A DNA stretch of 64,000 nucleotides from Chthonomonas sp. (lineage in GTDB: Bacteria; Armatimonadota; Fimbriimonadia; Fimbriimonadales; Fimbriimonadaceae), in NCBI GenBank assembly GCA_016788425.1, contig JAEURQ010000004.1:496001-560000 (forward strand), given 5' to 3'. This document shows, one piece after another, positions 1-64,000 of this stretch. Each line of letters begins with the position of its first letter. Positions within the stretch are counted from its first letter, which is position 1. Both the position numbers and the translations under genes were made by a program. The notes under the pieces are model-generated. The model did no database searches, was not told the origin of the DNA, and saw only the letters and a program-made list of their open reading frames with translations.

Positions 1-873
1 GCCGAGCACGTGCACCCGCGCCCCGCTGAGATCGAGCTTGCCCTTGCCGATTGGCGTGCCGTCCGCGAGCCACTCGCTAAAGTTGGATTTGGCCTGCGGG
101 AGGCGCTGCAGGCGAAATTGGGCGAGGGCGTTGGCCGAATCCGGCGCAAGCCACACCAACACCGGCATCATCCACACATCCGCATCCCAGAACGTGTGCC
201 CAAAGTAAATCTCGCTGCTCAGCCCCATCGGCGCAAACTGCCGTGGCTGTTCGGGAAGCTCGGTTTGCAGCCGTTGGGAAGCGATCTGCACAAACCGTTC
301 ATCGTCCTTGTCGGTGGATTCGATGGTCAAGGTTGCCCGCGGAACGCGGATTCGCCCGGCAACGGGAATTCTGATCTCTTCGGTTAGCGGCTTGCCGTCG
401 TAAATGGGCACCGCGTCGCCGGAAACCTGTAGCGACCAGGTCAGTTGCAGGTACGAATTCACCGCCGTCTCGGCGGTGAACTCCCACTGTTTGCCGCCCG
501 CCTGGGCCGTGCCCTTAGTGATCACCTTGCCGACCTCCCAGGTTTGCGTCTGCCGCAACAACCTGGCGGCCATGCGCTTGCCGTTGAGTTCCCACTCCAA
601 CTTCCCGTTGAGGGGGTGCGGCACCGGCACAATCTTCTCTTCGCCGGTTTTTTGGTAGCTATCCAACGAGAACGCGGGCAACCCGTTCCCGAGACCGAAG
701 TCGCCGACGCGGAACCCCATCGTGCCGTTGCCTAAGAACTGCGTGGATTTCGCGGGGACCAGAGCGGGCGGGGTTGGCTCCGCCGGCTGGCGGCCACAGC
801 CGCAAAGCAAAAAGCTAAGCGCTAGGAGCGGCGGCGCGGAGTTCTTCCAGCACCTTACGAATGTTCCAGTCAT
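1..873 (-). CDS. GH65/acid-trehalase-like lipoprotein (3' end outside window)
   Basis: Only the first 291 codons are present; the C-terminal part lies beyond the left edge. Reading from ATG at 873, residues 1-30 form a signal peptide ending in a lipobox (LCG before Cys), so it is probably a lipoprotein. A mature-domain motif, GHTFWDADVWMMP, matches the GH65/ATH1-type sequence in which a GH-x-FWD-x-(D/E) segment precedes the (alpha/alpha)6 catalytic barrel. Family members hydrolyse or phosphorolyse alpha-linked glucosides such as trehalose or kojibiose; the substrate here cannot be read. The start lies inside murQ (59-base overlap), so translation is probably coupled. The GH65 call rests on that motif and the general sequence pattern; the catalytic Glu would lie outside the window. 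Confidence 0.7.
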   Translation of the reverse strand, partial: MTGTFVRCWKNSAPPLLALSFLLCGCGRQPAEPTPPALVPAKSTQFLGNGTMGFRVGDFGLGNGLPAFSLDSYQKTGEEKIVPVPHPLNGKLEWELNGKRMAARLLRQTQTWEVGKVITKGTAQAGGKQWEFTAETAVNSYLQLTWSLQVSGDAVPIYDGKPLTEEIRIPVAGRIRVPRATLTIESTDKDDERFVQIASQRLQTELPEQPRQFAPMGLSSEIYFGHTFWDADVWMMPVLVWLAPDSANALAQFRLQRLPQAKSNFSEWLADGTPIGKGKLDLSGARVHVLG

Positions 874-1636
874 GAGCCTCCAAGGCGGCGTGCGCCTCAT
901 CTTCGGTCGCGGTCGAAAGCTCGCGCACGATCCGCACGCAACGCTCTTTGAGCTTCGCGTTCTTCGCCTTGACATCCACCATTAGGTTCTCGATGACCTT
1001 GCCGCTCAGCACCATTGCGCCGGTGCTGATGCGGTTGAGGGCGAGCTTTTGTGCGGTGCCGGCCTTCAGGCGGGTGCTACCAGTCAAGACCTCGGGGCCG
1101 GTATCCATAAGGATGCCCAAATCGGCGGCGGTGAGCACCGGCGTGTTGCGGTTGTTGGCGATGCCGCAAGTCCACACGCCCTTTTGGTGCGCATGCCGAA
1201 TGGCGGCGACCACGAATGGCGTTTTGCCCGATGCGGCGATGCCGACCACGACGTCGTTTTTGTTGAGATCGATGGCGTTGAGCGCTTCCACGGCGGCGTG
1301 TTCGCTATCTTCGCTCTCCTCCACGGCTTGGCCCACGGCGGTGTCGCCTCCGGCCTGAATCCCGATAAATCGTCCGGCGTCAATGCCAAAGGTCGGCGGC
1401 ATTTCGGCGGCGTCCATCACGGCGATGCGTCCGCTGGTGCCAGCCCCGACATAGATGATGCGCCCACCTCGTTGAAAGGCTTCGGCGGCCTTGGCCGCGG
1501 TGATGGCGAGTTCGCGTTCGCAGGATTGCAACACGCGCTGAACGACCTGCTCCTCCTCATTCATCAATCGCATGATCTCTTCGGCGGACATCTTGTCCAG
1601 GCCAAATGAACGGGGGTTTCTTCCTTCTGTGCTCAT
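815..1636 (-). CDS. murQ: N-acetylmuramic acid 6-phosphate etherase
   Basis: 273-residue SIS-domain lyase that cleaves the lactyl ether of MurNAc-6-phosphate, giving GlcNAc-6-phosphate and D-lactate in the cytoplasm, the key step of peptidoglycan amino-sugar recycling. The sequence shows TSGRIAVMDAAEMPPTFG, the sugar-phosphate loop, and the family signature GSTRLKAGTAQKLALN, followed by a C-terminal UBA-like tail (EAHAALEAHDWNIRKVLEEL). The start at ATG 1636 (MSTEGRNPRS) is chosen because it overlaps the kinase stop codon by 4 bases (ATGA). An in-frame upstream extension is Arg/Pro-rich and lies wholly inside the kinase gene, so it was rejected. Length is slightly short of the usual 295-300. 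Confidence 0.95.
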   Translation of the reverse strand: MSTEGRNPRSFGLDKMSAEEIMRLMNEEEQVVQRVLQSCERELAITAAKAAEAFQRGGRIIYVGAGTSGRIAVMDAAEMPPTFGIDAGRFIGIQAGGDTAVGQAVEESEDSEHAAVEALNAIDLNKNDVVVGIAASGKTPFVVAAIRHAHQKGVWTCGIANNRNTPVLTAADLGILMDTGPEVLTGSTRLKAGTAQKLALNRISTGAMVLSGKVIENLMVDVKAKNAKLKERCVRIVRELSTATEDEAHAALEAHDWNIRKVLEELRAAAPSA

Positions 1637-2487
1637 GAAAACGTAGCTTTTGCCAGGCGCATCGCACCTTCGACCGGCGTCATTGACGGCTCCACTATTG
1701 TAGCCGAAATCAGGTGGTGACTGAATGCGATGCGGAGGTCGGGATGCGCCTCCCACACGCCTCCGGCGAGGCCAACGGTCGGGTTAGTTTGGCCGGGATG
1801 ATAGTGCGAAAGATGCGCCGCCACTTGCGTGGCGAGGTCGCCCAAACTGCTCTGAATCGCGGGGTCTTGCGAGTTGTTGGCCGCGAGAGTGGGGAACAGC
1901 GGGGCGAGCGCGGCGGCGGGATTGGGAGTTTGATACAGCCAGCGAAGGACGGCGTCGCGATCCACGCCACCCGCGAGTTCGGCAAGCTTTTCGTGGGTTG
2001 CGGAGTTGCCGGTCGGCCCGGCGACCACAACGTTGGCGTTGATCCAGCGGCGCATGATGTCCACCGCGCTACCCGCATCGCCGAGGAAAGGACCGCCCCC
2101 ACCCGAGCGCACGAGCCGCCCATCCACGCGACTGAAAATGGAGCTACCCGTGCCCGCGATGACACCGACCAAAGTGCCCTCGGGAAACGCGGCCAACGCC
2201 GCCGCGCAATCGCTTTCGGCTCGACATCGTTCGGGTGCCAAACCAATCGCTTGGGCTAGCGCGGCCGCGCAAACTGCTTCATCGGCGGGCAATGCGCCCG
2301 CGAAACAACCGTAAACCGCGTCGGCGGTTTCGCCGCGAACAGCCTCGCGAATCGTCTGAATCCACTGCTCGCGAGGCGTGGTGAACCAGTTGCACGGCCC
2401 CCCTTGCGATTCAAAAACCAGGCCGCTGGCGTCTTCGATGCGAATTTTGGCGGAGGTGCCTCCGCCGTCAATCGCCATCCAACGCAT
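1633..2487 (-). CDS. BadF/BadG-family sugar kinase (probable MurNAc/GlcNAc kinase)
   Basis: 284-residue ASKHA-fold kinase. It has DGGGTSAK near the N-terminus (phosphate-1 loop), GTGSS in the middle (phosphate-2) and GLAGGVW near the C-terminus (adenosine site), as in N-acetylglucosamine kinases and clostridial MurK. The ATGA overlap with murQ suggests it supplies MurQ with MurNAc-6-phosphate; that link is inference from context. It could instead phosphorylate GlcNAc released by the GH20 enzyme encoded upstream in the same run. The start at ATG 2487 places DGGGT at residue 7 and leaves 2 bases after the upstream protease stop. Confidence 0.85.
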   Translation of the reverse strand: MRWMAIDGGGTSAKIRIEDASGLVFESQGGPCNWFTTPREQWIQTIREAVRGETADAVYGCFAGALPADEAVCAAALAQAIGLAPERCRAESDCAAALAAFPEGTLVGVIAGTGSSIFSRVDGRLVRSGGGGPFLGDAGSAVDIMRRWINANVVVAGPTGNSATHEKLAELAGGVDRDAVLRWLYQTPNPAAALAPLFPTLAANNSQDPAIQSSLGDLATQVAAHLSHYHPGQTNPTVGLAGGVWEAHPDLRIAFSHHLISATIVEPSMTPVEGAMRLAKATFS

Positions 2488-2489
2488 GG

Positions 2490-3746
2490 CTAGAAAGCTC
2501 GCTTCTCCTTGATGACTTCGAGCGCCTTTTTCAGCTGAGCGTCGGTGTTGGGATCGCCCACCTGCGTATCCGGGTGGAAGCTCATTTTCACTTCGACATC
2601 CGGCTTGAGCCCGCCCGAAAGCCACTGGCCATCGTCATCTTGCTTGCGCGAAATGTCGGCTCCGTTCGGCAGGAAGTACTTCGCCACGGTGATTTTGGCG
2701 CTGGCCCCATCGTTAAACGGAATCAGATTCTGCACGCTGGCCTTGCCGTAGGAGTGCGCGCCGACCAGAGTGGCGAGGCCGTAATCCTTCATCGCGCCGG
2801 CAAAGATTTCGCTCGCGCTGGCCGAATCCTCGTTGATGAGAATGACCACCGGGCAACGAATGTCTCGCTTGAAGTTGTGATAAGTCTTGGTGACTTGCTG
2901 GTTGCCGGTGCGGTCGCGCATGCTCACCACGATCTTGTTTTCGGCGAACATCGAAAGCATGTCGCGGGCGGCTTCGAGCAGGCCGCCGGGGTTGCCGCGC
3001 AGGTCGATAATCAGGCCCTCGGCGTTCTCTACGCCAAAGCGGTTGAGCTGCTCTTCGAACTGCCGCGCGGTCACCTGGCTAAAGCCAAACACGCTGATGT
3101 AGACGACGTTGCTGCCCTCGATCATCGTGCCATCCACGCTGGGCTGCAACACCTGCGCGCGGCGGATGGTGAACTCGGGCGTCGAGCCGTTGCCGCGAAG
3201 AACGCGCAATTTGACGTTCGTTCCTTCGGGTCCCTTAATTTGTTTGATGATCGCGTCCGTCTCTTGGCCCGCGATGGACTTGCCGTTGACGTGGGTGATG
3301 ATATCGCGATCGCGAATGCCCGCCTGATAGGCCGGGCCGGTGGGGAAGGCACTGGTGATTTTGACGCCGAGATCGTGCCGCATGAGCCGTGCGCCGACGC
3401 CGCCATAGTTTTGCGCGCCGCGGGTTTCTTCGGCAAAGGCTTCGCTGACTTCGGGTTCAAAGAACATCGTATGCGGATCGCCCAGCGAGGCCATCACCCC
3501 GGACATTCCGGCGTAGGTCAGGTCGGCATCGTCCACCTTTTTGTAGTAGTTCTGATGGATAAAGTCGTGCACCTGCAGGAAGGTCTCCACCGGCGCGACC
3601 TCCTTCTTTTCCTTCGGCAAGACCCGGGCGAGGGTTTCGCCATCGGGCAGCCTTTGGTCGCGCAGTTCTGGCGCGGAGAATCCGACCATAAAGAACGTGG
3701 CGGGGGCTAGGATGAGCCCGGCGAGAAGTGAAATCCAGCGCTTCAT
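2490..3746 (-). CDS. C-terminal processing peptidase, S41 family, catalytically complete
   Basis: 418-residue secreted or membrane-anchored Ser/Lys protease of the CtpA/Tsp type. Residues 1-24 form a signal or anchor segment. A PDZ domain follows (about 105-190; GVGARLM, AYQAGIRDRDIITHVNG), then the protease core. The nucleophile is Ser310 in DSASASEIFAG and the general-base Lys335 is in SYGKASVQ, with the 25-residue spacing found in E. coli Tsp. Such enzymes trim C-termini of envelope proteins. It starts with an ATGA overlap at the stop of a paralogue that has lost the nucleophile (3743-4996), so the two are presumably made together and may form a complex. Confidence 0.92.
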   Translation of the reverse strand: MKRWISLLAGLILAPATFFMVGFSAPELRDQRLPDGETLARVLPKEKKEVAPVETFLQVHDFIHQNYYKKVDDADLTYAGMSGVMASLGDPHTMFFEPEVSEAFAEETRGAQNYGGVGARLMRHDLGVKITSAFPTGPAYQAGIRDRDIITHVNGKSIAGQETDAIIKQIKGPEGTNVKLRVLRGNGSTPEFTIRRAQVLQPSVDGTMIEGSNVVYISVFGFSQVTARQFEEQLNRFGVENAEGLIIDLRGNPGGLLEAARDMLSMFAENKIVVSMRDRTGNQQVTKTYHNFKRDIRCPVVILINEDSASASEIFAGAMKDYGLATLVGAHSYGKASVQNLIPFNDGASAKITVAKYFLPNGADISRKQDDDGQWLSGGLKPDVEVKMSFHPDTQVGDPNTDAQLKKALEVIKEKRAF

Positions 3747-4996
3747 TTGGACACCTTGGCGGGTTGGAACGTGCCGATGGGGAGCGTGAATCCGCTGCCA
3801 TCGGGCAAGGTTTGGGTGGTCAAGACGGTGGGCGACTTCGCGGGTAACGTGCCCACGAGTTCGGCCTTGCCCGCCGCCACCAGAGCCTGAGCAAAGATGA
3901 CGGCCATGCCGACCGTCGTGTTGTCGACCAATAGCTTGACCGGCCCAAATTTATCTTCGCCGTTCGTTGTGAGAGGGCGCGGCGTGCGTTGGCGTTCGTC
4001 CACAATATTGCCCCAAGTCGTTTGGCCACCGAACAAACTTAAGCAGTCTTTCATGGCGTCGAAGTCGCCCATCGTGCTGTTCCGCAGATCAAGCTCCAGG
4101 GGCTCCTTCGTGCTTAGTCGGGCAAGCTCGTCGGCCGCCCCGAGGAAGAATCGGAGTTGCGCGGGCTTGCCGTCTTGCAGCGACACCGGCGGGGCGGTCA
4201 CACCCTTCGCCATGAGCTTCACGGTTTTGGTGGCTCCGGCGCGCTGAATCGTGAGGTCCAGCGGCTTTTCGCCGTTCGCCATCAGAATGTCGCGCACCTT
4301 GGTGAGGGTGGTGCCCTTCTTAATCTGCTCGTCCAAAAGCTTGAGCTTCTTTTCGGCGTCGGAAGTCCAGGGCCGAGTCTTGCGCAAAGTGGCGGAGGTT
4401 TCGCGGAAGTACTTGATGCGTGCCGTGCTCAGCAGCCAGCGGCCATCGAGCGAATCAATTTTGTCGCCGATGGCGAGACCCGCTTTCTCCGCCGCGCTGC
4501 CGGGCACCACGCTCGTCACCACGAGTTCCGGAATATCGCTGTAGACGTCGGCCTCGCGCTGGCTGTCGGTCGGGCGCTTGGCTTGCCACTTAAATTCGAG
4601 CTCCAGCCCCACGCCGCTAAATCGGCCATGCCGCGCGCTTTGATACGCCTCGAATTGGCTCTTGGTCATGAAGATGGCGAGCGGATCGCCGAGGCTGGCG
4701 ACCATGCCTTTGGCTCCGCCAATCGCGAGGTCCTGATGGTTCTTCACCTCCTCGACGTAAAGCTCGTCGATCTTCGCGACAAGGCTCAGGAAATAGTCAT
4801 CCGCCGCGATTTTGGTGGCCGGCGGCTTGCGGTCGTTGCTAGCCAAGAGCTGCTCGGGCGGGGCTAAGATGCCGCTCGCCGGAACTTTCGGTACGTCGTC
4901 CACTCGACCGCGCCACGCGGTGCCACCCAAAAACCCGCCGATGCACAGGGCCACGGCCGCGTAGGGGAGCCATTTTGGGGTGGTGGATTTGCTCAT
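3743..4996 (-). CDS. S41/PDZ protease paralogue with lost catalytic serine (pseudoprotease)
   Basis: 417 residues: an N-terminal membrane segment (about 10-27), an S41-like N-domain (ASLGDPLAIFMTKSQFEAY aligns with the ASLGDPHTMFFEPE region of the downstream enzyme), a PDZ domain (GVGLELEF, PGSAAEKAGLAIGDKIDSLDG) and a protease-like core. Where the neighbour has SASASEIFA, this protein has TVGMAVIFA: the nucleophile position is Gly363 and the conserved Glu is also gone. A Lys remains at PAKSP but is displaced by one residue. I infer a regulatory or scaffolding pseudoenzyme for the adjacent active protease. The frame is intact and ends in a 4-base overlap, which argues against decay. Confidence 0.85.
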   Translation of the reverse strand: MSKSTTPKWLPYAAVALCIGGFLGGTAWRGRVDDVPKVPASGILAPPEQLLASNDRKPPATKIAADDYFLSLVAKIDELYVEEVKNHQDLAIGGAKGMVASLGDPLAIFMTKSQFEAYQSARHGRFSGVGLELEFKWQAKRPTDSQREADVYSDIPELVVTSVVPGSAAEKAGLAIGDKIDSLDGRWLLSTARIKYFRETSATLRKTRPWTSDAEKKLKLLDEQIKKGTTLTKVRDILMANGEKPLDLTIQRAGATKTVKLMAKGVTAPPVSLQDGKPAQLRFFLGAADELARLSTKEPLELDLRNSTMGDFDAMKDCLSLFGGQTTWGNIVDERQRTPRPLTTNGEDKFGPVKLLVDNTTVGMAVIFAQALVAAGKAELVGTLPAKSPTVLTTQTLPDGSGFTLPIGTFQPAKVSK

Positions 4997-5003
4997 TCTT
5001 CGT

Positions 5004-5447
5004 TCAACAACCTAAAGGGGCGTCAAGTTTCTTCACCCTCTTTTCATGACGTTGTTCATTATCGGGTTTGGTCGCCAGAAATGCATCAAAAATGCCGCGC
5101 GCGAGCTCTTCGGAAATGATGCGTTCGCCCAGGCAAAGCACGTTCGCGTGGTTGTGTTGACGCGCCAACTGGCCCAATTCAACGGTGGTGCACAGTGCGG
5201 CGCGAATGTGCGGGTACCGGTTGGCCCGGATGCTCACGCCGATGCCCGACCCGCAGATGAGCACGCCAAGGTCGGCCTTGCTCTCCAAAAGATAAGGGGC
5301 CAACGCGTCGCTCGCGTCGGGGTAATCGTAACTCTCCAGACCCTCCGCACCTACTTCGGTGACCGAATGACCTAGGTTCCTTGCGTGTTCGGCGAGCATT
5401 TGCCGATAGCGAAATCCGGCGTGGTCGCTGCCAAACACCAGCTTCAA
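5004..5447 (-). CDS. rpiB: Ribose 5-phosphate isomerase B
   Basis: 147-residue RpiB/LacAB-family isomerase interconverting ribose 5-phosphate and ribulose 5-phosphate in the pentose phosphate pathway. It shows FGSDHAGF at the N-terminus, SYDYPD, and the active-site loop LICGSGIGVSIRANR with the catalytic Cys. The start is TTG at 5447, overlapping the preceding stop (TTGA); this gives KLVFGSDHAG at the N-terminus and the usual family length. The longer in-frame upstream extension runs through the HEAT gene and is Pro/Arg-rich, so it was rejected. The gene ends 7 bases before the S41 pseudoprotease gene. Confidence 0.95.
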   Translation of the reverse strand: MKLVFGSDHAGFRYRQMLAEHARNLGHSVTEVGAEGLESYDYPDASDALAPYLLESKADLGVLICGSGIGVSIRANRYPHIRAALCTTVELGQLARQHNHANVLCLGERIISEELARGIFDAFLATKPDNEQRHEKRVKKLDAPLGC

Positions 5448-7597
5448 CGGTGACTCCCGGCGAGCGTATCTTTCACGCCCTGGCTGGGGCTGCTCATGAG
5501 GTGTTGGAGCGCGGATTGCGGCAGGTTCAGCAACCCGCCTGAGACGAGTTTCGCCATCGCCATTTGGGTGGGCAAGTGGTTGGTGCTGGCCAGGTGCTTC
5601 ACCCAATCTGGCTCCACCTTGATCTTTCGTTTGAAGCAGCCTTCCAGGGCCGCGGCTTGCGTATCCGGCAGTGGGTTGACAATCGCTTGCCGCATGAGAG
5701 CCGGGGTAACCGGCCCCGTGCCCATCAGGACGCCTTGCACCACAAACGGGCTATCGTCGGCCATAAATGTTTCGGCTTCCTTACGAATCTCGTTCTTTGG
5801 CGAGCTGAGCAGCCGCGTATAGGCCGCCGTGCGCACCGCTTCGTAGGGGTCGTTCACGGCGTAGTAGAGCAGCCGCTGATTCACCAGCTCAATGTTGAGA
5901 TTCGCCCCCGCGATGGCGGTTAGCCGAACCTCGGGTTCGGGGTCGCCGAGCATCAGCAACATCGCGATGTTCGCGTTCTCCTTGGGAACGAGCGCGAGCA
6001 ACTGAGCCGCTGCCTTGCGCGTGCGCCAATCGCGATTCGCGATCAGCGCGGCCGCGTCGTCAATCATGGTGAGGTCAACCAGCGGATCGAGCTTCTTGGC
6101 CTCGATCAGCAAGCGCAAGCCGGTCGCGGCGTTGCCTTGGGTGTGCTCAAAGGGTCCCTTGTCCAGCCCGGCTCGGAGCGCGGCTACGGATTCCACAGAA
6201 CCCCACGTGGCCAAACATTCCATGGCCGCCCGCGCCAACGTGCGGTTTGAACTGCGGAACAGCTCCAGCACTTTGGCCCGCACGTCGGCGGTTTCGGGTT
6301 CGCCTTTGGCCCGTTCCAGAGCCTCCCACTGCAGCGAAAGGTCGGTCGAATTCAGTGCGGTAAGCACGTCGCTGGCGCTCACCGGGAACCCGGTGTAAGT
6401 GTTCAGGACCGTGACTACGCCATCGCTGACGGTCAGCGTCGCGGGTTCGCGAAGCGAGCCCATCACGCCCTCGCTGCCCGGAATCAAGATGATCTCGCTC
6501 ACCGGAAACTTGCTCGGCGGCAGAGTCATGGCCACAGTGCCTTCCGCTGAAGTCAAAATGCCAATTCCCAAGTCGCTCTTCGGCATGCGAGCTTCGGGCC
6601 CCATCCAGCCGACGATCTCGAACATGTTGCCCGGCCCGCTGTAGGCGACGAAGTATTCGGCGTTGCCCGTGGCTTTCGCCCGTAGCGTCATGGCCATCGG
6701 CCCGACCGGAGCGCCGACGCTGCGACTCATCAAGCAAAGGCGTCCGTTCCGCCGGCCGGAGGCCTCCGAAATCTCGCCCAGCTTATCGCCAAACGAACCT
6801 TCCGCTTGGCCGTTCCAAACAAAGCTCTCCACCTTCGCGGCGGTGTCGTGTCGGTGCTCGCCGCTGGGAACCTCAAGACCGCTGCGCATGCGCTCGGCAG
6901 CTTCAATTTTGGTGTTGCACGCGCTCCAGGCGCGGGCAAAATCAGCCGCCAAGACGCGCGGCGACATCGGCAGGTCGCCGGTCCAGTAGCCAAGCGTCGC
7001 GGTGCGCGGGCCAAGGTCAATATTCTGCAACCGGTCGGGCCCTTGCGAGCGCGGCCACACCACCCAAGCCATGTCGTAGCCTTCCACGGCGGGCGCATCT
7101 TCGGGGTCAAAGCGCATGCGGTTCATGCGCCACGGATAAAGCTCTGCGCTGGCATCGAGCGGCGCAACCGAGCTGTCCAGGTGAATGTCAAACACCGGCG
7201 TCACCGCCCCGCCCGACTGCACCCGGATGATCTGACCGGCAAGGGCCAAGCCGTCGCGCAGGTCGGCCACGTCCTCGCGCTCAAGGGTCGCCTGGTTCGG
7301 GAACTTGCGGCCATTGGTGCCCATCGTCACCATCTCGGCCCGCATTTGCAGAATCACCAAAATGCGGGTGGTCTTGCCGGCCGGCGTCGTCGCCAGTTTG
7401 CCCGAGAAGTCACTCCAGGTCCATGCCGGACCCGTCACGCGACCGAGCGCGTTTTCGCGATGGTCTTCGTGTGTCCGGCCCGGAAACACATAACCCGCGG
7501 TCGGCAAGCTCACGTTCACCATCTCCCCGCCCACCATGGTCTGAAGTTGGCCCTGCTGGGCGGCGAAGAAGAGAGCGAGAGCGGCCGAGGTGATCAT
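5444..7597 (-). CDS. Secreted HEAT-repeat protein of unknown function
   Basis: 717 residues. A short signal peptide (about 1-13, ending in FAAQQ) is followed by a region of about 400 residues that I do not recognise. It is rich in Trp and Pro and contains YPWRMNRMRFDPEDAP and a possible beta-sandwich segment around GPEARMPKSDLGIG. From about residue 430 helical repeats of the HEAT type appear (LARAAMECLATWGSVESVAAL, TRKAAAQLLALV, AVRTAAYTRLLSS). It overlaps mtnP upstream and rpiB downstream by 4 bases each. HEAT domains usually mediate protein binding, so it may be a periplasmic scaffold. No enzymatic motif is visible. Confidence 0.8.
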   Translation of the reverse strand: MITSAALALFFAAQQGQLQTMVGGEMVNVSLPTAGYVFPGRTHEDHRENALGRVTGPAWTWSDFSGKLATTPAGKTTRILVILQMRAEMVTMGTNGRKFPNQATLEREDVADLRDGLALAGQIIRVQSGGAVTPVFDIHLDSSVAPLDASAELYPWRMNRMRFDPEDAPAVEGYDMAWVVWPRSQGPDRLQNIDLGPRTATLGYWTGDLPMSPRVLAADFARAWSACNTKIEAAERMRSGLEVPSGEHRHDTAAKVESFVWNGQAEGSFGDKLGEISEASGRRNGRLCLMSRSVGAPVGPMAMTLRAKATGNAEYFVAYSGPGNMFEIVGWMGPEARMPKSDLGIGILTSAEGTVAMTLPPSKFPVSEIILIPGSEGVMGSLREPATLTVSDGVVTVLNTYTGFPVSASDVLTALNSTDLSLQWEALERAKGEPETADVRAKVLELFRSSNRTLARAAMECLATWGSVESVAALRAGLDKGPFEHTQGNAATGLRLLIEAKKLDPLVDLTMIDDAAALIANRDWRTRKAAAQLLALVPKENANIAMLLMLGDPEPEVRLTAIAGANLNIELVNQRLLYYAVNDPYEAVRTAAYTRLLSSPKNEIRKEAETFMADDSPFVVQGVLMGTGPVTPALMRQAIVNPLPDTQAAALEGCFKRKIKVEPDWVKHLASTNHLPTQMAMAKLVSGGLLNLPQSALQHLMSSPSQGVKDTLAGSHR

Positions 7598-8433
7598 TGT
7601 TGGAAGAGGCGGATATCGTACTTGCTGGTGGCGTGACCGTCGCCGCGACTGAATTCGAGGCTTTCCATCGCGCCGAGCGAATCCAGGTCGCGCGGGAATT
7701 CCGCCACCATATCAAGTACGACTTTGCGGATGTTTTCGGCGTTCTTTTGGAAAACTTCGAGCACCGAGTGCGCGTTCACGGGACCTTCGTCGGCGACCAA
7801 ACCGGCATCGTAGTCGGTGATCAGCGCGATGTTGACCACCGCCATGCCGAGCTCACGGCAGAGGTGCGCCTCGGGATATTGGGTCATGTTGATGACTTCC
7901 CAACCGGCATCGGTAAACCACTTGCTTTCGGCCTTCGTGCTGAAGCGCGGGCCCTGGATCACGACCACCGTGCCACGATCGTGACAGGTGATGCCATGCT
8001 TGCGCACGCAATCAATCGCGACCTGCCGCAGCACCGGATCGTACGTTTCGGCGGGCGAAACGTGGGTCACGATCGGCCCATCGAAAAACGTGTCGCGGCG
8101 ACTGTTGGTGCGGTCCACAAACTGGTCGCAGACCACAAAGTGGCCCGGCGCGACGTGCGTTTGCAGCGAACCCGCGGCGCAAGGACTGATGATCGCCTTG
8201 ACGCCCAGTTGGCGCATCGCCCACACGTTCGCGCGGTAGTTAATCATGTGCGGCGGAATCGTGTGCTTGCGTCCGTGGCGCGGCAAAAACGCGACCTTAC
8301 GACCACTCACTTCGGCCATAAAAATCGCATCGCTGGGGGGACCGTAAGGCGTATCAACCTTCACTTCCTCCACATTTTCAAGCAGGCTGTAAAAGCCTGA
8401 GCCGCCAAACACACCGATTTCTGCAGTACTCAT
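7594..8433 (-). CDS. mtnP: S-methyl-5'-thioadenosine phosphorylase
   Basis: 279-residue PNP/MTAP-family enzyme that splits methylthioadenosine with phosphate into adenine and 5-methylthioribose-1-phosphate. It shows IGVFGGSGFYS, the phosphate-binding PRHGRKHTIPPHMINYRAN, CAAGSL, and NMTQYPEAHLCRELGM, the purine/ribose site of MTAP-type members. The adenine could be used by Apt (57070-57591). ATG 8433 is preferred over a TTG 8 codons upstream because the protein then begins MSTAEIGVFGG, close to other family members. Other methionine-salvage genes are not present. Confidence 0.92.
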   Translation of the reverse strand: MSTAEIGVFGGSGFYSLLENVEEVKVDTPYGPPSDAIFMAEVSGRKVAFLPRHGRKHTIPPHMINYRANVWAMRQLGVKAIISPCAAGSLQTHVAPGHFVVCDQFVDRTNSRRDTFFDGPIVTHVSPAETYDPVLRQVAIDCVRKHGITCHDRGTVVVIQGPRFSTKAESKWFTDAGWEVINMTQYPEAHLCRELGMAVVNIALITDYDAGLVADEGPVNAHSVLEVFQKNAENIRKVVLDMVAEFPRDLDSLGAMESLEFSRGDGHATSKYDIRLFQQ

Positions 8434-8460
8434 AGGATTGATTTGATAAAGCGGCAAGCG

Positions 8461-9297
8461 TTACTTGCCTTGTTGAATAAATTGGGTGGCGCGCGAGATC
8501 ATGCCGTCCACGCGGGAACCGGCGCGGAGTAGCAGGTCGGCATTCGCCCCGGCAACCGCTCCATTTTTCACCGCCTTCAGGCTGGCCAAGCGCGGGTCCT
8601 TCATGATCGCCGCGGCCGAGCCCGGCACAAAGATCACGTCGGGATTCCAGGTGATGATTTGCTCCAGGTTAGCCGGCGCAAACTTATCGTCGTCCGGCCC
8701 GAGCACGTTCGCTCCGGCGGAACGAATGAGGTCGGCGGTGAACGAGCTTCGCCCGGCAATCATGTAGTTGCCCACGCCGTTGCCCATCAGGATAATCGCG
8801 TTCTTCGGCTGGGCACCCGCGTCGAGCTTGGCGGTGCGAACCGCGGTTTCAATCTGATCAATGTAGCGGTGGGCGCTCAGTTCGCCGCCGACTTTCCCGG
8901 CGAGACTATCAAGAAAGTCCGTGAGTTCCTTGACCGTGTGGACGTTCATTTCCACAACTTCCGCCTTGGAGGCTTCCTTCACTTTGCTGATTTCGGCGTC
9001 GGAGAACAGGCTGCCGTCCACAATCACGAGGTCGGGCTTCATGCTCGCTAAAAGCTCGTAGTTCGGCTTGACTTCGCACACCACCGGAAGCGCTTTCAGG
9101 GTGTCGGGCCAGTTACAGGCGGCCGTGCGGCCCGCCAGTTGCAGGTCCATCTTCGAGGAGAGCTCGCTCATCGAAGGGCTGAGGCTCACCACCTTTTGAT
9201 AAATCTTCGGTCGAGGTCGTCCGCCATAACCATTCGACTCCTCTTTGCAACCCGCCATCACAAGGATGGCCAGTACCGCCACAGACGCCCAACGCAT
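8461..9297 (-). CDS. BtuF/TroA-like ABC-transporter substrate-binding lipoprotein
   Basis: 278 residues. The signal peptide ends in a lipobox (LVMAGC, residues about 12-17), so it is a membrane-anchored periplasmic lipoprotein. The mature part follows the class III cobalamin/iron-siderophore binding fold: VVSLSPSMSELSSKM at the first strand, KPDLVIVDGSLF, a long linking helix around EMNVHTVKELTDFLDSLAGK, and WNPDVIFVPG in the second lobe. BtuF-like proteins present vitamin B12 or Fe-chelates to a BtuCD-type permease, but no permease or ATPase is next to it. A PduO-type cobalamin adenosyltransferase elsewhere in the window (50300-50830) would fit a B12 role. Ligand unproven. Confidence 0.82.
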   Translation of the reverse strand: MRWASVAVLAILVMAGCKEESNGYGGRPRPKIYQKVVSLSPSMSELSSKMDLQLAGRTAACNWPDTLKALPVVCEVKPNYELLASMKPDLVIVDGSLFSDAEISKVKEASKAEVVEMNVHTVKELTDFLDSLAGKVGGELSAHRYIDQIETAVRTAKLDAGAQPKNAIILMGNGVGNYMIAGRSSFTADLIRSAGANVLGPDDDKFAPANLEQIITWNPDVIFVPGSAAAIMKDPRLASLKAVKNGAVAGANADLLLRAGSRVDGMISRATQFIQQGK

Positions 9298-9307
9298 GCT
9301 GCCTAGT

Positions 9308-10942
9308 TTACTTGCCGGGGCTGGCGAGCGGGTAGGGATACGTGTTGCCGCGACCTCGGAAGTTGATGTCCATGGCCTCCAATCGGGCGCGATGCGCCTT
9401 CATGCGAATCTCAAAGTCGGCATAGTCGCGTTGTTCGCGCGTCGTCCAGCCGATTTCGCTCATCGCGCTCAGGCGAGGAAACGCCATGTACTCCAGCTTT
9501 TGCGGGTCGGGAATGTACTCGGTCCACAGCTGACATTGCACGCCGAGAACGTGCTTTTCTTGCTCGGGCGTCATGCCGGGCCGAATCGGCTCGTATTCGT
9601 AAGCCCGCTTGAGGTCGGTGTTGCCGCCAATCGCGTGCGGCTCGGTGGTGCGGTCCCCACTTTGATACGCGTCGTAGTAGGTCGTGCCTTGCGCCATCAC
9701 CACGTCGTGACCCGAGCGCACGGCTTGCAACGCGCCGTCGTCGCCGAGCCAAACCATCAGGGCCGCGCCCGGCGCAAGGCCGCCTTCCAGAATCTCGGAC
9801 CAGCCGATGAGCCGCCGCCCCTTGCTAGCCAGGAAGCTGTCGAACTGCCGAATGAACCACGACTGCATCTCGTGCTCGTCCTTCAGGCCGAGCTGCTTCA
9901 TGCGGGCTTGGACGTCGGCGCTCGTCTTCCACTCATCCTTGGGGCATTCGTCGCCGCCCACGTGGATGAACTGGCTGGGGAACAGGTCCATCACCTCGGT
10001 CAGAACGTCCTTCAGGAACGAAATCGTGCCGTCCTTGACGTTGAACACGCTGGTGCTCACGCCCCAATTCGTCCACACATCAATCGGCTGGCCCGTGTTT
10101 CCAAGTTCGGGGTACGCCGCGATGGCCGCCTGGGCGTGGCCCGGCATTTCGATCTCGGGGACAACCGTGATATGGCGCGCCTTGGCGTAGGCCACCACCT
10201 CGCGGATGTCGTCTTGCGTGTAGAAGCCGCCATGCGGTTTGCCCGTCATTTGGCGCGGGCTGTAAACCACGGTGGAATCCTTGCGCCAGCCGCCCACGGT
10301 CGTGAGCTTCGGGTACTTCTTGATCTCGATTCGCCAACCCTGGTCATCCGTGAGATGCCAATGGAAGGTGTTCATTTTATGAAACGCGAGCTGGTCGATG
10401 TACTTCAGCACGAAGCTCTTCGGCATGAAGTGGCGGCACGAATCCAGGTGTGAGCCGCGCCATCGGAAGCGAGGCATGTCCTCAATGACGCCGCCCGGAA
10501 TGCTCCACTCCGCGGTCTGCGGCGATCGGCGCAAGTTCGCCGCGGGCAAGAGCTGCCTCAGGCTCTGCACGCCGTAGAACAGACCGCGCTCGGTGGAAGC
10601 CTCCACCACAATCTCCTTGGATTTGGTGGTGAGGCGATAGCCTTCTTCGCCGAGTCGCCAATCCTTTCCGGCGAATTTGAATCGCACAACTTTGCCGCCG
10701 CGGCTTCCGACCGGAATCTCCCAACCCATCGCCGGTTCGAGCGCGTTTTTCAGCACGAGGGCCGTGCTGCGAGCCCGCTTATCCGCGACGAGCACGACGC
10801 TGGAATCGAAGGTGAACGCCTCGCCGTTGGGCGTAATGCTCAGCGGGCGCGGGACGATGGCGGGGGCGGCGAGGGCGAAACTGGCAGCGACGGTGGTGGG
10901 GGCGGCGAGGGCGAAACTGGCAGCGACGGTGGTGGCAAGCAT
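9308..10942 (-). CDS. Beta-N-acetylhexosaminidase, GH20
   Basis: 544-residue secreted glycosidase removing terminal GlcNAc/GalNAc from chitin oligomers or glycans by substrate-assisted catalysis. After the signal peptide come an N-terminal GH20b-like domain (IVPRPLSITPNGEAFTF) and the catalytic barrel starting near RFRWRGSHLDSCRHF. The polarising Asp and acid Glu are D331-E332 in FIHVGGDECPKDEW; HWHLTDDQGWRIEIKKYPKL is also diagnostic. The start at ATG 10942 leaves 13 bases after the tsaC stop. The signal peptide contains a perfect 12-residue duplication (see the repeat at 10862-10933). Confidence 0.95.
   Translation of the reverse strand: MLATTVAASFALAAPTTVAASFALAAPAIVPRPLSITPNGEAFTFDSSVVLVADKRARSTALVLKNALEPAMGWEIPVGSRGGKVVRFKFAGKDWRLGEEGYRLTTKSKEIVVEASTERGLFYGVQSLRQLLPAANLRRSPQTAEWSIPGGVIEDMPRFRWRGSHLDSCRHFMPKSFVLKYIDQLAFHKMNTFHWHLTDDQGWRIEIKKYPKLTTVGGWRKDSTVVYSPRQMTGKPHGGFYTQDDIREVVAYAKARHITVVPEIEMPGHAQAAIAAYPELGNTGQPIDVWTNWGVSTSVFNVKDGTISFLKDVLTEVMDLFPSQFIHVGGDECPKDEWKTSADVQARMKQLGLKDEHEMQSWFIRQFDSFLASKGRRLIGWSEILEGGLAPGAALMVWLGDDGALQAVRSGHDVVMAQGTTYYDAYQSGDRTTEPHAIGGNTDLKRAYEYEPIRPGMTPEQEKHVLGVQCQLWTEYIPDPQKLEYMAFPRLSAMSEIGWTTREQRDYADFEIRMKAHRARLEAMDINFRGRGNTYPYPLASPGK
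10862..10933. repeat. Perfect 36-bp tandem duplication in the GH20 signal-peptide region
   Basis: Positions 10862-10897 and 10898-10933 are identical. In the protein the unit reads TTVAASFALAAP twice, giving a signal peptide with two hydrophobic stretches and two possible AAP or AxA-like cleavage regions. Being a multiple of 3 with no mismatches, it looks like a recent in-frame slippage or unequal-crossing-over event that has been tolerated. Confidence 0.95.
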
Positions 10943-10955
10943 CTTGCCGCCTATG

Positions 10956-11864
10956 TTACCGACCCGCGGCCTTGTGCAACCGCTCGCGGATGGCGGCCCA
11001 TTCCGGCGAATCCGGCGGCATCTCAATGCCGATGCTTTCGAGCTTGCGTTGGTCGAGTTGAAACAGCGCGTCGTAAAGCTCGAACGCGTATTCGGCCGGA
11101 TCGTAGCTCATGATCAGCTGGTTCGCGTTTTGGCAAGTGCCGAAGCAGAGCCCGGGCTGCTGCGGCGTGAGTTTGTCCACCAGCACCACCGGCGTATCCG
11201 GCGAATAGTGCCGCAAGTATTGCCCCGGCGCGATGCGCGGCCCGTCCACGGGACCCACGGCCACCGGAATGCCCAGCGCATCTTCAAGCGCCGCTCGGCT
11301 CACCTGGCCCTCGCGCAGGACGCGCGGTTGATCGCCGATCAGGCTGAGAATGGTGGATTCGATGCCGACCCGGCTCGCGCCGCCATCAAGAATCACCGTG
11401 CTGGCGGCCCGAATCTCCGGCGAAAGGTGCTCAATGCGGGTCGGCGAAAGGTGAGTAAACACGTTGGCGCTGGGCGCGGCGAGCGGCCGTCCGGAGCGCA
11501 GACAGAGTTCGCGGGCGAGCGGATGGTTCGGGACCCGAACGGCCACCGTCTCCAATCCGGCGGTCGTGAAGGTGCTCACGGAAATGGCTTTTGGCAACAC
11601 CAGCGTCAGCGGCCCTGGCCAAAAGCGGCGCGCGAGTTCCCATGCCACGTCAGGAATGTCGCGAGCGACGAGCGGCAAATCTTCAGCGCGAGCAATATGA
11701 ACGATCAGCGGATTGTCGCTGGGGCGACCTTTCGCCGCAAAAATCCGTTGCACCGCTTCATCGCTGGTGGCGTCGGCGGCCAAGCCATACACGGTTTCGG
11801 TCGGCATCACCACCAACTCCCCGCGCACAATGGCGGCGGCGGCCAATTCTAACTGCTCATTCAT
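10956..11864 (-). CDS. tsaC: L-threonylcarbamoyladenylate synthase (Sua5 type)
   Basis: 302 residues. It makes threonylcarbamoyl-AMP from threonine, bicarbonate and ATP for the t6A37 modification of ANN-decoding tRNAs. The YrdC domain is clear (MPTETVYGLAADATSDEAV, IFAAKGRPSDNPLIVHI, the KxR...SxN signature, and PSANVFTHLSPT). The C-terminal Sua5 extension (about 215-302) classifies it as the long form. The start at ATG 11864 overlaps the aroE stop by 4 bases. Confidence 0.93.
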   Translation of the reverse strand: MNEQLELAAAAIVRGELVVMPTETVYGLAADATSDEAVQRIFAAKGRPSDNPLIVHIARAEDLPLVARDIPDVAWELARRFWPGPLTLVLPKAISVSTFTTAGLETVAVRVPNHPLARELCLRSGRPLAAPSANVFTHLSPTRIEHLSPEIRAASTVILDGGASRVGIESTILSLIGDQPRVLREGQVSRAALEDALGIPVAVGPVDGPRIAPGQYLRHYSPDTPVVLVDKLTPQQPGLCFGTCQNANQLIMSYDPAEYAFELYDALFQLDQRKLESIGIEMPPDSPEWAAIRERLHKAAGR

Positions 11865-12670
11865 GATGTCACGGCCTGCATCATCGCCTCGCGCGGAGCG
11901 GGTTGCTGCAACCACCATTCAAATGATCGGGCGGCTTGCGCCACAAGCATATAGCGACCATCCACGGTTCGGAATCCGGCCAACGCCGCCTCGCGCAACA
12001 GCGGGCTCGGTAAGTCGCCATAGATCACGTCGTAAACCAGCGCGCCCGGCTTGGGTTGACCCCACGGAATATCCATGGAATCGTTGCTGAGCCCCGCGCT
12101 CGTGGTGTTGAGAATGAGGTCGAAACCTGCTACGCTCGGCTGCGCCAAAAACTCGGCCCCGACCTTGTCGGCCAGAGATTCCGCCTTGCTCGCGGTGCGG
12201 TTGTAAATCGCGAGTTCGTAACCCGCCTCGGTAAGCACTCGCGCTAGCGATTGCGCGGTACCGCCTGCTCCAAGCAGCAATACGCGGCCTTGCGCCGGCA
12301 CCTTAAGCGAGCCGAGCGAATCCAAAAATCCTTGCCCGTCGGTGTTGGTGGCTCGCCGGGTGGCGAGTTCGATGGTGTTGGCCGATTCGAACTTCCGGCA
12401 CTCGGCGTCGGCGCTCTCCGCCCAGGCGTAGGCTTCGAGTTTAAGCGGCAGGGTGACATTCACCCCGCGATAACCGAGTTCCTGCAGACTCGCCATCGCC
12501 TCGTTGAACTCCTCGCGCGGCACGTGAATTGCTTCGTACCGTAGGTTCAAGCCCAACGCCTGATACGCCGCCTGGTGAATGCGCGGCGACCACGAGTGGC
12601 CAATGGGGTCGCCGACGACGGCAAAATCGCCCGGCATGGCTTGCTGCCAGTACGTTCCGCCGGTGATCAC
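11861..12670 (-). CDS. aroE: Shikimate dehydrogenase
   Basis: 269-residue NADP-dependent enzyme reducing 3-dehydroshikimate to shikimate in chorismate synthesis. It shows VVGDPIGHSWSPRIHQAAY (substrate-binding S-x-SP), NVTLPLK (catalytic Lys), ANTI, NTDGQGF (catalytic Asp) and the Rossmann LLLGAGGTAQSLARVL with NRT. I chose GTG 12670, which overlaps the upstream stop as GTGA, matching the coupling seen throughout this run. ATG 12637 (MPGDFAVVGDPIGHS) is an equally plausible family N-terminus. Confidence 0.93.
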   Translation of the reverse strand: MITGGTYWQQAMPGDFAVVGDPIGHSWSPRIHQAAYQALGLNLRYEAIHVPREEFNEAMASLQELGYRGVNVTLPLKLEAYAWAESADAECRKFESANTIELATRRATNTDGQGFLDSLGSLKVPAQGRVLLLGAGGTAQSLARVLTEAGYELAIYNRTASKAESLADKVGAEFLAQPSVAGFDLILNTTSAGLSNDSMDIPWGQPKPGALVYDVIYGDLPSPLLREAALAGFRTVDGRYMLVAQAARSFEWWLQQPAPREAMMQAVTS

Positions 12671-13758
12671 TTCGCTCTCCGAAACGCCCAGAGCCGCTGG
12701 CCCAGGAAGTTGCACACCGCCCCGACGGCGGTGGCGACGAACGTCGCGACGAAGAGGCTGCGGTTCGGATGGCCCGGCAACACGTTGTTGAGCGAGCCCG
12801 AAATCAGCGCGTTGATGATGAGCACCGAGATCGAAAGAATAAAGAAACGCCGGACCTGTTGCCGCATTTCGTCCTTGCCGTGGATACCAAACGTCCAGCG
12901 TCGATTCCAATAAAAGCTGTTGAGAATGGCGATACACCCCGCCAGTGCCGCCGCGGGGTACACCGCCGCCTTGGCCGGCTCCTTGATGTGGCTCAGCGCG
13001 GCGGGGAAGTGCTCCAGCATCCAGCGACCGACGGGCTCGGCCAGCAGCTCGCCGTTCCAATGCGCCACCCGCAACAGCAGAAACCTTATCGTCATGTCGA
13101 TGGCGAACGAGCTTCCGCCGACGATGAGGAACTTCATCACTTGCCGGACGATTCGCCGCTGGAAAATCCCTTCGCGCGGCACAATCGGCAGGTCATCGTC
13201 TTCCTCTTTCAGGGCTTGATACAGCCGCCCGGTGACCAATCGCTCGGCTCGTCGAGAAATGTGGCGCGTGCCGGCGAACTCGCTTTCGCCCATCTGTCGA
13301 ACCCAAATCGTCGCGATGCCGCTGCGATTGCCGCCGAGAATGTCGGTAAAGAGTTGGTCGCCGATCATCAGCGTTTGCGCGGGCTCCGAGTTGAATTTCT
13401 TCATGGCCGCCAGGAACATCTCGCGGCTTGGCTTAAACTTGCCGCGCATCGCCTCGATGCCAAGAATCTCGCTAAGGCGCGCCAGTCGTTCGGGCCGCTT
13501 GGTGTTGCTGATGATGCAAAGTTGCAACCCGGCCGCCTTGGCGTCGGCCACCCACGCCGAGACTTCGGGCGAAAACTCCTCGCCGCGCCACGGCACCAGG
13601 GTGTTGTCCACGTCGAGCAAGACCAGTTTGTAGCCGCTCGCGGCGATTTCACTCGGCAAGAGGTCGGTGATGTGATGAATCGCCTCGCTCGGGCACAGCT
13701 TGCGCAGCGGCCCACGGATGCCCGCCTGCTGAAATTTGCCCGTGCGAAAAGTTCTCAG
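12667..13758 (-). CDS. Fusion of YqeG-like HAD phosphatase with GtrA-like membrane domain
   Basis: About 363 residues. The N-terminal part resembles YqeG/GEP4 HAD-IIIA phosphatases, which in other organisms can dephosphorylate phosphatidylglycerol phosphate: LLDVDNTLVPW (DxD motif), IISNTKRPERL (motif II), KPSREMF and MIGDQLFTDILGGNRSG. The C-terminal part (from about FLIVGGSSFAIDMTIRF) has four hydrophobic segments of the GtrA/DPMS family, which moves polyprenyl-phosphate-linked sugars. No ATG/GTG/TTG lies upstream of TTG 13659, yet the frame is open and encodes the conserved family N-terminus (LRKLCPSEAIHHITDLLPSE). A CTG at 13758 sits 8 bases after AGGGG and 5 bases after the mltG stop, so I take it as the start. 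The minimal TTG version spans 12667-13659. Confidence 0.75.
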   Translation of the reverse strand: MRTFRTGKFQQAGIRGPLRKLCPSEAIHHITDLLPSEIAASGYKLVLLDVDNTLVPWRGEEFSPEVSAWVADAKAAGLQLCIISNTKRPERLARLSEILGIEAMRGKFKPSREMFLAAMKKFNSEPAQTLMIGDQLFTDILGGNRSGIATIWVRQMGESEFAGTRHISRRAERLVTGRLYQALKEEDDDLPIVPREGIFQRRIVRQVMKFLIVGGSSFAIDMTIRFLLLRVAHWNGELLAEPVGRWMLEHFPAALSHIKEPAKAAVYPAAALAGCIAILNSFYWNRRWTFGIHGKDEMRQQVRRFFILSISVLIINALISGSLNNVLPGHPNRSLFVATFVATAVGAVCNFLGQRLWAFRRAK

Positions 13759-13763
13759 TTGCC

Positions 13764-14771
13764 CTACCCCTGTTCGCGAGCCGCTCGCATGGCCGCCCGC
13801 GCTTTATTGATATTACTCAGATGGCTCCCGTAATCCGTCGAAAACAGGTGGAACTGGGTGGGTAGCGCCACATAAAAGAAGTAGTTATGCGACTCGGGCT
13901 TGAGCGCGGCCATTACGCTGCGTGCGCTCGGCGAGCAGATCGGGCCGGGCGGCAGACCGTCAATCAAGTACGTGTTGTACGGCGACTTGACCGTGTTCAC
14001 CACGCCCGGACCAAGGTTCTTCCACACCTGCAGCGCGTAGAGCACGGTCGCGTCAATCTGCAGGCGCATGCCCTTGCGGAGGCGATTTTCGATGACACCC
14101 GCCACGCGCGGTCGCTCCTCATCCTTCGCCGTCTCGCATTCCACCATGCTGGCGATGTTCACCAGCCGAGCGATGTTCGCGCCTTTCGGAAGCTCCTTCG
14201 CGATGCGCTGATCGAACGTTTTGAGTTGAATCTTGATCGTCTCAAACGCGCCGATCATCGGCGGCAAATCGTAGGTATCGGGGTAGAGATAGCCCTCCAA
14301 CGTGTTCTTCGGGAGCGGAAAGCTGACGTACTTTTGAAACTTCTCGGGCTGCTTGACGAGGTCCACATATTCGCCCTTTTTGCAAACGCCTTTCGCTTCC
14401 AGGCGATCGGCCACGCGGGCGGCCCACCAGCCTTCGGGAATGCGCACCATTTGCTTGAGCGGCGAGTTCAACGCCTTGAACAAGTGATCGGCGGTCATGC
14501 CCGGCTGCACCTCAAAAGTGCCGCTGCGAAACGCTTCGTACTTGCCCTTCACTTTGGCGTACAGGTTCATCGCCATCGGGTTCTTGATCACGCCGAGCCG
14601 CTGCATTTCGGCCATCGCCGCGTTAAACGACTTGCCGCTGTCAAAGCGAATCAGCTTCTTGTCGCCCGGTGCGGTTGGGCCGATTTCTTTGCTGACCCAG
14701 GCACCGCCGCCAACCACCGACGCCAGCCCGAGCACCAAAATGCCGCCAAAGATTTTCTTAACTTTGCTCAT
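13764..14771 (-). CDS. mltG: Endolytic murein transglycosylase, YceG family
   Basis: 335 residues with one N-terminal membrane helix (about 8-27) and a periplasmic LysM-like plus catalytic YceG domain. MltG cleaves nascent glycan strands and sets their length. Family motifs: LEGYLYPDTY, the catalytic-Glu segment ASMVECET, LQIDATVLYAL, SPYNTYLIDGLPPGPI and the C-terminal FHLFSTDYGSH. ATG 14771 is preferred over the TTG one codon earlier. The start lies inside the ruvX C-terminus (14-base overlap), reproducing the common ruvX-mltG pairing. Confidence 0.93.
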   Translation of the reverse strand: MSKVKKIFGGILVLGLASVVGGGAWVSKEIGPTAPGDKKLIRFDSGKSFNAAMAEMQRLGVIKNPMAMNLYAKVKGKYEAFRSGTFEVQPGMTADHLFKALNSPLKQMVRIPEGWWAARVADRLEAKGVCKKGEYVDLVKQPEKFQKYVSFPLPKNTLEGYLYPDTYDLPPMIGAFETIKIQLKTFDQRIAKELPKGANIARLVNIASMVECETAKDEERPRVAGVIENRLRKGMRLQIDATVLYALQVWKNLGPGVVNTVKSPYNTYLIDGLPPGPICSPSARSVMAALKPESHNYFFYVALPTQFHLFSTDYGSHLSNINKARAAMRAAREQG

Positions 14772-15159
14772 CAAAAAACCGTTCGAGAATGATCAGGGCG
14801 GACTGGCCATCAATTGCTTTGCGTCGCTGGGCCGCGGTCCACTCGGTGTTCGCCAATCGCGACTGCGCTTCCACTGTGCTCAACGCTTCGTTGACCTCGA
14901 TGACCTCAAAAGCGAGGTCGCGAATGTGTCCGGCTAGTTGGCGACAGATGCGTGCCTGCCGATCATCCTTGCCTCCCAAAGGTACCCCCACAACCACCAC
15001 CGTGGCTTGCTCGCGGCGGGCGACATCGCCAATCGCTTTGGCGTCGGTGGCGAGTTTTCCGCTCGCCTTGAGAGCGGGCCGTACGGCCAAAGCCAACTTG
15101 CTTTCGCCGACCGCCAGCCCAATCCGCGCGAACCCAAAATCAACGCCGAGCGCCCTCAT
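14758..15159 (-). CDS. ruvX: Putative pre-16S rRNA nuclease / Holliday junction resolvase-like (YqgF)
   Basis: 133-residue RNase H-fold protein of the YqgF family, implicated in 16S rRNA 5' maturation. It shows LGVDFGFARIGLAVG (first catalytic Asp), VVVGVPLGG, and the VNEALSTVEAQ segment where other members have DER-T/STxEA. The last aspartate is within AIDGQSALIILERFFDE. The DERL consensus appears here as NEAL, a slight deviation. The start at ATG 15159 overlaps the upstream phosphatase stop (ATGA). Confidence 0.9.
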   Translation of the reverse strand: MRALGVDFGFARIGLAVGESKLALAVRPALKASGKLATDAKAIGDVARREQATVVVVGVPLGGKDDRQARICRQLAGHIRDLAFEVIEVNEALSTVEAQSRLANTEWTAAQRRKAIDGQSALIILERFFDEQS

Positions 15160-15899
15160 CGAAAGGTCCGCTCCACCCAATCCGCCAGCCCCGGCGCAAA
15201 GCTAATCGCCTCGGGGCCGGCCTTCCCGCCCGCGTAGTTGGTGCACATCCCGCCCGCCTCGGCGACAATCAATCGCATCGCGGAAATGTCGTACGGCTGG
15301 ACCAGCGGGTCCACCATCAGCGGGGCGCGCCCGCTCGCCACCATCGCGTGGCCGTAAGCGTCGCTCCAGGTGCGCAAGCCTTGGTAGGTGTCGGCCAAAT
15401 CCAGCAGCGGGTCGAGCTTGCCCTGGTCCCGCAAGCGCGTCGGCGCGCCACAGCACAGCATGCACCGCTGAGGATCAATCTCTTGCATCACCTGAGCCGG
15501 ACGATGCTGGTAGTAAGCACCCTCGCCGCGCTCCGCGTAGAGCAACTCGTCGGAAGCAGGGAAGTACGCGACGCCCACCACGGGATCGCCGTCTTGCTCA
15601 AAACTCAGCAACGTGCTGAACAGCGGCACGCCGCTCATGTACGACTTCGTGCCGTCAATAGGGTCAATCAGCCATTGCTGCGAGCGGTCGCCGCTGGCAC
15701 CTTCTTCTTCGCCGTAGATGCCGTGCTCCGGATACCACTTGCGAATCTCGTCGCGGATAAGAGCCTCGGCTTGTAAGTCGGCAATGGTCACCGGCGACTG
15801 ATCGGCCTTGAGCTGAATCTCGGCGTTGCGGAAAAACTGCAAGGTCGATTTGCCGCCCATCACCGCCGTGTGAATGGCGAATTCAAGCAAGGGTGACAT
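15156..15899 (-). CDS. Inositol-monophosphatase-family phosphatase (histidinol phosphatase candidate)
   Basis: 247 residues of the Mg-dependent, Li-sensitive IMPase superfamily. Metal-site motifs are GEEEG, WLIDPIDGTKSY (DPIDGT) and the C-terminal YDISAMRLIVAEAGG with its conserved Asp. The substrate could be inositol phosphate, histidinol phosphate or another sugar phosphate; the SDAYGHAMVASG segment resembles HisN-type members. It is the promoter-proximal gene of the 16-gene minus-strand run and starts at ATG 15899, 20 bases from the divergent hydrolase gene, so promoters for both must lie in or overlap that gap. Confidence 0.88.
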   Translation of the reverse strand: MSPLLEFAIHTAVMGGKSTLQFFRNAEIQLKADQSPVTIADLQAEALIRDEIRKWYPEHGIYGEEEGASGDRSQQWLIDPIDGTKSYMSGVPLFSTLLSFEQDGDPVVGVAYFPASDELLYAERGEGAYYQHRPAQVMQEIDPQRCMLCCGAPTRLRDQGKLDPLLDLADTYQGLRTWSDAYGHAMVASGRAPLMVDPLVQPYDISAMRLIVAEAGGMCTNYAGGKAGPEAISFAPGLADWVERTFR

Positions 15900-15907
15900 T
15901 CCTTTAG

Positions 15908-15913
15908 TATAGT
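15908..15913 (+). promoter_or_regulatory. -10-like TATAGT six bases before the start codon
   Basis: TATAGT at 15908-15913 is followed by 6 bases and ATG 15920. A -10 box at this distance would start transcription on or next to the ATG (leaderless mRNA). No good -35 is visible 16-18 bases upstream. It lies inside the 20-base divergent gap. Confidence 0.45.
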
Positions 15914-15919
15914 TGAGGC

Positions 15920-18109
15920 ATGACGGCAATGTTGCTGGCGGCGAGCCTCTTGGCGGGCCCATTTGTAACCCGAAGCGAATACGGCGTTCCCATGATTTCG
16001 GCCCCGAGCGAGCGCGAGGCGTTCCGCGCGTTGGGCCGGGCCACCGCCGAGGATCGCCTTTGGCAGATGGAGCTTTCGCGGCGCACCTTCCGCGGCGAAC
16101 TCGCCGAGATCCGCGGGGCGAGCGCGGTCGCGAGCGACACCGAAACCCTACGCACCTCGTACACCGACAAGGAACTGCAGACGCAGATTCAAAAGCTCTC
16201 GCCCGAAGGCCGACTCGCGTTCAATTCCTACGCCGAGGGCATCAACCAGGCGATTGCGGTGATGGAGCGGACCGACTCCTTGCCCGCCGGATATGCCGAG
16301 TTTGGGTTCAAACCGAAACCGTGGACGGCGCTGGATTCGGCGAGCATCGCGGTGGGCATGGCCCGCCGATTCGGTGGCGGTGGTGCCGGCGAGATTCGCA
16401 ACTACCTCGCCTACCAATATCTCAAAGCGGGGAACCGGGCGGCCGGCCTCATCATGGACATTCTCGACGACATGCTCTGGCAAAACGCGCCCGAGTCGAT
16501 TCCGACGGTGGACCCCGCCGACGATCCGCTCGGCAAAGCTCCCGCCTACCTACAGCCAGTGAGTCGCGCGGTCAGCGAAGGTCATCTTGCGCTGCTTCCC
16601 AAGGCGACCGTGCCTGAACTCATTCCGGGCGTCCGTCTCGCCAACCTGGAGCAGCAGACCAAGCTCGCCGAAACCCTGGCGGTGGTCTATAAAACGGGCT
16701 CCTACGCGATTGTCGCCCACAAAAACCGCTCGGTCACCGGTGAGAACTTGCTCCTCAGCGGCCCGCAAATGGGCCACACCATGCCGAGCGTGGTCTACGA
16801 AGCGCGCATCGACTGCCCGACTCTGCGGGTGCAAGGCATCACCGTGCCCGGCGTGCCGCAGGTGGTGGTCGGCAACACCCCGAGTTTTGCCTGGGGACTC
16901 ACGACGGGCGTGGCCGACACCACGGACATCTTTGTCAACCTCACCCGCGATGGCAAGTACGAATCCGACAGCGCGTGGCTAGACTTTGGTCGCGAAACGC
17001 GCACGATCCGAGTGAAAGGCGAGGCCGACCGCACCGTGGAGCGGCTCACCACAAAGTTCGGCCCGGTGGTGGTACAAAGCCCAACCGGCCCCGCGGCCTA
17101 CAGCCTTCGCGCCAGCTACGCCGGGCAGGAGTTGCGCGGGTTCGACGAGATGCTCGCGATGCAGCGACTCTCGGGCGTGCGCGCGGCCCTGCGCCATGCC
17201 GAAAAGATCCCGCTCGGTTTCAACCTGTTTCTCGCCGATCGGCAGGATATCGGCTATGCGTTCTGCGGGCTGATGCCGCGCCGATCACCCCTGGTGGACC
17301 CGCGCTTCCCAACGCCCGGCCACTCCATATTCGACTGGCAGGGCCTCACGCCGTTGCCGAAACTGGTGCAGGTGCTCAATCCGAAAAATGGGCTCCTGGT
17401 CAACTGGAACAACAAGCCTGTGAGCTGGTTCCCGAACCTCGACACGCCCGCCTGGGGCGAGATTTTCCGCAACGAGCTCCTGGTGCGGGCCTTGCCGAGC
17501 GGCCGATTGGCCATCGCCGACATGGTGCAGGCCGTTCGGACCATCGCTCAGCAGGAAGACGAAACTCAGCTCAAGTTCCTCAGCATGTTCCGGCGTGAAG
17601 CATCGGCCGGCACCGCCACCGAAGCCGCGCTGAACGCGGTCGAGCCGACGCTGCGCGAAGGCTCCTCGGGCGATGCCACTTACCGCCGGTTGGTGGACCG
17701 CCTCCGCGAGAAGCTCTTTGTGCCGACAACCGGCAACTTCCTGCAGCCCGACTTCTTCCGGATGGCGGTGCAGCCGAGCGTGATTTGGCGCGCGATACGT
17801 GGCCGCACCAAGGCCAACTATCTAGGCGACCGCACCCCTAAAGCAATCCTCAAGGAAACTTTGGCCGACATCGAGAAACTGCCGCCGATTGCGGGAGTGC
17901 CGCTTCCGCGACTGAACTACGGCCTCGGCGCAAACAACCCGACGCTCAGCAACCGGGGGACATTCATTCAGGTCGTCAGCCAAGGCCGCGAATGGCTCGG
18001 GCAGAGCGTGCTCGGCCCGGGCAACGCCAGCCAGGGCCCGCACTCGCAGGATCAGGTGCCCCTGATTCGCGAATGGATGTTTAAGCCGCAGCGACCCTGG
18101 ACCCCGTAA
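15920..18109 (+). CDS. Penicillin-acylase-family N-terminal nucleophile hydrolase
   Basis: 729 residues. A short hydrophobic leader precedes the alpha chain (PFVTRSEYGVPMISAPSE, EDRLWQMELSRR, RGELAEIRG, typical of the family). The autoprocessing site is at TGSYAIVAHKNRSVTG; Ser261 would become the N-terminal nucleophile of the beta chain after self-cleavage. LLLSGPQMGHTMPSVVYEARI and WGLTTGVADTTDIF match the oxyanion and substrate-pocket segments. Relatives hydrolyse amides such as penicillins, acyl-homoserine lactones or aculeacin; the substrate is not predictable. ATG 15920 is used; a second ATG lies 3 codons in. It ends at a strong bidirectional terminator. Confidence 0.9.
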   Translation: MTAMLLAASLLAGPFVTRSEYGVPMISAPSEREAFRALGRATAEDRLWQMELSRRTFRGELAEIRGASAVASDTETLRTSYTDKELQTQIQKLSPEGRLAFNSYAEGINQAIAVMERTDSLPAGYAEFGFKPKPWTALDSASIAVGMARRFGGGGAGEIRNYLAYQYLKAGNRAAGLIMDILDDMLWQNAPESIPTVDPADDPLGKAPAYLQPVSRAVSEGHLALLPKATVPELIPGVRLANLEQQTKLAETLAVVYKTGSYAIVAHKNRSVTGENLLLSGPQMGHTMPSVVYEARIDCPTLRVQGITVPGVPQVVVGNTPSFAWGLTTGVADTTDIFVNLTRDGKYESDSAWLDFGRETRTIRVKGEADRTVERLTTKFGPVVVQSPTGPAAYSLRASYAGQELRGFDEMLAMQRLSGVRAALRHAEKIPLGFNLFLADRQDIGYAFCGLMPRRSPLVDPRFPTPGHSIFDWQGLTPLPKLVQVLNPKNGLLVNWNNKPVSWFPNLDTPAWGEIFRNELLVRALPSGRLAIADMVQAVRTIAQQEDETQLKFLSMFRREASAGTATEAALNAVEPTLREGSSGDATYRRLVDRLREKLFVPTTGNFLQPDFFRMAVQPSVIWRAIRGRTKANYLGDRTPKAILKETLADIEKLPPIAGVPLPRLNYGLGANNPTLSNRGTFIQVVSQGREWLGQSVLGPGNASQGPHSQDQVPLIREWMFKPQRPWTP

Positions 18110-18113
18110 ACAA

Positions 18114-18147
18114 GAAAGCGCCCCGGAGATTTCTCCGGGGCGCTTTC
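18114..18147. terminator. Bidirectional intrinsic terminator
   Basis: Perfect inverted repeat with 16-base arms (GAAAGCGCCCCGGAGA and its complement) around TT. It sits between the convergent ends of the penicillin-acylase-family gene (18109) and the pseudopilin gene (18168). The arms begin with A-tracts and end with T-tracts on either strand, so it can serve both genes. Confidence 0.9.
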
Positions 18148-18167
18148 GCATGCTTTTCAGCTTTCGC

Positions 18168-18944
18168 TTATTGCATGTCCCACTGGTTCTCGGGCGCACC
18201 GATGGTGTAACCAGCCGGGATCGGACCCGTGACCTTCTTGATGGCCTGCGTCTTCACCGAACCATCAATCATGGCGGTCGTCACGCGGTCTTCAAACACC
18301 GGATAGATGGTTTGGGTCGACCACGAGGTGAGCCAATTGTTGGTCGTCGTGTTGTACTCGGTACCGTTCGGATGCGTAAAGCCGCCGATCGGAGCCAAGA
18401 ACCACTGAGTTGCGTAGTTGATGCGAAGCGCGCCCCACTTACCCGAGTCGGTTTGCGTCGACGGCGTCGCCACGTAGTAAGCCGAATCGGCGAACAGAAT
18501 GGTTTGCGACGGCGACTGCGGATTGCTCAGACCGATCGAACTATCAGCCCAGGCAACGCCCAGCGTCGGCTGGTAGTCCGAGATGTGCCACGGATAGTCG
18601 CGGCCGTAGTTGGTCGTGTCCGACGAGTTTTCCGGCTGCCAATACTTCTTAGCGCCCGGATTGCGTCGCAGCGACGGCTCCTTGTAGTATGGCAACGTGA
18701 TTTGCCAGAACGACTTGTAGCCACCCTTGGCCGTGGCATCCACATAGTAGGCCAGCGGCAAAGCGTCGTCGTTGTCACCGGCATACATGTTTGCGGCCAG
18801 CGAAAGTTGCTTGAGATTGTTCGTCGACTTCGTCTGCTTAGCCGCGGCTCGCACCTTGGCAAAGACAGGGAAGATAATCGACGCGAGAATTGCGATGATC
18901 GCGATGACCACCAGCAACTCGATGAGTGTAAATGCCTTCTTCAT
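18168..18944 (-). CDS. Type IV pilin-like (pseudopilin) secreted protein, DUF1559-like
   Basis: 258 residues. It starts with a class III prepilin signal, MKKAFTLIELLVVIAIIAIL, with a very short leader before the F|TLIE cleavage/methylation point, then a hydrophobic helix and AKVRAAAKQTKSTNNLKQ, the usual start of the DUF1559-type family abundant in Planctomycetota and Armatimonadota. The C-terminal domain is rich in Tyr, Trp, Asn and Thr. Its function (pilus or secretion-associated surface protein) is inferred from the class only. No prepilin peptidase or assembly genes are nearby. Longer in-frame starts were rejected because the prepilin leader fixes ATG 18944. Confidence 0.9.
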   Translation of the reverse strand: MKKAFTLIELLVVIAIIAILASIIFPVFAKVRAAAKQTKSTNNLKQLSLAANMYAGDNDDALPLAYYVDATAKGGYKSFWQITLPYYKEPSLRRNPGAKKYWQPENSSDTTNYGRDYPWHISDYQPTLGVAWADSSIGLSNPQSPSQTILFADSAYYVATPSTQTDSGKWGALRINYATQWFLAPIGGFTHPNGTEYNTTTNNWLTSWSTQTIYPVFEDRVTTAMIDGSVKTQAIKKVTGPIPAGYTIGAPENQWDMQ

Positions 18945-19052
18945 ATAACCCCAACTCCCCAATAAAGAAGAGCTCCGTTTAGTCCATTCCACACTTAGGT
19001 AAGAAAACTGTAAGGGCCGTGAAAATTGCGTGAATTTCGCAAACGCGCACAG

Positions 19053-19083
19053 TTGGCGAACCGGGCAGGGCGTCGGCCATAAT
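19053..19083 (+). promoter_or_regulatory. Possible promoter for tRNA-Ser
   Basis: TTGGCG at 19053-19058 and CATAAT at 19078-19083 have a 19-base spacer, longer than ideal. CATAAT lies 11 bases before the mature tRNA 5' end. The rest of 18945-19094 shows no gene. Confidence 0.4.
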
Positions 19084-19094
19084 AACCCTGGACT

Positions 19095-19182
19095 GGAGTG
19101 GTGTCCGAGTGGTCGAAGGAGCGCGATTGGAAATCGCGTATACGGCAACGTATCGTGGGTTCGAATCCCACCCGCTCCGCCA
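19095..19182 (+). tRNA. tRNA-Ser (anticodon GGA)
   Basis: 88 bases including an encoded CCA. The acceptor stem GGAGTGG pairs with CCGCTCC. D-arm region TCCGAGTGGTCGAAGGA; anticodon stem GCGAT with loop TTGGAAA (anticodon GGA, reading UCC/UCU); long class II variable arm GTATACGGCAACGTATC; T-arm GTGGG-TTCGAAT-CCCAC. The long variable arm and the anticodon identify serine. Confidence 0.97.
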
Positions 19183-19191
19183 GTCTTGCGT

Positions 19192-19581
19192 ATGCAACCC
19201 ACCCCCCGCGAGCAACAAACGCGCGACGCCGTGATCGCCGAGGTGCTCCGTTGCATTGACGAGGCCGTAACCATCAAGCTTCCGGCGTTCAACCCCGACC
19301 GGCAAACCGGCAGCGACTTTGCGCTGCAGCATGTCGGCATCGAAGCCAACCCGTTTGGGGGCACCGTGGGTGCATTCCGCTACCAATTTGAGGCGGAAGA
19401 AGACCTCCTGCACTTGTTCATCTTGCGCCTCGATGGCGAGCCGATCAGCGTGACCGAAGGGCGACCGGTAGCCGCGTTTGTGCTCGGCGAGGTGCCGCCC
19501 GCGATGATCTGGTTTAAGCCTGGCGAGTATAGCCAGCACTACTACTTAGGGCACGAAGCCCTTACGTGGGTTCGGGTCTAA
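19192..19581 (+). CDS. Hypothetical protein immediately downstream of tRNA-Ser
   Basis: 129 residues, soluble, no signal peptide, and not recognised. The mixed alpha/beta-looking composition (IDEAVTIKLPAFNPDRQTGS, VGAFRYQFEAEEDLLHLFIL, PPAMIWFKPGEYSQHYYLGH) looks like a genuine folded protein. The ATG is only 9 bases after the tRNA CCA end and has no Shine-Dalgarno, so it is probably co-transcribed with the tRNA. The opposite frame across this region reads through the tRNA and is not coding. It converges with the TPR gene and overlaps its end by 4 bases. Confidence 0.65.
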   Translation: MQPTPREQQTRDAVIAEVLRCIDEAVTIKLPAFNPDRQTGSDFALQHVGIEANPFGGTVGAFRYQFEAEEDLLHLFILRLDGEPISVTEGRPVAAFVLGEVPPAMIWFKPGEYSQHYYLGHEALTWVRV

Positions 19582-20171
19582 AACGGGAAAATCCGCGCCG
19601 CCTTCATGAGCTTGCGGATGCGTTCCAAGTTCGCCTTGGCCGCCATGTCGGTCGGATGGGCGCTCACGAGCTCCTGATAAATACGGAAGGCATTGGCGAG
19701 GCTGCCGGCCTTTTCATACGACCGCGCTAGCAGCCGGTACGAATTCGGATGCGGGTTGCGGCTTAGGGTCGGCTCCAGCAGAGGAGCGACCTTGGCGTAC
19801 ATCTTCATTTCGTAATAGAAGTTTGCTTCGGGCCACGCGGCGTCGGGGTCTTTGCTCAGGTTCGCCTGCCGAAACTGGATGTAGACCGCGAGCTCTTCGT
19901 TGCGGCGTCCCAGGCTTTTGAGCAAGAACCCGTAGTCGGTCGCGCGCTCGTAGTCGTTGGGATAGAGCGAGGCACGGAACCCGAGAAGTTGCACCGCTCG
20001 AGGAAGATCGCCGTGCTCAAACCAGTAGTCTGCTTGCCGGCCCATGCGGGCATCGGCCACTCGCCAAATCTCGTTAACGCGCCCGATATTGGGTAGCGAG
20101 GGCAGCGTCTGCGCCCCTGCTTGAGCGAGCACCATCAGCCCCGCCAGCATGCACCAAGTTCGACTAAGCAT
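19578..20171 (-). CDS. Secreted tetratricopeptide-repeat-like protein
   Basis: 197 residues with an N-terminal signal peptide (about 1-20, ending AQAGAQ). It is mostly helical with TPR-like units: [40 protein letters not shown] and [20 protein letters not shown]. TPRs mediate protein contacts; no partner is evident. The ATG lies inside the gatB C-terminus (8-base overlap), so it is made with GatB, although a functional link is unlikely. Confidence 0.8.
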
Positions 20172-21636
20172 CTAATTCTGCGCGCATGATGTCCTGCACG
20201 AGCGGCGCGTTGGCGCGGCCCTGGCTTTTGCGCATTACTTGTCCGACGAGGAAGCCCATCGTGTTGGTTTGCCCATTTTTATATTTCTCGACTGGACCAG
20301 GGTTTTCGGCCATTGCCTCGCGGCACCATTTCACAATCTCGTCAGTGTCGCTAATCTGGCTGAGATTGCTCTTGGCGAGCAACTCGCCCGCTCGCGCGCC
20401 GGTGCGGAACATCTCATCAAACATCGTCTTGGCGGTCTTGCCATTGATGTCGCCGCGCTGAATGTGCGAGATCAGTTCGACCAAGTGGCTGGCGGAAATC
20501 TTGCTCAAGTCGTGCTGCGCGTCAACTTCGGACTCGGCGATCACCTGCCCGGTTTCGTTGAGCAAGCGCGCGAAGTCGCTGTTCATCCAATTGCTCAGCA
20601 GTTTGGGGTCGCCGCCCTCGGCCACGCCCATCTCAAAGAAGCTTGCCCAGTTCTTGTCGGCCACCAGCACGCCCGCTTCCTTGGCGTTGAAGCCAAGCTC
20701 GGTTTGGTACCGCTGCGACTTCGCAAGCGGAAGCTCCGGAAGCGAAGCGCGGATGGACTCGACGTACTCCTCGGTGAACTCAATCGGCACGAGGTCGGGG
20801 TCTTCAAAGTAGCGGTAGTCGTTTTCCGATTCCTTCAGCCGCATCGCGTAGCTGGTTTCGTTGCCGTCGTTCCAGCCGCGAGTTTCCTGCAGGACCTTGC
20901 CGCCGCCTTCGAGCACGGCGATTTGGCGACGCGTCTCGAACGCCACGCCCAGTTGCACGGCCCGGAAGCTGTTCAGGTTCTTCAGCTCGGTTTTCGTGCC
21001 GAGAGTTTCGGTCGTGTCGGGTCGGACCGAAATATTGGGCTCGCACCGCATGGAACCCTCTTCCATCTTGCCGTCGCAAACGCCAAGGTAGATCAAGATC
21101 ATGCGGAGTTGCATCAGATACTCGCGCGATTCGTCGGCGGTGTGAATGTCGGGTGGAAACCCGCTGACAATCTCCATGAGCGGCACGCCCGCCCGGTTGA
21201 AGTCCACGCCTGAGCCGCCGCTGGGCAGGTGCAGAAGCTTGCCGGTGTCTTCTTCCAGGTGCACGCGGCGGATGCTTACCCGCTTGGTGCCGGTCACCGG
21301 GTCGGGAATTTCAAGAAATCCGTGAAAACCAATCGGGTTTTCCTCGCCGTATTGGCTGACTTGATACGCCTTGGGGAGGTCCGGATAAAAGTAGTTTTTG
21401 CGGTGGAACAGCGAGTGCATCGCCACCTTGCAGTTGAGCGCGAGGGCGGTCTTGAGCACCATTTCCACGGCCATCCGGTTAGGCACGGGCAGGCTGCCGG
21501 GAAGACCCAAACACACCGGGCACACGCGAGTATTGGGCTCCCCACCAAACGCCACCGCGCAGCGGCAGAACATTTTGGAGTTCGTTTGGAGCTCGGCGTG
21601 AACCTCCATGCCCACGCTCGTGATGTAATTCGCCAT
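20164..21636 (-). CDS. gatB: Asp/Glu-tRNA(Asn/Gln) amidotransferase subunit B
   Basis: 490 residues, full length. It forms GatCAB, which amidates Glu-tRNA(Gln) and/or Asp-tRNA(Asn). It shows the N-terminal [16 protein letters not shown], the zinc-site Cys in FCRCAVAF and [33 protein letters not shown], and the tail domain (GLSQ-type helical YqeY-like) ending [19 protein letters not shown]. GatA and GatC are not in the window. Confidence 0.97.
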
Positions 21637-21677
21637 GCCAATTCGAGTTTACCAGCGGTTGAGGTACAAACCAAGCG

Positions 21678-22280
21678 ATGGCAAAACTCATCCTCGTGCG
21701 TCACGGACAGTCCCTTTGGAACCTCGAAAACCGCTTCACCGGATGGGTGGACGTGCCGCTGACCGACCAAGGTCGAGCCGAGGCAACCGCCTGCGGGGGC
21801 AAGCTGACCGGCATCTCGATTGACGTGGCCTACACGAGTTCGCTGACTCGCGCGCAAACAACATGCGGGCTGATTCTCGAGGCCATGGGCGCCACCGTGC
21901 CCGTGATCCGCGACCAGGCGCTGAACGAACGCCACTACGGCGACCTCGCCGGCCTAAACAAGGACGACACGGTCGCCAAGTACGGGGCCGACCAAGTGAA
22001 GATTTGGCGTCGTAGTTACGACGTGCAGCCGCCCAACGGCGAATCGCTCAAGGACACCGCCGCCCGAACCCTGCCATTTTTCGATCGCTGTATCATGGGC
22101 GATATCCGCCAAGGCAAGGATGTGCTCGTCGTAGCGCACGGCAACAGCAACCGCAGCATCGTCATGAGCCTCGAAAAGTTGAGCAAGGAACAGGTTCTCG
22201 AACTCAATCTGGACACCGGCGTGCCCCTGGTTTACGATCTCGAAACCGATGGCACGATCCTCAACAAACAAATTCTCTAG
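21678..22280 (+). CDS. gpmA: 2,3-bisphosphoglycerate-dependent phosphoglycerate mutase
   Basis: 200 residues. Glycolytic interconversion of 3- and 2-phosphoglycerate. It shows [18 protein letters not shown] (the phosphohistidine RHG), [28 protein letters not shown] and [13 protein letters not shown] (second catalytic His). It is shorter than the 228-250-residue enzymes, lacking the loop after the ERHYG region, as in compact bacterial forms. It is divergent from gatB across 41 bases. Confidence 0.93.
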
Positions 22281-22330
22281 GTGTTCCGTCTAGGAAATAC
22301 CGCTTCCTCTTCCGAAGTTTTCATTGAGCC

Positions 22331-23200
22331 ATGGCAGATAAGACCCAAATGATCCCGCAAGCGCCAAGCGTTGATGCGAACAAAACTCTCATGGGCGGCA
22401 TGCCCGCCTTGCACGCCAAGGTGGACGCGACGATCACGATAAAGCCGGTGCAGTGCCCGGTTTGCAAGACGTTCAACCCTGCCGGGATCATGTTCTGCAA
22501 CGAGTGCGGCCTCATTTTCGATCGCGCGCTCGATGGCGATGCCTTTGGCGCGCCGGCTGTGCAACTCCCCGTCCTGGTCGACGAAGGCGGTCGCGAGCAC
22601 TTCGTTCGCCCGGGAACGCTCACCCTGGGTCGGCAAGGCGACATCGCCTTGGAAGACGGCCGGATCAGCCGCCTCCACGCGCAGGTGACGCTCGACGGCG
22701 CGACGGCTTGGCTGGAAGATTTGGGCAGCACCAACGGCACCAGCATCAACGGCAACAAGATTGCGGCGGGTTCGAAAGTAGCCCTGAACCACGGCGAGCA
22801 GATTAGCCTCGGCGGATACAAATTGACCCTCAGCCTGCCTGGCGAGACCAACAAAACCATGGTCGCGATGGGCGGGAAGACGCAGGCGATTTCCGTCGTG
22901 CCCACCACGAGCACCAAGGTCGGTGCACTGGTCGCCGAAGGGCTCGATTATCCCCTGCACAAGGGCGTCAACACGTTCGGGCGTCGCGACGACAACGCGA
23001 TTCAGCTCGACAACAAGTTTGTCTCGGGCAAGCACGGCGAAATCGAGGTCACCGATCAAGGCGTGTACCTGACCGATACCGGCAGCACCAACGGCACCGT
23101 GCTCAACGATACGAAGCTCAACGCAAACACGCGGACACTTCTGCAGCCGGGAGACGTTATCCTTCTCGGTGGTATCGAATATCGAGTTGAACTTGCGTAG
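22331..23200 (+). CDS. Zinc-ribbon protein with two FHA domains
   Basis: 289 residues. An N-terminal linker is followed by a zinc ribbon (CPVCKTFNPAGIMFCNECG, about 43-61), then two forkhead-associated domains (about 85-170 and 200-285). FHA marks are LGRQGDI, SRLHAQVTL and LGSTNGTSING in the first, and FGRRDDN, SGKHGEIEV and TGSTNGTVLN in the second. FHA domains bind phosphothreonine peptides, implying Ser/Thr kinase signalling; no kinase is in the window. The GH5 gene starts inside its 3' end. Confidence 0.9.
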   Translation: MADKTQMIPQAPSVDANKTLMGGMPALHAKVDATITIKPVQCPVCKTFNPAGIMFCNECGLIFDRALDGDAFGAPAVQLPVLVDEGGREHFVRPGTLTLGRQGDIALEDGRISRLHAQVTLDGATAWLEDLGSTNGTSINGNKIAAGSKVALNHGEQISLGGYKLTLSLPGETNKTMVAMGGKTQAISVVPTTSTKVGALVAEGLDYPLHKGVNTFGRRDDNAIQLDNKFVSGKHGEIEVTDQGVYLTDTGSTNGTVLNDTKLNANTRTLLQPGDVILLGGIEYRVELA

Positions 23201-24176
23201 CTGGCTGATCGCCGGCCTTTTGATGGGGGCAGTTGCGTCTCGGGCGCAATCGCCGCTCGACGCGTCGCCGCAGATTAACCTCACCGAGCATCTGCAAATC
23301 CAGTTCGATCAATCGTTGTCGCTCGACAAAGCCCGCGCGGTCTCGCGGCTCGGCTTCAAGCTGGTGCGCCTCCCGGTGACCTCGCTCGATCGCGACTTCG
23401 TGATCGTCGGGTCGGTGCGCAATTTGCTGCGCGCCGGGCTGAACGTCGTGCTCGATTTTCACCCGGACAACACCAAAGACTTTGTTCGCACCGACGATTT
23501 TTGGCTGGCCCCGGCGTGGTGGCACAACCTTGCCTCGCAGTTCAAAGGCGAGCACCTCGACCGGCTGGCATTCGAGATTGTCAACGAGCCCGATTATCGC
23601 GGCAAACCAACCGAGCGGTACGACGCCTGGTTGCGCCTGTGCATCGAGGCGATCCGCGAGGTGGACCCCAAGCGATGGATTGTCGCCAGCAACCCTTACA
23701 TGGGCGACCCCGACTTTTTCGGCGGCCCCAATGGCAATTGGACCCCGCCCAAAGGCATCGATCGTCTGGTGGTGCCGATGCACTACTACCGCCCGTTTAA
23801 CATCACGCACAGCCGCAACTACTTGGCCAAGCGGCGCGGCGAAACCGTGGCTCGTGGCGCGCGCGGCGCGCCCTATCCGCCCGAAAATGACGGCTCTTTC
23901 GACGACCGCGACTACCGTAACATGGGCCTCCACTTTTCGCGTTACCGCAACTGGTGCCGCCAAAACGGCGTGTGGCCCTGGGTGGGCGAGGCCGGTTGCT
24001 ACGAAGACGTGCCGGGCCGCGAGCAGTGGTTCCGCGATGTCAAGGCGCTCGGCGCGAAGAACGGCATCAACATCTGCTGGTGGAGCACCGATGGCTTCGC
24101 GATCGGCGCGAAGTGGGACCGCGACGGCTACACCCTGCGCTTCCCGGAAATTCTGCGCATCCTCACCGGTCGGTAA
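23169..24176 (+). CDS. Secreted GH5-family glycoside hydrolase (cellulase-like)
   Basis: Up to 335 residues with a signal peptide (RSWLIAGLLMGAVASRAQ). It has the TIM-barrel GH5 pattern: LGFKLVRLPV, AGLNVVLDFHPD, acid/base Glu in FEIVNEP (E140), VVPMHYYRPF, and nucleophile Glu in WPWVGEAGC (E274). It is probably an endo-beta-glucanase or -mannanase; the substrate is uncertain. The start is ambiguous: GTG 23169, or TTG 23187 or 23193, all within the FHA gene end (8-32 base overlap). Note the Cys residues near the C-terminus, unusual for cytoplasmic protein. Confidence 0.85.
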   Translation: MVSNIELNLRSWLIAGLLMGAVASRAQSPLDASPQINLTEHLQIQFDQSLSLDKARAVSRLGFKLVRLPVTSLDRDFVIVGSVRNLLRAGLNVVLDFHPDNTKDFVRTDDFWLAPAWWHNLASQFKGEHLDRLAFEIVNEPDYRGKPTERYDAWLRLCIEAIREVDPKRWIVASNPYMGDPDFFGGPNGNWTPPKGIDRLVVPMHYYRPFNITHSRNYLAKRRGETVARGARGAPYPPENDGSFDDRDYRNMGLHFSRYRNWCRQNGVWPWVGEAGCYEDVPGREQWFRDVKALGAKNGINICWWSTDGFAIGAKWDRDGYTLRFPEILRILTGR

Positions 24177-24229
24177 GTGGAAAAGTGGGCGCGTCGCCGC
24201 CTCCCGCGAACCCGTCTTGAAACTTTGAC

Positions 24230-27200
24230 GTGAAGCTCAAGCGCGCCAAATTTTTTGGGTTCAAAACCTTTGCTGATCGGACCGAACTCGAGTTCGATTG
24301 CGACCTGATTGCGGTGGTCGGGCCGAACGGCTGCGGCAAGAGTAACATCGTCGACGCGATTATGTGGGGCCTGGGCGAACCCAACGCCCGCAACCTGCGC
24401 GCGAACACGAGCCAAGAAGTGATTTTCGCGGGCAGCAGCACCCGCAAGCCGCTGGGTTACGCCGAGGTCATTCTCGAGTTTGATAACCGCGACGGCAGCC
24501 TGAACATTGACGCGGAGACCGTGGAAATCGGCCGGCGATTGAGCCGCTCGGGCGATAGCGAGTACACGATAAACCGCAAGAATGTCCGGCAAAAGGATGT
24601 CCACGACCTGCTCGCCGACTCGGGCTTGGGCCGAACCGGCTACGCCATCGTCGGGCAAAAGGACATTGACGCCGCCCTCAGCGCGAGTGCCGTGGAGCGC
24701 CGTGCCTGGATCGACGAAGCCGCCGGTGTGCAACGCTATCGCCTGAAGCGGCATGAGTCGCTGCGTCGCCTCCAAGCGGCACAACAATCTCTGGACCGCG
24801 TGAACGACATTCTGCGCGAGATTGACACCCAGCGAGAGCCGCTCCGCGAGCAAGCCGAAGTCGCGATTCGCTATCGCGCGGCGGTGGCATCGTTACGCGA
24901 CCTCGAAGTCGGGTTGCTCGCCAAGGAATTTGTCGAGTCTCACACGCGGTTGCTCGAGCTTGACGCGCAAATGGATTCGCTCGCCGTGATCGCGGCGAAG
25001 GAGACCGAGCAATCAGCCGAGCTTCGTCAAAAGGGCAAGCTGCTGGCCGACACTTTGCACGACAACGAGACGCGAGGCGACGCTCTGCGCGAGTTGCAGC
25101 AGTCGCTCCTCACCGCGCAGGCCCGCCTGGAGGGCCAAGCCAAGCTGATTGAGCAACGGCTCGCCTCGCTGGATGAACTCGAAGCAAACCTCGACAGCGA
25201 GGTCGCCGACAAGGCCGATTCGATGCAGAGCCTGTTGGCCGACGTCGCGTCGTCCGGTTCTCAGGTTTCTGAGCTGGAAGCCGCGCTGCTGGCCGCCCAA
25301 GCCGAGGTCGCCGGGCTGGGCAATCTCGCCGAATTGCAAGGCGAGCTAGCCATTGCCGAGTCGCTGTTGGCTGGCGCACGCGCCGCCGAAACCGTAGTGA
25401 CCCAGTACGAGGTCCGCACCCGGCTGGACCAAGATCGCGACCACCAAATTCGCCGCGAAATCGCGGGCATCAACGCCTCGCTACCTGATCTCAACAAGGA
25501 AATCGAGCGCTGCGAAACCGATCTCGGCGAACTCAAGGCCGCCGAAAACGAGCGAGAACTCGGGCGTCGTGTCACCCAAGATTTGGTCCGCCAGCTTGAG
25601 CAAGGTCGCCGCAAAATCGAGGGCGATCAGCGCGAGGTCCTCGCCTCCATCGCCCGTGTGCAGGGCCTCAAGCAGGCTCTGGAGCACTCGATTGAGTCCA
25701 TGGAGGGCGTCGCCGCCGGGGCTCGCGCCGTGCTCGCCGCGGTCGAGAGTGGCCTCATCGAAGGCCAGTACGACTTGGTGGCGAACGTGGTTTCGACCGA
25801 TCCTGACTATGTGCTTGCGCTCGAAACCGCGCTCGGCGCGAGTGGTAGCGACCTCATCGTGCCGCACGATTCCCACGCCAAACGGGCGATCGAATTCCTG
25901 AAGGATCGTCGCATGGGCCGCGCGACTTTCCAGCCGGTGAACCTGATGCGGCCTGCTTTCGCGAGCCAAGAACTTCGCCGCGTGGCGCAGTCGCGAGGCG
26001 TCATCGGCATCGCCAGCGACCTCGTGGATTGCGCGCCGGAATTCCGCCCGGTCATTGATTCGCTTTTGGGTCGAATCCTGTTCTGCGAGACCCTCGATGA
26101 CGCGCTTGCGCTGGCCAAAACCGCCGGGTGGTCGCGGCTCGTAACGCTCGATGGGGAAGTGGTGTTTAGCTCCGGCGCGGTCACCGGCGGCACCGCAAAA
26201 TCTGGCGGCCCGGGCCTTGTCACCAAGCGGCAAGAACTCGCCGACACCGAGCTTGACTTGGCCGATTTGCAAGCCAAACTCGCCAAGGTCGAAGCCAAGA
26301 TCGCCGAGATCGACGCCGAGATCGGGCGGAGCGAGCAGGGTGTCGAAGCGCCGACCCACGACACGACCGAGCAGCGCGCCGAGATTGAGAACTGGCTAGT
26401 AAGTTTGCGCGCCGAGCGCGCCGAAGCCGAGCGCACCCTGCGTCGCCTCGAAGCCGAGCGCGAAGGCGCCGGCGTGGCGCTGGCCGACGCCGATCTGCTA
26501 CTGGCCGCCACGCGCCCTGAACACGAGCAGCGCTGCGACGAACTCAAGGTCCGCATCGCCGCCCTCGGCATCGAAGCCGAAGTTGCTCGCGAGCGATTGG
26601 TCGAGTGTCAAACCCGCCTCGATACGGCTCGCGATTGGGCTCAGGAAGCCGCTCGCCGCCTCGAACTCGCACAATCCAGCCACGGCACCCGCGACGAGCG
26701 TCGCCTGAAGATCGCCGAGCAACGCGCGGCCGCCACCCAGGAAGCCGGTCAAAACCAGAACGAGCAGCAGCGCAGCATCGAACGGCTCAGCGACATCGCC
26801 AGCCAACTCGCCAACCTCCAGGGCACGCGGGCCGAGATATTGCAGGAAAGTTTCCGCCTCACCGAGCTGGAAAAGGAGGCCCGAACCAGCGCCGACAAGG
26901 CGGAAACTGCCATCCGCGACGGGCAAGTGGACCGCGTGCGCCAGGAATCGCGCAAGGCGCAGGCCTACCAGCGATTGCTGGAAGAGCACGGCCTCGACGA
27001 GGAGGCGATCCACCTGGCCGCCGCCGAGACGGAGCTCCCGGACGACGCAAAGAGCGCGGTCAGCCGCCTGCGATCCGAGGTCCGCGCCATGGGCACGGTC
27101 AACGTTGGCGCGATCGAACTGTACGAGCAACTGACCGAGCGGTACACCACGCTCCACGCCCAGTACGATGACGTCGAGGCGAGCAAGCTGCAGATTCAGG

Positions 27201-27709
27201 AAGGCATTCGCGAACTCGACGGCCTCACCGGCGACCGATTTTTGGCCGCGTTCACCCAGGTGCAAGAGCACTTTGGGCACTTCTTCGCCCAGCTTTTTGT
27301 CGGTGGCGAAGCCGAGCTCATGCTCACCGATCCGCAGAATGTGCTCGAATCGGGCGTCGAAATCGAGGTCACCATCCCCGGCAAGCGCCGTCAGCGGCTT
27401 GAACTCCTCAGCGGCGGCGAAAGAGCGCTCTCGGCGTGCGCGTTCCTGTTCGCGCTGCTGCGGGTCAAGCCCTCGCCGCTGGTCATTCTCGACGAGGTTG
27501 ACGCGCCGCTCGACGGCCGCAACGTGGAGCGGTTCGTCAACGCGCTTGAGGAGTTCAAGGGCATCAGCCAGTTCGTGCTGATCACGCACAACCCGCTCAC
27601 CATCGAGGTCGCGCCGATGTGGTTCGGCGTCACGATGAAGGAGCCGGGCGTCACGACCGTGGTGCCGTTCCGCTCAGCCCCCGCATTGGGCCAGAAGAGC
27701 CTCGCCTAG
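24230..27709 (+). CDS. smc: Chromosome segregation protein SMC
   Basis: 1159 residues, the usual length. The ABC-type head has Walker [17 protein letters not shown] near residue 32 and the signature [19 protein letters not shown] with Walker [14 protein letters not shown] near the C-terminus. Between them are two long coiled coils and a central hinge (about 510-660, with the Gly-rich [13 protein letters not shown] at its end). It condenses and resolves replicated DNA with ScpAB, which are not in the window. The start is GTG 24230. It is convergent with clpB, the two stop codons sharing CTAG. Confidence 0.97.
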
Positions 27710-30324
27710 CTACTCGGCGCGGGCTCGCTGGCCTTCGGAGTGAAGCGCAGCGCGCCCTCGGCGAAGTCCACCTCCACCGCCTGACCCTCGCGAATATCCC
27801 CGCCGAGGATCGCCTTCGCCAGCGGATTCATGATCTCGCGCTGGATCGTGCGCTTCAACGGTCGCGCGCCGTACATCGGGTCGAAACCTGTGCTCGCCAG
27901 ATGCAAAAGGGCGGCGTCCGTGAGCGTCAGCGTGATCTTTTGCTCCGCCAAACGCTGGCTGAGGTGCTCCAACTGAATCCGCACAATTCCGCGCACCTGC
28001 TCCATGCCGAGCTGGCGGAACACGATCATGTCGTCCAAACGGTTGAGGAATTCCGGCCGGAAGTGGTGTCGGACCTCCTCCAAGATCTTGCCTTTCACCT
28101 CCTCGAAATTCGGTCCGTCGGTAAACGGATCGCCGTACAAATGGCTGCCGATGTTCGAAGTCAGAATCACGATGGTGTTCTTAAAGTCCACCGTACGACC
28201 TTGGCCGTCGGTCAAGCGACCGTCGTCCAGCATTTGCAGCAGTACGTTGAACACCTCCGGGTGCGCCTTTTCGACTTCGTCGAGCAGCACCACCGAATAC
28301 GGGCGGCGACGCACGGCCTCGGTCAACTGACCACCCGCCTCGTAACCCACGTACCCCGGAGGCGCCCCGATGAGGCGAGCGACCGCGTGGCGCTCTTGAT
28401 ATTCGCTCATGTCGATGCGAACCATCGCCTTCTCATCGTTCAAAAGGAACTCGGCAATGGCGCGCGCGGTCTCGGTTTTCCCGACGCCGGTTGGCCCGAG
28501 GAACAGGAACGAACCCACCGGCCGGTTCGGGTCGGCCATGCCGCTGCGACTCCGACGAATCGCGTCGCTGACCGCTTGCAGGGCCTCGTGTTGACCCACG
28601 ACGCGGCGCTCCAACTGGTCCTCCAGCGAGAGCAGTTTCGCCATTTCGCCTTGCATCAAGCGGCTCACCGGAATGCCGGTCCACTTGGCGATGACGTCGG
28701 CGATATCCTCCTGCGTGACCTCCTCGCGGAGCATGCTGCCGTTGCCCTGCACGGCCTCAATCGCTTGCTGCGCGGCTTCTAGCTCGGCGCGCAGGCGCGG
28801 AATCGTACCGTGCTGAAGCTCCGCCGCGCGACCCCAATCGGCGTCGCGCTCGGCGTTGGCGAGCTCGGTTTGCGTGGAGTCCAGTTCGGTCTTGAGCACG
28901 CGGATTTTTTCGATCTCGACCTTCTCGCGTTGCCACGTCGCGCGCAGCGCGCCGACTTGCTCGTTGAGCTCGGCCAGGCGTCGCTCGACCCCGGCCAAGC
29001 GCTCCTTGCTGGCACTATCTTCTTCCTTGCGCAAAGCCTCGCGATCGATTTCGAGTTGCCGAATCTGGCGCTCGACTTCGTCAATCTCGCTCGGCACGGA
29101 ATCAATCTCAATCTTCAGGCGGCTGGCGCTTTCGTCAATCAAGTCAATCGCCTTGTCGGGCAAAAATCGGTCGCTGATGTAGCGGTCGCTCAGCATCGCG
29201 GCGGCGATCAACGCGCCGTCGGTGATGCGGACACCGTGGTGAATCTCGTAGCGCGGCTTAAGGCCGCGCAGAATCGAGATCGTCTCCTCCACGGTCGGTT
29301 CGTCCACCAACACGGTCTGGAATCGGCGCTCCAGCGCGGCATCCTTTTCGATGTTGAGGCGGTACTCGTTGAGCGTGGTCGCGCCGACGCAGCGCAGCTC
29401 GCCGCGAGCGAGCATCGGCTTGAGCATGTTGGCGGCATCGAGCGAGCCCTCGGCTTTGCCCGCGCCGACCAGCGTGTGCATCTCGTCGATGAACAGGATG
29501 ATCTGATCTTCAGCCTTTTTAATCTCCTCAAGCACAGCTTTTAGGCGCTCCTCGAACTCGCCGCGATACTTCGCGCCCGCAATCAGAGCCCCCATGTCGA
29601 GGCTAATCACGCGCTTGTTGCGCAGACCCTCGGGCACGTCGCCCGCGACGATGCGCTGCGCGAGACCCTCGGCCACGGCGGTTTTCCCGACACCGGGTTC
29701 GCCAATGAGGACGGGGTTGTTTTTGGTGCGTCGCGACAGCACCTGAATGACGCGCCGAATCTCTTCGTCGCGCCCAATCACGGGGTCGAGTTTTCCTTCG
29801 CGGGCTCGCTCGGTCAGGTCGGTGCCGTACTTATCAAGGGCCTGAAATCGTTCTTCTGCGCTTGCATCGGTCACGCGCGATCCGCCGCGAATCTCCTCGA
29901 TGGATCGGCGCAACACGTCCTCGTTGAGGCTATTGCTCTTGAGGATGCGGCCCACCGCGCCGGTGTCTTGCAGCAGGGAAAGCAGCAAGTGCTCGCCGGT
30001 CACAAATTCATCGCCCATCTTGTCGGCGATCTCAAACGCGCGGTTGAACGCCTCTTGCAGGCGACCGCTCATGTTGGTGCCGTAGCTTGCGCTTTGGCCC
30101 TGCACCTTCGGGCGCTTGTCGAGTTCAGCGCGCAGGTCACTGAGCATGGCGCGCGAGGCGCCGCCCGCCTTGTCCACGAGGGCGCGGACGGTGCTGGGCT
30201 CAGCTTCGAGCATGGCGAGCAGCACGTGCTCGGGGTCGAGCGCCTGATGCTGAAACTCCACGGCCACTTGGACCGCGGCTTGAAGTGCTTCCTGAGTACG
30301 AACGGTAAGTTTATCGAAACGCAT
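27706..30324 (-). CDS. clpB: ATP-dependent disaggregase ClpB
   Basis: 872 residues. Hexameric AAA+ chaperone that rescues aggregated proteins with DnaK. Order: Clp N-domain repeats (1-145), NBD1 with [18 protein letters not shown] and [10 protein letters not shown]-like Walker B ([13 protein letters not shown]), the coiled-coil M-domain (about 400-530, which separates ClpB from ClpA/C), and NBD2 with [18 protein letters not shown] and [10 protein letters not shown]. The C-terminal sensor-2 [12 protein letters not shown] is present. I found no CIRCE element upstream. Confidence 0.97.
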
Positions 30325-30392
30325 TTGAGTCTATAACGCTAAAGTGAATAGCCTGTACTATTGTAACGTTCTTCAACCAGGTTGCGTTCCAA

Positions 30393-30424
30393 TAAAAATG
30401 GCCCCGGCACGAATGCCGGAGCCA
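30393..30424 (-). terminator. Intrinsic terminator after the dockerin-like gene
   Basis: On the minus strand an 11-base stem with one mismatch (TGGCTCCGGCA/TGCCGGGGCCA) closes on a TTCG loop and is followed by TTTTTATT. It ends the unit at 30447-32057 and separates it from the clpB leader. The remaining bases to 30325 presumably hold the clpB promoter; no strong match was found. Confidence 0.85.
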
Positions 30425-30446
30425 GATTTTGCCTCAACGAGAAGAC

Positions 30447-32057
30447 TTATTCTTCGCCGCTTGCATCGAAGTTCGAAGCAAGGATGGTGTAGTCCGCGAT
30501 GTCGATAAATCCATCGCCGTTGAAGTCGGCATCTGCGGGAGCAAAGCCCACCGTGTTGTCCACCGTCAGCCAATCCGGATCGCCCGATGTGCGATCGAAG
30601 AAGTAGGCCAGGACCGTGTAGTCGGCGATGTCCACCACGTCGGTGGTGTCAACGTTGCCGTTCAGCAGGTTGACGTTTCCGATGGAACCGCCCGACACGT
30701 TCACAATCTTGCGCGTCAGCGAGGTGTCGGCCTTGATGACCACCGTGTAGGGCGTTGCCGCCGTCGTTGTCAACGAGAAGTTGCCCGCGTTATCCGGCGA
30801 GAAACTCAGCGTTTCCAGCAGGGTGCCGCTGCCATCCTTGATCTTGGCCGTCATGACCTCACTGCTCAGGTTGCCCGCGTAGCCCGAAAGACTCACGACA
30901 CCCGAGAACGTGCTGCCGCCCGAGACTTCGTACATGCGAACTGCATTCTTGTTGTTGACGCCGTTTTCGCCGTACGCCACCAGCAGGTGAAGCTTGCCGC
31001 CGACCACTGCCGTGCGGAAACCAAGCACGTCGGTGGTGAAGCCGTTTTGGGCCACGCCGCTGATTGGCTCGGTGCCGTTGATTGAACCCACTTGGCTCCA
31101 AACGCCGGCCGACTCTTGGTAAACCTTGATTACGTAGTTCGCGCCATCGTTGTGGTCCGTCGCCAGAATCGTGGCGCCGCAGCCGCTTGCGGCGGGGATG
31201 TACCACACGTTTTGCATTTGCGTGTCCACATCGGCTAGGTCAACCAGCTTCACGTGGGCACCAAAGGCGCTCGCGCCGGTGCGCGGGGCGTACCACACGT
31301 CGTTCAGCGATCGCCAGAACAGGTTGCCGGCGGCATCAAAACAGATGTCGCGCCAGTTGCGCGCGCTCAGGAAGTTGTTGCTGTTGGTCGCGTTGCCCGC
31401 GTTGGCGCCGTTGCCATCCAGGAATCGGAAAAGCAAGCCGCGACCGTAGGCCGAAACGGCGAGGCGCGGAGTGGACGTGAAGGGGTCGAGCGCCAGACCG
31501 TTCATGCGGTTGGCGGTCGAGCCGTTGACTTCCGCCGGCGTCAGGTAGCCCGGAGTCGTGTCGGCGGGGTCGGCGGTAAAGCCGAGCTGGGCCCACAGAC
31601 CGTCGCGTTGATTGGTGGGGAAGTTCCAGCGGACAAACGCGCTGTTCTTCCAGTCCGGGGTGCCGGCCGGGTGAACTTCGCTGAGGCCGTAGCCAAAGAA
31701 GAGTTCGGCGTTGCCGCTTCCATCCACCATGTACTCGACCTTCGACTCGCGGCCGCCACCCGCGGCGACGAGACCGGCCACATCACCGGTGCTAAAGAGC
31801 TTGGCCACGCTCGGCGTTCCAAGCGGGTCGGAAATCGTAGCCACACCCGACTTGCCGGTACCGGCCGAGTTCTTCAGGCCGCTGACATAGAGGTTGGTGC
31901 CGTCGGTGGTGACGTCGCAAGCGAGGTCGCCGTAGTCGCTACCGGCGGTAATCGCGGTCGAAAGGTCAATGTTCTTGACCTGCTTAAAATTGGGGACTTG
32001 CGCAACGGCGCAGGCGCTCATTGTCGCAAGTGTGAGAAGAAATCCAGCACGTTTCAT
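30447..32057 (-). CDS. Secreted protein with C-terminal dockerin-like repeats
   Basis: 536 residues. A signal peptide (about 1-19, ending ACAVAQ) precedes a large extracellular domain that looks like a beta-propeller or surface-lectin type (repeated short Gly/Asp/Asn motifs, FDAAGNLFWRSLNDVWYAP, LATDHNDGANYVIKVY), then a carboxypeptidase-regulatory-like or Ig-like stretch, then two dockerin-I-like calcium loops. The second is canonical (DADFNGDGFIDIADYTILAS); the first is degenerate (DTTDVVDIADYTVLAY). No cohesin is present, so the repeats probably act in surface attachment or sorting. A 40-base leader with GGAAG precedes ATG 32057. Confidence 0.85.
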   Translation of the reverse strand: MKRAGFLLTLATMSACAVAQVPNFKQVKNIDLSTAITAGSDYGDLACDVTTDGTNLYVSGLKNSAGTGKSGVATISDPLGTPSVAKLFSTGDVAGLVAAGGGRESKVEYMVDGSGNAELFFGYGLSEVHPAGTPDWKNSAFVRWNFPTNQRDGLWAQLGFTADPADTTPGYLTPAEVNGSTANRMNGLALDPFTSTPRLAVSAYGRGLLFRFLDGNGANAGNATNSNNFLSARNWRDICFDAAGNLFWRSLNDVWYAPRTGASAFGAHVKLVDLADVDTQMQNVWYIPAASGCGATILATDHNDGANYVIKVYQESAGVWSQVGSINGTEPISGVAQNGFTTDVLGFRTAVVGGKLHLLVAYGENGVNNKNAVRMYEVSGGSTFSGVVSLSGYAGNLSSEVMTAKIKDGSGTLLETLSFSPDNAGNFSLTTTAATPYTVVIKADTSLTRKIVNVSGGSIGNVNLLNGNVDTTDVVDIADYTVLAYFFDRTSGDPDWLTVDNTVGFAPADADFNGDGFIDIADYTILASNFDASGEE

Positions 32058-32143
32058 AGGGCTTCCAGACCGACACCATCGGCAGTTCGGCGACGCTAGT
32101 TTACTCCGGGAAATGGCCGAAACCATCGCAGGATTGTTCGTAA

Positions 32144-32159
32144 CCCGCAATTCTGCGGG
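32144..32159 (-). other. Small hairpin after ispG, weak terminator candidate
   Basis: CCCGCA-ATTC-TGCGGG forms a 6-bp stem just beyond the ispG stop (32165). There is no T-run on the minus strand, so an intrinsic terminator is doubtful. The rest of the 107-base gap holds the promoter and leader of the dockerin-like gene: TAAACT is visible on the minus strand about 40 bases before its ATG. Confidence 0.35.
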
Positions 32160-32164
32160 CAAAC

Positions 32165-33442
32165 TTATCGCACAGTTAACGGGGTGACGGGTTGGCGGAC
32201 TTCGGTCGGGTCGCTCCATTTGCCGTCGCTCTTGAGCAACGCAATCAGTTCGCTCACGCCTTGCTCTTGCGGGATGTTGTTCTTGACCACCGATTTGCCG
32301 CGATACAGCGTGATCTTGCCGCCCGCCGCACCCACATAGCCATAGTCGGCGTCGGCCATTTCGCCCGGCCCGTTGACAATGCAGCCCATCACTGCGATGT
32401 CGAGCCCCACCAGATGTCGGGTGGCCTCGCGAACCTCGTGCAGCACGGTCGGAAGATTAAACTTGGTGCGCCCGCAACTGGGGCAGGCGATGTATTCGAC
32501 CTTGGTCTTGCGCAAGCCTAGCGATTGCAGGATGTCGTAGCACACCGGAATCTCGTGAATGGGGTCCTCGCTGAGACTTACCCGAATCGTGTCGCCGATA
32601 CCCTCCATCAGGAGCGTGGCGATACCGGCCGTGCTCTTGATCCGCGCGTACTCGCCGTCGCCGGCTTCGGTGACGCCGAGGTGCAGCGGATAGTGCATGC
32701 CCACTTCGTCCATGCGTTGCACCAGCAGGCGATTGGCGGCGACCATGATCGGCACGCGGCTGGCCTTGGCGCTGATGTTGAGGTTCGTGAATCCGTGCTT
32801 TTCGCAGAGGCGAAGGTATTCCAGCGCCGACTGCACCATGCCCTCGGGCGTATCGCCGTAGGTCACAAGCATGCGCTCGCTCAGCGAACCGTGATTGACG
32901 CCGACGCGCATCGCGCGGTTGTGCTTCTTGCAAGCCTCAATCACCGGCACAAAACTTTCTTCAACGGCGGCGACCTCCTCGTTCCACTCCTCATCCGAGT
33001 AAGCAAGCTCGGCCCGCAGCGACTCGACTGAATCGTTGGCTTCGCCGCGCAGGTCCTTGCCTTCGGCTCGCGACCCGTGCCGCTTGAACACAAACAGGCC
33101 GGGATTGACGCGGATTTCTTCGACGTACTTGGCGGCTTCCACGGCGATGGCCGTCCCCTGGTGGTGCACGTCGGCGGTCAGAGGCACGTCGTGGTACTGC
33201 TCGCGGACCTTGGCCTTGATGGCTTCCAGGCATTGCGCCTCGCCGAGGGTGGGCGTGGTCACCCGCACGATTTCGCAACCGACTTTGTGCAGCGCGATAA
33301 TCTGCTCGACGCAGGCTTCGACGTTGCGGGTTTCCTCGGTGATCATCGACTGCACAACCACCACATGGCCCGACCCCATGGTGATGTTGCCGATGGTGCA
33401 GGGTGTGGTCGAGCGACGAGAGATAGTCGGGGCGATGCTCAC
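32165..33442 (-). CDS. ispG: 4-hydroxy-3-methylbut-2-enyl diphosphate synthase
   Basis: 425-residue iron-sulfur enzyme of the MEP isoprenoid pathway converting MEcPP to HMBPP. Barrel motifs include [40 protein letters not shown] and [10 protein letters not shown]. The 4Fe-4S ligands are in IACPSCGRT and the later [19 protein letters not shown]. The first Cys-rich motif is the bacterial type, and the insertion around [20 protein letters not shown] is longer than in E. coli. The presence of IspG indicates MEP-route isoprenoids. Confidence 0.96.
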
Positions 33443-33555
33443 AAGTTAAGTTTACGAGAAACGAGCGTTAATTTTCTGACAAATTGCTGGGACTTAGGTC
33501 TTAATTTTGGGGCGGCAGTAGCCGACGAACCTACTAGAGATGTGGGGATAGGAAC

Positions 33556-33759
33556 ATGGAAAGCAAAGACGCTCGAAACACAGTCAAGAACCTGCCTTGG
33601 ATCGCGCTCGCCGGAGCCGCCGCGATTGCCGGATTTGTGATGGTTTACCGCCACCGCAACAGCGTGCCGCGATTGATTGATGACCTGGTGGACCTCGCCG
33701 AATCTTCGATGCACAAACTCGAAGACCAATGCGGCGAAAAGTGGACCGCCGCTAGCTAG
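33556..33759 (+). CDS. Small single-membrane-span protein
   Basis: 67 residues: a charged N-terminus (MESKDARNTVKN), one transmembrane helix (LPWIALAGAAAIAGFVMVY, about 13-31) and an amphipathic C-terminal tail with one Cys (LIDDLVDLAESSMHKLEDQC). A good Shine-Dalgarno (GGATAGGA) lies just before the ATG, and a -10-like TAGAGAT lies further upstream. It is convergent with the histidine kinase gene, overlapping its 3' end by 8 bases. Function unknown; a membrane or stress-associated small protein is possible. Confidence 0.75.
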   Translation: MESKDARNTVKNLPWIALAGAAAIAGFVMVYRHRNSVPRLIDDLVDLAESSMHKLEDQCGEKWTAAS

Positions 33760-35476
33760 ACTTGGGCACCGGGAGCAGGATAACAAACCTTGCTCCCGAA
33801 CCCAGTTCGCCCAGCTCGGCCACGGCCCCGCCGTGAGCCTCGACAATGCCCTTGACGATGCTGAGGCCCAGCCCCATGCCCTTGACCCGGGAACTGTGGA
33901 ACGGCTGAAAAATCATCTCCTTGCGATCTTCCTCCACGCCCGGCCCCTGGTCAATAATCTCAATTCCGTAGTATTCGCGTTGGCGCACCGCGCCGACCAG
34001 CTTTTTGATGTCGGCCCCGGCGATGAAGGTGCGCACGCTCAGCACGCCTTTCTCGAAAAAGCTCAAGCCGTTCTCGACGATTTCGCTGATCGCGCGGCGC
34101 ATCTTGCGGGCGTCCACCTCGACCACCGGCTCGGTTGACTCAAAGTCGTAGTTCAGCGTGATTTCGCTTCGGCGAGGGAACACCTCGTCCACCGCCTGCC
34201 GCACCAAGAAGTTGAGGTCGGCGCGCACGGTTGAGAGTTGCGTGGCCATCACGAAGTCGCGAAACTCCTGCAGAATCTCCTCCACGCGCTCGATGTTGGT
34301 CATCAGGCTCTGCTGAATCTTGCGCAGTTCGTCGCGATCCATCGGGTCGTCGTCGAGCAAAAAGCCGAGCTCGTTGCCGTCGCCTTTGAGGGCAAACACG
34401 CGGTTGCCGATCATGTGCGAGCTCTTCGCGCTGAGCTCGCCCCACGCGGCCATCCGCTCAATCTGGATCGCGCGCTGCACCGCGCGGATATTTTCTAGGC
34501 CGATCGCGGTTTGCTCGGCGATGCTGATGAGCAGCCGCTCGTCGTCCTCCGTAAACTTCGTGTCGCTGTAGGGGTTGTCGCCGACGCGCCGCACGACGCG
34601 GATGGCGCCGATGCTCTTGTTGCGATAGACAATCGGCACCGCAAGATACGCCGCGACCTGCTCGCTGGGAAACTCCAGCCACATGCCGCGCCACCGCTCA
34701 TCCTGTTGCGGCTGATCAATTCGTAGCGGAGTGCCGTTGGCACAAACCCACCCGGTCAGGCCCTCGTTCGCCCGGTAGCCGATGGTGCCGACCTTGTCCT
34801 TCAGCATCCCGTTGGAGCCGGTCAACACAAACGTGTCTTGCGTGGGGTCGAACAAAAAGATGCTGCACGACTGAAAGAGGAGCACCTCGTCGGCGATGCT
34901 GAGCACGTTGTGCAGGAGTTCTTCCTCCGTGGAGGCGCGGTCGAGGGCGCTCCCCACGAGTTCCAGCGCTTCCTCGCGGCGGGTCGATTCCTCGCGCTCG
35001 ATGACCACGCCCACCATGTCGGCGATGATCTCGGCGAAATGCAAATGCTCGGGCGTGTAGTGGTTCTCCTGGTCGGATTCCATGTTCAGCACCGCGCGAA
35101 TGCGGCCAAATCGATCGGGAATCGGCATCGCGACTTCGCTCTTGGAACTCGAAATGAGGTCGCGGTAGGCAGGGACCTTCTCCACGTTGCCCGTGACCAG
35201 GCGTTCGCGTTTGGCGGCAACGTAGGCGATGATGCCGGCGCCCTTTTCCGCGCTGATCTTGACTTGCCGAACATCGCGCGAGACGTCCTTCCAATCGATG
35301 CCGACTCCAATCGAGAGTTCCAGGCTGCCGAGGTCGTCGTTCATCCGCGCCACCATCACGTTGCGGCTGGCCGTGAGCTCGAGCGCGGCTTCGGCTAGTT
35401 GCAGCAAGGCCGCGCTAGGGTCGGTCTCGCGCAGGGGAATCCCGGTGATCTCGGCGATGGTGTCGAGGTTGAACAC
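33752..35476 (-). CDS. Soluble GAF-domain histidine kinase
   Basis: 574 residues, no membrane segments. Two GAF sensor domains (about 15-165 and 185-335; LLQLAEAALELTASRNVMVA, GYRANEGLTGWVCANGTPLR) precede a transmitter domain. The phospho-acceptor motif is ELSAKSSHMIGNRVFAL, where His is followed by Met rather than the usual Glu/Asp. The ATPase shows the N-box ISEIVENGLSFF, G1 EIIDQGPGVEED, F-box MIFQPFHSS and G2 KGMGLGLSIV. It starts with GTG 35476. No response regulator is nearby. GAF domains suggest sensing a small ligand or redox state. Confidence 0.88.
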   Translation of the reverse strand: MFNLDTIAEITGIPLRETDPSAALLQLAEAALELTASRNVMVARMNDDLGSLELSIGVGIDWKDVSRDVRQVKISAEKGAGIIAYVAAKRERLVTGNVEKVPAYRDLISSSKSEVAMPIPDRFGRIRAVLNMESDQENHYTPEHLHFAEIIADMVGVVIEREESTRREEALELVGSALDRASTEEELLHNVLSIADEVLLFQSCSIFLFDPTQDTFVLTGSNGMLKDKVGTIGYRANEGLTGWVCANGTPLRIDQPQQDERWRGMWLEFPSEQVAAYLAVPIVYRNKSIGAIRVVRRVGDNPYSDTKFTEDDERLLISIAEQTAIGLENIRAVQRAIQIERMAAWGELSAKSSHMIGNRVFALKGDGNELGFLLDDDPMDRDELRKIQQSLMTNIERVEEILQEFRDFVMATQLSTVRADLNFLVRQAVDEVFPRRSEITLNYDFESTEPVVEVDARKMRRAISEIVENGLSFFEKGVLSVRTFIAGADIKKLVGAVRQREYYGIEIIDQGPGVEEDRKEMIFQPFHSSRVKGMGLGLSIVKGIVEAHGGAVAELGELGSGARFVILLPVPKSS

Positions 35477-35482
35477 GCCATC

Positions 35483-35500
35483 AGTTTAACCGGAACCGGT
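35483..35500 (-). promoter_or_regulatory. -10-like TAAACT with adjacent inverted repeat before the kinase gene
   Basis: On the minus strand TAAACT at 35488-35483 is 6 bases before GTG 35476, the leaderless arrangement. Just beyond, at 35489-35500, ACCGG-AA-CCGGT is an inverted repeat with a 2-base spacer inside the 35-base divergent gap. It could bind a regulator of both genes, but a repeat this short could arise by chance. Confidence 0.45.
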
Positions 35501-35511
35501 AATCTCTCGGC

Positions 35512-36442
35512 ATGCTTGGACAGCACATGGAGGCGGAAATCCGCCAACAGCCGACCGTTTTGCGAGGGAATGCGGAACGCTTTCGGCGCGAGTTTGCCGA
35601 AGTTTTGGGAGGCAAAAGTTTCGATTTGGTGGTCATCGCCGCGCGCGGCAGTAGCGACCACGCGGCCATCTATCTGCGTTACCTTTGCGAGATTCACCTC
35701 GGCATTCCCGTGAGCCTGGCCGCCCCGAGCGTGATCACCAAGTACGGGAGCAAATTGCGTTATCAAAACGCGCTCGGCGTGGGGATTTCGCAATCCGGCT
35801 CCGGCCCCGATGTCGCCGGGTTTTTGGAGGCGATGCGGGCGAGCGGGAACACCACCTTGGCGATCACCAACACGCCCGCCTCGCGCTTGGCCGAAAGCGC
35901 GACCTACGCGTTGAGCTTGGATGCGGGGACCGAGCACAGCGTCGCGGCCACCAAAACCTACACCGCCTCACTGCTGGCCGCCTATCAGCTGGTGCAGGCC
36001 ATGGGTGGCGAGCTGCCCGATGTCGCGCCGCTCCTGCCAGACGATGCCTGGGTGGCGCAATCTGAAGCGGCCGCCAGCGAGGCCCTGGGGCCGATTTTGC
36101 GGAGCTCGATTCTGATCGCATTGGCCCGCGGATACGACTATTGCACCGCGCTGGAGACCTCGCTGAAGATGATGGAATGCGCGCTCCTGCCGTGCAAAGG
36201 CTATTCGACGGCCGACTTTGAGCACGGCCCCAAGGCATTAGCGGGGCATGGCTCGGCGGCGATTGTCTATGGCGACTTGATGAGCGACTTGGCCGCGTTG
36301 GGCTGCATTCCAATCATGGCTCCGCGCGCGGAAGCGAGCCCGGCGAGCCCCATTTCGAATGTGATTTTCGGTCAGTGGCTGGCCCTGATGGCGGCGCGAG
36401 CCCGGGGGCTCGACCCCGACAACCCGCGCGCGCTGAGCAAGG

Positions 36443-36459
<17 letters not shown>
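35512..36459 (+). CDS. Double SIS-domain sugar isomerase/deaminase (GlmS-C/NagB-II-like)
   Basis: 315 residues with two SIS domains, like the isomerase half of glucosamine-6-phosphate synthase without a glutaminase domain. It shows IAARGSSDHAAIYLRYL, GISQSGSGPDVAGFLEAMR (sugar-phosphate Ser loop), SVAATKTYTASLLAAYQL (TKTYTxQ-like) and CKGYSTADFEHGPKAL. Such proteins usually deaminate GlcN-6-phosphate or act on other aminosugar phosphates, which would link to the kinase-murQ genes. ATG 35512 is used; ATG 35527, with GGACA upstream, is an alternative. Confidence 0.85.
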
Positions 36460-39248
<2,789 letters not shown>

Positions 39249-39686
39249 CTACTTGGCTTTGCTCGCCTTAATTTTTTCGTCGATGCGGTTGAGCAGAAGT
39301 TGCCAGGCGACCTTGGCGTCGCCCTTGCTATTCGCGACCTTGTTCGCGACTTGCTGGCGGAGCCACTGCGAACTCGCCGGCGCGTTCTTCATTGCCGATT
39401 CAATCGGGCTGGTCGCGGCGGCCGAAACCAGTCCGTTCGCGTCGGCCAGCGTCGCGACGATGAACGACTTGGCGGCGGCGTTGAGTTCCTTGTCGGCCGC
39501 GATTTTGGCGGCAAACTTTTCGGCTTCCTCCGCTTTTTTGTGAGCCGCCTCGCTCAAGGTGCCGGCAATCTCGGTGACCTTTTTGTTGACCGTTTTGACG
39601 TTGTCGGCGGCCTCATCCACGCTCTCGGGCGGCTTGCAACCCGCCACCAACGCGACCAACAGAACTAGGGCACCTAGTTTTCTCAT
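39249..39686 (-). CDS. Small alanine/lysine-rich lipoprotein
   Basis: 145 residues. The lipobox LVAGC (residues about 13-17) is followed by a predicted helical, coiled-coil-like domain (EAADNVKTVNKKVTEIAGTL, KAEEAEKFAAKIAADKELNA). Not recognised. It heads the lipoprotein-ligA-ogg unit; the functional relation to DNA repair is unclear. A TAAACT hexamer 6 bases before the ATG suggests that the mRNA starts at the gene. Confidence 0.78.
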   Translation of the reverse strand: MRKLGALVLLVALVAGCKPPESVDEAADNVKTVNKKVTEIAGTLSEAAHKKAEEAEKFAAKIAADKELNAAAKSFIVATLADANGLVSAAATSPIESAMKNAPASSQWLRQQVANKVANSKGDAKVAWQLLLNRIDEKIKASKAK

Positions 39687-39692
39687 GCCCGT

Positions 39693-39698
39693 AGTTTA
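39693..39698 (-). promoter_or_regulatory. -10-like TAAACT, leaderless arrangement
   Basis: TAAACT (minus strand, 39698-39693), then ACGGGC, then ATG 39686. It is presumably the promoter of the lipoprotein-ligA-ogg unit. No convincing -35. Confidence 0.5.
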
Positions 39699-39770
39699 TT
39701 GTCTGGGCGGTGCAAAAGTCCCGGGGGCGGCGGGCAAACCCGCCTATAGTGCAAGCAGAGGAAGAAAACT

Positions 39771-40271
39771 ATGATCGTTCTCGGAGATGTTTTTGCCGTC
39801 ATCGCCACTTTGCTGGCCTCGTTCCTAACTTCGTACGCCATGATTCTGGGCCTGAGCTTGCTCTATCCGAGCCGGTCGCGGGCGGCGGCCAACTACTTGG
39901 CCACCAACTCGGCGCAAGGCTTTTGGCGCGGCCTGCTTATGGGTGGCGGCGCACTTTTCGGGCTCGTCGTGCTTTCGCAAGTCCCGGTACCGCTGGCGAA
40001 GTTGGCATCGTTGCTCGGGTTCTGCCTGCTCATCTGCGTGGCCATGGTCGGCGCGAGCGGCATCACCCAAAACATGGCGAACCGCCTGCGCACGATGGAC
40101 CCCGGTCTCTCGCCGCACGCCGCGCTCAGCAAGAGCACCATGTTGCTGGTGGGCGCCGGGCTCTTCCCAGTGGTCGGCTGGTTCCTGTTTGCGCCTGCCA
40201 TCCTCTTTGTGAGCCTCGGCGGCGGAATCGCGGCTTGGCGACGAGACGCGGCCACCGTTGAAGCCGCATGA
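39771..40271 (+). CDS. Multispan membrane protein of unknown function
   Basis: 166 residues with about four hydrophobic helices (around 5-30, 52-72, 76-96, 128-152). It has a good Shine-Dalgarno (AGGAAG, 8 bases before ATG) and a -10-like TATAGT at 39754-39759. It overlaps the DUF1800 gene by 4 bases (ATGA), so it belongs to the same unit as DUF1800/DUF1501. No family recognised. Confidence 0.75.
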   Translation: MIVLGDVFAVIATLLASFLTSYAMILGLSLLYPSRSRAAANYLATNSAQGFWRGLLMGGGALFGLVVLSQVPVPLAKLASLLGFCLLICVAMVGASGITQNMANRLRTMDPGLSPHAALSKSTMLLVGAGLFPVVGWFLFAPAILFVSLGGGIAAWRRDAATVEAA

Positions 40272-41599
40272 AGGCCGAGCATGCCCTGGCCCTCGGTGCG
40301 GCGGGCGTGCTGGCGGGATGCGGGCCGCTCGCGAATCGCCTGCATCCGCCGCTCGCGGCGGGGCTTGACTTTACGCCGGCGCCTGAGGCGGCGAGATTCC
40401 TGGCACGAGCCGGATTCGGCGCCGCCCCCGGCGACGAAGCCGCGTTTGTGGGCGCGCCGGAGTGGGTTAGCCAGCAGCTCAAGGGCGATCTGGAAGAACC
40501 TGGCCACCTTTCGGCGCGCCTCGCGCGCCTCGACGTGATGCGCATCGAGGGATGGGAACTTGGCGACGTGCCGGAAGATCGTCTCATCCGCCAACTGCAG
40601 CAAGCGGCGATCCTGCGCGCGCTTTACAGCCCCAATCAACTCCGCGAGCGCATGGTCGAGTTTTGGAGCGACCATTTTAACATCCACGCGAAAAAGGCGA
40701 GCGGCGTGTACCTGATGACCACCGACCAGGCGTCGGTGATTCGGCAGCATTGGAACGGCAATTTTGGCAATCTCCTGATGGCGAGCGCGAAGAGCCCCGC
40801 GATGCTGAACTACCTCGATAATCGCGTCAACAACTCGCGCGGCGTCAACGAGAACTATGCCCGCGAGATTCTCGAATTGCATAGTCTGGGAGTGCATGGC
40901 GGCTACACCCAACGCGACGTGCGCGAACTCGCCCGCGCCCTGAGCGGGTGGACCATCGAAGACCGCGCGTTCCGTCCGCGAGCCCGCTTCCGATTCCGCG
41001 AAGAATGGCACGACGCGGGCGCTAAGAAGTTCCTTGGCCGCACGTTTGACCAGCCCGGTCCGCGCGACGCCGAGGCGATGATCGAAATGGTCGCCCTCCA
41101 CCCGGCCACCGCCGAGTTCCTCGCGACCAAGCTTTGCCGATTCTTCACCGGCCAAACGCCGCCGGCGCTCGTCGAGCGGCTCGCGGCCAAGTTTCTCGCT
41201 GAAAAAGGCGAGATCAAACCCATGCTTTCCGAACTCCTCACCGACCCGATCATGCTCGCCGAAACCGGTCCCGCGCGGCGTCCCTTTGACTACATCGTGG
41301 CGTGCCTGCGGCAGGTCAATGCCGCCGTGGATGGCCCCGCAATCGCCGAGCAGGTGCGCGGCATGGGGCAGCCGCTCTATGAGTGGCCCATGCCCGACGG
41401 CTTCCCCGTGGACACCGACGCGTGGGCGGGCTCGTTGCTGGCGCGGTGGAACTTTGCCGTCGCCCTCGGCGAAGACCGCGTGCCGGGCGTCGTTGTCCGC
41501 TGGGATGAGCTCACCGAGCGCATCGGCCAACCCAAATCCGCCTGGATCGAGCGCATGCTCGCGCCCGCGATGCACTGGAAGGGGGCGGGACATGTCTAA
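40268..41599 (+). CDS. DUF1800 family protein (lipoprotein)
   Basis: 443 residues. The N-terminus has a lipobox-like LAGCG (about 15-19). Core family motifs include RFLARAGFGAAPGDE, RERMVEFWSDHFNIHAKK, NYLDNRVNNSRGVNENYARE, ILELHSLGVHGGYTQRDVRE, LARALSGWTIED and LATKLCRFFTGQTPP. The family is of unknown function and is nearly always next to a DUF1501 gene, as here (8-base overlap). Confidence 0.92.
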   Translation: MKAEHALALGAAGVLAGCGPLANRLHPPLAAGLDFTPAPEAARFLARAGFGAAPGDEAAFVGAPEWVSQQLKGDLEEPGHLSARLARLDVMRIEGWELGDVPEDRLIRQLQQAAILRALYSPNQLRERMVEFWSDHFNIHAKKASGVYLMTTDQASVIRQHWNGNFGNLLMASAKSPAMLNYLDNRVNNSRGVNENYAREILELHSLGVHGGYTQRDVRELARALSGWTIEDRAFRPRARFRFREEWHDAGAKKFLGRTFDQPGPRDAEAMIEMVALHPATAEFLATKLCRFFTGQTPPALVERLAAKFLAEKGEIKPMLSELLTDPIMLAETGPARRPFDYIVACLRQVNAAVDGPAIAEQVRGMGQPLYEWPMPDGFPVDTDAWAGSLLARWNFAVALGEDRVPGVVVRWDELTERIGQPKSAWIERMLAPAMHWKGAGHV

Positions 41600-42818
41600 C
41601 TGGACCACCTGCGAAGGCTCCTGGCAGCCCTCGCGGCGCTCGATGCTCGCCCTGGGCGGGCTGGCGATGATGAGCTGGTGCGCACCGACCATCACGCAGG
41701 CGCAGTTTGCCGAGAAGGCTCGCGACGTGCTGGTGGTGATTTTCCTTCGCGGCGGCATGGATGGCTTGAATTTCCTGGTGCCACGCCACGAAGATGATTA
41801 CTTCCGCGAACGCCCATCACTTGCCTTGTCGAGTCAAGCCACGCTGAAACTCACCGACGAATGGGGTTTGCACCCCGCGGCTGGTGGCATTCGGCAAGCC
41901 TGGGACGATGGCCAATGTGCGCTCGTCCACGCCTGTGGCTCGCAAGATGGCAGCCGATCGCACTTTGAGGCCATGAAGGCGATGGAAACGGGGCGGGGAA
42001 GTAACCGCGAGACCGATCGCGGCGGTTGGCTCGCTCAGCTTTTGGCCGCCACCGGCGGCGCGTCGCACCCCTTACGCGCGCTCGCTTTGGCCGACACGCT
42101 GCCCGACTCGTTGACCGGGAGCCCGGGCTCGTCGGCGTTTCGATCGCTCGCCGAATTCGAGCTTCAGGGCGGGGCCGAGACCCGCGCTCTGCTCAGCCGG
42201 CTCTACGCTCAGGGCGACGACCAATTCACGGTCGCGGGGCAGCAAACCTTGGCCACGCTCGATGCGCTCGGCAAGCTCGATGAGCGCGGCTATCAGCCGC
42301 GCGGCGGCGCGAAGTATCCCGATTCCGATTTCGGCCAAGCCCTGCGCCAGGCCGCGATGCTCATTCGCGCTCAGGTTGGGCTCGAAGTGGTCAGCATCGA
42401 TCGCGGCGGTTGGGATACGCACATCGCGCAGGGCAGCACGCAAGGGCTGTTCACGAACAATCTCAGCGATCTCGCCGCGGGCATTGGCGCGTTTCGGCAA
42501 GACATGGGGTCTGACCTCGACCGCGTGACGATCGTCGTCCAAACCGAGTTTGGTCGCCGAGTCGCCGAAAACGCGGGGCTGGGCACCGACCACGGGCGCG
42601 CGAGCGTAGCGATGGTCATGTCGCCGCACGTGCGCGGCGGGGTCCACGGTCGCTGGCCGGGCCTTAAACCCAGCCAACGGGACGAAAATGCCGACCTTAT
42701 CGTCGCCAACGACTACCGCGACGTGATCGGCGAGGTCATTCAGCGACGGCTTGGCTTGCAAGACACAAGCGGGATTTTCGCCGGGCACCTGGTTCGTCCG
42801 CTCGGGCTGTTCGCTTAG
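41592..42818 (+). CDS. DUF1501 family protein with Tat-like signal
   Basis: 408 residues. An RR-motif leader (SRRSMLALGGLAMMSW) suggests Tat export. The fold is of the alkaline-phosphatase/sulfatase superfamily type: VVIFLRGGMDGLNFLVP, DRGGWDTH and FGRRVAENAGLGTDHGRASV, which holds the metal-site DH pair. Substrate unknown. It is co-encoded with DUF1800, with an 8-base overlap. It ends 4 bases into the convergent thioredoxin-like gene. Confidence 0.92.
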   Translation: MSNWTTCEGSWQPSRRSMLALGGLAMMSWCAPTITQAQFAEKARDVLVVIFLRGGMDGLNFLVPRHEDDYFRERPSLALSSQATLKLTDEWGLHPAAGGIRQAWDDGQCALVHACGSQDGSRSHFEAMKAMETGRGSNRETDRGGWLAQLLAATGGASHPLRALALADTLPDSLTGSPGSSAFRSLAEFELQGGAETRALLSRLYAQGDDQFTVAGQQTLATLDALGKLDERGYQPRGGAKYPDSDFGQALRQAAMLIRAQVGLEVVSIDRGGWDTHIAQGSTQGLFTNNLSDLAAGIGAFRQDMGSDLDRVTIVVQTEFGRRVAENAGLGTDHGRASVAMVMSPHVRGGVHGRWPGLKPSQRDENADLIVANDYRDVIGEVIQRRLGLQDTSGIFAGHLVRPLGLFA

Positions 42819-43369
42819 CCGGCGTCCATCAGGTCGGCGATGGCGTTGGCGAGCCGCGCCTGATCTTCGTCGGACTTGGTGAGGTCCACAAACTTGGCGA
42901 CGACCTTGCGGTTGCGCACGAGGTAAGTCAGGCTGCGGTACTTATCCCACGGCGCGAGGGCATGGTCCTTCACCACTGCTTGCAGCTTCTTCGGCCGCGA
43001 CAGCAGCCAAACCTGGGGCGTGGCCTTAAAGCTCTCGGACTTGCTCAGCGTTGTTAGCGCGGCCACCGAATCCTTGTCCTTACCCGCACGATTGAGGTCG
43101 AGCACGAAGGTTTTCATCGCCTTCGGGCCGAACTTGGTCACGGCCGCTTGCAGCGTCGCCGCCGTCGCCGGAATCGCCGCGTCGGTCGGGTCGGTCCACA
43201 CGTAAACCATCGGCAAGTTCATGTACTCGCAAACTGGGCACATGGTGCCGCCGGCGTACGGGCCCGAGACGTGGAACGGCTCGAAGGCGGCGAACGAATC
43301 GCCCACCGCCAAACCAGGTTCGGCGACGGGCGTGCTCAGCAGGGCGAGGGCGGCGAGGCTAGCGAGCAT
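42815..43369 (-). CDS. Secreted thioredoxin-fold-like protein
   Basis: 184 residues with a signal peptide (about 1-17). GTMCPVCEYMNLPMVYVW provides a CxxC in the position of a thioredoxin-like active site, followed by an alpha/beta pattern (AMKTFVLDLNRAGKDKDSVA, QVWLLSRPKKLQAVVKDHAL) and a partial cis-Pro equivalent (ATPQVWLL). The role is inferred: periplasmic redox or copper-handling. It lies directly downstream of the YceI gene (stop and ATG adjacent), so it is in the same unit. Confidence 0.7.
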   Translation of the reverse strand: MLASLAALALLSTPVAEPGLAVGDSFAAFEPFHVSGPYAGGTMCPVCEYMNLPMVYVWTDPTDAAIPATAATLQAAVTKFGPKAMKTFVLDLNRAGKDKDSVAALTTLSKSESFKATPQVWLLSRPKKLQAVVKDHALAPWDKYRSLTYLVRNRKVVAKFVDLTKSDEDQARLANAIADLMDAG

Positions 43370-43999
43370 TTACTTCTTGGGGCTGACGCCGATGAAGGCG
43401 AGTTGAATATCCACCTTGTTGCCGATGACCGACTCACTAAGGTTTGCCGCGACACCGAAATCCTTGCGGTTGATGCTGAATTTGCTGCGGATGGCGAGTA
43501 GGTCACCCTTGACGCCTTCCATCCCGCCGCGTCGCTGAATCGAGTCGGCGAGCCGCCGCACGTTCACGTCCACCGAGAGCGGCTTCGTCACGCCGTGCAG
43601 AGTGAAGTCGCCGGTGACCCGCGCCGACCAGAAACCTGCCATCTTGGCGGTCTTCACGTTGTCCACCTTCTTCACTTCGAACGTGATTTCCGGGTATTTC
43701 GCCACGTCCAGCGCCCAGTTTTGGTGCATGGCGTCGGTCATTGCCTGGCTTCCGAGAAACACGGACTTGGAGGCAATGCTGATCTTGCCCGTCGACTTTT
43801 CCGGGTTCATCGGGTCGAACATCACCATGCCCGAGACGCCGTTGGCGTGGCCGCTCACCGGCTCCAGTTCGGAGTCAATCGTGAGCGTCAAGCCGCTAAC
43901 GCCCTTGGGATCCGCGAAGTCGTAACTCGCGGCGGCGGGGGCAAAGTTGAAGCCAACGAGGGCCGAGGCCGCGAGAACGAACAAGCCTGTCTTGATCAT
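43370..43999 (-). CDS. YceI-family periplasmic protein
   Basis: 209 residues with a signal peptide (about 1-23). Lipocalin-like beta-barrel family that binds isoprenoid or amide lipids. Motifs: SELEPVSGHANGVSGMVMFD, the IASKSVFLG segment, NWALDVAKYPEITFE, and VTGDFTLHGVTKPLSVDV, which is the family hallmark. It heads a two-gene unit. IspG in this window makes the isoprenoid precursors, but no direct link is shown. Confidence 0.9.
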   Translation of the reverse strand: MIKTGLFVLAASALVGFNFAPAAASYDFADPKGVSGLTLTIDSELEPVSGHANGVSGMVMFDPMNPEKSTGKISIASKSVFLGSQAMTDAMHQNWALDVAKYPEITFEVKKVDNVKTAKMAGFWSARVTGDFTLHGVTKPLSVDVNVRRLADSIQRRGGMEGVKGDLLAIRSKFSINRKDFGVAANLSESVIGNKVDIQLAFIGVSPKK

Positions 44000-44050
44000 A
44001 ACCGTATAAACGAATCAAGTCGGGGGATTGTTACTTGCTCGCGCAACTAC

Positions 44051-44545
44051 TTAATCAATTTCGTCAATTTGCAAGTTGGCGCGGGCGGCTAGTTCCTCCA
44101 GCAACAGATCGTAGGGAACCTCAATGTCGTTGCGCGCCCAACCCACCGGCACCCGAATACGTCCGCTGACGATGTGCGCGTACGGTTTGATCTCGATGCT
44201 GCCTTGGGTGAGAATCACCTTCACGCGGTCGCCATCGCGCCGCATGGCCCGGACCTCCTTATACAGCACGCGCCGCAAGGTGCGCCCGGTCCGAATCTCA
44301 AAGCCTTCTCCGTCGAGTACATATTCGCTGGCCTCGGCTTGCTTGTGCTTCATGTCGGCCATCGCCCCGCGACTGTAGTTGAGGGCCGCGCCGAGCAGCC
44401 CACCAAGGTCCTTGGTAATCGTGCGCTCGCCCCGGCGTTCCATCACGTCGCGGGTTTGGCGGGCGGCCTGGTCCCGCAGAGAATCCGAGCCGAGGTCCAA
44501 CCAGCGAATAGCATCGCCCGGACGATAGCGAACAAGTTCCGACAT
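44051..44545 (-). CDS. Hypothetical protein, possibly PH-like domain
   Basis: 164 residues, soluble. The N-terminal half is charged and helical; the C-terminal half shows beta-rich segments (EGFEIRTGRTLRRVLYKEVR, DRVKVILTQGSIEIKPYAH, GRIRVPVGWARNDIEVPYDL) that may be a PH/YdbT-like barrel. No family recognised. ATG 44545 lies 7 bases after a TATTCT hexamer. Longer in-frame extensions run into the divergent mgtE gene and were rejected. Confidence 0.65.
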   Translation of the reverse strand: MSELVRYRPGDAIRWLDLGSDSLRDQAARQTRDVMERRGERTITKDLGGLLGAALNYSRGAMADMKHKQAEASEYVLDGEGFEIRTGRTLRRVLYKEVRAMRRDGDRVKVILTQGSIEIKPYAHIVSGRIRVPVGWARNDIEVPYDLLLEELAARANLQIDEID

Positions 44546-44552
44546 ACGGTTA

Positions 44553-44558
44553 AGAATA
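44553..44558 (-). promoter_or_regulatory. -10-like TATTCT, 7 bases before the hypothetical gene
   Basis: TATTCT on the minus strand (44558-44553), 7 bases before ATG 44545. It lies in the 49-base gap shared with the divergent mgtE gene. Confidence 0.4.
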
Positions 44559-44581
44559 CGCGAGAAGCCGCCCACGGGAGA

Positions 44582-44587
44582 TAAACT
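44582..44587 (+). promoter_or_regulatory. -10-like TAAACT, 7 bases before mgtE
   Basis: TAAACT at 44582-44587, then 7 bases, then ATG 44595. The 49-base gap is too short for a Mg riboswitch. Confidence 0.45.
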
Positions 44588-44594
44588 AGGCCCA

Positions 44595-45974
44595 ATGGCG
44601 GTCGACCTCAAGAATCTCGTGGAATCCTTGCGGTCGCTCAGCCGCCTGCGATCCACCGAGGCGGTCCGCACCGAGCTCGAGGAGATTCGCCCCGAAGACC
44701 TTGCGGAAGCTCTGCCTCGCCTGGATACCGACGAAGCGCTGAGCCTGCTGCAGATGATGGAGCCGGACGCCGCGGCCGATACCCTGGTCGAACTGCCCCC
44801 CGAAACCACGCGCAACATCGTCGCCGAACTCGACGACGCCACGCTCGCGCACTACCTCGACATTTTGCCGATGGACGACGCCCTCGACTTGCGCGACGAG
44901 GTTGGCGAAGAACGTTTCGATGCGCTCCTGAACGTCATTCCGAAGCAGGACGCGCTCGAAATTCGGCGGCTGCTGAACTATCCCGAAGATTCCGTCGGAC
45001 GCCTCATGACCGAGGCGTATTTTGAGGTGAAGCCTGGCACCACAATGGCCGAGCTGATTGACGACATCCGCCGGAGCCCCGCCGAAAAGTACGAAATGGT
45101 CAACGACATTTACGTGCTGTCCGAGGACAAACATATTCTGGGCGTGCTCAGCTTGCGCAAGGCCATTCGCGCAAACCCGATCAGCACGGCCCGCGAGGTG
45201 ATGAAGGAGTCCGTGGTTACGGTTTCGGCGCTGGATCGCGACGAAGACGGCGCGCGCCTGATGTCGCGCTACGGTCTTTACGCGTTGCCGGTCGTCAACA
45301 ATCGCGGCCAAATGGTGGGGCTGTTCACCGGTGACGACGCGCAAGCGATCTTGCGCGAAGCCGACACCGAAGACGTTCTGAAACTCGGTGCCGTTTCGGG
45401 CGATGCCGAGGCGTACCTCTCGCTGAGCGTGCTGCGGCTCGCGTGGAAGCGAATTCCCTGGTTGCTCGGCCTCTTCGCCGCGGAGACGCTGACCGGCATG
45501 GTGATGCGCCACTACTTGCGGCAAGAGCAAGCCAACATCACCGTGCTCGCCTCACTCATGGCGTTTCTGCCGCTCATCATCGGCGCGGGCGGAAACTGCG
45601 GCTCGCAGGTCACCTCTATGGTCACCCGCGGGTTGGCGGTCGGCGAAATCCGGCTCGGCGACTCGATGACCATTCTTCGGCGGGAGCTCGTCACCAGCAT
45701 CCTGTGCGGGCTGGTGCTGGGCATTTGCGGCTACGTGCGCGCCCTGCTATGGGGAAGCTCCAATCAGGTCAGTTTGGTGGTCGGATTGGCGCTGCCGCTC
45801 GTCATTATCTGGGCCGGGACGGTTGGCTCGCTCCTCCCGATTGGGGCAAAACGCGCCGGCATTGACCCCGCCGTGATGTCCGCGCCGTTCATCTCGACCT
45901 TGGTCGATGCAACGGGTTTGATCATTTATTTTGAACTTGCGCGTAGGATCATCGGTCTAGGCTGGAACAACTAG
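44595..45974 (+). CDS. mgtE: Magnesium transporter MgtE
   Basis: 459 residues. Cytosolic N-domain (MgtE_N superhelix; PEDLAEALPRLDTDEALSLL), two CBS domains (about 135-250; LMTEAYFEVKPGTTMAE, VVTVSALDRDEDGARL), a plug helix, then five transmembrane helices with the pore motif LPLIIGAGGNCGSQVTSM. It gates Mg2+ uptake by cytosolic Mg binding at the CBS domains. No Mg riboswitch could fit in the 49-base upstream gap. Confidence 0.95.
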   Translation: MAVDLKNLVESLRSLSRLRSTEAVRTELEEIRPEDLAEALPRLDTDEALSLLQMMEPDAAADTLVELPPETTRNIVAELDDATLAHYLDILPMDDALDLRDEVGEERFDALLNVIPKQDALEIRRLLNYPEDSVGRLMTEAYFEVKPGTTMAELIDDIRRSPAEKYEMVNDIYVLSEDKHILGVLSLRKAIRANPISTAREVMKESVVTVSALDRDEDGARLMSRYGLYALPVVNNRGQMVGLFTGDDAQAILREADTEDVLKLGAVSGDAEAYLSLSVLRLAWKRIPWLLGLFAAETLTGMVMRHYLRQEQANITVLASLMAFLPLIIGAGGNCGSQVTSMVTRGLAVGEIRLGDSMTILRRELVTSILCGLVLGICGYVRALLWGSSNQVSLVVGLALPLVIIWAGTVGSLLPIGAKRAGIDPAVMSAPFISTLVDATGLIIYFELARRIIGLGWNN

Positions 45975-46029
45975 TAACAAACTTGCCTCGAAACACCATA
46001 TAGTAATGGGTAAGGATTTGACAAACAAC

Positions 46030-47304
46030 ATGAAAACTCTGCGCAGTCTCGCCATTGTTGCCTCGGTCGCCGTTATGGCGGCCCCCGCCTTTGCCCAAAG
46101 CACCAGCACCGTCCCGGTGGAAAAGGGCAAGATCACGCCCGAGCAGAAGAAGGAAGTTCTCGAACAGCTGAACAACATCCTGCTCAACAACGCGTTCATC
46201 CCGGGCGTCGATTTTAAGAAGTGGCCGGAGTATCTGGAGACCCAGCAAGCAGCGCTGGACAAGGCCGAAACCGCGACCGCGTTTAGCCTAGCCGTCAACT
46301 CGGCGATCAACCGCTTTGGCGCAAGCCACATCGTGTTCAACACGCCGGAAGCCGCGGACTTCCAACGCACCGGCAAGATGGTCGGCCTCGGCATTCAGCC
46401 CGAAGTTGTCGAAGAGGGCATGAAGATCATGTTCGTGTTCGAAGGTTCGGCCGCCTCGGAAGCAGGTCTGGAAGTGGGCGACATCATCATGGAAGCCGAT
46501 GGCAAGAAGCCGACCGGTCCGGGTTCGCTTCGCGGCGACGAAGGCACCAAGGTGCAGCTGAAGGTCAAGCGCGGCAAGAACGGCAAGGTTGACATGATCA
46601 CGGTCACTCGACGTGCGTTCAGCACCCTGCAAAAGGAAGAGCTGAAGTGGCTCAACGCCGACGTCGCGGTGCTGAAAATCCCGAGCTTCATGACCTACGA
46701 TTTCAAGCTCGTCGAAACCCTGATGAAGGAAGTTGCCGACAAGGGCGCGAAGACTCTCGCGGTTGACCTTCGCGGGAACGGCGGCGGCCTGGTGGTCGCG
46801 ATGCAGCACCTGATGGCCCAAACCATGCCGAGCACGGCCAAAACCGGCGTGTTCATCAGCCGCTCGGTGGTGGATCGATTTGTCGAAGAAACAAAGGGCA
46901 GCGCGACCGACTGGGTGAAGCTCGCCGAATTCAGCAAGCTCCGCGTCGGACCGACCCGAGGCACCTCGGCCAAGCCGTTCGCCGGTCAACTCATCTGCAT
47001 GATCAATGGCGGTTCGGGTTCGGCCAGCGAAATCTACGCCGCGGGCGCGCGCGATGCCGCCGGCGCCACGATCCTTGGCGAGCGCAGCGCCGGAGCCGTT
47101 TTGGCCTCGATGATGTGGCCGCTCAAGCATGGCTTCCAAATTCAATTCCCGTTCCAAGACTACGTGACCATCAAGGGCGTGCGTTTGGAAGGCAATGGCG
47201 TGAGCCCGGACGTGAAGGTGAAGAACCAAGTGCGACTGAGCGAGCCCGATCCGGCGGTCTCAGTGATCCTCGAACTCTCGAAGAAGTCGGCTTCCTCGAA
47301 GTAA
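46030..47304 (+). CDS. PDZ-containing S41-type peptidase, Lys-less active site
   Basis: 424 residues with a signal peptide (about 1-20, ending PAFAQ). A PDZ domain (about 110-185; GSAASEAGLEVGDIIMEADG) precedes an S41 core with Ser in NGGSGSASEIYAAGARD. The position of the Tsp-type Lys is Ala (GERSAGAV), as in IRBP/tricorn-like S41 branches, so it may use another base or be weak. The in-frame ATG 46006 is an alternative start; ATG 46030 is preferred for the signal peptide and the upstream AAGGA. It ends in a strong terminator. Confidence 0.88.
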   Translation: MKTLRSLAIVASVAVMAAPAFAQSTSTVPVEKGKITPEQKKEVLEQLNNILLNNAFIPGVDFKKWPEYLETQQAALDKAETATAFSLAVNSAINRFGASHIVFNTPEAADFQRTGKMVGLGIQPEVVEEGMKIMFVFEGSAASEAGLEVGDIIMEADGKKPTGPGSLRGDEGTKVQLKVKRGKNGKVDMITVTRRAFSTLQKEELKWLNADVAVLKIPSFMTYDFKLVETLMKEVADKGAKTLAVDLRGNGGGLVVAMQHLMAQTMPSTAKTGVFISRSVVDRFVEETKGSATDWVKLAEFSKLRVGPTRGTSAKPFAGQLICMINGGSGSASEIYAAGARDAAGATILGERSAGAVLASMMWPLKHGFQIQFPFQDYVTIKGVRLEGNGVSPDVKVKNQVRLSEPDPAVSVILELSKKSASSK

Positions 47305-47317
47305 GGTCCGCACAACA

Positions 47318-47351
47318 AAAGAGCCGGAGTGAAGTTCACTCCGGCTTTTTT
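47318..47351. terminator. Intrinsic terminator between convergent S41 and feoB genes
   Basis: 12-base arms (AGCCGGAGTGAA and its complement TTCACTCCGGCT) followed by TTTTTT on the plus strand. On the minus strand the stem is followed by CTTTTGTTG, so it probably also ends feoB. Confidence 0.9.
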
Positions 47352-47352
47352 G

Positions 47353-49269
47353 TTACCCGACGAGTTGGACAATCCACGCGCCGAGATAGGCGAGCGCGGT
47401 CATGTAGAAGAACATGAAAGCGGGCCACTTCCAGCCGTTGGTCTCGCGCTTCACCGCCGCGAGCGTGCTCATGCACTGGCAGCAGAGCGCAAAGAACACC
47501 ATGAACCCGACCGCCGTGGTGGGCGTAAAAAGCTTGCGGCCATCGGGCCAACGCGCTTCTTGCATCGTCCGGCGTAGGTCGGCCGATTCCTCGTCTTGCT
47601 CCGCGCCTTGGCTGAAGATGATCCCCATGGAGGACACCACAACCTCGCGCGCGGGGAACGCGGCGACGATCGCCGTGCTGAGTCGCCAATCGAACCCCAG
47701 CGGACGGAAGGCGGGTTCAATCGCGCGGCCAAATTGGCCTAGGTAGCTGTTCTCCGCGGTACGCTCGGCCAGGAAATTCTCCTCGGAGACTGCCTCGCGG
47801 AAGGCCGGCGCTTGCTGGGCGTACTCGGCTCGCCACTCGGCTTGTCGGCCTTCGGACCGCGGGAAGTAGGTGGTCGCCCAAATGAGGATTGACATCGCGA
47901 CGATGACGGTTCCGGCAGTGGTGACAAACACCTTCGCCCGGCTGTACATCGAAATCCACACGTCGCGGAGTTTCGGCCACTGATAGCGGGGAAGTTCCAG
48001 CACGAACGGCAGGCGCTTGCCTTTGAGCACGCCGCGATTGAGCACGAGCACCACCGGGATCGCGACCAAAAGGCCGAGCAGGTGCATGGCGAAAAGCGTG
48101 AATCCGGCCCAGCCCGAGCCGAACTGCGGCTGAATAATCGCGCCGATCAGCAAGATGTAAACCGGCAATCGCGCCGAGCAACTCATGAGCGGGGCGACCA
48201 AAATTGTCGCCAAGCGACTCTTGGGATCGGGCATCACGCGCGCCGCCATCACGCCCGGAATCGCGCAGGCGAAGCTACTCAGCAGCGGCACAAAGGCCCG
48301 CCCACTGAGGCCGCACCAACCGAGCAATTTGTCCATCAGGAACGCCGCCCTCGCAAGGTAACCGCTGCCTTCCAGCGCGGCGATCAGCGCAAACAAAATG
48401 ACAATCTGCGGCAGAAAAACGAGCGCGCCGCCGATGCCCGCGATGAGGCCATCCACGAGCAGGCTTTGTAGCATGGGGTTGCCTTCGGTCCAGCCGCCGA
48501 CTTTGCCGCCAAGCCAGCCAAAGAAATCCTCAATCCAGCCTTGCACCGGCCCCGCCAGCGTGTAGATCGACTGGAACAGCAGGTACATGATGCCGACGAA
48601 AATGATGAGGCCGAACACGCGGTGCGTGAGAATGCGGTCAATTTTCTTGGTCGTGCTGGTGGCGGGCTTCGGCGCGGGCACGATGACCTCTTTGCGTACC
48701 TCACCGCTATATTCGTAGCGCTGGGCGGTCGAGAGGTTGAGCGGCACGCCATTGTCGCCGGTTTCGGCTTGGCTCACCTCGACGATGGCGTCGAGCAGCT
48801 CTTTGACGCCCGCGCCCTTGTGCGCGATGACCGGCACCACAGGCACGCCAAGCAGCTGCGCCAGCGTGTCGCGGTTGTACTTGGCACCCGTTTTGGCCAG
48901 GGCGTCGGTCATGGTCAAAGCGACCACGAGCCGGGGCCGCGTCTCCGCAAGCTGAGTAAAGAAGAAAAGGTGCCGCTCCAGGTTGGTGATGTCGAGCACG
49001 TAGACCAGTACGTCGGGCGCGGGCGGCCCTTGAATCGCGTTCCACGCGACGAGTTCGTCTTCGGAAACCGCGTTGCTACTGTAGAGACCGGGGACGTCGT
49101 GGCACTCCAGGCGCACGCCACTGTGTTCGATGCGCGCGGAAACCTTCTCGACGGTGACGCCTGGGTAATTGCCGACTCGCTGATTGGAGCCGGTGAGAGC
49201 GTTGAAAAGGGAAGTTTTGCCCGCGTTGGGGTTGCCGACAAAGGCGACGTGGATCGGCTCAGCCGACAT
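47353..49269 (-). CDS. feoB: Ferrous iron transporter FeoB
   Basis: 638 residues. N-terminal G-protein domain (G1 GNPNAGKTSLFNALTG, G2 GNYPGVTVE, G3 DVPGLYS, G4-like TMTD where NxxD is usual), a GDI linker, then two Gate domains and about eight to nine membrane helices with FVPLLSSFACAIPGVMAAR and MSCSARLPVYI (Cys motif). It imports Fe2+. The ATG overlaps the feoA stop (TAATG). Confidence 0.95.
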   Translation of the reverse strand: MSAEPIHVAFVGNPNAGKTSLFNALTGSNQRVGNYPGVTVEKVSARIEHSGVRLECHDVPGLYSSNAVSEDELVAWNAIQGPPAPDVLVYVLDITNLERHLFFFTQLAETRPRLVVALTMTDALAKTGAKYNRDTLAQLLGVPVVPVIAHKGAGVKELLDAIVEVSQAETGDNGVPLNLSTAQRYEYSGEVRKEVIVPAPKPATSTTKKIDRILTHRVFGLIIFVGIMYLLFQSIYTLAGPVQGWIEDFFGWLGGKVGGWTEGNPMLQSLLVDGLIAGIGGALVFLPQIVILFALIAALEGSGYLARAAFLMDKLLGWCGLSGRAFVPLLSSFACAIPGVMAARVMPDPKSRLATILVAPLMSCSARLPVYILLIGAIIQPQFGSGWAGFTLFAMHLLGLLVAIPVVLVLNRGVLKGKRLPFVLELPRYQWPKLRDVWISMYSRAKVFVTTAGTVIVAMSILIWATTYFPRSEGRQAEWRAEYAQQAPAFREAVSEENFLAERTAENSYLGQFGRAIEPAFRPLGFDWRLSTAIVAAFPAREVVVSSMGIIFSQGAEQDEESADLRRTMQEARWPDGRKLFTPTTAVGFMVFFALCCQCMSTLAAVKRETNGWKWPAFMFFYMTALAYLGAWIVQLVG

Positions 49270-49529
49270 TATGAGAGCGTCGCGATGCGTTCAACTTCCA
49301 GGAAGTCCGCCTCGTTCTTTCGCACGCAGAGGCTTTGACCGCGGAAACTGATCTCGACCGGATCGCCGAGCGGCGCCACTTTCTCAACCGTGAGTTCGGT
49401 GCCGGTGACCAGGCCCATTTCCTGCAGGCGACAGGCCAGCGGCGATTCGCCATGAACTCCGACCACTCGCGCCTTATCGCCCTGCTTCAATTTGCAGAAA
49501 AGGACACAATCGCAGTGTTGGTCAGCCAC
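49269..49529 (-). CDS. feoA: FeoA SH3-like protein
   Basis: 86 residues. Small cytosolic SH3-fold partner of FeoB: ACRLQEMGLVTGTELTVEKV and DPVEISFRGQSLCVRKNEAD are typical. The extra N-terminus carries three Cys residues (HCDCVLFC). The start is GTG 49529, 6 bases after TAAATT. No Fur-box-like repeat was found in the 51-base gap upstream. Confidence 0.93.
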   Translation of the reverse strand: MADQHCDCVLFCKLKQGDKARVVGVHGESPLACRLQEMGLVTGTELTVEKVAPLGDPVEISFRGQSLCVRKNEADFLEVERIATLS

Positions 49530-49535
49530 AACAGT

Positions 49536-49541
49536 AATTTA
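49536..49541 (-). promoter_or_regulatory. -10-like TAAATT six bases before feoA
   Basis: TAAATT (49541-49536, minus strand), then ACTGTT, then GTG 49529: the leaderless arrangement again. It suggests feoAB has its own promoter although it follows the LolA-like gene. Confidence 0.45.
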
Positions 49542-49580
49542 CCTCAGTGGTCGGGTCGGTGTAGGGCTTTTGCATCAGCT

Positions 49581-50303
49581 TTAGAACTTTAGTTTGAAGG
49601 TTTCGGGCGCGACTTCTGCGTTCAGTTTCACGTCGATTGTCCAGACGTTGGACACGGTGATTTGGCGGCCACCTTCCACAATCGGGACGCTCAGGGCGTA
49701 GCGCTTCAGGTCGCCTTCCGGCGTCGCCCACAGTTGCCAGGTTCCGGCTTCGGTGGCGAGCGGATACTCCTTGTAAGTGCCGCCGACCGAGAGCAGACCA
49801 TTGGATTCCTGTTGCCAGGCGACCTTACCCCAGCAACCACGCAGGAACTCTAGGTCAATCCGGTAGCTCATCATCAGCCACAGTGGCGCGCTGTAATCGG
49901 GTAGCCGTTGCTGGCCGATCTGCACCACTTCGCCCACCGACATCGGCGCCTTGGCGCCTTCTTTCCAAACAAACTCCATGAGGCGTTCGCCGCGCGTGTT
50001 CTTGAGTTCAATCGGGGCGTCGTAGCTAAACTTCTTGCCATCGCTGGTGATCACCGTATCTTCCGGCACCGCGCCGCCGCGCACCTGGCGCAGATACACC
50101 TTGCTCGGGCGCTCAATCGCGACCGCCGAATTCACTTCCACCCGCAAGCCGTTGGCGGTGGATACGCACTTGAACGAGCCTTGAATGGTCTTGGCCTCGG
50201 CGTACCGGAAAATCACCTTACTGAGAAATTGTCCAGGCGTTTGCTGCGTCTCGGCGGGCTTATCTTGTTGAAGGAGCAAGAGGGGAAGTGTGAGGGCGAT
50301 CAT
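49581..50303 (-). CDS. LolA-like periplasmic outer-membrane lipoprotein carrier-type protein
   Basis: 240 residues. A short N-terminal hydrophobic leader (MIALTLPLLLLQQ) precedes a beta-barrel half-pipe like LolA/DUF2092: YAEAKTIQGSFKCVSTANG, SKVYLRQVRG, ITSDGKKFSYDAP. LolA moves lipoproteins across the periplasm; whether this one does is unproven. The start at ATG 50303 overlaps the adenosyltransferase stop by 4 bases. Confidence 0.78.
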   Translation of the reverse strand: MIALTLPLLLLQQDKPAETQQTPGQFLSKVIFRYAEAKTIQGSFKCVSTANGLRVEVNSAVAIERPSKVYLRQVRGGAVPEDTVITSDGKKFSYDAPIELKNTRGERLMEFVWKEGAKAPMSVGEVVQIGQQRLPDYSAPLWLMMSYRIDLEFLRGCWGKVAWQQESNGLLSVGGTYKEYPLATEAGTWQLWATPEGDLKRYALSVPIVEGGRQITVSNVWTIDVKLNAEVAPETFKLKF

Positions 50304-50830
50304 GTGCGAGGTTGCCAAATGTGGTCGGGCCGATCGGCGCGATGGTTCGCGAGGCGAGCCATGACGAACAGCCAATCGGAAAGACGATTGAGAAAGCGAA
50401 GGAGTTCAGGCCGATTCTCGTGAGCCAGCGCCGCGCGCTCGGCGCGACGGCATACCGTGCGGGCGACGTGCAGACGGGCCGCGAGCTCGGTTCCGCCCGG
50501 CAAGATAAAGTTGCGAAGGGGCGCGAGTTCGGCGGTGGCCGCATCAATTTGAGATTCGAGAATCGCCACGTCTGCCTCTTGTACGCTGACGATTGTTCGG
50601 GGCGTGGCTCCGATTTGGGCGAGTTCCGCGCCGAGATCAAACAGGCGGGACTGAATCTCCTGCAGCTGCTTGTGCAACTCCTCCGTGGCGATGCTCGCGG
50701 CCAAACCCAGGTGCGCGTTGAGCACATCCACCGCGCCGATGGCGTCAAAAATCGGGTCGGTTTTGGCGCGGCGTTCGTTGCCGAGCAGGCCGGTGGTACC
50801 GTCGTCGCCGGTCCTTGTGTAAATCTTCAT
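50300..50830 (-). CDS. PduO-type ATP:cob(I)alamin adenosyltransferase
   Basis: 176 residues. Four-helix-bundle PduO/MMAB family: TRTGDDGTTGLLGNERRAKT at the N-terminus (the ATP-binding TGxxG segment), RTVCRRAERAALAHE and LNRLSDWLFVMARLANH. It makes adenosylcobalamin. Its substrate route is unclear because no B12-synthesis genes lie here; the BtuF-like lipoprotein (8461-9297) may be functionally related. ATGA overlaps link it to the WecG-type gene and the LolA-like gene. Confidence 0.93.
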   Translation of the reverse strand: MKIYTRTGDDGTTGLLGNERRAKTDPIFDAIGAVDVLNAHLGLAASIATEELHKQLQEIQSRLFDLGAELAQIGATPRTIVSVQEADVAILESQIDAATAELAPLRNFILPGGTELAARLHVARTVCRRAERAALAHENRPELLRFLNRLSDWLFVMARLANHRADRPDHIWQPRT

Positions 50831-51579
50831 GACCGGGTCAGGATGAGCCGCACAAACTTGGGCAGCGACTTGACCTTACTGATCTTGCTCGGATTGAGCA
50901 TGAGCCGCCACAGCCATTCGAGCCGCAACGCCTGAAGCAGCTTCGGCGCGCGCTTGGTTTTGCCGGAGAACACGTCGAACGAGCCGCCGACACCCATCCC
51001 GATTTTCGCGCGGGTGATCTCCATGGTGCGCAGAATAAATTCCTCTTGGCGCGGCATGCCCATGGCGGCAAAAATCACGTCGGGTTGGGTGCGGGCAATC
51101 TCTTGCGCTACCACTTCGTCGCTGTCGGCGGGGAAAAACCCATGATGCGTGCCGACGATGTTGACGCCGGGATACTTGAGTCGCATCTTTTCGGCGGCGC
51201 GATCGGTAATGCCGGGCTCTGAGCCAATGAAATACAGCTTAATGCCCGTGCGGCTGCTGATCTCGCACAGGCGATCCACAATCTCAACGCCGCTCACCTT
51301 GCTCGGCGACTTCACGCCGGCCCGCTTCATCGCCCAAATCACGCCGACACTGTCGGCGGTGATGAGGCTTGCTTTGTGGAGCACCTCCTGAAATCGCGGC
51401 TTCTCCTCGGCGATCACCAGGGCGGTGGCGTCGGCGGTAATGACGAGCCGAGGTGTGTCCTCGCGAATCCATTTTTGCAGTTGCTCTAGCGTCTGCTCCA
51501 TGTCCAACGTGCTGATCGGCGTCCCCAAAATTTGAACCGTGGGGATGAGCTCAATCGGGCGAGTGGAGGTGCTGGACAT
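50827..51579 (-). CDS. WecG/TagA/CpsF-family glycosyltransferase
   Basis: 250 residues of the GT26 family, which transfers ManNAc(A) or related sugars to undecaprenyl-diphosphate-linked GlcNAc. It shows VVITADATALV-like LVITADATALVIA, SLITADSVGVIWAM, KLYFIGSEPG, AAMGMPRQEEFILR and GVGGSFDVFSGKTKRAP. It probably acts in exopolysaccharide or wall-polymer synthesis. No other polysaccharide genes are adjacent. A 19-base gap separates it from the RHH gene upstream. Confidence 0.92.
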   Translation of the reverse strand: MSSTSTRPIELIPTVQILGTPISTLDMEQTLEQLQKWIREDTPRLVITADATALVIAEEKPRFQEVLHKASLITADSVGVIWAMKRAGVKSPSKVSGVEIVDRLCEISSRTGIKLYFIGSEPGITDRAAEKMRLKYPGVNIVGTHHGFFPADSDEVVAQEIARTQPDVIFAAMGMPRQEEFILRTMEITRAKIGMGVGGSFDVFSGKTKRAPKLLQALRLEWLWRLMLNPSKISKVKSLPKFVRLILTRS

Positions 51580-51598
51580 GCCTTAACAGTGTACCAGT

Positions 51599-51793
51599 CT
51601 ACGCTTGCGAATCCGGCGGATCCGGAATCGACGCCACTCGCCGCTTACGAATATAGCCGCGCTTGAGCAACCCCTCGCGGACCAGAATTTCAATCTGCCC
51701 GTTGAGGCTTCGAAGCTCGTCATCAGCAAGTCGCTGGAGAGCTTCGAAAACCTCGGGGGTGAGCCGTAACGCGAACGGCTTCTTGTCGGCCAT
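51599..51793 (-). CDS. Arc/MetJ-type ribbon-helix-helix DNA-binding protein
   Basis: 64 residues. KKPFALRLTPEVFEALQRLA forms the ribbon and first helix; DDELRSLNGQIEILVREGLL is the second helix with the conserved Asn-Gly-Gln turn of the RHH fold. The tail is basic. The SPFH gene ends 3 bases before it, so the two are co-transcribed. As I recall, SPFH proteins followed by an Arc-like protein occur in other phyla too. A palindrome over the promoter of the pair (52680-52694) is a plausible operator. It lacks a toxin partner. Confidence 0.85.
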   Translation of the reverse strand: MADKKPFALRLTPEVFEALQRLADDELRSLNGQIEILVREGLLKRGYIRKRRVASIPDPPDSQA

Positions 51794-51796
51794 GGG

Positions 51797-52675
51797 TTAG
51801 TTCAGCGAGCCCGCATTGATGACCGGCTGAGCGTTGGTTTCGCCGCACAGCACAACCATCAGGTTGCTGACCATCTGCGCCTTGCGCTCGGTGTCCATTT
51901 CCACCAAGCCATCGGCTTCGATGCGCTTGAGAGCCATTTCGACCATGCCCACCGCACCATCCACGATGCGCTGTCGCGCGGAGATGATGGCCGCGGCTTG
52001 TTGCTTGCGGAGCATGACGCCAGCGATTTCCTGCGCGTAGGCCAGGTGCGAGAGGCGAGCCTCAATGACGCTGATCCCGGCGAGCGACAGCTTTTGCTGC
52101 AGCTCTTCGCGAAGGTGATCGCCGATTTCGTCGGTGTTGCGCATCAGCGAAATCTGATCGTCCTCGGCGTCGTAGGGGTAGCTCGTGGCCAGGTGACGCA
52201 AGGCGGTTTCGCTTTGCATGGCGACAAATTCGCCGTAGTTTTCGACCTCGAAGAGCGCCTTGTAGGTGTCGTCCACGGCCCACACGATGACGGCCGCGAT
52301 CTCGACCGGGTTACCGACGTGATCGTTCACCTTCAGTTGTTGCCCGTTCAAGGTTTGAGCCCGCAGTGAGATTTTCTTCTTGGTGAAAAACGGGTTCGCC
52401 CAGTAGAAACCGTCGCCGCGCACCGTGCCCTTGTACTCGCCGAACAGCGTCATGGCCGTGGCGAAGTTAGGCTGGTTGACAAAGAAGCCGATGGGGAAGA
52501 ACGTGCCGACGAGCGACATGAAAATGAGCAGGCCGACCATGGGGCCGCCGCCCTTTTCGATGTTGATCAGCGCGTAAAGCCAGATCGGGACAAGACAGAA
52601 ATTGACGAAAAGCATGGGCCATCCCGAGATTGCTGCCTTCGAGATTTCCTTGCGATGTTCCAGATTGTGATTCAT
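51797..52675 (-). CDS. SPFH/Band-7 (stomatin-like) membrane protein
   Basis: 292 residues. Two N-terminal hydrophobic segments (about 17-40 and 47-66) are followed by an SPFH domain (about 80-220; [54 protein letters not shown]) and a helical tail ([20 protein letters not shown]). Scaffold of membrane microdomains. ATG 52675 is used; a GTG lies one codon earlier. It is divergent from mreB across 93 bases. Confidence 0.92.
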
Positions 52676-52679
52676 CACG

Positions 52680-52694
52680 ATATCATACTGATAT
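52680..52694. promoter_or_regulatory. Perfect palindrome ATATCA-TAC-TGATAT overlapping the SPFH promoter
   Basis: 6-base inverted repeats with a 3-base spacer, 5 bases upstream of the SPFH ATG. On the minus strand TATGAT (52687-52682) inside it is a near-consensus -10, exactly 6 bases before ATG 52675. Binding here would block transcription, so it is a candidate autorepressor operator for the RHH protein encoded in the same unit. Confidence 0.6.
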
Positions 52695-52768
52695 GAGTTT
52701 CGAAAGGTTGCAGGAATTATCTTTCCGGTTCATTTTGAGGCAACTTTTCGTGCCAAAATGAACGTACT

Positions 52769-53788
52769 TTGGCCATTAAACTCGCCCCTGAAATTGGAAT
52801 TGACCTTGGCACCGCCAACATCCTGGTGTACCGCCGGGGCAAGGGCGTGGTGATGAACGAGCCCACCGTGGTGGCAATTAGCTCGAACAACGGCAAAGTG
52901 CTGGCCGTGGGCAACGAAGCCCGCGAAATGTTGGGCCGCACGCCGGGCAACATCCAGGCCATCCGCCCGCTGAAAGATGGCGTCATTGCCGACTTTTCGA
53001 CGACCTTGAAAATGCTCGAGTACATCCTCAACAAGGTCACGGGCGTCAGTCGATTTTTCAAGCCAAAGGTGCTGATCTGTGTTCCGAGCGGCGTCACCAA
53101 CGTCGAGCGTCGAGCCGTGATTATGGCGGCCAAACAAGCCGGTGCCGGGGAAGCGATGACCATTGAAGAGCCCATGGCGGCCGCCATCGGCGCGGGCTTG
53201 CCCATCTCTTCGCCCGGCGGAAACATGGTCGTGGATATCGGCGGCGGCACCACCGACATCGCCGTAATTTCGCTCGGCGGCATCGTGATCTCGCAATCGC
53301 TACGCGTGGCGGGCAACAAACTGGATGACGCAATTATCCGCCACATCCGGGCGACCTACAACCTGATGATCGGCGAACCGACGGCGGAGGAGATCAAGGT
53401 CAAAATCGGCTCGGCGTACCCGCTGCAAACCGAAATGCGGATGGAGATTCGTGGCCGCGACCTTATTGCCGGTCTGCCGAAAACCGTGGAAGTGAGCAGC
53501 GAAGAGATTCGCGAGGCGCTCAGCGACCCGGTTCGCCAGATCGCGGAGAAGCTGTGTGCGGTGCTGGAAGATACGCCGCCCGAACTCGCCAGCGACATCA
53601 TTGAGCGGGGGATTTACCTCACCGGCGGCGGAGCGCTGTTGCGCGGACTCGATCAGCTGTTGCACAACGTCACCCAGATTCCGGTGCACATTGCCGAGAA
53701 CGCGCTTGACTGTGTGGCCATTGGCACGGGCCGCGCGCTCGAAGAATTGTCGGCCATTCGCGCCTCGGGCGCCGTCGAAACAATATGA
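52769..53788 (+). CDS. mreB: Rod-shape actin homologue MreB
   Basis: 339 residues. Bacterial actin: [18 protein letters not shown] (phosphate 1), [15 protein letters not shown]-like [38 protein letters not shown] (phosphate 2), [13 protein letters not shown], and [18 protein letters not shown] (adenosine). It guides lateral wall synthesis. The start is TTG 52769, with no ATG or GTG in frame nearby. The genes after it are not mreC/mreD but two secreted proteins. Confidence 0.95.
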
Positions 53789-54300
53789 GAGTCTTGTTGC
53801 CGCTTGTCGTCGCGCTCGGTGCGGTTCCGGCCGTGGCCGGTGCCCCGCAGTTTGTGACTCGCGCCGAAGCCAGCATGGTGTTCGCGAAGATGGCGACGAT
53901 GGTGAAGCAAGCCTCGAACGTGCAGGGCGCGGTCGCCTTCGATCGCGTGAAGGAGCCGAAGAAGCCGATCACCCGCAGCGAGGTGGTGCACGCGTACTAC
54001 CTGCTTTACATGAAGGCCAAGCCTGGATTCCGCCTGACGCCGGTCATGACCAAGTTCGATCCGAAGTTGATCTCCGGCCTCGACGAAGCTGTGAAGGGCG
54101 AAGCGAAAATTCTGGCGCAGTGGGGATTCATCGGGCCGGTCGGCCCGCTGGTCACGGACATGAAGCCGCAGGTCAGCGTCCAAGTCTTCGGCGATTCGGT
54201 GGGGCTTTTCCTCTCGCGACTGGCCGACCTCACGCACACGCCGAGCAGCAAATATTCGCCAAATTTGATGATCGATCCGCCGCCCAAGCGCAAGAACTGA
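53785..54300 (+). CDS. Secreted protein with SLH-like motifs, coupled to mreB
   Basis: 171 residues. A signal peptide (about 1-19, AVAGAPQ) is followed by segments resembling S-layer-homology repeats: [33 protein letters not shown] and [20 protein letters not shown]. The TRAE/TRSE signature is present in the first two. It overlaps mreB by 4 bases (ATGA). I infer an envelope-anchored partner of the cell-shape machinery; no known family is certain. Confidence 0.7.
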
Positions 54301-54302
54301 CC

Positions 54303-54308
54303 TATAAT
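54303..54308 (+). promoter_or_regulatory. Consensus -10 TATAAT six bases before the next gene
   Basis: TATAAT is followed by CAGGGC and GTG 54315. It is the clearest example of the 6-base arrangement, sitting 2 bases after the stop of the preceding gene. No -35 is evident. Confidence 0.6.
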
Positions 54309-54314
54309 CAGGGC

Positions 54315-55271
54315 GTGAAACTTTTCGCGCTTGCTCTTTGCGTCACCGTCGCCGCAACCAACTTCACGGCCACGCCCGACGAGTTCGACGGCAAGTCGTG
54401 GGGCAAGATTGAGCTCGGAGTGGCCACCGACGCCACGATCAAAAAGCAGTACAACACCGTCCGCAGCACGGTTCGCCCCGAAGGTTTGGGTTTGGTGCGC
54501 GCCGATGGCGGCACCAGTAGCGTGCTCTTGCAGGGCCGCGGCAGCAAAGCGCTGGCGATTGGCTTTACCCACGAGGGGTTCGCAGGCACTTTTGCCGATT
54601 GGAGCAAGGATCAAAAATGGGAGGTTCTGCACCTGCCGACCCGATTCACCGACGTCTCGGTGGCGGTCAATCCCGAGCGCGGCCAAGCCGCATTGATCAA
54701 CGATCGCGATGCGATTTTGATGCTCGTGATGGCCAAGCCCGCGAACATCCAAACGATGGCGAATAGCCTGAATACAAACCCGGCGCCGGTGCGGGATATT
54801 CTCGCCGAGTTCGAAAACTCCGATCGCCGGATTCAACTGGGCCGGTCTTCGGTCAGCGTCACCATCCGCGACCTGCCCGATATCAGCCGCCGAAGCGTCG
54901 AGCGCGACGCGCAGTATGTCATTGACGACTACCGTTTCCCGAACTACGTTTCGTGGCGCAGCAGCCACGCCGGCACCATCAGCGTGACCCTCACGCTGGA
55001 CTACAACACCAAGCGCGACGAGACCGAAATCCGCGCGAGCACCTCAATCTCGGGCGGAAACGGGTGGGGTACGGCCAGTGCGACCGGCTCGGGTGCGGTC
55101 ACGCGCGGCGGTCGCCGCGCCGATCGCCGAGATGTCGAGGATGCGGTGGACGATTCACTGGCCAACGCGATGCGCGGATTGGGCGCGGCGGCGGAGAAGA
55201 TCGCCCCCGCGAATTCGGATCAGCTAACGCGAGCGGAGTTCATCCGGGTTGTGAATCTGGCGGTCAAATGA
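54315..55271 (+). CDS. Secreted hypothetical protein with C-terminal TRAE motif
   Basis: 318 residues starting GTG 54315, with a signal peptide (MKLFALALCVTVAA). It is unrecognised in the middle. There is a Ser/Gly-rich segment (SISGGNGWGTASATGSGAV) and a basic RGGRRADRRDVEDAVDD stretch. The C-terminus, NSDQLTRAEFIRVVNLAVK, ends in the TRAEF signature of SLH repeats, resembling the upstream protein. It has its own likely promoter. Confidence 0.7.
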   Translation: MKLFALALCVTVAATNFTATPDEFDGKSWGKIELGVATDATIKKQYNTVRSTVRPEGLGLVRADGGTSSVLLQGRGSKALAIGFTHEGFAGTFADWSKDQKWEVLHLPTRFTDVSVAVNPERGQAALINDRDAILMLVMAKPANIQTMANSLNTNPAPVRDILAEFENSDRRIQLGRSSVSVTIRDLPDISRRSVERDAQYVIDDYRFPNYVSWRSSHAGTISVTLTLDYNTKRDETEIRASTSISGGNGWGTASATGSGAVTRGGRRADRRDVEDAVDDSLANAMRGLGAAAEKIAPANSDQLTRAEFIRVVNLAVK

Positions 55272-56649
55272 GCTCGGCCATACAGCCCCACTTATAACCC
55301 GCCGTCACGCGAACCGTGACGAGCTCGCCGCGCAACCGATCGGCGTCCCCGGCGAAGTGCGTCATCACGAAGTTGCGCGAATACCCGCGCAGCAACTCGG
55401 GCGTTTTTTCGCTGCGGCCTTCGACCAACACCTCAAACTCCTGCCCGACAAACGCCTCGTTCATGCGCTGGGTTTGGGCGAACTGCGCGTCGGCCAAAAT
55501 CTTGAGCCGCCGCTGCTTGAGCGCGTAGGGAAGCTGCTCCTGATCCGCCGCCGGAGTTCCGGGACGCGGCGAGTAAATGAACATGTACGAGCTGTAGAAG
55601 TTAAACTCCGCCACGGCCGAGAGGGTCGCCTCGAACTGCGCTTCGGTCTCGCCAGGGAACCCGACGATGAGGTCGGTGGTGATCAGCAAACCAGGGATTT
55701 TCGCGTTCATCTCGGCCAGAATCTCGCCGAAACTCTCGCGCGTGTAGAGCCGCTTCATGCTCCGAAGCATCTCGTTGTCGCCGGATTGCAGCGGCATATG
55801 GCAGTGCTCCATCACCTGCGGCACGTCGCGGATGGTCTCGATAAGATCGGTGCGGAAGTCGCGCGGATAAGGCGAGGTGTAGCGGATGCGCTCGATGCCC
55901 TTGACCGCCGCGACCTGGCGCAGCAAGTCGCTGAATGGCACCTTGCCCTCCTCCATGTTCTTGCCGTAAGAGTTCACGGTTTGGCCGAGCAACGTCACCT
56001 CCTTGGTGCCGAGCGCGGCCAGCCGCTCGACCTCGCTGACGATATCGGCGGTGGGTCGGCTGCGCTCGCGCCCGCGGGTGGTGGGCACGATGCAGAACGA
56101 GCAGAACTTGTCGCAGCCGTACTGAATCGGCACGAATGCCTTGAGCTTCCCGACTCGGTTGACGTCGCGAGTCGGCAGGTCGGTGACCACCGCTCCTTTG
56201 CGTTCGGGCAGGTCGAGTCGCTGGGCGAACTTGCGGCGCTGAATCGCCTCTTCCACCAGGCCAGGAATGCTGGCGATGTGCGCCGTGCCGACAACAAAGT
56301 CCACGTGCGGCGCTCGCTGGTGAATCTCTTTCGCGCGAAGCTGAGCCATGCATCCGCAGACGCCGACGACCAGGTCTTGCCGCTGATTTTTCATCAGGGC
56401 AATCTCGCCGAGCAGGCTAAACGCCTTGTCCTCGGGCTTTTTGCGCACCGAGCACGTGTTGAGCAAGAGCACTTGCGCCTCGCGTAGAGAAGCCGCCGGG
56501 TGGAACCCGATTTGCTGCAAGTACAGCCCAATTTGCTCGCTGTCCTCTTCGTTCATCTGGCAACCCCAGGTCTGAATAAAGTAGGTTCCCCGAGCGGTTT
56601 TTGGTCGGGGATTTTGCAGGAGCGAGTCGGGGCGGAGAAGGGTGCTCAA
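55264..56649 (-). CDS. miaB: tRNA-2-methylthio-N6-dimethylallyladenosine synthase MiaB
   Basis: 461 residues. Radical-SAM methylthiotransferase acting on i6A37. Order: N-terminal UPF0004 domain with three cluster Cys (TWGCQMNEEDSEQ, NTCSVRKKPEDKAF, VCGCMAQ), radical-SAM CxxxCxxC in YGCDKFCSFCIVPTTRGRER, and a C-terminal TRAM domain. The start is TTG 56649, 2 bases after the upstream stop. It is convergent with the secreted protein gene (8-base overlap). Confidence 0.95.
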   Translation of the reverse strand: MSTLLRPDSLLQNPRPKTARGTYFIQTWGCQMNEEDSEQIGLYLQQIGFHPAASLREAQVLLLNTCSVRKKPEDKAFSLLGEIALMKNQRQDLVVGVCGCMAQLRAKEIHQRAPHVDFVVGTAHIASIPGLVEEAIQRRKFAQRLDLPERKGAVVTDLPTRDVNRVGKLKAFVPIQYGCDKFCSFCIVPTTRGRERSRPTADIVSEVERLAALGTKEVTLLGQTVNSYGKNMEEGKVPFSDLLRQVAAVKGIERIRYTSPYPRDFRTDLIETIRDVPQVMEHCHMPLQSGDNEMLRSMKRLYTRESFGEILAEMNAKIPGLLITTDLIVGFPGETEAQFEATLSAVAEFNFYSSYMFIYSPRPGTPAADQEQLPYALKQRRLKILADAQFAQTQRMNEAFVGQEFEVLVEGRSEKTPELLRGYSRNFVMTHFAGDADRLRGELVTVRVTAGYKWGCMAELI

Positions 56650-56651
56650 CG

Positions 56652-57065
56652 TCAGTTGGCGGTGATGCCGTACTTCTTGCCGTCCACCTTGGAGGCATCA
56701 ATTTCGTTCTTAAAGATCGAATCGCCGAGCTTCTTTTCGACCGCGTACTTGCCAAAAGCGGTGATCATCTTGCCCTTGGCCAGCTTCAATTTGGCGTCGG
56801 GGTGGCCCTTCATGTAGACCTTCACAAACTTCTTAGGGTCTTTGCCCACCAGCGAAAGCGTGGTGTACTTGTTGCCCTTCTTGCTGGTCTTCAGGTCCAG
56901 GCGGTCGATTTTGCCCGAGACCTTGACTTCCTTTTGGTCATAGGTCTTGGCCGCCTTGAGCAGGTCATCAACGGTGAGCACCTTGGGCGCGGCCGCCTTT
57001 TGGGCGAAGGCCAGCGAGAGCGCGAGGCTAAGGCCGAGAACGGAAAGAGATCGTGGGGATCGCAT
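56652..57065 (-). CDS. Small secreted OB-fold-like protein
   Basis: 137 residues with a signal peptide (about 1-22, LSLAFAQ). The mature part looks like a single OB fold: VDDLLKAAKTYDQKEVKVSG, KIDRLDLKTSKKGNKYTTLS, VKVYMKGHPDAKLKLAKGKM. This is like tRNA_anti-type or NlpE-like OB domains. Highly basic (Lys-rich). It lies between apt and miaB in the same direction. Confidence 0.72.
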   Translation of the reverse strand: MRSPRSLSVLGLSLALSLAFAQKAAAPKVLTVDDLLKAAKTYDQKEVKVSGKIDRLDLKTSKKGNKYTTLSLVGKDPKKFVKVYMKGHPDAKLKLAKGKMITAFGKYAVEKKLGDSIFKNEIDASKVDGKKYGITAN

Positions 57066-57069
57066 GAGT

Positions 57070-57591
57070 TTAGTACCGAATGAGGGCGTCAACGGGCATG
57101 TCGCCAAGTTTTTCGCGACCGCCCAGGAAGGAGAGTTCGACCATAAAGCCAAAGCCGCACGCCTGACCGTTCAGACGCTCGACCAGGCGTGCCGCCGCGG
57201 CGGCCGTGCCGCCGGTTGCCAGCAGGTCATCAACAATGTAGGCACGTTGACCCGGGTTCACCGCGTCGGTGTGCATTTCAATCGTGTTGGTGCCGTACTC
57301 CAGTTCGTATTCTTCGCTGATCCGGTCGTAGGGCAGCTTGCCCAACTTGCGGGCCATGGAGAACGGCAGCCCCAACGCCATGGCGAGGGGCACACCAAAA
57401 AGGAATCCGCGGCTTTCGATGCCGATGATCACGTCCGGCTGGTGAACGCGGGCGAGGGCGGCCATTTCTTCCACCACTTGCTGGGTTCCAGCGGGACTTT
57501 GGAGGACGGGGGTGATGTCCTTAAAGACAATGCCGGCCTTCGGAAAGTCCGGCACGTCGCGAATCAGGGACTGAGCGATCAGTTCGGGCAT
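57070..57591 (-). CDS. apt: Adenine phosphoribosyltransferase
   Basis: 173 residues. Salvages adenine with PRPP to AMP. FKDITPVLQSP, IIGIESRGFLFGVPLAMALG and the PRPP loop YIVDDLLATGGTAAAA are characteristic. The adenine from MtnP could feed it. Upstream, TGCTAAAAT is an extended -10-like sequence 8 bases before the ATG, and AGGGGG provides a possible ribosome site. Confidence 0.95.
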   Translation of the reverse strand: MPELIAQSLIRDVPDFPKAGIVFKDITPVLQSPAGTQQVVEEMAALARVHQPDVIIGIESRGFLFGVPLAMALGLPFSMARKLGKLPYDRISEEYELEYGTNTIEMHTDAVNPGQRAYIVDDLLATGGTAAAAARLVERLNGQACGFGFMVELSFLGGREKLGDMPVDALIRY

Positions 57592-57616
57592 TGCCCCCTA
57601 TTTTAGCAGTTCTGGC

Positions 57617-58081
57617 TTACTTCTTGACGCGGACCAGAACGAGGTCCTGATTGTTCTTGGACTTCATCGTGACCTTGTCCTCGCCATCCCATGCGAGTTT
57701 GCCCGAGTTGGTCTTGTTCATGTTGTCGAGCATGGTCTGCTTGCCCGCCGCGAGGCTGCCTTCGAGCATCTTTTGAACCGCCGCGTCGTCCGACTTCGCA
57801 TCGAACGAGGTGAACTTCATCGTCAGGTCTTCGCCCTTGACTTCATAGGTGCCGCCGTAAATCATGGTCAGATTGATCGGCTTGCCGGTCGGACCATTCT
57901 GCGACATTTTGAATGTAAGGTTAAAATCCTTATCTTGGAAGGCCATTGTTGCCTTGCTGCCCGACGGCATGCCCGGAGCATCGAGACCCGAAACATCCCA
58001 ATCACCGACAATGCCAGGCTTCCCGGCGCCACAGCCGACGACAATGACGGCCAGAATAGAGAGTGCAAATGCCTTCTTCAT
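57617..58081 (-). CDS. Small lipoprotein
   Basis: 154 residues with lipobox VVGC (residues about 14-17). The mature part may form a lipocalin-like barrel: IVGDWDVSGLDAPG, KATMAFQDKDFNLTFKM, GGTYEVKGEDLTMKFTS and KNNQDLVLVRVKK, typical of lipoproteins of the type that bind small ligands. Not assigned. TATCTT lies 6 bases before ATG 58081. Confidence 0.75.
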   Translation of the reverse strand: MKKAFALSILAVIVVGCGAGKPGIVGDWDVSGLDAPGMPSGSKATMAFQDKDFNLTFKMSQNGPTGKPINLTMIYGGTYEVKGEDLTMKFTSFDAKSDDAAVQKMLEGSLAAGKQTMLDNMNKTNSGKLAWDGEDKVTMKSKNNQDLVLVRVKK

Positions 58082-58087
58082 GCGCAG

Positions 58088-58093
58088 AAGATA
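58088..58093 (-). promoter_or_regulatory. -10-like TATCTT six bases before the lipoprotein gene
   Basis: TATCTT (58093-58088, minus strand) followed by CTGCGC and ATG 58081. It is a weaker match to the consensus. Confidence 0.35.
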
Positions 58094-58167
58094 GCACAAA
58101 ATGCCAAGGAATTGGAGTTTTCGGCCCAATAATTGCGTTATGAACACTTGACCCATTCGGGTACCTT

Positions 58168-58869
58168 ATGGCGCAAGTAATCGAGGCTCAACAAAACCCG
58201 CTTATGCTAACTAAGCTTTTCCAGAAATACAACTGGCTCCCCTATGTGCTGCCGATGGCGGTGTTTATGATCCTCACCCAGCTGGAGGGGAACTTTAAGG
58301 AGGCCTACCCAGCGATCTACATCGCCAAGGTCATCGCCGTCGGGTTCCTTGTGTGGGCGGCCAAGGGTCCGCTCAGCGAAATCAAGGCCGACAAAAAATG
58401 GCTGGGTTGGTCGGTATTTTGGGGATTGCTCCTGCTGGGAATGTGGATCCTCATCGAAGAGCGTGTGAGCTACGGCCGCGTCGGCGAGCGCTCAAGCTTC
58501 AATCCGTTCACCGAAATGGCGAATCCCGCGTTCGCCTACGTGTTCATCACCTTCCGCATGATCGGCCTCGCCCTGGTGGTGCCTATCATGGAAGAGATTT
58601 TCTGGCGTTCATTTGCCTTGCGCTACGCCACCGACAAGGACTTCAGCAACATTCCGGTGGGCGTGTTCAGTTGGGGCGCGTTTGCCATTGTCAATGCGGT
58701 GTTCGGCTTCTCGCACCCCGAGTGGCTGCCGGCGGTCCTGTACTCCGCGTTCTGCGGTCTGTATCTTAACTGGACCAAGAGCCTGTGGGCGTGCGTGGTG
58801 GTTCACTTGGTGACCAACCTTGGCCTCGGCATCTTCATCCTCGCCAACAGCGCCTGGAAGTATTGGTAA
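58168..58869 (+). CDS. CAAX/CPBP-type intramembrane metalloprotease
   Basis: 233 residues with about six to seven helices. Active-site motifs: VPIMEEIFWRSFALRY (EExxxR), FGFSHPEWLPAVL (the SH of the second motif) and CVVVHLVTNLGLGIF (the His-Asn of the third). The ending SLWACVVVHLVTN...WKYW resembles the CAAX-protease-related group linked to exosortase systems, but no exosortase is here. A terminator follows. Confidence 0.87.
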   Translation: MAQVIEAQQNPLMLTKLFQKYNWLPYVLPMAVFMILTQLEGNFKEAYPAIYIAKVIAVGFLVWAAKGPLSEIKADKKWLGWSVFWGLLLLGMWILIEERVSYGRVGERSSFNPFTEMANPAFAYVFITFRMIGLALVVPIMEEIFWRSFALRYATDKDFSNIPVGVFSWGAFAIVNAVFGFSHPEWLPAVLYSAFCGLYLNWTKSLWACVVVHLVTNLGLGIFILANSAWKYW

Positions 58870-58889
58870 GCCCAGTTGGTTTAGATCAC

Positions 58890-58929
58890 AAAATCGCCCT
58901 CGGCTCTGGTGAGTCGAGGGCGATTTTTT
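58890..58929. terminator. Strong intrinsic terminator between the CAAX gene and ftsZ
   Basis: Long stem (AAAATCGCCCTCGGCTC and its near-complement GAGTCGAGGGCGATTTT) around TGGT, with T6 on the plus strand. On the minus strand it ends in TTTTGTG, so it probably also stops ftsZ transcripts. Confidence 0.92.
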
Positions 58930-58957
58930 GTTGGACGTGGCGGGCGAGGCGGAGTGA

Positions 58958-60235
58958 TTATTCGCCGTTCTTCTTGCGCTCGCGCAGGAAGGCGGGGATG
59001 TCCAGGTCTTCTTGGCTGAAGATTTCGTCGGCGCTCTTGGCCTCGTTGCGGCGTTCGGCGCTGGCCTTCTCCCAGATTTCTTTCGGCGAGACTTGCGACT
59101 GCTTGAATCGCTCCATGGCCGGTTCGACCCTCGGCGCGGCCGGAGTCGGCTCCGGCGTCGGGGCGACGAACGACGGGATTTCCGGTTCGTCGGTCTTGGT
59201 GGCCGGCGGAATCACGGCTTGCACCGAGCTCGCCGTCACTTCGGGGGTCGAGCGGTAAGCCGCTTCAACCACGCGTCGGCTATCACCTTGTGGCGAGAAG
59301 CCCGTGGCGAGCACCGTAATGCGCACCGTGTCGCCCATGGTCGGATCAACCACGAGGCCAAAGTAGATGGCCGCGTCTTCGGCATCGCACATCTGGTGGA
59401 TGTACTCCATCGCCTGGCTGCTTTCGGCAAGCGTCAAGTCTTCGCTGGCGGTGATGTTGACCAACAGGCCCTTGGCGCCGTTGATCGTCTGCTCCAGAAG
59501 CGGGCTGCTGGTGGCGGTTTGCGCGGCTTGCAGCGCGCGGTCTTCGCCCACGCCGTAGCCAATGCCCATCAGCGCCGGACCGGCATTGGTCATCACGGCG
59601 CGCACGTCGGCAAAGTCAACATTGATCTGGCCGGGGACGGTGATGATATCGCTGATGCCCTGCACGCCTTGACGCAGCACGTCGTCGGCTACGCGGAAGG
59701 CTTCGGTGAGGGTGGTCTTGCGTTCCACCACGCTCATCAGCTTGTCGTTCGGAATCGTAATCAGGGTGTCCACGCGACCCATCAGCGAGATAAGGCCTTG
59801 CTCAGCAAGCTTGCGTCGCTTCGGACCTTCGAAGGTGAACGGTCGAGTAACGGTGGCCACGGCGAGAGCGCCGCTCTCACGGACCAAATCGGCGACCACG
59901 GGCGCGGCGCCGGTACCGGTTCCGCCGCCCATACCGGCGGTGATAAAGACCATGTCCGCGCCGTCAATGACCTTGCGGATTTCGTTCTTGCTTTCTTCGG
60001 CGGCACTCTTCCCGATCTCGGGGTTGCCGCCCGCGCCAAGGCCGCGGGTGAGGTTGTTGCCCAGTTGCACCTTGGTCGGGGCCAAACTGCGCTCCAGAAC
60101 CTGGGCGTCGGTGTTCATCGCGATAAACTCCACTCCCTGGATTCCCGCCTCGATCATGCGGTTGACGGCATTTGAGCCACCACCACCTACGCCAATTACC
60201 TTAATTACTGCGGTCGACATCTGCTTACTTACCAT
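58958..60235 (-). CDS. ftsZ: Cell division protein FtsZ
   Basis: 425 residues. Tubulin-fold GTPase: [13 protein letters not shown] at the N-terminus, [17 protein letters not shown], the tubulin signature [16 protein letters not shown] and T7-loop [12 protein letters not shown] linker of about 90 residues ends in the conserved C-terminal peptide [11 protein letters not shown], which binds FtsA. ATG 60235 is used; [10 protein letters not shown] at 60220 is an alternative start. It follows ftsA by 20 bases. Confidence 0.97.
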
Positions 60236-60255
60236 CCAACAATTTGACCGAAACC

Positions 60256-61500
60256 TTACTGAATCGATCGATTTGACTTCAATTTGCCCATGAGGGCAGT
60301 CGTAATTTTAACGGTCCAACTTTGCTCACCGGCGACGGGTGCGAACTCCTCATCGGCGGCAGAATCGGCCATAAATCGGGCCAAACCTACTACACTAGCG
60401 AGGTCTGGACGTTTGAATTCCTGTGAGAAGGTACCCGTCACGGAGGGAACTCCGCCACGAACCTTCATATTCGGGAGGATCTGCTCGGCCAATTGCGGCA
60501 AGCCCGGAAGTTGAGCGCCGCCCCCGGTGAGGATCACGCCGCCCGGCAACAACCCGGAAAGCCCACTTTTGTCCAAGTTCAGCTTGGCAAAGGAGAGGAT
60601 TTCTCGCATGCGGCTCTCGACGATTTCGCAAAGCACCCGCCGTTGCAAGTGGCGATGCAGGTCTTGCCCCTGCTGCAGCACTTCCACCGTGTCGTCTTCT
60701 TGCACCTTGCCCGAGAGCGCACTGGCTTCCTGCGTTTTGAGCCGGTTTGCTTCGGCCTCGTTGCACTTAAGGAGGGCCATCAAGTCGCTCGTTACGGCCT
60801 TGCCGCCGAGGGGAATCACGGCCTGGTAGGCGATGACGCCACCGGCGAAAATGGCGACCTTAGTCGTCTCCGCGCCGAAGTCCACCACCATCGCGCCTTG
60901 CGTGGCGGCGTTCGGATCCACCACCCCGGCACCGGCGGCAATCGCAACCGGCACGAGTTCGTTGGCGGTGAGGCCCGCGATGCGGCAGATGCGCTGGATG
61001 TTCTGCACGTGCGCGGCGTCGGCCGTGACGATGTGCGTCACGACTTCGAGCCGGCCACCGGTGCGGCCAATCGGGCGGACAATGCCTTTCTTGCCGTCGA
61101 TGCGGAACTCGCGCGGAATCGCCTGGATCGTTTCGCGACCCGTCGGGGTGGGCGCTTGCCGCGAGTGATTGATCACCTGGAACACGTCGTCGCGCGTGAT
61201 GGCGCGGGTGTTCGGGAAAATCGGGATCAGGCCCTGGGCATTTGAGCCCTCAACATCGGTGCCGCCGATCGCACAGATCACGGGCGCATCTTCAGAAATC
61301 GCTATGCTTTTGCGCAATTCTTGCACAAGCGTGGAGATGGTCGCGGTCGCGCCGTCGAGGTCCACCACCACGCCTTTGCTCACGCCCTCCGAGGGAATCT
61401 GCGCCACCGCGAGGGCGTCCAGCTCTCCGGACGCGCCGACGTGGAAGGCGGCTAAACGGGCCTGCGACGAGCCGAGGTCCAACACAAGTAATTGGCTCAT
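60256..61500 (-). CDS. ftsA: Cell division protein FtsA
   Basis: 414 residues. Actin-like membrane tether for Fts[70 protein letters not shown]. The C-terminal amphipathic segment ([15 protein letters not shown]) binds the membrane. It is shorter and more divergent than the E. coli protein. Downstream, ftsZ is in the same operon. Confidence 0.95.
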
Positions 61501-61543
61501 AGAATAGGTTCTATCTTACTTGGCGGCGAGGGGGTGGCGAACG

Positions 61544-61575
61544 AAAAAACACCCGGAAAGTTGTACTTCCGGGTG
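61544..61575 (-). terminator. Intrinsic terminator after the desaturase gene
   Basis: On the minus strand CACCCGGAA/TTCCGGGTG closes on an 8-base loop and is followed by TTTTTTCG. It separates the desaturase transcript from ftsA-ftsZ, whose promoter must lie in 61501-61543. Confidence 0.88.
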
Positions 61576-61597
61576 GGAAAAGTTGGGGAAAAGGGGA

Positions 61598-63043
61598 TTA
61601 ACTTACCTTTGCCTTGGGCGGGTTGCTCGGCAACTCACCAATGATATGTTTAGGTCTGACCGGATATCCCTGCATCCACGGCTCGCGTTTGCGCCATTCG
61701 CGCCAGGCTCGCAGCAACTGCAAGTTTGTGGGCATGTTTAAGTCCTTGGCGAGGCCCACGCTCTTTAGGCCGCGAATGAACCAGTAGCTCGGGTCGAACT
61801 GCCAGCCGAACACGCCGTGCTTGGCCCAGAGAGCCGCGTTGTGGTGCGTGTTGTGACCGCCCTCGCCCCAGGCGAGAATTTCGATGACGGCGTTGTTGCG
61901 CGCGTTGTCCGGCGTGTCGAATGGCTTTTCACCCCACAGGTGACAAACCGAATTGACACAGAATGTGGACCAATTCATGAACAAAAGTCGGGTGAGCGAT
62001 TCCCACACGCTAATGCCGCCAAGGGCATAGGGGATGTAGAAGCTCAGGCCGAGAATGGTGAGGTAGACCACCGGGTGGCTGATGAGGGCCACGGTCTTGT
62101 CCTTCTCAATCTCGACGATATCGTTGACGAATCCGGCCCATCGCTTTTTGAGAATGGTGTCGGTCGTGACAATCACTTCACCGGCGGGGTTTCGCACCTC
62201 CCAGTGACCGCGATCTTCCTCGCGGAATCGGAAATCTTCGAGCTTCGGCGGGTGCGCCAGCATGTGCGCACGCCACTCTTCCATCGTCATGTTCATCGGC
62301 TTGCGCAGGCTCGGCTCGCGGAACGCCCACATGACGAAGCTGTGCATGAAGCCCATGAATTGCTCCCACCAAATCGCGCGCTTTGAATCCTCAAACACGT
62401 ACGGGCTGTGCACGTCCACGCTGGTTTCGCCAAAGGCGTGGTGCTTGGTGTGCTTCTTCATCCACTCGCCCGCCGGACCCTGCATGGCGCAACTGCCCAT
62501 GGCGAGCACAACGCCGCGCACGACTTGGTTGGTTTTGTAGCTGGGGTGGGTGCCCGTGCGGTGATAACCAACGGTGATGCCCATGCCCGCGAGGAGCCAC
62601 ATGCCCATGAACCATACAAAGTGGTGACCGTACAAGTTGTACATACCCACGAAGAACGGGATGATCGCGAAGAACACCGCCCAGCGATAAATGGACCGCA
62701 GAATACGCGTGCGAACCGCCTTGTTGACCAAGGACCGGTGCCGCGGCAGGATCATCTTGGTGCGAGTGAACAGCTCCTTGTAGCCGGTGACGATGGGGAA
62801 GCGGCGGAAGTAGGGACGAACCCACTTGATATGCGCGCCCACGATGGCGACCAGGTAGGCCAGCCAGCCAATGGTGGCGAGGAACCGTGCATTATCCTGC
62901 AACACTTGATACAGCAACACGAGCCCACCAACGGGCGGCGCGGCGATAAAAAGGAGGACGATGAATTGTTCTAAGCGGCGATTGTTGTGCTCAGCGTAGC
63001 TCAAGAGGGAGGGTCTCCGGGGGAGGCAGACGACAGCCTGCAC
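61598..63043 (-). CDS. Acyl-CoA/acyl-lipid delta-9-type fatty acid desaturase
   Basis: Up to 481 residues. Membrane di-iron desaturase with His boxes HRTGTH, HTKHHAF and GHNTHHNA (about 160, 200 and 425) and several hydrophobic helices. It introduces a cis double bond into fatty acyl chains to keep membranes fluid. Start options are GTG 63043 or TTG 63004, the latter after GGAG; both are plausible. It interrupts an ftsA-DUF1290-DUF881 order usually contiguous in other phyla. Confidence 0.92.
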   Translation of the reverse strand: MQAVVCLPRRPSLLSYAEHNNRRLEQFIVLLFIAAPPVGGLVLLYQVLQDNARFLATIGWLAYLVAIVGAHIKWVRPYFRRFPIVTGYKELFTRTKMILPRHRSLVNKAVRTRILRSIYRWAVFFAIIPFFVGMYNLYGHHFVWFMGMWLLAGMGITVGYHRTGTHPSYKTNQVVRGVVLAMGSCAMQGPAGEWMKKHTKHHAFGETSVDVHSPYVFEDSKRAIWWEQFMGFMHSFVMWAFREPSLRKPMNMTMEEWRAHMLAHPPKLEDFRFREEDRGHWEVRNPAGEVIVTTDTILKKRWAGFVNDIVEIEKDKTVALISHPVVYLTILGLSFYIPYALGGISVWESLTRLLFMNWSTFCVNSVCHLWGEKPFDTPDNARNNAVIEILAWGEGGHNTHHNAALWAKHGVFGWQFDPSYWFIRGLKSVGLAKDLNMPTNLQLLRAWREWRKREPWMQGYPVRPKHIIGELPSNPPKAKVS

Positions 63044-63096
63044 ATCCTATCTATTGTGACGGATGGCCGCGGCGATTCGCTGGAACTCAGTTCAAA

Positions 63097-63477
63097 CTAG
63101 GTCGAAAGGCTTGCGTCCACGTCGCGTCGCTTCTTCCAATCGTTGTAGCTTTGCAGCAAGTGCCGTCGAATCAGGCTGAGGTTGTTGAAGATGCGTTGAC
63201 CGAAAATCAGCGCGCAAACCAGGAAGATGTCCACCCCAATTTGGTCGCCCATCCACGCTAAAAAGAACGCCAGCAGGCAGTTGGTGAAGAAGCCGCTGAC
63301 GAACACATCCGCCGCAAACCGCCCCTCGAAATTGCTCTTGATGCCGCCGCACACGGTGTCAAGTCCGGCCAGGCAAGCCACCGCCAGATACACCCCGGCC
63401 GGGCCGCGCAAGTCTTGACTCGGCAGAAGCCCGATGAGCAGGCCCAAGATGAGGGCGAACACGGGAATGAGGATCAC
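63097..63477 (-). CDS. DUF1290 small basic membrane protein
   Basis: 126 residues with about three helices: VFALILGLLIGLLPSQDL, GVYLAVACLAGLDTVCGGIK and FFTNCLLAFFLAWMGDQIGV. LAGLDTVCGGIKSNFEG is the family hallmark (Sbp-like, near ftsA in Firmicutes). The tail is charged. It overlaps the DUF881 gene by 4 bases (ATGA). Confidence 0.92.
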   Translation of the reverse strand: MILIPVFALILGLLIGLLPSQDLRGPAGVYLAVACLAGLDTVCGGIKSNFEGRFAADVFVSGFFTNCLLAFFLAWMGDQIGVDIFLVCALIFGQRIFNNLSLIRRHLLQSYNDWKKRRDVDASLST

Positions 63478-64000
63478 TTCGGCACCTCGACAGTTTTCAC
63501 ATGCTTCTTTTCGGTGCTGCCCGAATACGCCGGCAGCATCATCTTGTCCACCAGGACAATCTCCATCATGCGCGGGTCAATCGCCGTGATCTCGGCGTGA
63601 ATGCCGCCCGGCATCTCGATGGCGCCTTTGAGCGACTTGGCATCGCCCAGCGCTTGAATCACAATCGGCGAAGCGATACGCACGCTATCCACCAGGATAG
63701 TCGAGCCAACGCACCGGAAGTTCGTGCCGAGCGCCACGCGATTGTTGTTGACCGAAACCGCCTCGGCGCCCGCGTTCCAAAGCTCGTTGACCACCTTCAG
63801 GATGTCGGTGTCGTGGATGATTTTATCTTCCACGAAATCCTCTTTCGCGTTCGGGGCGTCGCGCAGAGTGATGCGCACGCCCGGGCCGACCACCTCGGTG
63901 AGTCCGGCAAACAATTTGAGGTTCTCGGCGCTCTCGTAGATGACCTTGGCTTGGTCGGTTTCCTTGGAAAGAGCCGCCTGAAACTTCGTGTTTTCCTCGC
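63474..64000 (-). CDS. DUF881 family protein (5' end outside window)
   Basis: The last about 175 residues are present; the start lies beyond the right edge. A coiled-coil-like stretch (KFQAALSKETDQAKVIYESA) precedes the conserved domain: GLTEVVGPGVRITLRDAP, IHDTDILKVVNELWNAGAEA, VSVNNNRVALGTNFRCVGST and IQALGDAKSLKGAIEMPGGI. YlxW/YlxX-type proteins of this family are encoded with ftsA/ftsZ in other bacteria. Confidence 0.9.
   Translation of the reverse strand, partial: EENTKFQAALSKETDQAKVIYESAENLKLFAGLTEVVGPGVRITLRDAPNAKEDFVEDKIIHDTDILKVVNELWNAGAEAVSVNNNRVALGTNFRCVGSTILVDSVRIASPIVIQALGDAKSLKGAIEMPGGIHAEITAIDPRMMEIVLVDKMMLPAYSGSTEKKHVKTVEVPK

Follow-up and report, generated by a model that had tools for sequence, protein, structure and literature searches.

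A YqeG-type phosphatase fused to a GtrA-type membrane domain in the Fimbriimonadaceae, and its suggested place in a lipid-linked pentose pathway

Introduction

The window analysed here is a stretch of 64,000 nucleotides from the genome of Chthonomonas sp. (contig JAEURQ010000004.1; Fimbriimonadaceae, Armatimonadota), in which a single gene joins a HAD phosphatase of the YqeG type to a membrane domain of the GtrA/DPMS type. The question raised by this locus is why these two domains should share one polypeptide, and on which lipid they would act. The comparisons below suggest that a phosphatase has merged with a lipid-linked-sugar carrier in a single bacterial family and, judging by the gene neighbours, that the resulting protein may finish and export a lipid-linked pentose like that of the mycobacterial cell wall. 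The part assigned to the GtrA half is well supported, and the substrate of the HAD half is what we infer from its surroundings.

Two sets of genomes were compared, the genome of the window (G000) with 60 relatives (61 in all), and a wider set of 291 genomes of the phylum. The family of the window, the Fimbriimonadaceae, is designated f1 and its sister family f5, while f2 to f5 all belong to the same order.

A single intact frame encodes both domains

The fused gene, its two domains and the surrounding genes are as follows.

12667..13758, minus strand: fused gene, YqeG-type HAD phosphatase followed by GtrA/DPMS membrane domain, 363 aa, probable CTG start, TGA stop at 12667
13204..13758, minus strand: HAD phosphatase domain, residues 1-185, delimited with the AlphaFold2 model; residues 22-185 match TIGR01668 (YqeG) with 127.3 bits (cut-off 89.1)
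12670..13158, minus strand: GtrA/DPMS membrane domain, residues 201-363, four long helices; residues 263-359 match PF04138 (GtrA) with 75.2 bits (cut-off 26.1)
13767..13771, minus strand: AGGGG, putative ribosome site, 8 nt before the CTG
13764..14774, minus strand: upstream gene mltG, ending 5 nt before the CTG; TIGR00247, 168.3 bits (cut-off 103.4)
11861..12637, minus strand: aroE, downstream neighbour, ATG start seen; TIGR00507, 208.7 bits (cut-off 200.2)
14758..15180, minus strand: ruvX, conserved neighbour by synteny; TIGR00250, 55 bits
10956..11918, minus strand: tsaC-like gene, conserved neighbour by synteny; TIGR00057, 185.4 bits

A sequence-only reading had placed both domains in one frame, preceded by mltG and followed by aroE. 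This is borne out, as no stop codon interrupts the frame and the matches to both domains and to both neighbouring genes exceed their curated cut-offs. The fused protein also matches the GEP4-type profile PF09419 (PGP_phosphatase; 35.2 bits, cut-off 20.4), while the HAD-PPPRS model PRK08238 (NF006088) is absent among the best 25 of its 28 model matches. Its GtrA half is the one GtrA match in G000. The CTG at 13758 (window positions 13756-13758) is likely the start codon; the first in-frame ATG, GTG or TTG is a TTG at 13659, from which conserved residues would be removed, and a TTG, GTG or ATG is found at most two codons from the CTG position in 12 of the 12 relatives examined. AGGGG can serve as a ribosome site, and the copy listed above may act as one.

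The conserved motifs and structural elements of the protein are the following.

13600..13614, minus strand: HAD motif DVDNT, residues 49-53; D49, D51 and T53 in 58/58 aligned YqeG domains
13501..13509, minus strand: HAD motif SNT, residues 84-86; S84 and N85 in 58/58, T86 in 55/58
13432..13434, minus strand: HAD motif lysine K109, 58/58
13342..13362, minus strand: HAD motif GDQLFTD, residues 133-139; G133, D134, Q135, T138 and D139 in 58/58
13159..13203, minus strand: linker, residues 186-200, poorly ordered in the model (pLDDT <50 at 187-189)
12685..13155, minus strand: membrane helices, residues 202-231, 266-289, 298-326 and 331-358, from AlphaFold2 models

The motifs presumably have the roles usual in HAD enzymes, D49 being what we take to be the nucleophile, with D51 accompanying it in DVDNT. 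The catalytic residues D49, D51, S84, K109, D134 and D139 are intact in every aligned YqeG domain, and the conserved HAD residues are identical across fused, split, standalone and GtrA-less forms (58/58 at the catalytic sites). Residues F210, G214, D221, N285 and F351 of the GtrA half are invariant in 51/51. Mean identity among 36 fused proteins is 47% in the HAD half and 37% in the GtrA half, the former being the slower to change. The AlphaFold2 model of the whole protein (24 input rows) has a mean pLDDT of 90.4 and a pTM of 0.67, and that of the membrane half alone (8 rows) a pLDDT of 84.2. Both place an extra loop (residues 232-265), with a short helix at 240-250, between membrane helices 1 and 2.

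The fusion is a feature of one family

Within the set of 61 genomes, 32 of the 37 f1 genomes have a single match spanning both halves; G017 has two matches, both in one frame, the halves lie in two frames in G008, G027 and G036, and G029 has YqeG only. The fusion was found in none of the 24 genomes from other families of the order. A profile search of the 291 phylum genomes, based on an alignment of 29 fused proteins (A1), gave the same picture: 75 of 85 f1 genomes are fused (73 over the full span, G017, and G145, where the gene is cut by a contig end), five have yqeG and gtrA as separate neighbours (G008, G027, G036, G139 and G161), two have kept YqeG without GtrA (G029 and G158, genomes of 1.5 Mb, the absence being judged by PF04138), and three, 73 to 89% complete, have no match of either kind. 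The two-domain architecture sought across genomes is therefore present in most of the family, and this recurrence of an equal fused frame rules out a frameshift, chance or an assembly artefact as the cause of the fusion. Outside f1, no fusion is found among the matches listed for the 206 other phylum genomes, where weak cases are possible.

Seven loci of named relatives (L104-L110), among the best 80 of 588 loci in the A1 search, also carry the fusion, and are labelled as Fimbriimonadaceae, Fimbriimonadia or Armatimonadetes MAGs; a search of the named genomes' contigs with a single fused protein as query gave no matches. G163 contains two fused copies (contigs C97 and C155) in an assembly with 4% contamination, and one of them may be on a foreign contig. 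The small size, long branch and missing GtrA of G029 and G158 mark them as reduced genomes. Among the literature matches listed, titles and abstract openings contain no YqeG-GtrA or HAD-GtrA fusion, subscription journals being outside this scope. As far as these searches go, a HAD phosphatase on a GtrA domain is a new combination, while a soluble enzyme on a GtrA-type membrane domain and a HAD domain on a pentose-pathway membrane protein are each already known.

Origin of the fusion

The order ruvX-mltG-yqeG-aroE is present in 3/3 outgroup loci (L188-L190). In f2-f4 neither gtrA nor the gene for decaprenyl-phosphate phosphoribosyltransferase (PPPRS; searched with NF008977 at E 1e-10) adjoins yqeG in any of five loci, and in f2 and f3 gtrA adjoins PPPRS, away from yqeG, in the 4/4 loci examined. 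The order in f5 is yqeG-PPPRS-gtrA-aroE in 6/6 loci on single contigs, with which G050, where the parts are on two contigs, is consistent. In f1 the order is mltG, fused yqeG-gtrA, aroE and tsaC. As mltG and aroE have long adjoined yqeG, and flank it also in genomes without gtrA there, they are uninformative on glycan recycling, and the earlier proposal that they signal glycan-linked lipid recycling is ruled out.

Where the two genes are split, the stop codon of yqeG shares bases with a possible start codon of gtrA in G008 and G036 (TTGA), G027 (ATGA) and G161 (GTGA), so that separate, overlapping and fused genes form a graded series across the genomes. A tree of ruvX, mltG, YqeG and aroE, built from merged match envelopes after removal of gappy columns and with moderate supports, places f5 next to f1 as its sister group. 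Outside the fused clade (support 92), the two genera with split genes, g8 and g27, group together (87), and a basal place of g29, which has a long branch, is supported by 60 to 96. G139 is nested within the fused clade, and its split genes are accordingly a later fission. The order of events from overlapping to fused is likely. A PPPRS-gtrA pair would first have ended up between yqeG and aroE; PPPRS would then have left, and yqeG and gtrA would have overlapped before they merged.

The GtrA half and the pentose pathway

GtrA and PPPRS are both present in 58 of the 61 genomes, and both are missing in the same three (G029, G053 and G054). Since G054 is only 73% complete, and both genes could fall into a single assembly gap in G053 (91%) should they lie side by side as in its relatives, the argument from joint loss rests on one lineage, G029, which lacks DprE1 as well as PPPRS. 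NF008977 is matched above its cut-off by two of three PPPRS proteins of relatives that were scanned. The PPPRS of the window's genome (G000:C2:314886-315731) scores 209.4-210.4 bits, below the equivalog cut-off of 234, and matches the DPPRS structure 8j8j at E 2.6e-34. In G000 the PPPRS gene forms one operon (L084 8257-11241), away from the fused gene, with those of a DprE2-like SDR and a DprE1-like oxidase, consecutive genes either overlapping or lying almost end to end. The DprE1-like protein scores 281.8 bits, below the equivalog cut-off of 500, and all of its top PDB matches are DprE1 (4aut at 9.3e-58), whereas for the DprE2-like protein the DprE2 model (91.5 bits) is not the top SDR match.

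DprE1 (E 1e-25) is found in 35/37 f1 and 7/8 f5 genomes and in 0/16 genomes of f2-f4, and judging by coordinates, 24 of these 35 f1 genomes have it no more than about 3 kb from PPPRS. Because of this distribution the arabinose form of the lipid should be made in f1 and f5, and the ribose form in f2-f4. There are two kinds of DprE1, one of 427-456 bits, encoded away from PPPRS in nine f1 genomes, and one of 128-299 bits in the rest, possibly owing to replacement by transfer.

The operon in G000 adjoins a sugar transferase gene (PF02397) and an exosortase gene (PF09721), a setting that hints at an exopolysaccharide or a sorted surface protein as the target of the pathway; a weakly matching Wzy_C-like gene and a DUF3485 gene are also there (L084 8257-19153, contig C2). 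At the f2 locus L048 the gtrA-PPPRS pair adjoins an exosortase and a DUF3485 gene. Taken together, the genes suggest that Armatimonadota have a pentose pathway of the mycobacterial kind, and this company lends good support to the GtrA half as the carrier of a pentose (ribose or arabinose) linked to polyprenyl phosphate. For the GtrA protein Rv3789 itself, the carrier function has not been shown directly, according to the available part of the account in PMC11127046.

The HAD half and its substrate

The polyprenyl-phosphate pentose pathway requires a 5'-phosphatase, which in mycobacteria is a non-HAD enzyme, in the parts of the sources at hand; in Citrobacter, as the available text of PMC11127046 has it, a HAD phosphatase domain fused to PPPRS takes off the 5'-phosphate. 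No phosphatase was recognised in the PPPRS cluster of G000. Owing to this missing step and to the gene order, the HAD half, which is encoded beside PPPRS in f5 and sits on the carrier in f1, would be the obvious candidate.

The explanation we favour, tentatively and at a little short of an even chance, is that the fused protein is a membrane enzyme serving the polyprenyl-phosphate pentose pathway with two domains, a HAD 5'-phosphatase that keeps an older role and a GtrA carrier, and that it was formed by the route outlined above. Visible in the sequence are one protein with both domains intact, and PPPRS and DprE1 in the genome. By homology, PPPRS, encoded elsewhere in the genome, would put ribose-5-phosphate on polyprenyl phosphate; the cytosolic, tethered HAD half would remove the 5'-phosphate at the membrane, and the GtrA half would bind the polyprenyl chain and carry the lipid-linked pentose across. 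DprE1/DprE2 would convert ribose to arabinose before or after this transfer, a point which is disputed for mycobacteria as far as the available literature text goes; if epimerisation followed the transfer, the two fused steps would be consecutive. Since G029 and G158 keep YqeG without GtrA, the HAD half would retain an older role independent of GtrA, to which recruitment to the pentose pathway was added. A more specific version appears doubtful. In it the HAD half would cleave the 5'-phosphate from polyprenyl-phosphate ribose-5-phosphate and pass its product directly to the attached GtrA half, export being thereby restricted to finished lipid; YqeG, in a phylum mostly without the PgsA family, would then be a polyprenyl-lipid phosphatase rather than a PGP phosphatase.

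Several observations speak against the HAD half as the 5'-phosphatase. It is a canonical YqeG with the residues of standalone YqeG, G029 retains YqeG though it lacks GtrA, PPPRS and DprE1 (and G158 though it lacks GtrA), yqeG is not beside PPPRS in f2-f4 (5/5 loci), and the genomes usually have three PAP2 phosphatases, next to which the non-HAD nature of the mycobacterial enzyme, in the partial account available, has to be set. These observations support a serious rival, which we place only a little lower than the favoured explanation, namely that operon neighbours have fused without shared chemistry. An ordinary YqeG with its own substrate would be joined to a pentose-lipid carrier, the fusion would fix co-expression and tethering, and a PAP2 enzyme would remove the 5'-phosphate as in mycobacteria. 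The identity of YqeG residues in fused and separate forms, the retention of YqeG in G029 and G158, the presence of PAP2 in 61/61 genomes (only one in G029) and the tolerated fission in G139 all agree with it. However, two of the three PAP2 matches in G000 lie >150 kb from PPPRS and weakly resemble undecaprenyl-diphosphatase models, and the fusion persists in 75 of the 85 genomes. A PAP2 adjoining PPPRS was rejected as the pathway phosphatase, as two of the three lie elsewhere, though a distant one could still act.

That the HAD half is a membrane-tethered PGP phosphatase (GEP4/PGPP1-like), with GtrA moving another lipid, is improbable. The PF09419 match would suit it, as would the lack of PgpA (none above cut-off in 61/61), the CdsA-type CDP-diacylglycerol synthase family (PF01148) in 56/61 relatives, and the complementation of yeast gep4 by an algal homologue, reported in the part of the source available. 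Yet PF01066 (CDP-alcohol phosphatidyltransferase, the PgsA/PGP synthase family) is found in 0/61 relatives, with 14/14 control genomes positive, and in 33/291 phylum genomes, none within this order, an absence which speaks for that family alone, a PGP synthase of an unrelated family being possible. A strict DNA pattern for the PF01066 motif gave single hits in only three of the 61 genomes, in a frame of 159 aa that matches no Pfam family (G048), opposite a 451-aa frame (G016), and out of frame within a 356-aa frame (G004), and none of them resembles the family. PGP phosphatase was rejected as the main reading because of the lack of PF01066, and the available text of PMC5080769 leaves the physiological role of Bacillus YqeG undetermined. 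Phosphatidylglycerol-phosphate as the substrate, one of the two lipids named in the sequence-only reading, is not supported in view of these counts. Its idea that dephosphorylation is coupled to carrier movement survives in direction, the gene neighbours pointing to a polyprenyl-phosphate pentose as the lipid instead of PGP; overall, the domains, single frame, neighbours and direction of that reading stand, and its PGP substrate and glycan recycling are not supported.

The model of the membrane domain alone matches the dolichyl-phosphate-mannose synthase (DPMS) structure 5mlz with Z 14.7, rmsd 2.5 and 127 aligned residues, against Z 6.2 for the next-best protein other than DPMS, and the GtrA half is thus predicted to have the four-helix fold of the DPMS membrane domain. 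In DPMS the polyprenyl chain lies on helix 4, according to the accessible part of the description. A solved bacterial GtrA is not among the structure matches listed for the domain, which is no proof of absence. The likeness to DPMS, and the shared order of soluble enzyme then membrane domain, would also suit a GtrA-type half that docks the phosphatase on polyprenyl phosphate and is not a carrier, but this is quite unlikely, as the GtrA domain stands alone beside PPPRS in f2, f3 and f5 and hence works there without a HAD half, and docking and carrying are compatible.

Implications

Should the favoured explanation, a two-domain enzyme of the pentose pathway, be correct, it would give YqeG a concrete candidate substrate, fill the 5'-phosphatase gap in a DprE1-type pathway outside actinobacteria, and provide a natural fusion in which GtrA carrier function can be tested. 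The phylum is largely without the PgsA family though CdsA-type genes are common among the 61 relatives, and the membrane lipids of the group merit chemistry.

Comparison with known systems

The whole HAD half, with all its conserved residues, is like the YqeG family (TIGR01668; GEP4/PGPP1-like HAD, PF09419), and the gene adjoins aroE as in several Firmicutes loci. The fused protein differs in its added C-terminal four-helix membrane domain, and in belonging to an order in which no PGP synthase family PF01066 was found. With the GtrA family, in particular Rv3789 of Mycobacterium tuberculosis, it shares the PF04138 domain and the association with PPPRS and, for f1 and f5, also with DprE1, but here the domain sits behind a phosphatase and has the extra loop between helices 1 and 2. 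Rv3789 has reportedly been proposed as the DPA/DPR carrier. The DPMS of Pyrococcus furiosus (5mlz, 5mm1) likewise consists of a soluble enzyme followed by a GtrA-type membrane domain, the enzyme being a glycosyltransferase there and a HAD phosphatase in the fused protein.

In Citrobacter youngae, ORF15 PRP-PPPRS also joins a HAD phosphatase to a pentose-pathway membrane protein, although, in the available text of PMC11127046, the HAD sits on the transferase and not on a carrier, apparently belongs to another HAD family, and the carrier is of the MATE type. Of the mycobacterial decaprenyl-phosphate arabinose pathway (Rv3806c, Rv3807c, DprE1, DprE2 and Rv3789), PPPRS, DprE2-like, DprE1-like and GtrA components are all present here; there the phosphatase is a separate non-HAD protein, whereas here the candidate phosphatase is a HAD fused to the carrier.

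Follow-up and report, generated by a model that had tools for sequence, protein, structure and literature searches.

Two-gene operons under the control of a ribbon-helix-helix (RHH) protein are familiar from type II toxin-antitoxin systems such as RelBE, ParDE and FitAB, in which RHH antitoxins commonly autorepress. Proteins of the SPFH/Band 7 group (stomatins, prohibitins, flotillins, HflK/C, QmcA) combine an SPFH domain with N-terminal membrane segments, and the SPFH1, 2 and 5 subfamilies have NfeD as a partner. The consulted parts of an SPFH survey describe NfeD and FtsH as operon or interaction partners, and those parts name neither an RHH partner nor an operator (PMC2636767). At amrZ1 of Pseudomonas aeruginosa, the RHH protein AmrZ acts as a dimer-of-dimers autorepressor on two half sites separated by a 5-bp linker (PMC3325190).

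Here we describe a pair of genes in the window (the whole 64,000-nucleotide stretch of Chthonomonas sp. DNA that we analysed) whose products are an SPFH protein, with the domain and membrane segments of its group, and an Arc-like RHH protein. The system resembles AmrZ in its Arc-like RHH protein and in tandem-site autorepression, which in our case is predicted from the sequence. However, AmrZ has 108 aa, an oligomerisation domain, half sites of GGC and multiple targets, whereas RHH proteins of the window type have roughly 60 aa, apparently a single target, GATATC boxes and a place in an operon with SPFH. P22 Arc shares the fold, the RSVN motif and the arrangement of two half sites on neighbouring DNA turns, and gave the best profile match, but it is a phage regulator with other half sites; its residues Q9 and N11 are not conserved in our RHH family, while R13 is (as R10). 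The likeness to toxin-antitoxin operons lies in two genes with a putatively autoregulating RHH protein; in contrast to those systems, the RHH gene here comes second and its partner is of the membrane scaffold type, not a toxin, and is also found without RHH.

An Arc-like gene paired with SPFH across phyla

The sequence-only reading had placed an SPFH gene at 51797–52675 and an Arc-like gene at 51599–51793, and Pfam confirms both at these coordinates. The first (minus strand) encodes a 292-aa SPFH/Band 7 membrane protein that belongs to the superfamily by its match to Pfam Band_7 (PF01145, E = 6.9e-21; 75.5 bits against a cut-off of 23.6), and hydropathy indicates two hydrophobic stretches at its N-terminus. 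Its orthologues are 55–65% identical to the window protein, and QmcA was the sole match, a weak one, when the SPFH profile was compared with solved structures. The C-terminal tail of the family (51797–51830 in the window) is strongly conserved with a QPVLNTGTLY-like sequence, perhaps a binding or processing tag.

The second gene of the operon (51599–51793, minus strand) encodes a 64-aa Arc-like RHH protein, the proposed autorepressor. It matches the Arc/MetJ family (PF03869 Arc; score 22.6 bits, cut-off 20.4), and its profile matches P22 Arc (1arq, E = 4e-5) and a permuted Arc (1u9p, E = 8e-10). In an AlphaFold2 model (pLDDT 85.5), both helices of the RHH fold are where they should be; as a monomer model it does not assign the strand, which needs the dimer to form. 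The best Foldseek match of the model was the Arc-operator complex 1par (probability 1.00), which we treat as supportive only because of its E-value of 0.019. Residues K5, R10, R28, S29 and N31 are invariant in the family, and the invariance of the strand residues K5 and R10 among about 95 relatives is consistent with, though not proof of, sequence-specific DNA binding by the paired beta-strands of a dimer. The base-contact positions of Arc and AmrZ are thus partly conserved, invariant R10 corresponding to Arc R13 and AmrZ R22. Position 8 (Arc N11) varies although the operator described below is constant, which counts against the pairing of this protein with that operator; a correlation between position 8 and the box letters was sought across loci and nothing clear emerged.

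A search of 61 Armatimonadota genomes gave 24 clear SPFH orthologues in the order, and in 23 of these 24 loci the Arc-like gene lies downstream on the same strand. Across the 61 genomes, RHH occurs in exactly the SPFH-bearing genomes minus one (G026). The earlier claim that the unit is divergent from mreB does not generalise: among the 24 loci of the order, mreB is the neighbour only in the window's own genome. When genome contigs were scanned with the SPFH alignment, 80 loci were recovered, which by their labels we take to come from Armatimonadota, Pseudomonadota, Bacteroidota, Acidobacteriota, Planctomycetota, Verrucomicrobiota, Gemmatimonadota, Actinomycetota and Ignavibacteria; the phyla were assigned from general taxonomic knowledge, and many loci come from metagenome-assembled bins, whose taxon labels can err. 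By HMM, RHH was present in 99 of 103 distinct SPFH loci, spanning at least nine phyla. Of the four others, L106 runs into a contig end and three complete loci lack it (L012, L056 and L108; from Armatimonadota, Verrucomicrobiota and Bacteroidota by label or kinship), and no RHH was found elsewhere in those three genomes. In 148 gammaproteobacterial genomes, SPFH occurs in 19 and RHH in the same 19, with one weak partial RHH match outside them (G145).

At 13 Bacteroidota loci, genes for small membrane proteins lie between SPFH and RHH or close to them; the same holds for a second small family at 5 loci and for an alpha/beta hydrolase at a few. Pfam gave no useful name for most of these accessory genes. 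By comparison of the genes shared between loci, no NfeD-like family was prominent. These neighbours, together with a perfect operator before a related hydrolase in G015 (see below), hint at membrane or lipid work for SPFH but prove nothing.

Tandem GATATC boxes in the core promoter

The palindrome ATATCATACTGATAT reported by the sequence-only reading is present at 52680–52694 as a perfect 6-3-6 inverted repeat (ATATCA-TAC-TGATAT). It has no further match in the window at up to three mismatches except its own reverse strand (mean 0.10 matches in shuffled windows). A lone 6-bp inverted repeat in a 93-bp gap is weak, unremarkable evidence, and the case rests on conservation. The repeat is real, but it forms only the inner half of two neighbouring GATATC-type boxes, and we therefore take the functional unit to be 52678–52696. 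This putative operator, TCATATCAGTATGATATCG (minus strand), comprises two palindromic boxes exactly 11 bp apart: a promoter-proximal, self-complementary and hence strand-neutral GATATC at 52679–52684, recognised from its sequence and its conservation across loci, and a distal CATATC with one mismatch at 52690–52695 (minus strand), whose spacing is conserved. It agrees with the consensus TGATATCANNNTGATATCA at 14 of 16 specified letters and scores 18.6 with a leave-one-out profile, whereas the highest score among 100 shuffles of that region was 7.3.

Orthologous promoters carry two or three palindromic GATATC boxes with a period of 11 bp, as in L019 (CATATCGATGT GATATCATATC GGTATC), and the consensus from 79 loci reads TGATATCA-N3-TGATATCA. 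We examined the spacing in 100 upstream regions, counting an exact GATATC with a second box of at most one mismatch. Two half sites at a fixed spacing of 11 bp were found in 77 of the 100, all remaining distances from 6 to 16 bp accounting for 4 in total; as controls, shuffles gave 0.06 per 100, and windows taken elsewhere in these loci gave 15 in 2512. In 24 of 100 loci, a third box continues the 11-bp phase. The linker between the 6-bp boxes is exactly 5 bp and AT-rich; even where a locus has an AT content of only 38%, the linker is 81% AT. In 94 of 100 upstream regions, the operator outscored all 100 shuffles of its own region by leave-one-out profile.

Operator and RHH are present and absent together. 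The operator lies within the tested region in 93 of 96 RHH-bearing loci; at two of the others (L082 and L039) it sits further upstream, and the third (L021), with a single clear box, counts against the association. None of the three RHH-less loci has it (Fisher p = 1.3e-4, with only three such loci). In the gammaproteobacterial set, all 18 loci with enough upstream sequence carry the operator, 16 by profile and two by strict pattern, the start position having been misestimated in those two; the nineteenth (G135) starts at a contig end and was left out. This set is nearly independent, one genome (G082) carrying a locus used in building the profile (L090). The distant SPFH paralogues L025–L030 showed no such boxes. 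The sequence-only reading had named loss of the palindrome from orthologous promoters as a ground for refutation; the site is kept in nearly all of them, across phyla. With promoter elements called by consensus only, the offset of the boxes varies but keeps them in the core promoter: they lie in the spacer, cover the -10 or follow it closely.

In the window, the likely -10 (TATGAT, 52682–52687, minus strand; called by consensus) lies inside the operator, and its distance of exactly 6 nt from the SPFH start, as first reported, was borne out (minus strand, 52687–52682). Among 50 long window ORFs, 6 have a TANNNT whose last letter falls exactly 6 nt upstream of the start, an enrichment, and only 2 have a Shine-Dalgarno-like GGAG, AGGA or GAGG near it. 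A leaderless layout thus seems ordinary in the window, which makes that promoter reading credible. The start of SPFH relatives matches CTG codon 5 of the window ORF (52663–52675), the window's CTG-GAA-CAT-CGC-AAG-GAA aligning with MKHEKE. Because relatives begin there, the start may have shifted to the leaderless ATG in the window, with loss of the Shine-Dalgarno sequence and third box that relatives have. Nine SPFH promoters of Fimbriimonadales, those of the window (52712–52706, minus strand) and eight related loci, also have a TGCAAC(C) motif on the upstream side of the boxes. The motif is present as well at the hydrolase gene of G015 described below and is possibly a lineage promoter element.

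Sites per genome

Among 40 pair-carrying genomes, 13 contain the strict pattern GATATCANNNTGATATC, each as a single copy that lies directly upstream of SPFH. Across the 148 gammaproteobacterial genomes it occurs at 13 sites, ten of them before SPFH; the other three (L153, L156 and L158) were rejected as operators, since they fall within what looks like coding sequence or within a terminator-like hairpin. The looser ATATCN5GATAT has two matches in the window's genome, the window operator and one inside an ORF. From the near-uniqueness of the strict site, which would miss weaker ones, the regulator looks local.

Two additional sites in G017 (L119 and L129; C1:858435–858473 and C2:939928–939955) are symmetric four-box repeats with an 11-bp period, in the order GACATC..GATATC..GATATC..GATGTC. 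The first lies between convergent genes and is therefore perhaps a terminator or repeat element, and we did not retain these symmetric repeats as operators. In G015, another genome of the family (Armatimonadota), a perfect TGATATCANNNTGATATCA (L118, C1 around 471180) precedes a gene near mreB that encodes an alpha/beta hydrolase of 325 aa, with 2 nt between the site and the ATG. L079 has a hydrolase related to this one (37% identity across 73 aa) between SPFH and RHH. The G015 gene is a possible second regulon member.

Proposed autoregulation and its alternatives

Comparative evidence strongly supports a putative autoregulated RHH-SPFH unit acting through the site at 52678–52696. The earlier interpretation holds in that respect; its single palindrome has given way to tandem boxes, and its link to mreB is not conserved. 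The reading that we consider very probable is that the RHH protein would be a single-target, Arc-like autorepressor of the two-gene SPFH-RHH operon, cooperative on GATATC boxes. RHH dimers would bind the 6-bp boxes, and dimers on neighbouring boxes, which the 11-bp period and the 5-bp AT-rich linker place a single helical turn from each other on one face of the DNA, would bind cooperatively. By covering the promoter core, bound dimers would keep RNA polymerase out, and this negative autoregulation would hold SPFH and RHH at a set level, with the operon as the regulator's only target in most genomes. We infer the RHH protein as binder, the cooperation of dimers, repression as the outcome and independence from a ligand. 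No ligand should be needed because the protein barely exceeds the Arc DNA-binding fold, and as no ligand domain is apparent, control at a constant level is the simplest function. The window operator itself, with one imperfect box and no third box, counts against autorepression.

Since binding of the boxes by the RHH protein is itself a prediction, a different regulator encoded in trans might bind them, with RHH as a passenger of the operon. Such a regulator would have to be co-conserved over at least nine phyla with one target per genome, operator and RHH are missing together in three phyla, and half sites with a 5-bp linker are exactly the geometry that RHH proteins use; we regard the passenger explanation as very unlikely. 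Activation of the operon by RHH, for which there is precedent in AmrZ at algD, seems to us slightly less likely again. Class I and II activators bind fixed positions upstream of or beside the -35, whereas the boxes here lie over the -10 or downstream of promoter elements at variable offsets, and in the window they lie right next to the start codon; an operator in the core promoter at varying offsets points to occlusion, not activation.

The boxes might instead act in mRNA: each being self-complementary, together they could form a hairpin within the 5' leader, its stem of 8 bp closed by a loop of 3 nt, and they may be transcribed where a TTGACA-like element sits about 27 bp upstream. However, in the window and other loci they overlap the -10 and would fall outside the RNA, the third in-phase box would be superfluous to a hairpin, and the letters themselves are conserved across phyla with no covariation, which makes action at the mRNA level highly improbable. 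Least probable of all is a toxin-antitoxin-like relationship, with RHH neutralising the SPFH protein. Autorepression by RHH antitoxins speaks for such a pair, but SPFH proteins are not known to be toxins, the gene order is reversed relative to the usual antitoxin-first arrangement, SPFH persists in three genomes with no detectable RHH and so does not depend on its partner, and PADLOC gave no match.

Beyond the autorepressor proposed above, membrane sensing by the module is speculation. A pan-bacterial SPFH homeostasis module, in which the Arc-like repressor would be titrated by the SPFH assembly or its lipid-associated partners and the operator kept, or spread as part of the unit, in at least nine phyla, is a tentative and rather doubtful extension; if it were true, membrane state would feed back on SPFH-RHH transcription.

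A full-text search of open-licence papers found no description of the RHH-SPFH pair, and pair and operator are apparently undescribed so far. Autorepression by RHH proteins on tandem sites is known; unusual here is the depth of operator conservation. Operators usually turn over fast. In this case a site of 19 bp stays with its target and its probable regulator throughout at least nine phyla, and losses are shared as well. For RHH biophysics, this offers a natural library of matched protein-operator pairs, and annotators could recognise such modules. For the large SPFH family it would provide a handle, in that RHH removal may raise SPFH and the operator may show when cells want more.
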